From Alphaproteobacteria bacterium (GTDB taxonomy: Bacteria; Pseudomonadota; Alphaproteobacteria; VGDZ01): a stretch of DNA of 35,891 nt. Location of the stretch: assembly GCA_016869515.1 (NCBI GenBank), contig VGDZ01000028.1, positions 1-35,891 on the forward strand. The letters are read 5' to 3'. Below, one piece after another: positions 1 to 35,891 of this stretch. The notes beneath the pieces are model-generated. The model was not told where the DNA came from, searched no databases, and worked only from the letters and a program-made list of their open reading frames with translations. The translations under genes and the position numbers were made by a program. The stretch's first letter is position 1. Every line of letters begins with the position of its first letter.

Positions 1-1
1 G

Positions 2-1159
2 GCGCCGGCCGGCGGCCTCGCGCCGAGCCAGGCGAGCGAGACTTCGCTGCTCTATACCTCGGGCACGACCGGCCGACCCAAGGGCTGCATCCTGACCAAT
101 CTTTATTATCTCAATGCCGGGCGCTGGTACGCCGACCTCGGCGGCCTGGTCAGCTTTCGGCAAGGCCAGGAGCGAGTCTACAACCCGCTGCCGCTCTATC
201 ACATGAACGCGCAGGCGGTTTCGGCCACCGCCGCCATCCTGACCGGCGGCTGCCTGATCATGCCCGACCGGTTCCATCCCAAGCATTGGTGGGCCGACAT
301 CGCCGCGACGCGGGCCAGCATCGTCCACTATCTCGGCATCGTCCCGCCGGTCTTGCTCAACCAGCCGGAGACGCCCGAGGAGCGCGCGCACCGGGTGCGC
401 TTCGGCATCGGCGCCGGGGTCGAGCCGCAGCTTCACGCCGTGTTCGAGCGCCGCTTCGGTTTCCCCCTGGTCGAGGTCTGGGGCATGACCGAAACCGGCC
501 GCATCACCGCCGATTGCCACGAGCCCCGCCGGATCGATACCCGCGCCTTCGGCCGGCCGCTCAAGGACCTCGAAGGCCGGGTGGTCGACGACCAGGATCG
601 CGAGGTGCCGCGCGGCACGCCGGGCGAATTGGTGGTGCGCGCGGCCGGACCCGATCCGCGCCGCGCCTTCTTCTCGGGCTATCTCAAGAACCCGCAGGCG
701 ACCGAGGAAGCCTGGCGCGGCGGCTGGTTCCATACCGGCGACGTCGTCACCCAGGACGCAAGCGACATGTTCTATTTCGTCGACCGCAAGAAGAACATCA
801 TCCGCCGCTCGGGCGAGAACATCGCCGCCGCCGAGATCGAGGCCTGCATCCAGGCCCATCCCGAGGTGGCGCAAGTGGCGGTGCTGGCGGTGCCGGACGA
901 GCTGCGCGAGGAAGAGGTCATGGCCTGCTTGGTGCCGATGCCGGGGGTGGCGGGAGACGCCGCCCTGGCCGACCGGGTGATGGCGTGGTGCCTGGAGAAG
1001 CTGGCCTATTACAAGGCGCCGGGGTGGATCGCGATGCTGGGCAAGCTGCCCACCACCGGGACGCAGAAAGTGCAGAAGACCCAGATCTTCCCGGGCGGCG
1101 AGGATCCGCGCCGGCGACCGGGCGTGCTGGACCTGCGCGGGCGCAAGAAGCGAAGCTGA
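2..1159 (+). CDS. AMP-dependent acyl-CoA synthetase/ligase, 5' truncated
   Basis: C-terminal 385 residues of an adenylate-forming enzyme that activates a carboxylic acid with ATP and transfers it to CoA. The start lies before the window; the frame is open from base 2. The phosphate-binding loop YTSGTTGRPKG is at visible residues 18-28. It is followed by the adenine-binding VWGMTETGR, the GWFHTGD hinge-side motif with DRKKNIIRRSGENI, and near the C-terminus PTTGTQKVQK, which carries the expected catalytic lysine. The overall pattern recalls CaiC-like medium-chain or carnitine/crotonobetaine-type ligases more than acetyl-CoA synthetase, but the substrate cannot be read from the sequence. The stop abuts the stop of the convergent DUF294 gene with no spacer. 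Confidence 0.93.
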   Translation, partial: APAGGLAPSQASETSLLYTSGTTGRPKGCILTNLYYLNAGRWYADLGGLVSFRQGQERVYNPLPLYHMNAQAVSATAAILTGGCLIMPDRFHPKHWWADIAATRASIVHYLGIVPPVLLNQPETPEERAHRVRFGIGAGVEPQLHAVFERRFGFPLVEVWGMTETGRITADCHEPRRIDTRAFGRPLKDLEGRVVDDQDREVPRGTPGELVVRAAGPDPRRAFFSGYLKNPQATEEAWRGGWFHTGDVVTQDASDMFYFVDRKKNIIRRSGENIAAAEIEACIQAHPEVAQVAVLAVPDELREEEVMACLVPMPGVAGDAALADRVMAWCLEKLAYYKAPGWIAMLGKLPTTGTQKVQKTQIFPGGEDPRRRPGVLDLRGRKKRS

Positions 1160-2584
1160 TCAGAAGGCGGCGCGCACCGTCTCGGCCATCAGCGAGACCC
1201 GCTCCAGCGCAGCCTTGAGTTCGCGATGGTCGCGGCGCTTGAGATGCGCGGGCTCGATGCGCGAGGCCGGCTCGCGGCCGGCGGCGATGTCGGCCAATTG
1301 TTGATCGAGCGCGAGGCGCATCAACACGCGCAGCGCTTCGGCCAGGCCCTGGGCATCGTCCTCGTTGAGCGACTTGTGCTCGGCCAAAAGCGCGATGCGC
1401 CTGAGGGTCGCGACCTCGGCGATGCCGTGCTTGAGTGCCATCACCCGCGCCCCCGAGGTCAGGGTCAACAATCCTCCGCGTTTGAGTTCGAGTTTGCCGC
1501 GTTCGGTGCGCAGCCGACCGAAGGGACCGAGCGCCGTGCCGTGCTGGCCGGCCTGGTCCGCCAACAGGCGGAGGAAAGGTGGCGACTTGGCGGCTTGGGC
1601 GACGGCGTAGGTGCGCAGGGCCTGCGACAGGCTGCCGTCGCCGCCGGCATGGCGGAAGTCGTAGAAGATATCGACCGAAAGCAGGCTGTCGCCCTGCGGT
1701 CGTGACACCCAGCCGTCGATGCGGCGCTTCCATTCCGAGAGCGAACCCCGCCACTTGGCCTCGCGCGCCATCACCCCGCCCTTGCACAAGGGCACGCCCG
1801 CGGCATCCAAGGTCTCGGCCAGCATCGCGCCCATGCGCGCGAAATAGGCGTCGGCCTCGGCCGGGGCCGAGTCGGCCCAGACCAGGGCATTGTCCTGGTC
1901 GGCGGAAAACAGGCTTTCGCCGCGGCCGCCCGAACCCAGCACCAGCACTGCCCAGGGCGCCGGCGCCTCGCCCAGCGCGGCCTCGGCCAAGCGGGCGGCG
2001 CGCGCGGTGGTGTCGCGCAGCACGTTCGACAGCATCACGGCTACGCCGGGCGCATCGACGCCCTCGTCCAAGAGCCCGCGCGCCAGGCCGGGCAGAAGCG
2101 CGCGCGCGGTCTTCAACGCCTGGACATCGGTCGCGATCTCGATCTGATCGCCCAGCGCCAGGGCTGCGCCCGCGCGCAGCTTGATCAGGGCGCGGTTGGT
2201 GACCATGCCGACCGGCCGGCCGGCGGCATCGACCACGGGCAAATGCCGCACCCCCAGCCGCTGCATGCGGCCGATGGCGACATAGACCAGCGCATCGTCC
2301 TGCACGGTGACGACGCGGCGCGTCGCCAGCGAATCGATCGGTCCGTCCAGCGCCGCGCCGGTGGCGACGGCGTTGAGCACGTCGTGTTCGGTGACGATGC
2401 CGTCGATCCGTCCCCCGGCATCGGCCAGCACCAGCGCGCTGATCTTGCGCGCGCGCATGGCTTGGGCGGCGGCGCGGATGGTGGTGTCGGGCGCGGCCGT
2501 CGCCAGCGGCGCCGACATGATGTCGCCGACGCGGTGCCGATAGGGGAAGCTGTCGAGGCGCTCCTGCGGTGCCGCGTCGCTCAC
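1160..2584 (-). CDS. CBS-domain / DUF294 nucleotidyltransferase-like protein
   Basis: A 474-residue cytoplasmic protein. Two CBS modules lie at about residues 20-140 and usually bind adenine nucleotides. A GlnD-like nucleotidyltransferase core follows at about 215-235, with GSGGRGESLFSADQDNAL, the G-S plus D-x-D pattern of this superfamily. A helical DUF294 C-terminal domain completes it. The start is taken as GTG at 2584, because GTGA overlaps the stop of the upstream exonuclease gene; the frame remains open further upstream but only as antisense of that gene. Family knowledge: DUF294 and DnaQ-like exonuclease genes are often neighbours of acetate-type sodium symporters, as here. Substrate and target are unknown. 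The N-terminal cyclic-nucleotide-binding domain found in many relatives is absent. Confidence 0.88.
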   Translation of the reverse strand: MSDAAPQERLDSFPYRHRVGDIMSAPLATAAPDTTIRAAAQAMRARKISALVLADAGGRIDGIVTEHDVLNAVATGAALDGPIDSLATRRVVTVQDDALVYVAIGRMQRLGVRHLPVVDAAGRPVGMVTNRALIKLRAGAALALGDQIEIATDVQALKTARALLPGLARGLLDEGVDAPGVAVMLSNVLRDTTARAARLAEAALGEAPAPWAVLVLGSGGRGESLFSADQDNALVWADSAPAEADAYFARMGAMLAETLDAAGVPLCKGGVMAREAKWRGSLSEWKRRIDGWVSRPQGDSLLSVDIFYDFRHAGGDGSLSQALRTYAVAQAAKSPPFLRLLADQAGQHGTALGPFGRLRTERGKLELKRGGLLTLTSGARVMALKHGIAEVATLRRIALLAEHKSLNEDDAQGLAEALRVLMRLALDQQLADIAAGREPASRIEPAHLKRRDHRELKAALERVSLMAETVRAAF

Positions 2585-3897
2585 GGCACCCAGCCCTGGG
2601 CGCGCTGGCCGGCGATGGCGCGGCGCGCGCGCTCGGAAAAGGCGCGGACTTGGCCCAGCGAGACGATGCCGCGCTCGGCCAGACGGTGGACCATGCGGCG
2701 ATAAAGCTCGGCCACCAGCAGCGCATCGCCCAACGCCGTGTGCCGGCCGGCCGGATCGACGCCGTGGCGGTGCGCCACGTCCTCGAGATCGAACGCGGTC
2801 TCGCCCGGATCCAGCGCCTCGGCCAGGCGCAGCGTGCACAGCCAGGGCGGCTCGACGAAGGCGATGCCGGCGCGCTCGCAGCCCAGCCGCGTCAGCTTGA
2901 GATCGAAGGCGATGTTGTGGCCGATGACGACGCAACCCGTCATCAGCTTGGCGATCTCGGGCCAATGCACGGCGAAGGCCGAGGCATTGGCGACCATGGC
3001 GTCGGTGATGCCGTGAACGCCGGTGGTCGAGCGCGGAATGCGGCGCTCGGGCCGCACCAGCCGATCAAGGCTGGCGCGCGGGTAGATGCGGTCGCCATGC
3101 AGCCGCACCGCGCCGATGGCGACGATGCGGTCGGTGCCGGCGTCGAGCCCGGTGGTCTCGGTATCGAACGACAGCACCGGCAACGCCGCCAGCGCGGTGT
3201 TGTCGTCGGGCGGGCCGCGCACCGCCGGCGGCTGTTCCATCAGGTCGAAATTGTGCTCGATCCCGGGGGTCCAGCGCGCCTCGGTTCCGGGAAAGGTTAT
3301 CAGCGTGCCGACTTCGTGCAGGGCCACGACTCGGCCGTCGATGGTGCGCCCGCCCATGGTGCGCAGCTCGGCGCGGATCGGCTGCCCGGCGGCTTCGGCG
3401 CGCGCGATAGCCGCGACCAGATCGTCGCGCCAGACCACGTCGAACAGGCTGGTGCCGGGCGCGGCCGAGCCGCCCAGCGCCGCGCGTCCGGGCCGGTTGA
3501 TCAGCGACACCAAGCCGGTCGGCGTCAGCATGACCACGCCATCGGCCAGGCCGCCGATGACCTGAGCCATGCGCGGATCGGGCTCGGCGCCCCGCGCCGC
3601 CAGCCCGGCGATGGCCTGGGCCATGCGCCCGACCTCGTCCTTGCGAGCCGCCAGATCGCGCGGCGGCAGGGCGCCCGCCAGGGCGCTCAATCGAAGACGC
3701 TCGAGTTCGCCGAAATGGGTGTCGGCAAGAACGTGGATGATCCAGAGCCCGCAGCCGACCGCCGTGACGGCGACGATGGTCGCCAGCAGGGCCGGCGACA
3801 GGCCCTGCTCGGCATCGACCCAAAGCACGACCGCACTCAGCGCCAGCGCTCCGCCTGCCGCGACCGCCAGCGCCCGGGTCAGCGATCCGCGCGTCAT
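2581..3897 (-). CDS. Membrane-anchored PAS domain plus DnaQ-family 3'-5' exonuclease
   Basis: A 438-residue protein. Two hydrophobic segments at about 8-27 and 34-56 anchor it in the inner membrane. A linker and a PAS-like domain follow (about 108-205, GLADGVVMLTPTGLVSLINR). A DEDDh exonuclease fold occupies about 238-405, with all catalytic residues visible: D245 and E247 (FDTETTGL), D332 (HNIAFDLKL), H386 and D391 (HTALGD). It is therefore probably an active 3'-5' exonuclease or oligonucleotidase, not a replicative epsilon subunit, since it carries its own sensor and membrane parts. The ATG at 3897 overlaps the previous stop as ATGA, and its own stop overlaps the DUF294 start. This implies translational coupling across all three genes. 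Confidence 0.9.
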   Translation of the reverse strand: MTRGSLTRALAVAAGGALALSAVVLWVDAEQGLSPALLATIVAVTAVGCGLWIIHVLADTHFGELERLRLSALAGALPPRDLAARKDEVGRMAQAIAGLAARGAEPDPRMAQVIGGLADGVVMLTPTGLVSLINRPGRAALGGSAAPGTSLFDVVWRDDLVAAIARAEAAGQPIRAELRTMGGRTIDGRVVALHEVGTLITFPGTEARWTPGIEHNFDLMEQPPAVRGPPDDNTALAALPVLSFDTETTGLDAGTDRIVAIGAVRLHGDRIYPRASLDRLVRPERRIPRSTTGVHGITDAMVANASAFAVHWPEIAKLMTGCVVIGHNIAFDLKLTRLGCERAGIAFVEPPWLCTLRLAEALDPGETAFDLEDVAHRHGVDPAGRHTALGDALLVAELYRRMVHRLAERGIVSLGQVRAFSERARRAIAGQRAQGWVP

Positions 3898-4517
3898 GGC
3901 TTGGCTTCGGGCTCGGCCAGAAGCGAAGCGATCACGGCGGCGGAGTCGAGCCGCTTGGCCAGTTGGTCGTTGAAGATGGTAAACCGGAACTGCACGGTGG
4001 CCAGGATAGCGTCCTGATCGCGATGCGTAAAACGCCGGTGCAGGGGCAGGGTCTCGAACATGCGCTCGCCGACCGGCTCGGCCAAGTCGGCCGGGATGCG
4101 CGGCGGCCGAGTGCGGGCCTGGGCAAAGGCCTCGGCAAATGCCGCCGCCGCTTCGGCGCTGCGGTCGGGATGGTTGGGCGGCACCGGCACATGGGCGATC
4201 AGCGGTGCGTGACGGCCGGCCAGGCGTTCGGCCACGCGGCCGGCCTGGGTGCCGGCGGCCGCGCGCAGGCGGCCCTCGGTCATGGTCAAGAGCGGCCCGA
4301 TCATGGCGACATAGGATTCGTAGATGCAGATCCGCAGCGCGTCCAGGAACATGGCCTCGGTGTAGAGCTGCGGGCTGAACCAGTGCGCGCGGGCCTCGAC
4401 ATAGTCCATCGGCACCTTCTGCGCGATGTGATTGGCCTCGGCCCGGATCGCCTCGAAAAGCCCGGCGGCATGCGCGATCGGGTCGGGCCGGAAATGGCGG
4501 ATCAGGCGTCCCAGCAT
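3894..4517 (-). CDS. Conserved-looking protein of unknown function, first gene of the exonuclease operon
   Basis: A 207-residue protein starting MLGRLIRHFRPDPIAHAAGLFEAI. It appears soluble and largely helical, with no signal peptide or clear membrane segment. I do not recognise the family. The opening superficially resembles ubiquinol-cytochrome c chaperones, but the characteristic body of that family is not visible, so I do not assign it. The ATG at 4517 is preferred because residues encoded further upstream run into the divergent promoter region. No good Shine-Dalgarno sequence precedes it, so the exact start is uncertain. The TGA stop overlaps the exonuclease ATG. Confidence 0.75.
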   Translation of the reverse strand: MLGRLIRHFRPDPIAHAAGLFEAIRAEANHIAQKVPMDYVEARAHWFSPQLYTEAMFLDALRICIYESYVAMIGPLLTMTEGRLRAAAGTQAGRVAERLAGRHAPLIAHVPVPPNHPDRSAEAAAAFAEAFAQARTRPPRIPADLAEPVGERMFETLPLHRRFTHRDQDAILATVQFRFTIFNDQLAKRLDSAAVIASLLAEPEAKP

Positions 4518-4629
4518 GTGACTAATTCGCAAATATCGGGCCGAAATGGCAAGCAGCAAACCGTTGTCAGTCCGCTGGGACTCATGGTACGGTGACTCGA
4601 TTCGGGTGCCAATCCAACGGGGTGAAGTT

Positions 4630-4902
4630 ATGTCCGACAAGAATCCGTTGTCAAAAGAGCAATTCGCCGAATATTGGCGGCGCACATCGAACCTGATGTG
4701 GACGCTGATGATCATCTGGGCGATTTTCGGCTACGTCGTGCCGTTCTTCGCGGCCGAATTGAACCGTATCGTCATCTTCGGGTTCCCGCTGGGCTTCTAC
4801 TTCGGCGCCCAGGGATCGCTGATCGTGTTCGTCGTCATCTGCTTCTGGAACGCTTTCGCCCAGGACAAGATCGACGACGAATTCGGCGTGTCGGACGAGT
4901 AA
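4630..4902 (+). CDS. Sodium:solute symporter small subunit (DUF4212)
   Basis: A 90-residue protein with two hydrophobic segments (about 20-42 and 52-74). A charged N-terminus carries the YWRRTSNLMWTLM pattern typical of the DUF4212 symporter small subunit. It should sit in the inner membrane beside the large subunit encoded 15 bases downstream. The ATG at 4630 is preceded by GGTGAAG at good spacing; an upstream in-frame ATG at 4546 would extend into the divergent promoter region and is rejected. The 112-bp divergent gap holds a weak sigma70-like pair, TTGTCA (4564-4569) and TACGGT (4588-4593), 18 bp apart, with a small AGTCC/GGACT palindrome between them. Regulation cannot be deduced from this alone. 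Confidence 0.9.
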   Translation: MSDKNPLSKEQFAEYWRRTSNLMWTLMIIWAIFGYVVPFFAAELNRIVIFGFPLGFYFGAQGSLIVFVVICFWNAFAQDKIDDEFGVSDE

Positions 4903-4917
4903 GGGGGACAAGCCATC

Positions 4918-6825
4918 ATGGCCATGAAAGTGGAAGGCGGCTTCGTCGCCAATCTGGGGCGGATCTACGCCTGGTACACGGGCGGGTTCATCGGCTTCAC
5001 CATCTTCCTCGGCATCCTCGAGGCGGTGGGCGTGCCGAACAAGGTCATCGGTTATCTGTTCGTGTTCCTGACGCTGGCGGTCTACGCCATCATCGGCGTG
5101 CTGGCACGAACCGCGCAGCTCTCGGAATACTACGTCGCCGGCCGCGTCGTGCCGGCATTCTACAACGGCATGGCGACCGGCGCCGACTGGATGAGCGCGG
5201 CCTCGTTCATCGGCATGGCCGGCTCGCTCTACTTCCTCGGCTATGACGGCTTGGCCTTCGTGCTGGGCTGGACCGGCGGCTACTGCCTGGTCGGCGTGCT
5301 GCAGGCGCCCTACCTGCGCAAGTTTGGCCAGTACACCGTGCCCGACTTCTTCGCCGCCCGCTTCGGCGGCAACGTCGCCCGCTTCTGGGCCGTGGTCGTG
5401 CTGATCACCGCCAGCTTCACCTATGTCGTGGCGCAGATCGTCGGCGTCGGCATCATCACCTCGCGCTTCCTGGGCCTGGACTTCCAGGTGGCGTGCTTCG
5501 TCGGCCTGGTCGGCATCCTGCTGTGCTCGATGCTGGGCGGGATGAAGGCGGTGACCTGGACCCAGGTGGCGCAGTACATCATCCTGATCATCGCCTACCT
5601 GATCCCGGTGATCGTGATGTCGGCCAAGGTCACGGGCGTGCCGATCCCGCAGCTGATGTACGGCCAGGCGCTGGAGAAGATCACGGCGCTGGAGAAGACG
5701 CTGGGCATCGCCTTGCCGCATGCCGCGGCCTATCCCGACGGCAAGGGCGGCGCCAGCGCGCTCAAGATGTGGAACTTCCTGGCGCTGAACCTGTGCTTGA
5801 TGGTCGGCACCGCGGCGCTGCCGCACATCCTGATGCGCTACTTCACCACCCCCTCGGTCCGTCAGGCGCGGATGAGCGTGGGTTGGAGCCTGTTCTTCAT
5901 CTTCCTGCTCTACTTCACGGCTCCGTCCTACGCCGCTTTCGCCAAGCTCGAGGTCTACCAGAACGTGATCGGCTCGCAGATGGCCAATCTGCCGGGATGG
6001 ATCGCGGAATGGGGCCGGGTCGGCGTGGTCGGGGCGTGCGATGCGCCCAATGCCGCGCAGATCTACTCGATGTGCCGTGGCGTGACCGGCAACAACGACG
6101 GCGTTCTGCAGTTGGCCGAATTCCGCATCAACACCGACGCGGTCGTGTTGGCGACCCCGGAAATCGCGGGCCTGCCCTACGTGATCTCGGGGCTGGTGGC
6201 GGCGGGCGGCTTGGCGGCGGCGCTGTCGACCGCGGATGGGCTGTTGTTGGCGATCGCCAACGCGCTCAGCCACGACATCTACTACAAGATGATCGATCCG
6301 CAGGCCGACACCAAGCGGCGCCTGATCACCAGCCGCGTGCTGCTGCTGCTGGTGGCGTTGATCGCGGCCTATGTCGCGGGCGTGCTGGGTGCCGACATCC
6401 TGTTCCTGGTGTCGTGGGCGTTTTCGATCGCGGCCGCCGGCCTGTTCGCCGGCATCGTGCTCGGGATCTGGTCCAAGAACACCACCAATGCCGGCGGCAT
6501 CTGGGGCGTCATCGCCGGCTACGGCGCCTGCATGATCGTGTTGGTGTTCACCGAGTTCTACGGCCCGGCGTTCAAGGCCTTCCTGGCGAATTTCGGCATC
6601 CCGGTCGACATCGTCAGGATCCGCGGACGCGAGGTGGGCTACATCCTCGGCATCAACAACATCTCCTGCGGCATCTTCGGCATCCCGCTGTCGTTCATCG
6701 TCACCTACCTGGTCAGCCGGGTGACGACGGCGCCGTCGCAAGAGATGCAGGACTTCGTCGAATCGATCCGCGTCCCGGCCGGCAAGGTCCGCCTGGCCGA
6801 GGGCGCGCAAGCGGCGACGGAGTAG
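4918..6825 (+). CDS. Sodium:solute symporter large subunit, VC_2705 type (SSS family)
   Basis: A 635-residue multi-spanning inner-membrane symporter with about 13 hydrophobic segments. SSS-family signs include the early YYVAGRVVPAFYNGMATGADWMS region (split here as YYVAGR and GMATGADWMSAASF) and a late LAAALSTADGLLLAIANALSHD. Paired with the DUF4212 subunit it fits the two-component symporters related to acetate permease ActP, so a short carboxylate is the likely substrate (inference). A GGGGGA ribosome site precedes the ATG at 4918; the ATG at 4924 is an alternative. An unusual hydrophilic loop at residues 390-401 (TGNNDGVLQLAE) looks like an EF-hand calcium loop with threonine at position 1. 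A strong terminator follows the gene. Confidence 0.94.
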   Translation: MAMKVEGGFVANLGRIYAWYTGGFIGFTIFLGILEAVGVPNKVIGYLFVFLTLAVYAIIGVLARTAQLSEYYVAGRVVPAFYNGMATGADWMSAASFIGMAGSLYFLGYDGLAFVLGWTGGYCLVGVLQAPYLRKFGQYTVPDFFAARFGGNVARFWAVVVLITASFTYVVAQIVGVGIITSRFLGLDFQVACFVGLVGILLCSMLGGMKAVTWTQVAQYIILIIAYLIPVIVMSAKVTGVPIPQLMYGQALEKITALEKTLGIALPHAAAYPDGKGGASALKMWNFLALNLCLMVGTAALPHILMRYFTTPSVRQARMSVGWSLFFIFLLYFTAPSYAAFAKLEVYQNVIGSQMANLPGWIAEWGRVGVVGACDAPNAAQIYSMCRGVTGNNDGVLQLAEFRINTDAVVLATPEIAGLPYVISGLVAAGGLAAALSTADGLLLAIANALSHDIYYKMIDPQADTKRRLITSRVLLLLVALIAAYVAGVLGADILFLVSWAFSIAAAGLFAGIVLGIWSKNTTNAGGIWGVIAGYGACMIVLVFTEFYGPAFKAFLANFGIPVDIVRIRGREVGYILGINNISCGIFGIPLSFIVTYLVSRVTTAPSQEMQDFVESIRVPAGKVRLAEGAQAATE

Positions 6826-6845
6826 CGTTCGGCATTCGACTGCCG

Positions 6846-6880
6846 GGGCGGGGGCCGCGGGGTCCCCGCCCTTTCTCTTT
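6846..6880 (+). terminator. Intrinsic terminator after the symporter operon
   Basis: Eight-base GC arms GGGCGGGG (6846-6853) and CCCCGCCC (6864-6871) enclose a 10-base loop and are followed by the T-rich CTTTCTCTTT. This is a standard rho-independent layout, 20 bases past the symporter stop. It should separate the transporter pair from the small membrane genes downstream. Confidence 0.8.
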
Positions 6881-6908
6881 GCGCTGAAGCGGCCGAGGGC
6901 AGCACGCG

Positions 6909-7235
6909 ATGAATTCCACCCCGCACTTCGTCTGGGACTATCTGCCGTTCTGGGTCGTCAACTATGGCCTGGCGGTGGTGATGTGGAGCTGCATCGCCCG
7001 CTTTCTCCTGGGCTTTTTCGCCTTCCGCCTGCAGACCAACTACATCTGGCGGGCTTTCGTCGGCTTGACTCAGTGGGCGGTGACGGCGACGGCCTGGGTC
7101 ACGCCGCGCTACATCCATCCCATCCTCTTGCCGCCGATCGCGGCGCTGTGGCTGTTCTATCTGCGGATCGCGGTGTTCCTGGCGATGTGGAACGCCGGCA
7201 TGACGCCCAGCATCGCGCCGCCGGCGGCGGGCTGA
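6909..7235 (+). CDS. Small YggT-like membrane protein (tentative)
   Basis: A 108-residue protein with hydrophobic stretches at about 13-38 and 75-100. Between them is a short amphipathic stretch, FVGLTQWAVTATAWVTPRYI, and then a proline-bearing loop. This layout recalls YggT-family proteins, but I cannot see a decisive motif, so the family name is tentative. It begins with ATG after a weak GAGGGCAGC site and is the first of three closely spaced small membrane genes. They follow the symporter on the same strand but lie after its terminator, so they may be a separate unit or read by partial read-through. Confidence 0.72.
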   Translation: MNSTPHFVWDYLPFWVVNYGLAVVMWSCIARFLLGFFAFRLQTNYIWRAFVGLTQWAVTATAWVTPRYIHPILLPPIAALWLFYLRIAVFLAMWNAGMTPSIAPPAAG

Positions 7236-7238
7236 GCC

Positions 7239-7562
7239 ATGGAGCGGCGGCACATTTTCATGGCGACGGTGGCGGTGGCGGTGGCGAACGGCATCTTCAC
7301 GCCCTACCTCTCGATCCTGGTGGCGTTTTCGCCGATGTGGTACCCGACCTGGCTGCCGGGAGAGGCGTCCTATCTGTTCATGCTGGCCAGCCTATTGGCC
7401 TCGACCACGACGCTGATGCTGGCCGGGATTCCGGCGACGCTGATCGAGCGATCCTTTCCCGACCTGGCCAAGCACGACGCCGAGCTGTGGGCCTGGCTTG
7501 GCTTCACCGTCCTATTGTCGTTCGACGGCCTCATGCGCATGCTGGGCTATCTCGTGAGCTGA
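7239..7562 (+). CDS. Small membrane protein of unknown function
   Basis: A 107-residue, strongly hydrophobic protein with about three membrane spans (roughly 5-30, 42-64 and 80-104), starting MERRHIFMATVAVAVANG. I do not recognise the family. The spacer from the previous stop is three bases, which suggests the two genes are translated together. The next gene starts 12 bases after its stop. The presence of a charged stretch (ERSFPDLAKHDAELW) between hydrophobic segments supports a real protein rather than a GC-driven open frame. Confidence 0.7.
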   Translation: MERRHIFMATVAVAVANGIFTPYLSILVAFSPMWYPTWLPGEASYLFMLASLLASTTTLMLAGIPATLIERSFPDLAKHDAELWAWLGFTVLLSFDGLMRMLGYLVS

Positions 7563-7574
7563 GGAGCCCTTGGC

Positions 7575-8204
7575 GTGGACGAGTTGGGCCGCATCCGGGA
7601 AATGGCGCAGCGCTCGGTCGGCCGTGCCTGCATGTTCGCCGCGCTGGCGCTGTGGGCGACGGTGTTCGGGCTGATCGCTTGGCCGGTGATGGCGATGAAG
7701 ACCGGGGCGATCCTTTGCGGCCTGGCGGCGGCGGTGCTGGCGCTGAAGGCGCTGCAGGCGGCCAGACGCGATTACCGGCGCTCGGAGGCGTGGCTGCTGA
7801 TGGGCCGTCGGCACGATCTCCAAGAAAGCCACGCGCGGATCGCGATCCCGCGCATCCTGGCCGAGACCTTCTGGCGCTTCGCCACCGGCGCGGCGGCGAT
7901 CTCGCTGGTGTTCTGGACGATGGCGCTGGGGCTGTGGCTGGCGGCACCGGCTCCGGCGCCGACGCAGGGTCTACAAGGTCAGGGCCGGGTGGTGATTTCC
8001 CACACCGCCTCGAAGAACTCGGCCGGGCGGTCGCAGGGCGCGGCCGATGCCTGGGGCGCGGCGCCGGCCTGCTGCGGCGCGGCCTTGACCACGCCGATGC
8101 CGCGCATGCGCAGGCCGAGATCCTTCTGGTCGACCGTCACCATCTTCATTCCGCCCTCGATCTCCTTGCCGCCGATGTCGCCGAGCGGGCAGGTCGAGGC
8201 GTAG
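7575..8204 (+). CDS. Membrane protein of unknown function whose C-terminal tail overlaps the opposing DUF4384 gene
   Basis: The GTG at 7575 begins a 209-residue frame. Residues 1-134 look like a genuine membrane protein, with two spans near 20-60, a basic cytoplasmic stretch (ARRDYRRSEAWLLMGRRHDL) and a third span near 105-128. After residue 134 the composition changes to low-quality sequence rich in Ala, Pro, Ser and Arg. This tail is read antisense through the 3' end of the DUF4384 gene for 226 bases. Either the gene lost its original stop and now runs on, or a frameshift hides an earlier stop; a TGA exists at 7993 in another frame. I am fairly sure of the gene and unsure of its end. Confidence 0.6.
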   Translation: MDELGRIREMAQRSVGRACMFAALALWATVFGLIAWPVMAMKTGAILCGLAAAVLALKALQAARRDYRRSEAWLLMGRRHDLQESHARIAIPRILAETFWRFATGAAAISLVFWTMALGLWLAAPAPAPTQGLQGQGRVVISHTASKNSAGRSQGAADAWGAAPACCGAALTTPMPRMRRPRSFWSTVTIFIPPSISLPPMSPSGQVEA

Positions 8205-8857
8205 ACCCGAAGCTGCTCGACCCCGAAGGGCGGCTGGACCTTGAGTTCGAACTGATCGCCGCGATCGGGCACCTGCACCGGCGCCCCGCCGGGGAAGAAA
8301 TTGGCGTAGCGGAAGCGGTTGGGCAGAAGCTGCACCGTGTCGCCGCTGACGTCGCGATAGAGGATGGTGCCGAAAAACGGCTTGTTGCCCTGCATGCGCA
8401 CGACGATGGTCTCGCCGGCGCGGTAGGTCTTGCGCTCGGTCCACAGCTTCAGCGACAGCGGCGCCTCGGCGCTTTGCAGCGCGCGCTGGACGCGCTCGGA
8501 ATTGGCGTCCTGAAGCCGGACGACGAATTCGCCCTTGACCCAGAAGCGGTAAATGCGGTCGGTGCCGAGGCCGAGATCCTTTTCCTCGAGGATGCGATAG
8601 CGCGCCGCATTCGAGGTCTCGACCACCTGGATGTCGAATTCCAGGTCCTTGACGCGGGTGAAGCTCTTGAGATGCGCGCCGATCTTCTCGGCCGCGCGCT
8701 GGATCGCCATGTTGCGCGCGGTGTCGCGCGCCCGGCCCAAGGGGGTGTCGTCGCCGACCGCCATCTGCCCATCGGCCTCGGCGATGGCGGTGCGGGACTC
8801 GGAATCGGCCCAGGCCGGCACGGCCAGCAAAAGGGCGAACAGGAGCCAGAGGCGCAT
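7979..8857 (-). CDS. Secreted DUF4384-domain protein
   Basis: A 292-residue protein with a clean Sec signal peptide, MRLWLLFALLLAVPAWADSE, cleaved after AWA. The middle part (about 30-130) resembles a flagellar-assembly or LPP20-like fold but is not assigned. The C-terminal half (about 150-235: KTYRAGETIVVRMQGNKPFF, followed by a stretch rich in Asn, Arg, Phe and Pro) matches the DUF4384 pattern, a beta-rich domain found in periplasmic or surface proteins. The ATG at 8857 is supported by GGGGGAG about 9 bases upstream. Longer in-frame extensions read through the tRNA region and are rejected. The gene stands alone downstream of rpoD and the tRNA on the same strand. Confidence 0.87.
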   Translation of the reverse strand: MRLWLLFALLLAVPAWADSESRTAIAEADGQMAVGDDTPLGRARDTARNMAIQRAAEKIGAHLKSFTRVKDLEFDIQVVETSNAARYRILEEKDLGLGTDRIYRFWVKGEFVVRLQDANSERVQRALQSAEAPLSLKLWTERKTYRAGETIVVRMQGNKPFFGTILYRDVSGDTVQLLPNRFRYANFFPGGAPVQVPDRGDQFELKVQPPFGVEQLRVYASTCPLGDIGGKEIEGGMKMVTVDQKDLGLRMRGIGVVKAAPQQAGAAPQASAAPCDRPAEFFEAVWEITTRP

Positions 8858-8953
8858 GCCGGTATTCTCCCCCAAGCCACGGGCGGCGGGCAAGCCGTTA
8901 ACGCGCCGGCCCTGCCCCCTATTCCCGGATATCGGCGCGGGAAGCGGCGCGTC

Positions 8954-9026
8954 TGGGCCCGGCAGGATTCGAACCTGCGACAACGCCGTTATGAGCGGCG
9001 CGTTCTGACCGCTGAACTACGGGCCC
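8954..9026 (-). tRNA. tRNA with CAU anticodon, probably tRNA-Ile2
   Basis: 73 bases fold into a complete cloverleaf: acceptor GGGCCCG/CGGGCCC, D stem GTTC/GAAC, anticodon stem CGCCG/CGGCG with loop CTCATAA, T arm GCAGG-TTCGAAT-CCTGC, discriminator A. CCA is not encoded (GAC follows). A CAU anticodon fits elongator Met, initiator Met or lysidine-modified Ile2. The initiator is unlikely because the 1-72 pair is a normal G-C pair. The C4-G69 and C5-G68 pairs match those used by TilS to recognise Ile2 in E. coli, so Ile2 is favoured over elongator Met. It lies 24 bases after the rpoD stop on the same strand and may be co-transcribed. Confidence 0.93.
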
Positions 9027-9050
9027 GGACGTGCGAACCGGGCGAGATTA

Positions 9051-11018
<1,968 letters not shown>

Positions 11019-11056
11019 GCGCCGCTCGCTCCCGATGGTAGCGGACCTGAGACAGC

Positions 11057-11092
11057 AAAAAGACCGGCAGGGTTTCCCCGGCCGGACCGGTC
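11057..11092 (-). terminator. Terminator or attenuator hairpin between dnaG and rpoD
   Basis: Read on the minus strand just after the dnaG stop, GACCGG (11092-11087) can pair with CCGGTC (11067-11062), followed directly by TTTTT (11061-11057). An inner CCGGC (11085-11081) can compete for part of the same 3' arm (GCCGG, 11068-11064). The T run makes it a plausible intrinsic terminator acting before rpoD, which starts 38 bases further on. It is likely partial, because rpoD must still be expressed. Confidence 0.62.
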
Positions 11093-11094
11093 GA

Positions 11095-12957
11095 CTAGGT
11101 GTTGCCGTCCTCGCCGCCGTTGCCGGCGGGGGTGAGGGCGGCCAAGCGCTCGAAATTCTGCGCCGTCGGCTCGGCCGCGAAGCGATTGCGTTCCGCTTCG
11201 AGCTCGGCCGGGCGCATCCGACGGTCGCGATAATGCGTCAGCGCATTGCCGAAGTTCTCGCGCACCGTCTCCGGCCTGGCCTCCGGCTTGATCCAGCTAT
11301 GGGTGTGCTCGACCCGCGCCTGAACCAGCCGGTCGAGCACCTCAGCCTGACCGGACGCAATGACATGGGCGTTTACGGCAGCTTTGTCAAGCGCTGTGGC
11401 GGTATCGGCGCGGCCCGCGGCAAGATCGAGCAAGGTCCTGCGGATGGCGTCTAACTCTTTGTTCTGCAAAGATAAATCCGCCAGCCTCTCGGCCGATTCG
11501 GCGATCAGGAAGGGGTGATTGATCAGGGCCAGGACCAGCGTCCGTTCCTGCGCCGCCTCGGGCGCCGGCATCTCCCGGATCGGCGCCTGCCAGGCGGTCT
11601 GAGGCGGCGGGCGCATCAGGCCGCGCGGACCCTGCCGGAAGGCCGGCCGGCGCGGCCCCATCGTCGGCCGGGCATCGAACGGCCGGCGGGCGCTGTAAAG
11701 CTCCTCGTCGACCCGCCGCCGAAACTCGTCGCCGTAGAATCGGCGGACGCCCTCGTCGCCGATCCGCCCCACCATGTCGCGCAGCCGAGCCCGCACCATG
11801 GCCTTCTGTTCGGGCGTGTCGGGCGCGCGCTCGCCGAGCGCGATTCGCCAAAGAACTTGGGACAAGGGCGTCGCCGCATCGAGACAGGCACGCATCGCCT
11901 CGGGTCCCTGGGCGCGGATCAGGCTGTCGGGATCCTGGCCCGAGGGCAGCACGGCGAAGCGCAGCGACTGACCCGGACGCAGCAGCGGCAAGGCGCGCTC
12001 GGCGGTGCGGGCCTGGGCGGCCTGGCCGGCGGCGTCGCCGTCGAGGCAGATCACCGGCTCGGGGGCGAGGCGCCAGAGTTCGACCAGATGATCCTCGGTC
12101 AGCGCAGTCCCCAGCGGCGCCACCGCGCCCTCGAACCCGGCCAGCGCCAGCGCGATCACGTCCATATAGCCTTCGGCCACGATCAGCGCCTGGCCCTTGG
12201 CCGCGGCCTCGCGGGCATGGTGCAGCTGGTAGAGGGTGCGGCTTTTCTGGAACAGCGGGGTCTCGGGCGAATTGATGTATTTGGGCTTGTCGTCGCCCAG
12301 CGCGCGGGCGCCGAAGGCCACCACCCGGCCGCGCCGGTCGGCGACCGGGAAGATCACGCGATTGCGGAAAAAGTCGAACGGCTTGTTGTCGGACTCGCGC
12401 GCGCGCCTCAGGCCGGCCTCGATCAGCAGGTCCTCGGCGAAGCCCTGCCGCACCAGCGCCGGCCCCAACGCATCGAAGGAATCGGGCGCGTAGCCGAGGC
12501 GGAATCGCGCCAACGCCTCGCGGCCAAGCCCGCGACCCGCCAGATAGTCGCGCCCGCGCTCGCCGGCCTGGGTCGCAAGCTGGGCCACGAACCAGAGCGC
12601 CGCCGCCTCCATCGCCTCGCCGATGGTCTTGCGGCGCTTTTCGCGCGCCTCGGATTCGGGATCGGGATCGGGCAGGGCCATGCCGGCCAGATCGGCCAGA
12701 TGCTTGACCGCCTCGAGAAAGGCCATGCCCTCGGCGCGGGTCAGGAAATCGAACACGTTGCCGCCGGCGCCGCAGCCGAAGCAATGGAACACGCCCTTCT
12801 GGTCGTTGACCCGGAAGGAGGGCGTCTTTTCGTTGTGGAACGGGCACAGGCCCTTCTGTTCCTTGCCGTCGCGCTGCAAGCGGACGCGCTTGCCCACCAC
12901 CTGCGTCAGCGGCACGCGGTTCTTGAGTTCCTCGAGAAAGGCGGGAGGAAAAGCCAT
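11095..12957 (-). CDS. dnaG: DNA primase
   Basis: A 620-residue primase that makes RNA primers for replication. The N-terminal zinc finger is complete (C38, H41, C59, C62: [11 protein letters not shown] and CFGCGAGG). The catalytic core contains the TOPRIM motifs [13 protein letters not shown] and [12 protein letters not shown], with their metal-binding Glu and Asp residues. The last 150 residues form the helicase-interaction domain, which is poorly conserved as usual. The ATG at 12957 gives the standard [17 protein letters not shown] opening; in-frame sequence upstream overlaps the YqeY gene and is not coding in this frame. The order yqeY-like, dnaG, rpoD suggests one macromolecular-synthesis unit. 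Confidence 0.97.
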
Positions 12958-12992
12958 GGTCGCCGTCCTCCCCAGACGGCCGCGGTCCCAGC

Positions 12993-13463
12993 CTAGTCCT
13001 TGAGCTTGGCGCGCACCAGTTCGCCGGCGCGGGCGAAATCCATCTGGCCGGCGAACTTGACCTTGAGCGCGCCCATCACCTTGCCGGTGTCGCGCAGGCC
13101 CTTGGCGCCGACCTCGGCGATCGCCGCCGCCACCGCCGCGGCCACCGCCGCCTCGTCCATCTGGCGCGGCAGGAAGCCCTCGATGATGGCGATCTCCTCG
13201 CGCTCCTGCTCGGCCAGGTCGAGTCGGCCGCCACGCTCGTACAGCGCGATGCTGTCGCGGCGCTGGCGCACCATCGACTGCAGCAGCCGCATCACGTCCT
13301 CGTCGCCGATGCCGTCGCGGCTGCCGGTGTCGCGATGGGCGATGTCGCGATCCTTGAGCGCCGCCAGGATCAGGCGCACGGTGGCGACGCGGCGCTGTTC
13401 GCCGGATTTCATCGCCGTCTTGAGGGAATCGGAAAAGGCGGTACGCAGGGCAGAGGCGGTCAT
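12993..13463 (-). CDS. GatB/YqeY domain protein
   Basis: A 156-residue cytoplasmic protein matching the YqeY family along its length. It opens with MTASALRTAFSDSLKTAMKS, has the family patterns RVATVRLILAALKDRDI and EEIAIIEGFLPRQM, and closes with a helical GatB-tail-like part, GKVMGALKVKFAGQMD. The family shares the tRNA-binding tail domain of the amidotransferase subunit GatB; its own molecular role is poorly known. It lies 35 bases upstream of dnaG on the same strand and heads the dnaG-rpoD unit. This position is held by rpsU in enterobacteria. The 188-bp gap to carA holds the divergent promoters. Confidence 0.93.
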   Translation of the reverse strand: MTASALRTAFSDSLKTAMKSGEQRRVATVRLILAALKDRDIAHRDTGSRDGIGDEDVMRLLQSMVRQRRDSIALYERGGRLDLAEQEREEIAIIEGFLPRQMDEAAVAAAVAAAIAEVGAKGLRDTGKVMGALKVKFAGQMDFARAGELVRAKLKD

Positions 13464-13573
13464 GGAGAATCCAAGAAATACACCGACCCCTTAGCCATAG
13501 ACTCAAATCGGCGGGAAGGCAAAAAATTGTCGCAACGCTTTGATTTGGCGAAATATTTTTGTCCGAGTCGGGG

Positions 13574-13602
13574 TTGACCTCGGGCCGGTTCAAGGCTATT
13601 TC
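13574..13602 (+). promoter_or_regulatory. Candidate sigma70 promoter for carAB
   Basis: TTGACC (13574-13579) and TATTTC (13597-13602) are separated by 17 bp, the optimal sigma70 spacing. The -35 box matches five of six consensus bases and the -10 box only three. Transcription would start near 13609 and leave a leader of about 40 bases before carA. No arginine or pyrimidine control sequence was recognised in that leader. Confidence 0.42.
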
Positions 13603-13651
13603 CGCGCCCGCCAGGAGCGGGATCGGCCCGCCCGGCACCCAAGGTCCCAAG

Positions 13652-18047
<4,396 letters not shown>

Positions 18048-18071
18048 TCGGCAGTCCGAATGCGGAACGGC

Positions 18072-18102
18072 AGCGCGCCCTAGCGGCGCGCTCGGTGTTT
18101 CA
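18072..18102 (+). terminator. Possible terminator between carB and greA
   Basis: Perfect 8-base arms AGCGCGCC (18072-18079) and GGCGCGCT (18085-18092) enclose a 5-base loop and are followed by CGGTGTTTCA. The stem is strong but the T tract is poor, so termination may be partial. greA begins 25 bases after the stem, so read-through expression of greA is possible. Confidence 0.45.
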
Positions 18103-18116
18103 AGGCTGGCGCGGGA

Positions 18117-18590
18117 ATGAACAAGATTCCGATGACGGGCGAGGGTTTCTCGACCCTTGAAGCCGAGCTGAAGACCCTGAAGACGGTGGAGCGGCCCGCC
18201 ATCATCCGCGCCATCGAGGAAGCGCGCGCGCACGGCGATCTGTCCGAGAACGCCGAATACCACGCCGCCAAGGACCGCCAAGGCTGGATCGAAAGCCGGG
18301 TGCTGGAACTCGAGGACAAGCTGCGCCGGGCCGAGGTGATCGACGTCTCCAAGCTGTCGGGCAAGAAGGTGGTGTTCGGCGCCACCGTCACCGTGGCCGA
18401 CGAGGACACCGACAAGGAAGCGACTTATCAGATCGTCGGCCAGGACGAATCCGACATCGCCAAGAAGCGGCTGTCGGTAAGCTCGCCCTTGGCGCGCGCG
18501 CTGTTGGGCAAGTCGGTCGGCGACCAGGCCGTGGTCGAGGCGCCCGGCGGCTCGAAGAGCTACGAGATCCTCAAGGTGGCGTTCAAGTAG
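18117..18590 (+). CDS. greA: Transcription elongation factor GreA
   Basis: A 157-residue factor that stimulates transcript cleavage by backtracked RNA polymerase. The N-terminal coiled coil (about 5-75) ends in the conserved hairpin tip with acidic residues (GDLSENAEYHAAKDRQ). The C-terminal FKBP-like domain (about 80-157) binds polymerase (SPLARALLGKSVGDQAVVEA). Length and alignment are standard for the family. The ATG at 18117 follows a weak GCGGGA site and a 69-bp gap after carB. The carAB-greA order is one I know from alphaproteobacteria. Confidence 0.97.
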   Translation: MNKIPMTGEGFSTLEAELKTLKTVERPAIIRAIEEARAHGDLSENAEYHAAKDRQGWIESRVLELEDKLRRAEVIDVSKLSGKKVVFGATVTVADEDTDKEATYQIVGQDESDIAKKRLSVSSPLARALLGKSVGDQAVVEAPGGSKSYEILKVAFK

Positions 18591-18596
18591 CCGACG

Positions 18597-21500
18597 CTAC
18601 GCCGTCACGGCGCGGCCGCGCAGCCGCGCCATGCGCTCCGACACCATCGCCCCCAGCATCAGCAGCGACGGCGTCACGATCAGCGTCAGCACGGTGGCGA
18701 AGCTGACGCCCACCACCATGCCGGTCGCCAACTGCACCCACCACTGGATCGAAGGCGCGCCGATCGTCACTTCGCGGGCGACGAAGTCGAGGTTGATGCC
18801 GAACATCAGCGGCAACAGGCCGAGCGCGGTGGTGATCGAGGTCAGCACCACCGGCCGCAGCCGCTGGGCGCCGGTGCGCAGGATCGCCTCCTCGGCCGCC
18901 ATGCCTTCGCGCCGCAAGTGGTTGTAGGTGTCGATCAGCACGATGTTGTGGTTGACCACCACGCCGGCCAAGGCGATGACGCCGATGCCCGACATGACGA
19001 TGCCGAAGGGCTGGCCGGTGACCAGCAGGCCCAGCATCACGCCGATGGTCGACATCACCACCGCCGTCATCAGAATGAAGGCCTGCCAGAAGCTGTTGAA
19101 TTCCAGCACCAGGATGACGGCGATCAGGAACAAGGCGGCGACGAAGGCCTTGACCAGGAACTGGCCGGCGGCGCGCTGCTCCTTGTCCTGGCCGCGGAAG
19201 GCGGTCTCGATGCGCGGATCGAGCGGCCTGGTCTCGAGCCAGGCGCGCAGTTCGCGCACCTTGGCGTCGGCCAGCACGCCCGGCGCCAGGTCGGCCTTGA
19301 CCGACATCGTCCGCTTGCCGTCGATGCGGCCGATGGTGCCGACCTTGGGCATCGGTTCGCGCAGGACGAAATTGCTGATCGGCACCAGCCCGTCGCGGGT
19401 CTGGACCTTGAGGGTGTCGAACTGGCCGAGACCGCGCTCGTCGGCCGGAAAACGCACCCGGATGTCGACCTCCTCGTCGGCGTCGTCCGGCCGATAGGCG
19501 CCGACCTTGATGCCGACGGTGACCATCTGCACCAGGTTGCCGACGTCGGTGACGTTGGCGCCGAAGCGCCCGGCCTGGGTGCGGTCGACCTGAAGCTGCC
19601 ATTCGATGCCGGGCAGGGCGCGGCTGTCCTCGACGTCGATCAGTCCGGCGATGGATTCGAACTTGGCGCGCACCGCCGCCACCGCCGCCGGCAACAGCGA
19701 GGGATCGCGCGAGGAAAGCTGCAGCTGCACCGGCTTGCCGACCGGCGGGCCGGCGCGCGGGAAGCTGGTCTCGACCCGGATGCCCGAGATGTCGCGGGTG
19801 CGGGCCCGAATCTCGTCCAACAGCGCCCGCGCCTTGGGCCGGGTCTGCCAATCCGCCAATTCGAGGGTGACGACGCCGATGGCGTCCTCGGCGATGTCGG
19901 GCTTGGTCGATTGGCCGGTGCGGCTGTAAACCGAATCGAAGCCGCCGACGGTCAGCACCCGCGCTTCGACCTCGCGCACCAGCGCGTCCTTCTCGTCGAT
20001 CGACAGGTTGCCGCGGGCGTGAATGGTGACCAGCGCCTGCTTGGGCTCGACGTCGGGGAAGAATTCGACGCCGTGGCCGAAGCGGCCATAGGCCATTTGG
20101 CTGCCGACCAGGGCCGCGATCGCCAGCCCGATCACGATCAGGGGATGGCGGATGGCGACCCGCGAGAGCTTGACATAGAATCCCGAAAAGCCGCGCAGAT
20201 CGGCCAGATCGCCGTGTTCGGCCGCGGCCAGTTGGCGGGCCTCCTCGGCATCCTGGCGCGCGGGCTTGCCGAAGATCGCGCCCAGCACGGGCGTGAATAC
20301 CATTGCCACCAGGAACGACGCCGCCAGCGTCGCCACCAGCGTTATCGGCAGGAACTTCATGAACTGCCCGACCACGCCCGGCCAGAACATCAGCGGCAGG
20401 AACACCGCCACCGTCACCGCGGTCGCGGCCAGCACCGGGATCGCCATGCGCTTGGCGGCCTCGCGATAGGCCTCGGCCCGCGGCACGCCCTGGCCCATGC
20501 GGCGATCGGCGAACTCGACCACGACGATGGCGCCGTCGACCAGCATGCCGACCGCCAGGATCAGCGAAAACAGCACGACGATGTTGACCGTCAGCCCCAT
20601 CACCGACAGCGTCAGGATGCCGATCAGGAACGACGCCGGTACGGCGATGCCGACCAGCAGGCCCGAACGCAGGCCCAGCGTGCCCAGCACCACCACCATC
20701 ACCAGCAGCACCGCCGCCAGCACGGCGTTCTGCAGGTCGGTCAGCATGATGCGGATGTCGGTCGACTTGTCCTGGCTGAAGGCGACCTTGACGCCGGTCG
20801 GCCAGTGCCGGCTTTCGGCCGCGACCAGCTCGCGCACGGCGCGGTTGGTGTCGATGACGTTTTGGCCCAACCGCTTCTTGATTTCCAGCGCGATCGCCGG
20901 CCGTCCGTCCAGCCGGGCATAGGACTCGGCGTCCTTGTAGGTGCGGCGGATCGAGGCGACGTCGGCCAGCGTCACCACGGCGTCGCCCTTGACCGCCACC
21001 GGCAAGCTGAAGACGTCCTTGGCGGTCTCGAACAGGCCCGGCACCTTGACCGCGAAGCGGCCATGGCCGGTATCCAGCGAGCCCGCCGGGACGAGGCGGT
21101 TGTTGAGAGTGACGGCGCGGATCAGCTGTTCCTGGCTGATGGCGTAGCTTTCGAGCCGCAGCGGATCGACCACCACTTCCAGCAGTTCGGTGCGGTTGCC
21201 GGCGATCTCGGCTTCCAGCACGCTGGGCAGCGCCTCGAGCTTTTCCTTCAATCGCCGCGCCAGCGCCAGCAGGGTACGATTCGGCACCTCGCCCGACAGC
21301 GTCACCACCAGCACCGGGAACAGGCCGACATTGACCTCTTTGACCGTCGGGTCCTTGGTGTCGCTGGGCAGGTCGCGCTTGGCCTCGTCGACCTTGCGGC
21401 GGACGTCGGACAGCGCCTTGGCGACGTCGAACCCGGCCTCGAATTCGAGCAGGATCTGGGCGCGGCTTTCGTAGGCGGTCGAACGGGTCTCCTTGACCCC

Positions 21501-21731
21501 CTCGACGGTGCGCACCAGCTTCTCGACCGGCCGGATCAGCAGCCGCTCGCCGTCCTCGGGGCTGATGCCGTCGTGTTGGAGGGTGACGATGATCAGCGGA
21601 ATCTTGACGTCGGGGTCGGATTCCTTGGGGATGGTGACGTAGGCGACGATGCCGCCCAGGAACAACAGCGCCAGCGCCAGCAGCGTGACCCGATTGCGAT
21701 CCAGCGCCGCGTCGATCAGTCCGGACATCAT
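18597..21731 (-). CDS. RND efflux permease
   Basis: A 1044-residue inner-membrane proton-driven efflux pump of the AcrB-like superfamily. It has the internal repeat of two six-helix halves, each with a large periplasmic loop. TM4 carries GMLVDGAIVVVEF: one transport aspartate is present, while the second of the AcrB D-D pair is glycine, as in some other RND branches. The second half has GVVVNHNIVLIDTYNHL in the expected place. The first ATG (21731) overlaps the stop of the adaptor gene as ATGA; a second ATG follows directly. The substrate is unknown. No outer-membrane channel gene lies beside it, so it may use a shared TolC-like channel. Its stop is 6 bases from that of greA. Confidence 0.95.
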   Translation of the reverse strand: MMSGLIDAALDRNRVTLLALALLFLGGIVAYVTIPKESDPDVKIPLIIVTLQHDGISPEDGERLLIRPVEKLVRTVEGVKETRSTAYESRAQILLEFEAGFDVAKALSDVRRKVDEAKRDLPSDTKDPTVKEVNVGLFPVLVVTLSGEVPNRTLLALARRLKEKLEALPSVLEAEIAGNRTELLEVVVDPLRLESYAISQEQLIRAVTLNNRLVPAGSLDTGHGRFAVKVPGLFETAKDVFSLPVAVKGDAVVTLADVASIRRTYKDAESYARLDGRPAIALEIKKRLGQNVIDTNRAVRELVAAESRHWPTGVKVAFSQDKSTDIRIMLTDLQNAVLAAVLLVMVVVLGTLGLRSGLLVGIAVPASFLIGILTLSVMGLTVNIVVLFSLILAVGMLVDGAIVVVEFADRRMGQGVPRAEAYREAAKRMAIPVLAATAVTVAVFLPLMFWPGVVGQFMKFLPITLVATLAASFLVAMVFTPVLGAIFGKPARQDAEEARQLAAAEHGDLADLRGFSGFYVKLSRVAIRHPLIVIGLAIAALVGSQMAYGRFGHGVEFFPDVEPKQALVTIHARGNLSIDEKDALVREVEARVLTVGGFDSVYSRTGQSTKPDIAEDAIGVVTLELADWQTRPKARALLDEIRARTRDISGIRVETSFPRAGPPVGKPVQLQLSSRDPSLLPAAVAAVRAKFESIAGLIDVEDSRALPGIEWQLQVDRTQAGRFGANVTDVGNLVQMVTVGIKVGAYRPDDADEEVDIRVRFPADERGLGQFDTLKVQTRDGLVPISNFVLREPMPKVGTIGRIDGKRTMSVKADLAPGVLADAKVRELRAWLETRPLDPRIETAFRGQDKEQRAAGQFLVKAFVAALFLIAVILVLEFNSFWQAFILMTAVVMSTIGVMLGLLVTGQPFGIVMSGIGVIALAGVVVNHNIVLIDTYNHLRREGMAAEEAILRTGAQRLRPVVLTSITTALGLLPLMFGINLDFVAREVTIGAPSIQWWVQLATGMVVGVSFATVLTLIVTPSLLMLGAMVSERMARLRGRAVTA

Positions 21732-22813
21732 GACGACACCGCGTTTTCGACCACCACCGCCACCTGTTCGCCGTCCTTGACGAATTCCTGGCCGACCACG
21801 ATCAGGGTGATGCGTTCGGGCAGGCCGGCGAGATAGACCCCGTCGGGACGGTCGGCGACGATGCGCACCGGGTGGAAGGACACCCGGCCGCCGCCGTCGA
21901 CCAGCCGCACGCCGATCGCGCCGGCCTCGTTCAGCGCCAGCACCGCCGGGCTGACCAGATGCGCCTTGGTCCGCTCGACCGGCAGCCGCAGATCGGCGGT
22001 GACGCCGTCGCGCAGGCGGCCGTCCCGGTTCGGCACCTCGAGCTCGACCCGGAAGGTGCGGGTCTCGGGATTGGCGGCGGTGCCGAGGAAGCGGATGCGA
22101 CCCTCGACCGCATCGCCCGAGGCCAGCTTGGCCGCGCCGGGCGCGCCAACCTTGAGCGCGCCGATCTCGCGCTCGGACACCTGGCCGATGACCAGGAAGG
22201 GATCGAGATCGATCACGGTCGCGATCGGGCCGCCGACGCCGACGAAATGGCCGATCTCGGCCGGCAGCGCCTCGATCACGCCCTCGAACGGCGCCCGGAT
22301 CACGGTCTTTTCCAGATCGAGCGTGATGCGCGCCACCGCCGCCTGGGCGGCCTCCAGCTCGGCCTTGGACTGCATCACCTTGGTCTCGGGGCGGAAGCCG
22401 CGCTCGAACAGCTGCTTGTTCTGCTCGAATTCCAGCCGCTTGGTGGCAACCATGGCGTTGGCTTCGGCCAGCTTGGCCTGACGGTCGTCCTCGGCCAAGC
22501 GCGCGATCACTTGGCCGGTCTTGACCCGGCTGCCCTTGGCGACGTTCAGCGCCACCACCCGGCCCACGGTCTCGGCCTTGACCTCGACTGCGCGCGAATA
22601 GGCGCTGCGGCCGCGCACCGTGATCTCGCGGGTGATGGCCTCGGCATCGGAGATGCGCACCCGCACCTGGGTCGGCGCGGCGGCGGGCTTGGCCGCGGTT
22701 TGCGCTTTGGCGGCGGAGGGCTCGGGCCGGGTCTCGGCGCCGATATGGCCCGACAGCACCCAACCGGTCGCGATCAGCAACACGGCCAGGGCGATGATCC
22801 AGGATTTCGACAT
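21728..22813 (-). CDS. RND periplasmic adaptor (membrane fusion protein)
   Basis: A 361-residue adaptor linking the RND permease to an outer-membrane channel. An N-terminal signal-anchor (residues 5-22) is followed by an Ala/Pro-rich linker. The lipoyl halves (VGRVVALNVAKGSRVKTGQV and VIRAPFEGVIEALPAEIGHF) flank an alpha-helical hairpin (about 115-165). Beta-barrel and membrane-proximal domains complete the HlyD-like layout. There is no lipobox cysteine, so it is probably anchored by the helix. The ATG at 22813 has GGAG about 8 bases upstream. It sits 13 bases after the PadR gene and overlaps the permease start, forming one three-gene operon. Confidence 0.94.
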   Translation of the reverse strand: MSKSWIIALAVLLIATGWVLSGHIGAETRPEPSAAKAQTAAKPAAAPTQVRVRISDAEAITREITVRGRSAYSRAVEVKAETVGRVVALNVAKGSRVKTGQVIARLAEDDRQAKLAEANAMVATKRLEFEQNKQLFERGFRPETKVMQSKAELEAAQAAVARITLDLEKTVIRAPFEGVIEALPAEIGHFVGVGGPIATVIDLDPFLVIGQVSEREIGALKVGAPGAAKLASGDAVEGRIRFLGTAANPETRTFRVELEVPNRDGRLRDGVTADLRLPVERTKAHLVSPAVLALNEAGAIGVRLVDGGGRVSFHPVRIVADRPDGVYLAGLPERITLIVVGQEFVKDGEQVAVVVENAVSS

Positions 22814-22826
22814 GGCGATCTCCGCT

Positions 22827-23387
22827 TCAATCGGCTGCGTTGCGCCCGGCCAGCACGGCCGGGGCTTCGAGCAAGTGACGGTTCTCTTCGATGTAGTCGG
22901 CGGCGGCCTTGTGCATGGCGACGCCGTAGCCGGTGACGAAGCGCATGCCCGGGGTCAGGCGCTGGGCTCCCCAGGGCACGCAATCGTTCTTGCAGGCCTC
23001 CAGCCCCTTGGCGATTTGGCGATGCAGGCGGATGTTCTCGTCGAGCCGAGCACCTAGCTGGCCGGCGGAAAGAATCTCGCTGAACAGCATCACCACCAGG
23101 AATTCGCTGCGCAGGCGGTCCTTGGCCGGAACCTGGATCAACGCCTCGGCCAGCGCCAGGCGGCCTTTCTGGGTGATGCGATAGACTTTCTTGTCGGGCC
23201 GCTTTTCTTGGCCGATGGCGGTGACGGTGACGTCGCCGTCCTTGGCCATGCGGTTCAGCGCCGGATAGATCGAGCCGAAGCCGGCATCGAAGAAATGACC
23301 CAGCGCACCTTCGACCGTCTTGCGGATTTCATAGCCCGAGCGCTCGCCGAGCGACAGCACTCCCAGGCAAAGCGTGCGTACGTCCAT
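22827..23387 (-). CDS. PadR-family transcriptional regulator
   Basis: A 186-residue repressor-type protein. The N-terminal winged helix (about 1-85) has the PadR patterns CLGVLSLGERSGYEIRKTVE and FGSIYPALNRMAKDGDVT, followed by KVYRITQKGRLAL in the wing. The C-terminal helices (about 100-186) should mediate dimerisation. It is the first gene of the efflux operon, so it probably represses its own transcript until a pump substrate binds (inference from context). The ATG at 23387 has CGGAG about 8 bases upstream. A near-consensus promoter with AT palindromes lies directly upstream. Confidence 0.94.
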   Translation of the reverse strand: MDVRTLCLGVLSLGERSGYEIRKTVEGALGHFFDAGFGSIYPALNRMAKDGDVTVTAIGQEKRPDKKVYRITQKGRLALAEALIQVPAKDRLRSEFLVVMLFSEILSAGQLGARLDENIRLHRQIAKGLEACKNDCVPWGAQRLTPGMRFVTGYGVAMHKAAADYIEENRHLLEAPAVLAGRNAAD

Positions 23388-23414
23388 GACCGGCTCCGAT
23401 CGCTGCGAGGCGGG

Positions 23415-23443
23415 CTTATAGTCAAATCAGCATATATTGTCAA
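23415..23443 (-). promoter_or_regulatory. Strong sigma70 promoter of the padR efflux operon
   Basis: On the minus strand TTGACA (23443-23438) and TATAAG (23420-23415) are separated by exactly 17 bp. The -35 is perfect and the -10 has five of six consensus bases. Transcription should begin near 23408, about 20 bases before the padR ATG. The strength of the promoter fits a gene that must be held down by a repressor. Confidence 0.75.
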
Positions 23444-23467
23444 ACTATATATCTAGCCGATATATAT
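23432..23467. promoter_or_regulatory. AT-rich palindromic cluster, likely PadR operator
   Basis: Three self-complementary AT blocks occur in a GC-rich genome: ATATAT at 23432-23437, ATATAT at 23447-23452 and ATATATAT at 23460-23467. GTCAAA is also repeated at 23421 and 23439, 18 bp apart. The first two blocks flank and overlap the -35 box, so a bound PadR dimer would block polymerase. The assignment to PadR is inferred from position, not from a known box for this protein. Confidence 0.5.
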
Positions 23468-23572
23468 GGAAAATCGGAAACTCGCCAGCGACAACTCCGG
23501 GGGAGTTTCTCTAATTCATTGATTCAGATAATTATTCTAGGCAGTATGCGATCCTCGACAGCGAGGCAGGCT

Positions 23573-23902
23573 ATGACCGAAGGTGTTCCCCCGCCCAGCC
23601 AGGACTTGTCCCGATTCATAGCCAAGACGGCAATCGTCACAGCCGCGATCGTGATCGGAGTCGTGGCTTCGGCGACCATCATCGGCGACATGGTGGCGAC
23701 GCGTTTGGCGGGCTTGGGCGAAAGCCTGGATTTACGGCGCATCGAGCGCGAACTGGCGCGCGCGGCCGATCCCAAGAACGATTTCACGCCCGAACAGCAG
23801 GAGCGGCTTGCGGTCTACTTGCGCGCGCTGGTCAAGCGGCTGCAGCCGCTGGCGACCGAACTGGCGCCGCTGTTCTGCGGGCCCGAATCGCGTCGCGGCT
23901 AG
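23573..23902 (+). CDS. Small single-span protein of unknown function
   Basis: A 109-residue protein beginning MTEGVPPPSQDLSRF, with one membrane span at about 20-45 and a charged C-terminal part predicted to be helical (RIERELARAADPKNDFTPEQ). I do not recognise a family. The ATG at 23573 was chosen because GAGGCAGG lies just upstream; an in-frame ATG at 23546 is possible. Its TAG stop is formed by the first bases of the 134-bp repeat that follows, so the native C-terminus may have been altered by that element. A small palindrome (AACTCC/GGAGTT, 23493-23507) lies upstream; its role is unknown. Confidence 0.6.
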   Translation: MTEGVPPPSQDLSRFIAKTAIVTAAIVIGVVASATIIGDMVATRLAGLGESLDLRRIERELARAADPKNDFTPEQQERLAVYLRALVKRLQPLATELAPLFCGPESRRG

Positions 23903-24033
23903 ACCGCGATCGGTTCATAGGGAATCGCGCCCGCGATACCCTGTGAACCGTGAATCGCGGTCCAGAGCAGGATACGCGGGCATGATCGATCTGTCTTGAA
24001 CCCTATGGTTCAAGACAGATCGATCATGCCCTA
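23900..24033 (+). repeat. 134-bp double-hairpin element, copy A
   Basis: A compact element of two hairpins. Hairpin 1 (23903-23961) has imperfect arms starting ACCGCGAT and ending ATCGCGGT. Hairpin 2 (23978-24031) has perfect 25-base arms around the loop CTAT. Copy B at 28730-28863 is the same length in reverse orientation and matches at 124 of 134 positions by hand alignment. Both ends lie in CTAG, giving TAG stop codons to the gene on the left (plus strand) and the gene on the right (minus strand). It could be a MITE-like mobile element inserted at TA, or a bidirectional terminator module. No transposase was seen. Confidence 0.88.
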
Positions 24034-25677
24034 GTTTCGCGATCGCTCCCACACTGCGATTTCGCCTTGGCCGTTGGCGAGGACATGGCCGAGCACCAGC
24101 GCTATCGGAATCGCCAGCCACTCCAGCGGCCACAGCAACAGCCGCCGATAGGCCGGCCGTTCCGGCGCCACGAATCGCGTCCATAGCCAAAATGCGATCG
24201 CGTTGGGCATGGCGGCGTGGCCGCGCCGCTCCGTCAGCGACCAACCCTCAGGCGGCGGAGTCGGGCGGGCGGGACCGAACCAGGCGGCGCCGTCAATGAC
24301 GATCAGGCGTGCGGCCCCGTCCGGCGGCGCATCGCCGGCCGCATTCGCCAAAGCCTGGGCCAGCGGAATTTCGGTCAGCGTCGCCGCCAGCCGCCTGATG
24401 CCGGCTTCGACTTCGCCCGGGCGATAGAACTTCCGCTCGTCGCCGACCGGCAAGCGCCATAGCGCGTTCCATGGCCCGCCTCCGGGCGTGAAAAAGCGCC
24501 GAGCGATGAATCGTCGGCGGGACGTCAGCAGCCGGTTGGCGACGGCGACATAAATCTGGTGCGCGCGAGAAAGCGGCGTATTGGCGCCGGCTGCGACGGC
24601 ATGACGTTGCGCATGTTTCAATAGGCGCCTCAGCGCCGTGGCCGGATCGCGCAGCCATAGCCGATCCTGTCCCGCCGTGATCCCGGCCAGGATGGCGCCC
24701 ACCACGCCGCGGGCGCGGGCCTCGACCGGCGCCCAATGAGCGGATTCGAGCGGCCCGGCATGCAGGCGGATCGGCACAGCGAAATGGGCGGCTTGACGAG
24801 GCCCGGTCTCGGCCAGGGCCCAGCGTACGGCGTCGGCCACGCTGCCCTTGCGCACGCCGGTGACCATCTCGCGCAGCGCATCGCTGAGTTCGATCATCAT
24901 CAGTTCGTCGCTGTCGGCGACGATGTGGTCGCCCGCCGGATCCGGACACAGCGCCTCGAGCATGTCGTCGTCGACCGTGCCGCCGAAGCGCGCATCGTCG
25001 CGCTGGGGGCGCAGCATGAAAGGATGCAAATGGAAGCAATGCACCAATAGCCCGTCGCGACCCACCGGCCAGTTCAGCATCGAGGGGTGCAGGCTCTCGC
25101 CTGCCGCGCCGGCATCGAAACGATGCTCGGCCAGAAGGGCGGGGTGCAGATGCGCGATGCCGATTCCCGCAAGCGCTCGCGCCGGGACCGGCAAGCTGCC
25201 GTCGGCGGCGCGAAACGCCTCCAGCGCCGGCACGACGCTCGGTTTCCAGGTGCGGATTCCGATCACCAAGGCGGTCGAGCGCCCCGCCGCCGCCAGCCCC
25301 TCCAATGTCGGCAGGGTCCCGTCGGAAAAGACGTTGTCCCCGGTCAGGGGCGCCAGTGCCGCTCCCTTGGCGGCCGCATCGACCAGGCCGCGCCGATAGC
25401 TTTCCGACATCATGGCGTGGGCGCCGGCGTTCATGTCGTCGATCGGATCGATCGCCAGCGGCATGTACTCGCCGATGCGCCGGATCAGCGGATGGGCGGC
25501 GATGCGATCGCGATCGGCCGCGCGGGTGAAGACCCGGTAGAGGCTGGCCTCGCGCGCCTTCAGCGCCGGCAGGTTTCCGGCCGCGGCATGGCAGGGCAGC
25601 ACCAGATCGAAATAGGTCCCGAGATAGGCCTCGCCCCAAATCGGGACGACGACATGCAGGGGATGGCCGCCGCTCAC
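24031..25677 (-). CDS. Large protein of unknown function, possibly glycosyltransferase-like
   Basis: A 548-residue protein. The N-terminal part (LHVVVPIWGEAYLGTYFDLV, then a predicted alternation of strands and helices and a DDMNAGAHAMMSES stretch) looks like a nucleotide-sugar-type Rossmann fold, but no diagnostic glycosyltransferase motif is clear, so the role is open. The extreme C-terminus has a hydrophobic span (LLLWPLEWLAIPIALVLGHVL), suggesting membrane attachment. It starts with GTG at 25677, divergent from the SGNH gene by 80 bases. Its neighbours (hydrolase-like and GT-C-like proteins) suggest surface polysaccharide work. Its TAG stop is the end of repeat copy A. Confidence 0.75.
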   Translation of the reverse strand: MSGGHPLHVVVPIWGEAYLGTYFDLVLPCHAAAGNLPALKAREASLYRVFTRAADRDRIAAHPLIRRIGEYMPLAIDPIDDMNAGAHAMMSESYRRGLVDAAAKGAALAPLTGDNVFSDGTLPTLEGLAAAGRSTALVIGIRTWKPSVVPALEAFRAADGSLPVPARALAGIGIAHLHPALLAEHRFDAGAAGESLHPSMLNWPVGRDGLLVHCFHLHPFMLRPQRDDARFGGTVDDDMLEALCPDPAGDHIVADSDELMMIELSDALREMVTGVRKGSVADAVRWALAETGPRQAAHFAVPIRLHAGPLESAHWAPVEARARGVVGAILAGITAGQDRLWLRDPATALRRLLKHAQRHAVAAGANTPLSRAHQIYVAVANRLLTSRRRFIARRFFTPGGGPWNALWRLPVGDERKFYRPGEVEAGIRRLAATLTEIPLAQALANAAGDAPPDGAARLIVIDGAAWFGPARPTPPPEGWSLTERRGHAAMPNAIAFWLWTRFVAPERPAYRRLLLWPLEWLAIPIALVLGHVLANGQGEIAVWERSRN

Positions 25678-25692
25678 CGGCCGGCGCCCGCG

Positions 25693-25721
25693 TTGCCGGG
25701 CCCGGCGGGCTCGCCTATAAG
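25693..25721 (+). promoter_or_regulatory. Candidate sigma70 promoter for the SGNH/GT-C pair
   Basis: TTGCCG (25693-25698) and TATAAG (25716-25721) are 17 bp apart in the 80-bp divergent gap. The predicted start near 25728 leaves a leader of about 30 bases before the TTG start codon. No clear operator was seen. Confidence 0.55.
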
Positions 25722-25757
25722 CAGACCGAACCCCGACCGCCAGAGACCATCCCCGCC

Positions 25758-26972
25758 TTGCGCCTCAGACCGCCCACCTTCCTTGGCCGCATCGCCCAAA
25801 TCGCCCTGGTCACGGCGATCTGCCTGGCCGCGCTGTGGGGCGGGCTGGTGGTGTTCGAGCGTTCGATCCTCAAGCGCATCGGCGGCTTCCAGCCCGACGC
25901 GCCGGGACACGACGTCGCCGCGACCGAGCGCACCATCCGCACGCTCGATCTTTATCCCTGGACCGGCTGGCACGTGCAGCACGAATTCCGCCATCGCGGC
26001 ACCATGCCCTGGGAGTCGCAGCCGTACAACGACTATGACGTCGCCACCGGTCGGCTGGGATTCTTCGATCACGACGTGCTGGCGCCGCCCGACAAGGCGC
26101 AATGCGAGCGGCGGGTGGTCCTGATCGGCGGGTCGGGCGCGCAAGGCTGGGGCGCGCGCTCCAATGCCGATACTTTGGCGCGGCGGTTGGAATTCCATCT
26201 CGGCGCCGCGCCCGAAAACGCAGGCCTGACTGCCACTGTGGTCAACCTGGCGATGGGCGCCTCGATCGGCTACCAGAATTTTATCGCCCTCAACCGCTTC
26301 GGCCACGCCCTCAAGCCCGACGTCATCGTCAGTTATTCCGGTCGCAACGACTACATCGTGCCGGAGATGAACGGCAATGACGGCTTTTATCAGTTCAACC
26401 AGTTGTTGGCGCTGAGCCGCGTCGTCCGCCGCAACGAGAATTCGGGCCTGGTCGAGTGGCTGTCGAGCGCCTTTCCGCGCCTGATGGAGCGTACCGGCCT
26501 CGGCGCGGGCCTGCGCATGACCAACGAATATGGCCGGCTGACCCGCGAGGCGCCGGCGGAATACGCCGCCCGCTTCGGCTTCGAACGGATGTCGGCGTCC
26601 GAATTCCTCGACCAGGTGGTGCTGGCGAACTATGTCCACGCCCTCAAGTCGATCCGGCGCGATCACGCCGGCGTGCCGATCGCCATCGCCTGGCAGGCGG
26701 TGCAGCGCTGGGAGACTGATTTGTCGCGTTTCGCCAAGGAGGTCGAGCCCGATTTCTACGAGCGCCTGTTCGCGCGCGCGCGCGCGGCGCTCGAGGGTTA
26801 CGGCGAGGGCGATTGGCGCTTCGTCGACGCCCATGGCCACATGAAGGGCTTCGCCGAGGAGAACACCGGCACCCATCTCGGCAATGCCGGCCAGGACCGC
26901 GTCGCCCGGCTGATTGCCGGCGAAATCCTGCCCTGGATCGAACGCAGCCGCGGCACATGCAAGCGGTCCTGA
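25758..26972 (+). CDS. SGNH/GDSL hydrolase-like membrane-anchored protein
   Basis: A 404-residue protein with an N-terminal membrane span (about 10-32) and a large, probably periplasmic domain. SGNH-type blocks are visible: nucleophile S126 in GGSGAQGWG, N197 in SGRNDYIV and H373 in GTHLGNAGQDR. The aspartate normally three residues before the histidine is threonine (T370), so the triad is either altered or completed elsewhere. Such proteins often add or remove acyl groups on surface polysaccharides. The start is TTG at 25758, since no ATG or GTG precedes the membrane span in frame at a sensible place. It overlaps the next gene by 16 bases. Confidence 0.8.
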   Translation: MRLRPPTFLGRIAQIALVTAICLAALWGGLVVFERSILKRIGGFQPDAPGHDVAATERTIRTLDLYPWTGWHVQHEFRHRGTMPWESQPYNDYDVATGRLGFFDHDVLAPPDKAQCERRVVLIGGSGAQGWGARSNADTLARRLEFHLGAAPENAGLTATVVNLAMGASIGYQNFIALNRFGHALKPDVIVSYSGRNDYIVPEMNGNDGFYQFNQLLALSRVVRRNENSGLVEWLSSAFPRLMERTGLGAGLRMTNEYGRLTREAPAEYAARFGFERMSASEFLDQVVLANYVHALKSIRRDHAGVPIAIAWQAVQRWETDLSRFAKEVEPDFYERLFARARAALEGYGEGDWRFVDAHGHMKGFAEENTGTHLGNAGQDRVARLIAGEILPWIERSRGTCKRS

Positions 26973-28732
26973 GGCGCGACGAAGCGCTGCTGACGGCGCC
27001 GCTGTTGGCGGTGTCGGGTTTCTGGGTGCTGGAGCTGAGCGGGCTGGCGCCGATCCTGCCTTGGCCTTGGTTGACGGCGTTGGTTTTCGGTGTATTGCCG
27101 GTGCTTGTGGCGAGAGCGGTTGGCGCGGGCCGCCACACAAGCGGCCAAGTCGCCGCCATCGTTGCGATGGTTGGGTTCGCGTTCGCGGTCCAGTTGCTGC
27201 TCTATCGCGACAGTTTCATCCTGGCGCATCTCGATCATCTCAACCCGCTGGCGATGGCGCGCGAGATCGCCGCTCACGGCACCATCCGGCATCTGCCCGA
27301 GACCGGCGATGCTTTCTGGATCGCCTATCCGCCGGGGCTCGGTCTGCTGCTGGCGCCCTTGTTCGTGCTGTTCGATCGGTTGACCGCGATCGGCCTCTAC
27401 ACCTGGATACACCAGGCCGTGGTCGCGCTTGTGCCGTTGGTTTGGGCGTTCGGATTGCGCCGCTTGTTCTTTCCGTGGGCGCCGGCAGCCCTGACGGTAC
27501 TGGCGTTCTATGTCGGCTTTCTTTGTCTCGACCGGTCGCTGCTGCCCGGCTCGGTTCACGCCGGCAAGGATGCGCTGATGGTTGCGGCGTTGCTGTTTCC
27601 GGGGGCGATGCTGGTGTTGCTGGGCGAGGCCGCGGGCTGGCGGCGAGGCCTGGTGGCGGTGCTGGTTTGCCTCGGTGCGGTGCTGACCCACTACGCCATG
27701 ATCTACCTGCTGGCTTGCATCGGCTTGGCTTGGGCGGCGGTGATGCGTCCCGGCTGGCGCCGGCTATGGTGGTGTGCAGCGGTGGGCGGCGCGGTCGTGG
27801 CGCTGTTCTTGCCGGCCTTGGTCCAGATCCAGGCGCAGCACATGACTTTGGCCGATCAAGGCCAGGTGGCGGAAAAAGGGCGGTTTCTGGTCGACTTGCT
27901 GGCGCAGCGGCTGAATCCGCTTTTGCACATCTACAACGATCCGCAGCATACCCGGTTGGTGCCGTTCCCCTGGAAGGGCGCGGCCCTGGTGCTGGCTTGG
28001 CTGGTGGCGATGGCTACGGCGCGTTGGGCACGGTCGAAGGAGTGGGCGGAGGCGCCGGCGCTGGCGGGAGTGGCGCGTGCCGCTTCGATGCTGGGCTTGG
28101 CCGTGATTTTGGCGGCGGTTCTGGCTTCGGGTTTGATTCCGGGCGCGGGCGTGAACCTGATCTACAGTTCCTGGTACATGCAGTTCCCGATCGCGGCCTT
28201 GTTCGGCTGCGGGGTGGCGGCGCTGCTGATCCTGGTCCGGCGCGCCGAGTTCGAGCCGCGGCTGATCGCCAGCCTGGCGCTGCTGGCGATCGTGATCCGC
28301 GGCGCGACATGGCTGGGCAGCGACTACGCCGAAAGCCGCCGCCATGTCCTCAAGCATCGCGTTGCGGCGTCGGATCTGGTGGCCCTGCGCTCGGTGCTGC
28401 CGACCGCCGCACCCTGTTTCCTTGCGCTGCAGGGCGGGGCGATCGACAGCGGCATGATGCCGCGCCTGGTGCAGGTCGCCCAGACCGCGCGCGCGCTCGA
28501 CCATCTTGCGCTGTTGTCGGATTGTCGCGTCGTCAGCGGCAGTTTCGTCGCCTTCGCCATGCCGGGCGGCCGTGCGCTCGACGGGCTACCGGCGGCAGGC
28601 GCGTGGCCGACGGGCGCGCCCTTGACGGTGATCGCCCATCTCGAGCCGATCGAACGCTATGCCCGCGCCCTGGGGCGGAAGGTGCCGGAGTTGCGGCCCT
28701 TGCCCGGTGGCCTAGTGGCGGCGGTGTTTTAG
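26957..28732 (+). CDS. Polytopic membrane protein, GT-C glycosyltransferase-like
   Basis: A 591-residue protein with about 11-12 predicted membrane spans. Early in the chain, after the first spans, an extracytoplasmic loop contains HLDHLNPLAMAREIAAHG and then FWIAYPPGLGLLLAPLF. This resembles the first loop of GT39/ArnT-type transferases that use lipid-linked sugars. The C-terminal quarter is soluble-looking. The exact activity is inferred only from this layout. The ATG at 26957 lies 16 bases inside the end of the SGNH gene, so the two are probably translated together and act on the same glycan. Its stop TAG is the outer end of repeat copy B. Confidence 0.78.
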   Translation: MQAVLRRDEALLTAPLLAVSGFWVLELSGLAPILPWPWLTALVFGVLPVLVARAVGAGRHTSGQVAAIVAMVGFAFAVQLLLYRDSFILAHLDHLNPLAMAREIAAHGTIRHLPETGDAFWIAYPPGLGLLLAPLFVLFDRLTAIGLYTWIHQAVVALVPLVWAFGLRRLFFPWAPAALTVLAFYVGFLCLDRSLLPGSVHAGKDALMVAALLFPGAMLVLLGEAAGWRRGLVAVLVCLGAVLTHYAMIYLLACIGLAWAAVMRPGWRRLWWCAAVGGAVVALFLPALVQIQAQHMTLADQGQVAEKGRFLVDLLAQRLNPLLHIYNDPQHTRLVPFPWKGAALVLAWLVAMATARWARSKEWAEAPALAGVARAASMLGLAVILAAVLASGLIPGAGVNLIYSSWYMQFPIAALFGCGVAALLILVRRAEFEPRLIASLALLAIVIRGATWLGSDYAESRRHVLKHRVAASDLVALRSVLPTAAPCFLALQGGAIDSGMMPRLVQVAQTARALDHLALLSDCRVVSGSFVAFAMPGGRALDGLPAAGAWPTGAPLTVIAHLEPIERYARALGRKVPELRPLPGGLVAAVF

Positions 28733-28863
28733 GGCATGATCGATTTGTCTTGAACTCTATAGTTCAAGACAGATCGATCATGCCCTCGTATCCTGCTCTG
28801 GACCGCGATTCACGGTTCATAGGGAATCGCGGCCGTGATTCCCTATGAACCGATCGCGGTCTA
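28730..28863 (-). repeat. 134-bp double-hairpin element, copy B (inverted)
   Basis: Reverse-oriented partner of copy A. Hairpin 2 (28731-28786) has 26-base arms with loop CTAT and one T-G wobble. Its loop-closing pair differs from copy A (T-A here, C-G there), a paired change that keeps the stem. Hairpin 1 has 8- and 16-base arms around an 8-base loop with a 3-base bulge. The left end is TTAG, the stop of the GT-C-like gene, and the right end is CTAG, the stop of the minus-strand methyltransferase. Together with copy A it brackets 4.7 kb holding three genes. Confidence 0.88.
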
Positions 28864-29595
28864 GGCGCGGCGGACGCGCGCCACGATCTGCCAGCCCAGC
28901 GGCGCGTCGCGCAGGTTGAAGCGAAACAGGGCGTCGAAGGCGCGGAACGCCAGCGCCTGCAGCCCGCGCGCCGGCGCGGCCGAGTCCTCGACCGCTTGGC
29001 CGCCGCGCAGCACCACCACCAAGCGATAGAGGGTGTGAAACGGAAAACCGGCGCGCCAGACGAAATCGGCGGCCAGGCCCGCCGCCGCCAACTCGGCGCG
29101 CAGGATCGCTTCGGTATAGTGCTTGCGATGGCCGACATGGCGATCGAAGGCCGAGATCGGCCCCGCCGGCACGGTGATAACCATCCGTCCCTCGGCCGCC
29201 AGCAGCTCGCGTGCCGCCGCCAGCGCTTCGATCGGCCGATCGAGATGTTCGATCGCTTCGGCGCAGAGCGCATGCGTCGCCCAGCCCCGCAATTCCACCG
29301 GCGGCGCGGCCAAGTCGGTGGCGAAAAACCGCCCCGCGGGCACGCGCCGCGCCGCGGTCGCGATGCCTTGGGCGCTGCCGTCATAACCGGCAATGGCGAT
29401 CTCCGGCCGACGCTCGGCCAGGGCCGCCGCGAAACTGCCCTCGCCGCAGCCGATGTCGACCAGGCGCACCGGCGCGCGCGCCTCTTCCAACGCCAAGGCC
29501 CGCCAAATCAGATCGCGCCGATAGCGATAGGCCGGGTTGGCCAGCATCCACACCGCCAGCCGCCGCCAATGCGCATCCCAATCGTCGCCGCTCAT
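28861..29595 (-). CDS. SAM-dependent methyltransferase (class I)
   Basis: A 244-residue cytoplasmic enzyme starting MSGDDWDAHWRRLAVWMLAN. The SAM-binding motif I is VDIGCGEGSFAAAL at about 48-61. An acidic residue in GYDGSAQGI ends strand 2, and AEAIEHLDRP sits at the UbiG/UbiE-like post-motif position. An HVGHRKHYTE stretch is typical of methyltransferases in polysaccharide loci. The ATG overlaps the stop of the glycosyltransferase as ATGA, so the methyl acceptor may be a glycan or lipid intermediate of that enzyme (inference). The TAG stop is provided by repeat copy B. Confidence 0.87.
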   Translation of the reverse strand: MSGDDWDAHWRRLAVWMLANPAYRYRRDLIWRALALEEARAPVRLVDIGCGEGSFAAALAERRPEIAIAGYDGSAQGIATAARRVPAGRFFATDLAAPPVELRGWATHALCAEAIEHLDRPIEALAAARELLAAEGRMVITVPAGPISAFDRHVGHRKHYTEAILRAELAAAGLAADFVWRAGFPFHTLYRLVVVLRGGQAVEDSAAPARGLQALAFRAFDALFRFNLRDAPLGWQIVARVRRA

Positions 29596-30365
29596 GGCTT
29601 GGGCGGCGGCTCGTCCTTGATCTCGACCGGCTCCTGCAACTCGGCCGCCACCGCCGGCCGCACCAGCCGCGACAGCCGCCGCATGCCGATCTTGAACAGC
29701 GAATAGGCCACCGACAGGAAATTGCGCAAGGTCAGCGCGCGCGATTCGCCGCGGTGCTCGGCCACCAGCTTGACCTCGACATGGCTGCGGCCCTCGTGGA
29801 TCAGGCGCGTCGTCAGCTCGGCCTGGAAGCCGAAGCCCAGCGCCTCGACATGCCAACGCAGCACATCGCGCCGGCGATAGAGCGCGCAGCCGTTGTAATA
29901 GCGGATCGCATTGCCGCTGATGGCGTTGACCACCATGGTGTAGGCCTCGGACAGGATCAGCCGCAGCCCGCGCTTGCCGATGGCGTTGGAATAGTCGGGC
30001 AGCACGATGTCGGCCTGGCCCATGCGCTTCATCACTTCGAGGTGCGATTCGACCGGCTCGGTGTCGTCGCCGCAGATCAGGCGGTAAAAGCGGCCGCGGC
30101 CGTGGAACGCCGCCTCGACGAAATTGTGCGCCAGGCCGCGATTGACCCGATTGCGGAACAGCAGCAATCGGACTTCGGGATGGGCGCGGCGCCAGGCAAG
30201 CACCACCTCGCCGGTGCGGTCGGTCGAGCAGTCGTCGAACACCAGGATCTCGTAGGAGAATCCCAGCCGCCGGCCGATTTCGGCCAGCTTGTCCAGCGCG
30301 CCGGCGACATGTCGCTCCTCGTTGAGGCAGGCGACGAAAAAGGTGACGTCGAGCGGATCGCTCAT
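29592..30365 (-). CDS. Family 2 glycosyltransferase
   Basis: A 257-residue GT-A enzyme. It opens with the nucleotide-binding VTFFVACLNEERHVAGALDK, then has EILVFDDCSTDRTGEVV and the D-x-D-like ICGDDTEP that binds the metal and sugar nucleotide. A hydrophobic stretch near 155-170 (LILSEAYTMVVNAIS) may touch the membrane, as in DPM1- or undecaprenyl-phosphate-type transferases. A YNGCALYRRRDVL segment fits the acceptor region. Both ends overlap neighbours by ATGA: the thioesterase stop upstream and the methyltransferase start downstream. Donor and acceptor are unknown. Confidence 0.9.
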   Translation of the reverse strand: MSDPLDVTFFVACLNEERHVAGALDKLAEIGRRLGFSYEILVFDDCSTDRTGEVVLAWRRAHPEVRLLLFRNRVNRGLAHNFVEAAFHGRGRFYRLICGDDTEPVESHLEVMKRMGQADIVLPDYSNAIGKRGLRLILSEAYTMVVNAISGNAIRYYNGCALYRRRDVLRWHVEALGFGFQAELTTRLIHEGRSHVEVKLVAEHRGESRALTLRNFLSVAYSLFKIGMRRLSRLVRPAVAAELQEPVEIKDEPPPKP

Positions 30366-30784
30366 TTCGCTTTCAGGATCTTCCAGATCCCGCTCGCGGT
30401 CATCAGCAGCCTGTCGCCGATCGTCAACTTGCCGCCGACGAAGACATAGCTGCGGGTGGCGCGGGTGATCTCGGCCCGGCCTTCGATCCAGTCGCCGACC
30501 GCGCCCGGCGCCAGGAAATCGCAATTCAGGCTGATGGTGGCGCAGGGCTTGCGGCCGGCGCCGAAGAACACCGCCGCCCCCAGCACATGGTCGGCCAGGC
30601 TCATCATCAGCCCGCCATGGATCACGCCGCGGACATTGGCGTGGCGGCGGTCGGTGCGCAGCCCGAACACCGCCTTGTTCTCGCCCTCGAGGCGGTAGAA
30701 GAGCGGGCCGATATGGCCTTCGAAGCCGTCGTCGAAACGATAGCGCTTGAAGCCCTCGGGAATGGCGGACTCGGCAGCCGACAT
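30362..30784 (-). CDS. PaaI-family hotdog-fold thioesterase
   Basis: A 140-residue single hotdog domain that probably hydrolyses an acyl-CoA or acyl-thioester. The family helix pattern VRGVIHGGLMMSLADHVLGA is present with the conserved HGG, followed by strands such as CATISLNCDFLAPGAVGDWI. The ATG at 30784 was chosen as the first good start. A longer in-frame reading upstream overlaps the divergent rRNA methyltransferase promoter. It is first in the three-gene operon with the GT2 and methyltransferase, although its biochemical link to them is unclear; it may simply share the promoter. Confidence 0.9.
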   Translation of the reverse strand: MSAAESAIPEGFKRYRFDDGFEGHIGPLFYRLEGENKAVFGLRTDRRHANVRGVIHGGLMMSLADHVLGAAVFFGAGRKPCATISLNCDFLAPGAVGDWIEGRAEITRATRSYVFVGGKLTIGDRLLMTASGIWKILKAK

Positions 30785-30865
30785 GGCGCACTGTTTAGCG
30801 GCGAAGACGCGGAAAGGCAAAGCCGGCGCTTGTGCCGGCGCGACCCACGCGTAGACTGCGCCGCC

Positions 30866-32062
30866 ATGACCGTGCCCGCGGCACTGCCCCGCGTTCGCCT
30901 GCTGCCCGGCGCCGACCGCCGGGTCAAGGCGGGCCAACCCTGGATCTATTCCAACGAGATCGCCATGGACCAGGCGGCGCGCGGCCTGTCGCCGGGCGCG
31001 ACGGTGACGGTGACCGCCGCCGGCGGACGACCGATCGGCACGGCGGGCTTCAACTACCGCTCGCTGATCGCGGCGCGGCTGTTCGGCCGCGAGCCCGACA
31101 TGACGATCGATCGCGTGTTCTTGGCGCGGAAGCTGGAAGCCGCGCTGGCCTTGCGCCGGCGGCTGATCGGCGGCGAGCACTATCGGCTGGTCCACGCCGA
31201 TGCCGACGGCTTGCCCGGCCTGATCCTGGATCGCTTCGGCCAGGTCGCCGTGGCGCAGCTCAACACCGCCACCATGGATATGCTGCGGCCCGAGCTGGAG
31301 GCCGCCATTCGCCAGGTGCTGGCGCCCGATACCCTGGTGCTGCGTTGCGAATCGGGGGTGCGTGCGCTGGAGGGGCTCGAGACCTATACCGCGGTCCTCG
31401 GCGCGCGGCTCGACGACGCGATCGCGGTCGAGGAAAACGGGTTGCGCTATTTCGCCGATCTGGTCGAGGGACAGAAAACCGGCTGGTTCTTCGATCAGCG
31501 CCGCAATCGTGCGCTGGTTGCGGGCCTGGCCGAGGGCGCCCGGGTGCTGGACGTCTATTGCCACACCGGCGGCTTCGCCGTGGCCGCGGCCGCGGCCGAA
31601 GCCGAGTCGGTGCTGGGGATCGACCGCTCGGCACCGGCCTTGGCGCTGGCCGCGCGCGCCGCCCAGGCCAACGGCGTCGCCACCCGCTGCCGCTTCGAGC
31701 GCGAGGACGCGTTCGGTGCGCTGGATCGCATGGCGGCGGAAGGCGTGCGCTTCGATCTGGCGATCGCCGACCCTCCGGCCTTCGTCAAAACCAAAAAGGA
31801 CTTGGCGGCGGGTTCGAAAGGCTATGCGCGGCTGGCGGCGGCGGCGGCGCGGCTGGTGGCGCCGCGCGGGCTGTTGTTCCTGGCGTCGTGCTCGCATCCG
31901 GTCGATGCCGCACAGTTCCTGGAACTGGCCAATCGCGGCCTGGTCGAGGCCGGACGGCAGGCGCGGCTGCTGCGCGCGGGCGGGGCCGATCTCGACCATC
32001 CGGTCCATCCGGCACTGCCGCAGACGGCCTATCTCAAGTCGCTGTTGCTCGCCCTCGATTGA
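30866..32062 (+). CDS. RlmI-like class I rRNA methyltransferase
   Basis: A 398-residue enzyme close to the 396 residues of E. coli RlmI (23S rRNA m5C1962). An N-terminal PUA-like domain (about 8-75, VRLLPGADRRVKAGQPWIYS) precedes the central RlmI domain and the Rossmann SAM domain. Motif I is VLDVYCHTGGFAVAAA, DPPAFVKTKKDL forms the catalytic loop, and LASCSHPVD carries the conserved cysteine. The ATG at 30866 is followed by the expected N-terminus. RlmI and RlmO-type relatives cannot be told apart here, so no symbol is given. It is divergent from the thioesterase with an 81-bp gap. Confidence 0.92.
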   Translation: MTVPAALPRVRLLPGADRRVKAGQPWIYSNEIAMDQAARGLSPGATVTVTAAGGRPIGTAGFNYRSLIAARLFGREPDMTIDRVFLARKLEAALALRRRLIGGEHYRLVHADADGLPGLILDRFGQVAVAQLNTATMDMLRPELEAAIRQVLAPDTLVLRCESGVRALEGLETYTAVLGARLDDAIAVEENGLRYFADLVEGQKTGWFFDQRRNRALVAGLAEGARVLDVYCHTGGFAVAAAAAEAESVLGIDRSAPALALAARAAQANGVATRCRFEREDAFGALDRMAAEGVRFDLAIADPPAFVKTKKDLAAGSKGYARLAAAAARLVAPRGLLFLASCSHPVDAAQFLELANRGLVEAGRQARLLRAGGADLDHPVHPALPQTAYLKSLLLALD

Positions 32063-32101
32063 GGCGTCAGACTCGCGAATCGGGGCCACGCAAAGGCACG
32101 C

Positions 32102-33391
32102 ATGGATCGCTATCTCCGCCTGCTTTACCTCGGCGACGCGGGGGAACAGCGCGACGCAAGGACCGAGTTCGACATGGCGGCGCGCCATTGGCGCGGCGTC
32201 GGCTGCGAACGCGACCCGACCAAGGCGCGCGCCATCCTCGATCGCATTCATGACAAGGGCAAAGGCATCTCGGCCTTTTGCTACGCCTACATGCACGCCC
32301 ACGGCGTCGGCGTCGAAGCCAATGTCGAAATCGCCGCCGAGCATTTCCGCAAGGCGCGGGAGATCTACGACAGGAATGCGGCCGCCGGCATGGCGGTGGC
32401 CAACAACAATCTCGGCTACATGCTGGCCGAGGGCATCGGCGGCGAGCGCGACCAGGCGCGCGCGGCGCGCAGCTTCGCCGAGGCCGCCGAGCGCGGCCTC
32501 GCCACCGCCCAGTACAATCTGGGCCTCTGCTATCTCAATGGCTGGGGCGTGCCGCAGGACGACGCCAAGGCCTTCGCGCTGATGCGCCAGGCGGCCGAAA
32601 GCGGCGATGCTGCGGCCGCGGGCGCGCTGGCGATGATGATCCAGGAGGGGCGGGGATCGACGCGCGATCCGGTCCAGGCGGTGCAGTGGCTGCACCAGGC
32701 GGCCGACGCCGGCGATGTCGCCAGTTGGTGCCAACTCGGCTTCGCCTATGCCGCCGGCTACGGCACGGTGCGCGATCCGCCCGAATCGCGACGCTGGTTC
32801 GAATTGGCGGCCGAGGCCGGCGATTCCTATGCCCAGGCCAGCCTCGGCCTGCTGCTGTGTACCGAGGGCGACGAGGCGGAATTCGAACGCGGCTGGCAGA
32901 TGCTGCGCTGGGCGTTCGAGCAGGACAGTTCGGCGGCCGAGACCTATATCGCCCGCATCATGCTGCTGGGCGCGCCCCACGCCCCGCCCGAAGTTGCCGA
33001 CGGTTTCGAGTTCGCTCGCAACGCGGCCCTCAAAGGCAACCCGGCCTGCATGTACCTGCTGGGCTATTGCCACGAGCACGGGTTGGGCACGGCGCCGGAT
33101 CGCGAACAGGCGGTGGCGTGGTATCGCCGCGCTTTCGCCGCCGACGGCGAGCCGCATGCCGCGGCCTATCTCGGTCGCATGCATGCGCGCGGCGAGGGCG
33201 TGCCCAAGGATCCGGTCGAGGCCTTTGTGCTGTTGAGCTTGGCCGAATCTTCGGGGCTGGACTGGGTGCCGGCCGAGCGCGAAGCCGTCGGCCGCGCACT
33301 TGACGCCAAGCAGCGCGCCATGGCCGAGCGGCGCCTGGCCGAAACCAAGTCGCGCCTCGGCGCGCCCTTGGCGCTGCGCATGGCAAGCTGA
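32102..33391 (+). CDS. Sel1-repeat (TPR-like) protein
   Basis: A 429-residue protein made almost wholly of Sel1-like helical pairs of about 36 residues. Clear units include AQYNLGLCYLNGWGVPQDD, WCQLGFAYAAGYGTVRDP and MYLLGYCHEHGLGTAPDR. About eight repeats are visible between residues 60 and 375, followed by a charged helix. There is no signal peptide, so it should be cytoplasmic, unlike many secreted Sel1 proteins. Such repeats mediate protein-protein contacts; the partner is unknown. It begins 39 bases after the rRNA methyltransferase on the same strand and may share its transcript. Confidence 0.88.
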   Translation: MDRYLRLLYLGDAGEQRDARTEFDMAARHWRGVGCERDPTKARAILDRIHDKGKGISAFCYAYMHAHGVGVEANVEIAAEHFRKAREIYDRNAAAGMAVANNNLGYMLAEGIGGERDQARAARSFAEAAERGLATAQYNLGLCYLNGWGVPQDDAKAFALMRQAAESGDAAAAGALAMMIQEGRGSTRDPVQAVQWLHQAADAGDVASWCQLGFAYAAGYGTVRDPPESRRWFELAAEAGDSYAQASLGLLLCTEGDEAEFERGWQMLRWAFEQDSSAAETYIARIMLLGAPHAPPEVADGFEFARNAALKGNPACMYLLGYCHEHGLGTAPDREQAVAWYRRAFAADGEPHAAAYLGRMHARGEGVPKDPVEAFVLLSLAESSGLDWVPAEREAVGRALDAKQRAMAERRLAETKSRLGAPLALRMAS

Positions 33392-33395
33392 ACGC

Positions 33396-33415
33396 GGGGT
33401 CGGACGGTCGACCCC
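33396..33415. terminator. Hairpin between convergent genes, possible terminator
   Basis: GGGGTCG (33396-33402) pairs with CGACCCC (33409-33415) around a 6-base loop in the 38-bp gap between the Sel1 gene and the convergent aldolase gene. There is no T tract on either side, so its termination strength is doubtful. Confidence 0.38.
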
Positions 33416-33429
33416 GGATCGCTCGCGTC

Positions 33430-34170
33430 CTATCCGGCGTATTCCGGTTCCTCGCGATCGAGGATGCGGCGCAGCGCCTTGAAGTGCAGCGTGGCCGAAT
33501 CGATGTCGCGACCCATTTGTCGCGCCGTCATCGCCGCGGTCTCGGCCGGCATCGTCCTGAGCGGCCGGCCGGTGGACATTGCCAGCACCTGGGCCTGGCA
33601 GGCGCGTTCGAGATAGTAGAGTCGGTCGAACGCCTCGGCCACGGTCTGGCCGATGACGATGACGCCGTGCTGGGCCAGGAACAGCGTGCGCTTGCGGCCG
33701 AGGCCGCGGGCGACGCGGTCGCCCTCGGCCTCGTCCAGCACCAGGCCGTTGTAAACCTCGTCGTAGGCGACGTCGTCCCAGAACTTGATCGCGGTCTGCA
33801 AGGCCGGTTCCAGCCGGCCGCCCTGGAGCATGGTCAGCGCGGTGGCGTAGGGCATGTGGGTGTGCAGCACGCAGCGCGCCTCGGGGTGGGCGAGGTGGAT
33901 GCGGGCATGGATGTAGAACGCGGTCGGTTCGGCGGCGAATTGGCCCTCGACCATGGTGCCCTTGGGGTCGACCACGATCAGGTTCGAGGCGGTGACCTCC
34001 TTCCAATGCAGGCTCCAGGGATTGAGCAGGAAGCGGTCGTCGCGCCCCGGCAGAGCCAGGCTGAAATGATTGCAGATGCCCTCGTGCAGGCCGAGCCGCA
34101 CCGCCCAGCGCAGCGCCGCGGCCAGGTCGCGGCGCGCTTCGGTGGCGGAATCGTTGCTGGGATAGGTCAT
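33430..34170 (-). CDS. Class II aldolase/adducin family protein
   Basis: A 246-residue cytoplasmic enzyme of the zinc-dependent L-fuculose-phosphate aldolase superfamily. The zinc ligands are visible as the H-x-H of VLHTHMPYATAL (about 95-97) and a histidine in LFLAQHGVIVIG (about 155). A glutamate in AAEPTAFYIH is at the usual catalytic position. An N-terminal GICNHFSLALPG matches the family entry loop. The substrate cannot be told from sequence; members include aldolases, epimerases and decarboxylases. The ATG at 34170 has GAGG about 6 bases upstream. It is divergent from the ABC exporter with a 111-bp gap. Confidence 0.9.
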   Translation of the reverse strand: MTYPSNDSATEARRDLAAALRWAVRLGLHEGICNHFSLALPGRDDRFLLNPWSLHWKEVTASNLIVVDPKGTMVEGQFAAEPTAFYIHARIHLAHPEARCVLHTHMPYATALTMLQGGRLEPALQTAIKFWDDVAYDEVYNGLVLDEAEGDRVARGLGRKRTLFLAQHGVIVIGQTVAEAFDRLYYLERACQAQVLAMSTGRPLRTMPAETAAMTARQMGRDIDSATLHFKALRRILDREEPEYAG

Positions 34171-34281
34171 GGGTGCCTCGTGCCGATGCGGGGTGCGCAA
34201 CCATAAGGGCTGGGCCGCCTGCAAGTCCACCCGGCTTGGTGTATGCTGCCCGTTTGCGGAGGTTTCGCGGCGGAGGCTGGT

Positions 34282-35891
34282 GTGGCCTTGTTCTCGGGCT
34301 CTCGGGGTTGGCTGGGCGAAATGCTGCGGCCCATGCGCGGGGTGTTCCGCGAGGCCCTGCTGATGAGTCTGTTCATCAACGTGCTGGCGCTGGCGACCCC
34401 GGTGTTCACGCTGCAGGTCTACGACCGGGTGGTGTTCTACGGCGGCGTGACGACGATGTGGGGGCTGGTGATCGGCATGATGCTGGTGCTGGCCTTCGAT
34501 TACGTGCTGCGCCAGGCGCGCGGCCGGCTGTTGCAGCGGGTGGCGCTGCGGCTCGACGTCGAGGTCGGGCGCAAGCTGTTCGACAAGGTGCTGGCGCTGC
34601 CCTTGCGCCAGCTCGAATCCAAGCCGACCGCGTTCTGGATGACTTTGTTCCGCGACGCCAACCAGGTGCGCGACGTGTTTTCGGGACCGACCGCGGTGTT
34701 GCTGGTCGACCTGCCGTTCGCCCTGCTGGCGCTGGTGCTGACCTACGTCATCGCGCCGGCGATCGCCTGGGTGCTGCCGTTGATGCTGGCGGTCTATGCC
34801 GTGCTGGCTTGGCGCTCGGGCGTGGTGATGGACCGGCTGTCGAACGGCGAGCGGGTAGCGGGGCAGGGGCGGGACGCCATCATAGCCGAGATGCTGGCCG
34901 GGCGTTCGACCGTCAAGGCGCTGGCGCTGGACGCACACATGCGCAAGCTGTGGGAGGAGCGTCACGCCGAGGTGATCGAGCGCGGCCTGGTGCGGGGCGT
35001 GACCAACGACATGTACATGACGCTCGGCCAGTCGTTGGCGCTGTTCGCGACCGTGCTGTTGACCACGGTCGGCGCCTTCGCCGTGCTCGACCAGTCGGTC
35101 AGCATCGGCGGCCTGATCGCCTCGGGCATGTTGTCTTCGAAGATCATCGCGCCCTTCAACCAGTTGTTCGGCATCTGGCGTTCGCTGACCGGCGCGCGCC
35201 AGGCCTGGGAGCGGCTGGGCCAGGTCTTCGCCGCGACCGAGGAGCGCCGCACCAGCGCGATCGAGTTCGACCGGCCCAAGGGCGACATCGTCCTCGACGG
35301 CATCAGTTTCCATTACGGCGGGCGCGAGCCGCTGGTGGTCGACAGCGTGCGGGTGCGGATCGGCGCGCCCGGCTTGCACGGCGTGATCGGCCGCAACGGC
35401 TCCGGCAAGTCGACCCTGCTCAAGCTGATCCACGGCCTCTATCCGCCGCTGGCCGGACGGGTGCTGATCGACGGCGCCGATATCTCGCAGTTCACCCGCC
35501 ACGAGCTTGCCCGGTGGTTCGGCTATGTGCCGCAGGATTGCACGCTGTTCGCCGGCTCGATCCGCGACAACATCGTCCGCGGGCTCGAGCTTTCGGACGA
35601 CGACATCTTGCGCGCGGCGCGCGCCGCCGGCGTGCATGATTTCGTCGCCGACATGCCCGACGGCTATGCCACCGATGTCGGCGAAGGCGGCCAGCGCCTT
35701 TCCGCCGGCCAGCGCCAACGCATCGCGTTGGCCCGCGCGCTGGTGGCCGACCCGCCGGTGCTGCTGCTCGACGAACCGTCGTCGAACTTCGACCGCCAGG
35801 CCGAGGAGGAATTGGCGCGCACGCTGGCCGAACTGGCCAAGACCCGCAACATCGTCCTGGTGACGCACAGCCCGGCCTTGCTGGCGGCCTG
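34282..35891 (+). CDS. ABC exporter, type I secretion-like (3' truncated)
   Basis: 536 codons are visible and the frame is open to the window end. A membrane domain with about five or six spans (residues 25-300) is followed by the ATPase domain. Walker A is GRNGSGKST, the Q-loop is GYVPQDCTLF, the signature is LSAGQRQRIALARAL (A replacing the usual first G), Walker B is VLLLDEP, and the switch histidine is in VTHS. There is no peptidase C39 domain. The pattern fits PrtD/LapB-type ATPases that export unfolded proteins with an adaptor and TolC, but no substrate or adaptor is in view. The GTG at 34282 has GGAGG 5 bases upstream. Confidence 0.92.
   Translation, partial: MALFSGSRGWLGEMLRPMRGVFREALLMSLFINVLALATPVFTLQVYDRVVFYGGVTTMWGLVIGMMLVLAFDYVLRQARGRLLQRVALRLDVEVGRKLFDKVLALPLRQLESKPTAFWMTLFRDANQVRDVFSGPTAVLLVDLPFALLALVLTYVIAPAIAWVLPLMLAVYAVLAWRSGVVMDRLSNGERVAGQGRDAIIAEMLAGRSTVKALALDAHMRKLWEERHAEVIERGLVRGVTNDMYMTLGQSLALFATVLLTTVGAFAVLDQSVSIGGLIASGMLSSKIIAPFNQLFGIWRSLTGARQAWERLGQVFAATEERRTSAIEFDRPKGDIVLDGISFHYGGREPLVVDSVRVRIGAPGLHGVIGRNGSGKSTLLKLIHGLYPPLAGRVLIDGADISQFTRHELARWFGYVPQDCTLFAGSIRDNIVRGLELSDDDILRAARAAGVHDFVADMPDGYATDVGEGGQRLSAGQRQRIALARALVADPPVLLLDEPSSNFDRQAEEELARTLAELAKTRNIVLVTHSPALLAA

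Follow-up and report, generated by a model that had tools for sequence, protein, structure and literature searches.

Two inverted repeats bracketing a three-gene block are very likely independent insertions of a dispersed, stop-codon-associated double-hairpin element

Two inverted repeats, here called copies A and B, bracket three genes in the 35,891-nucleotide stretch of alphaproteobacterial DNA that we analyzed (the window; contig VGDZ01000028.1). We consider it very likely that they arose as two separate insertions of a dispersed, nonautonomous mobile element of about 133 bp, most likely of the CIR/MITE/REP-dimer kind. An earlier note on this DNA had offered two independent MITE-like insertions as one of its readings. 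This reading is supported: the genome holds at least 91 full copies, about 20 other genomes carry relatives, and congeners from other lineages have clean empty sites showing a TA duplication. The note had missed the high copy number of the repeat.

Self-comparison of the window recovered an inverted repeat of 143 nt at positions 23891-24033 and 28730-28872, 92% complementary and 4.7 kb apart. Copies A and B are 92.3% identical, which bears out the opposite orientation and the 124 matches among 134 positions first counted by hand. The 134-bp bounds (23900-24033 and 28730-28863) comprise an element of 130 bp and a flanking TA on each side. Copy A (23902-24031, + strand; model R1, 154.8 bits, E 7.7e-38) consists of hairpin I (23902-23962), which carries a 3-nt bulge, TGA, in its inner arm (23951-23953), a 15-nt linker (23963-23977), and hairpin II (23978-24031), which lacks the 3-nt inner-arm bulge of most copies. 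Copy B (28732-28861, - strand; model R1, 153.8 bits, E 1.3e-37) has the same parts in reverse, with an unbulged hairpin II at 28732-28785 and a bulged hairpin I at 28801-28861. Copy A folds as DNA into two long hairpins at -63.2 kcal/mol (z = -13.1; as RNA, z = -12.5), and copy B likewise folds into two long hairpins.

A codon-usage gene call confirmed that A and B enclose exactly three genes: one of 548 amino acids without a family match (24031-25677, - strand), one of 404 amino acids with a weak GDSL/SGNH match under the cutoff (25758-26972, + strand; E 1e-5), and one of 591 amino acids with only a subthreshold match to O-antigen ligase (Wzy_C; 26957-28732, + strand). All four gene ends that touch A and B are TAG stops formed by an element junction, a point absent from the earlier note. 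The TA to the left of A (23900-23901) and G23902 form the stop of a + strand gene ending at 23902, while the TA to its right (24032-24033) and C24031 form the stop of the 548-amino-acid gene. At copy B, the TA beside hairpin II (28730-28731) and G28732 close the 591-amino-acid gene, and the TA beside hairpin I (28862-28863) and C28861 close a methyltransferase gene (28861-29595, - strand). Elsewhere in the window, a tRNA gene at 8954-9026 (- strand) is the sole Rfam match.

Searches of the genome from which the window comes (G000; 3.69 Mb in 166 contigs, assembly 97.1% complete) returned 42 full matches, 67 hairpin-I arms, and 145 hairpin-II arms. From the sequence stretches around these matches, we placed 92 candidate copies, one of which, at window position 27381, is a spurious pattern match, leaving at least 91 distinct full copies. 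The element is 133 bp long in 63 of 87 copies. It is built from two imperfect hairpins that face away from a linker of about 15 nt, so that the outer arms are the ends of the element, and its consensus in this genome reads, between two flanking TA dinucleotides, GACCGCGAT-CGGTTCATAGGGAATC...GATTCCCTATGAACCG-TGA-ATCGCGGTC, the linker, and GGGCATGAT-TCA-CGATCTGTCTTGAAC...GTTCAAGACAGATCG-ATCATGCCC. Each hairpin rises from a 9-bp basal stem, usually bears a 3-nt bulge in its linker-side arm (kept in hairpin I and missing from hairpin II in both A and B), and continues into an upper stem that varies by subfamily yet remains paired. The two ends, GACCGCGATCGGTT and GGGCATGATCGATC, are alike at only about 9 of 14 positions by eye. 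Solo palindromic hairpins of both types also occur, without the bulge. Short variants of about 96 to 103 bp, found at four loci (L041, L042, L047, and L049), have lost the upper stem of hairpin I and kept the outer ends, with TA flanks everywhere except on the right side of L042.

The two hairpins are conserved as structures. Pairing holds in 95.4% of cells across 24 diverse copies, and 38 of 46 pairs have changed on both sides; none of 500 shuffles reached the observed value, and no slide came near it. The alignment was built without fitting to structure, but the structure was taken from one of its rows, which biases the slide control in its favor and leaves the two-sided changes unaffected.

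The same architecture extends across the class. With 35 copies as the basis of a covariance model, we found it in at least 20 of 385 alphaproteobacterial genomes, own genome included, a lower bound because only eight candidates were scored per genome. BLAST against the same 385 genomes gave only two matches, one relative and one weak hit, so that the covariance model was needed for the rest; an exact-pattern scan of GTDB 220 had a sole match, in the alphaproteobacterial metagenome-assembled genome VGDO01. Most relatives follow the pattern C-TAGAGCnnGATCG-[stem]-CGTGAATCnnGCTCTA-linker-TAGAGCnnGATTCACG-[stem]-CGATCnnGCTCTA-G, with variations, and lengths across copies and relatives range from 115 bp (G078) to 139 bp. 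TA lies on both sides of 25 of 40 copies in other genomes, where CTA...TAG flanks are found too. No similar sequence was found in plasmids, phages, or viral contigs.

Copies in the window's own genome carry a mean of 2.57 GANTC sites each, about 19 per kb against a background of 2.8 per kb, and the conserved sites lie mainly in the bulged inner arms (A has two sites and B has three). A subfamily in genomes G313 and G229 (L146 to L154) has the bulge TAA in place of TGA or TCA and almost no GANTC, with zero or one site per copy; GANTC is therefore not required for spread of the architecture.

The flanks of the copies point to a specific target. In the own genome, the left flank reads CTA before the initial G of the element in 61 of 87 copies, and the right flank reads TAG (45/87) or TAA (21/87) after its final C. 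TA is present on both sides of 61 of the 92 candidate copies, a class that leaves out about a third of copies, those with changed flanks. When one TA is collapsed, the target in this class becomes CTAG in 34 of 61 cases and CTAA in 19. By our gene calls, made with a custom codon model for which the sampled DNA served as training set, a gene stops precisely at the junction in 35 of these 61 copies, the TAG being composed of the target TA and the terminal G of the element. Junctions supply the stops of both convergent genes in 14 copies, including A and B, and of one gene in 21, while the remaining 26 copies are not at stops. We compared these counts with 145 noncoding YTAR sites drawn from the same neighborhoods of sampled DNA, away from elements, of which 36 lie at a single stop and 1 lies at a double stop. 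The single-stop class is near background, and the excess sits mainly in overlapping convergent stops (14/61 versus 1/145; Fisher p=1.4e-7).

The gene ends that we checked are native and not truncated. A tryptophan 2,3-dioxygenase that stops at a junction ends at profile position 264 of 264, a ModA reaches position 217 of 217 four residues before the end of the protein, and a HemW reaches position 388 of 390. These native ends argue that the TA belonged to a stop codon before insertion. At junctions in other genomes, the longest open frame is the one closed by TAG in 28 cases, compared with 10 and 6 for the remaining frames.

Empty sites indicate how the element may arrive. We joined the flanks of copies in G313 and G235 without the element and searched them in the congeners G229 and G134; several joined flanks match the congener straight across the junction, with one TA in the empty site and two in the occupied site. 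These pairs belong to other genera of the class and to sites other than A and B. Examples are GGCACA-TA-GAG (L157/L188), GTTAGC (L153/L192), CTAC (L149/L189), for which the occupied site has one TA and one changed copy, and ATCCGC-TAA (L155/L195), where TAA is the native stop of the congener and the occupied site has TAG. The simplest reading of these differences would be insertion with a 2-bp TA duplication; precise excision would yield identical empty sites, and that the differences are insertions instead of precise losses is what we infer. The own genome has one imperfect, diverged paralogous empty site, at which the occupied copy is net 2 nt longer (L027/L049): a paralogous gene in L049 serves as the empty site for the element of L027. 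These two loci (L049, about 1900-2260) also share, beside the duplicated gene, a sequence at 93% that resembles by eye a remnant of an IS3-type transposase.

Together, these observations suggest a mechanism in which the element inserts at TA, preferably within CTAG or CTAA, and duplicates that TA. Because the element starts with G and ends with C, each adjoining TA copy would read TAG on the strand that enters the element, and insertion into the TA of a TAA or TAG stop would restore a stop; convergent genes that share a TA would both be restored. Copy A would occupy such a shared TA where the gene ending at 23902 meets the 548-amino-acid gene, and copy B would occupy another between the 591-amino-acid gene and the methyltransferase gene. 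A transposase working in trans on its outer arms would move the element. Enrichment at stop codons would then reflect both target choice and survival of harmless insertions, and for double stops it could be largely survivor bias.

The own genome, in its 97.1% complete assembly of 166 contigs, contains no Y1_Tnp (RAYT) gene, no IS630 transposase, and no DDE_Tnp_1 (IS4/IS5-type) transposase, and no longer, kilobase-scale element with the same ends was found around the sampled copies. Without a transposase of these kinds, the element may not be mobile today. Two Y1_Tnp genes are carried by a related genome, G121, and no element arms flank them in the available sequence, in which one contig ends just downstream; a RAYT origin was rejected on these grounds. 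An alternative explanation sees in the element a REP dimer of the REPIN-like, head-to-head type, tagged with TAG and dispersed by a REP-associated tyrosine (HUH) transposase that works on single-stranded hairpins. The pair of mirrored, bulged hairpins with TAG on the outside, the strict stem covariation, the Y1_Tnp genes of G121, and the bias to convergent genes with TAG stops supplied, as reported for GTAG REPs (PMC3733652), all agree with this proposal. Against it, besides the distribution of Y1_Tnp, stand the tag, which is YTAG and not GTAG, and the hairpins, which measure 54 to 61 nt instead of 20 to 40 nt. The empty sites hold a single TA, whereas IS200/605-type movement is not known to duplicate its target. 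We regard the REP-dimer explanation as unlikely. The bulges mirror each other, which suggests that the folded single strand may be what is recognized, much as it is in REP elements; the TA duplication appears more like IS630/mariner-type movement.

That the copies are immobile, kept between convergent genes as conserved bidirectional terminators or stabilizers of mRNA 3' ends, seems very improbable. Strong hairpins do lie directly after the stop codons of convergent genes, and only 10 of 87 copies are between divergent genes, but neither A nor B has an intrinsic-terminator match, orthologous sites in congeners are without the element, 26 of the 61 TA-flanked copies are away from stops, and the element matches no Rfam family at the gathering threshold. 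The weak Rfam matches were essentially all to animal and plant hairpin models below threshold, and we took them as chance.

The remaining alternative, also raised in the earlier note and unsupported here, is that the two copies delimit a single composite or invertible cassette, mobilized or flipped through recombination between inverted copies; we find it scarcely credible. It would account for the inverted pair, and the outer flanks alone can be read as a single TA insertion, since each of the outer genes would still end in TAG. But 22 neighboring pairs, A/B among them, are separated by under 8 kb (13 inverted and 9 direct), A is closest to copy L002 and B is closest to copy L004, the inner as well as the outer gene ends fit independent stop-codon insertions, the block has the G+C content of the DNA outside it (68.3% versus 68.4%), and Pfam searches revealed no recombinase among the genes examined around A and B. 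The identity between A and B ranks only 12th and 17th, indicating neither paired shared descent nor gene conversion. Spacing and orientation are ordinary for this element family, and the bracketing by itself carries little meaning. Other arrangements include three full copies in the same orientation within about 550 bp (L034, 1503-2048; G000 C80:12293-12842) and two copies 849 bp apart with identical left flanks (L035, 654-1632), apparently a tandem duplication that took in the element and flanking sequence. Copies of the hairpin element are also interleaved with those of another dispersed repeat family, which contains GGCCTCAATGGCCGTTCCAAGCTGCGATGAG and is about 92 to 95% alike across loci, at L101 (560-1300), L108, L090, L023, L066, and L106.

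CIR, the CcrM-associated intergenic repeats of Chen and Shapiro (2003), are about 110 bp long with GANTC at or near the terminal loop, and their mechanism of mobility is stated to be unresolved (PMC2229807). Like the element described here, they are alphaproteobacterial, multicopy, and intergenic, with two long inverted-repeat arms and a linker, TA at both termini, and conserved GANTC (PMC2229807). The present element differs in its length of 115 to 139 bp and in the placement of GANTC mainly in bulged inner arms, with at most one site in the G313/G229 subfamily, and the account of CIR in PMC2229807 reports neither a target-site duplication nor insertion at stop codons. Judged by these published descriptions, the element and CIR probably belong to the same superfamily. 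GTAG REP dimers and REPINs (PMC3733652) share with it the paired inverted hairpins, the outer TAG, the location at convergent gene ends, and the donation of TAG stops; the element differs in its YTAG tag (CTAG and TTAG predominate, and a left-side GTA is present in just 1 of 87 copies), its longer hairpins, its single-TA empty sites, and a genome without RAYT. The TA-duplicating MITEs ERIC, Correia/NEMIS, and RUP (PMC2229807) are likewise multicopy, about 100 to 200 bp long, mostly intergenic, and TA-ended with target-site duplication, but they form one long end-to-end hairpin with terminal inverted repeats, whereas here each end has a hairpin of its own and the ends are weakly alike. The element shares with MITEs a 2-bp TA target-site duplication, seen in the congeneric empty sites; terminal inverted repeats in common with an autonomous IS were not found in the own genome or at the sampled loci. 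RIME, the Rhizobium-specific intergenic mosaic elements, carry two palindromes. Model R1 found nothing significant in 450 kb of Sinorhizobium meliloti pSymB, searched as a check for RIME (best E 0.015, poor alignment). RIME are alphaproteobacterial intergenic repeats (PMC2573895, PMC2245857).

The effect on stop codons is not unprecedented; this work adds the TA duplication, covariation across the class, and the preference for double stops. A more speculative proposal, which we hold to be doubtful, is that a class-wide family of hairpin-ended, stop-codon-specialized elements is recognized mainly through the hairpin and its 3-nt bulge, given stems that vary freely without losing their pairing, and duplicates TA, and so would depend on an enzyme able both to read hairpins and to integrate at TA targets, and lying outside the families tested. 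The literature has recorded CIR-type repeats since 2003, and this case adds to them a target rule (TA in CTAG or CTAA, duplicated) and congeneric empty sites, together with a covariance model that detects relatives missed by BLAST. It turns the search for a mobilizing enzyme, and likewise the testing of target choice, into concrete tasks, and it offers an explanation for the survival of such elements between genes: by rebuilding the stop codons in which it would land, the element would leave the flanking genes intact.
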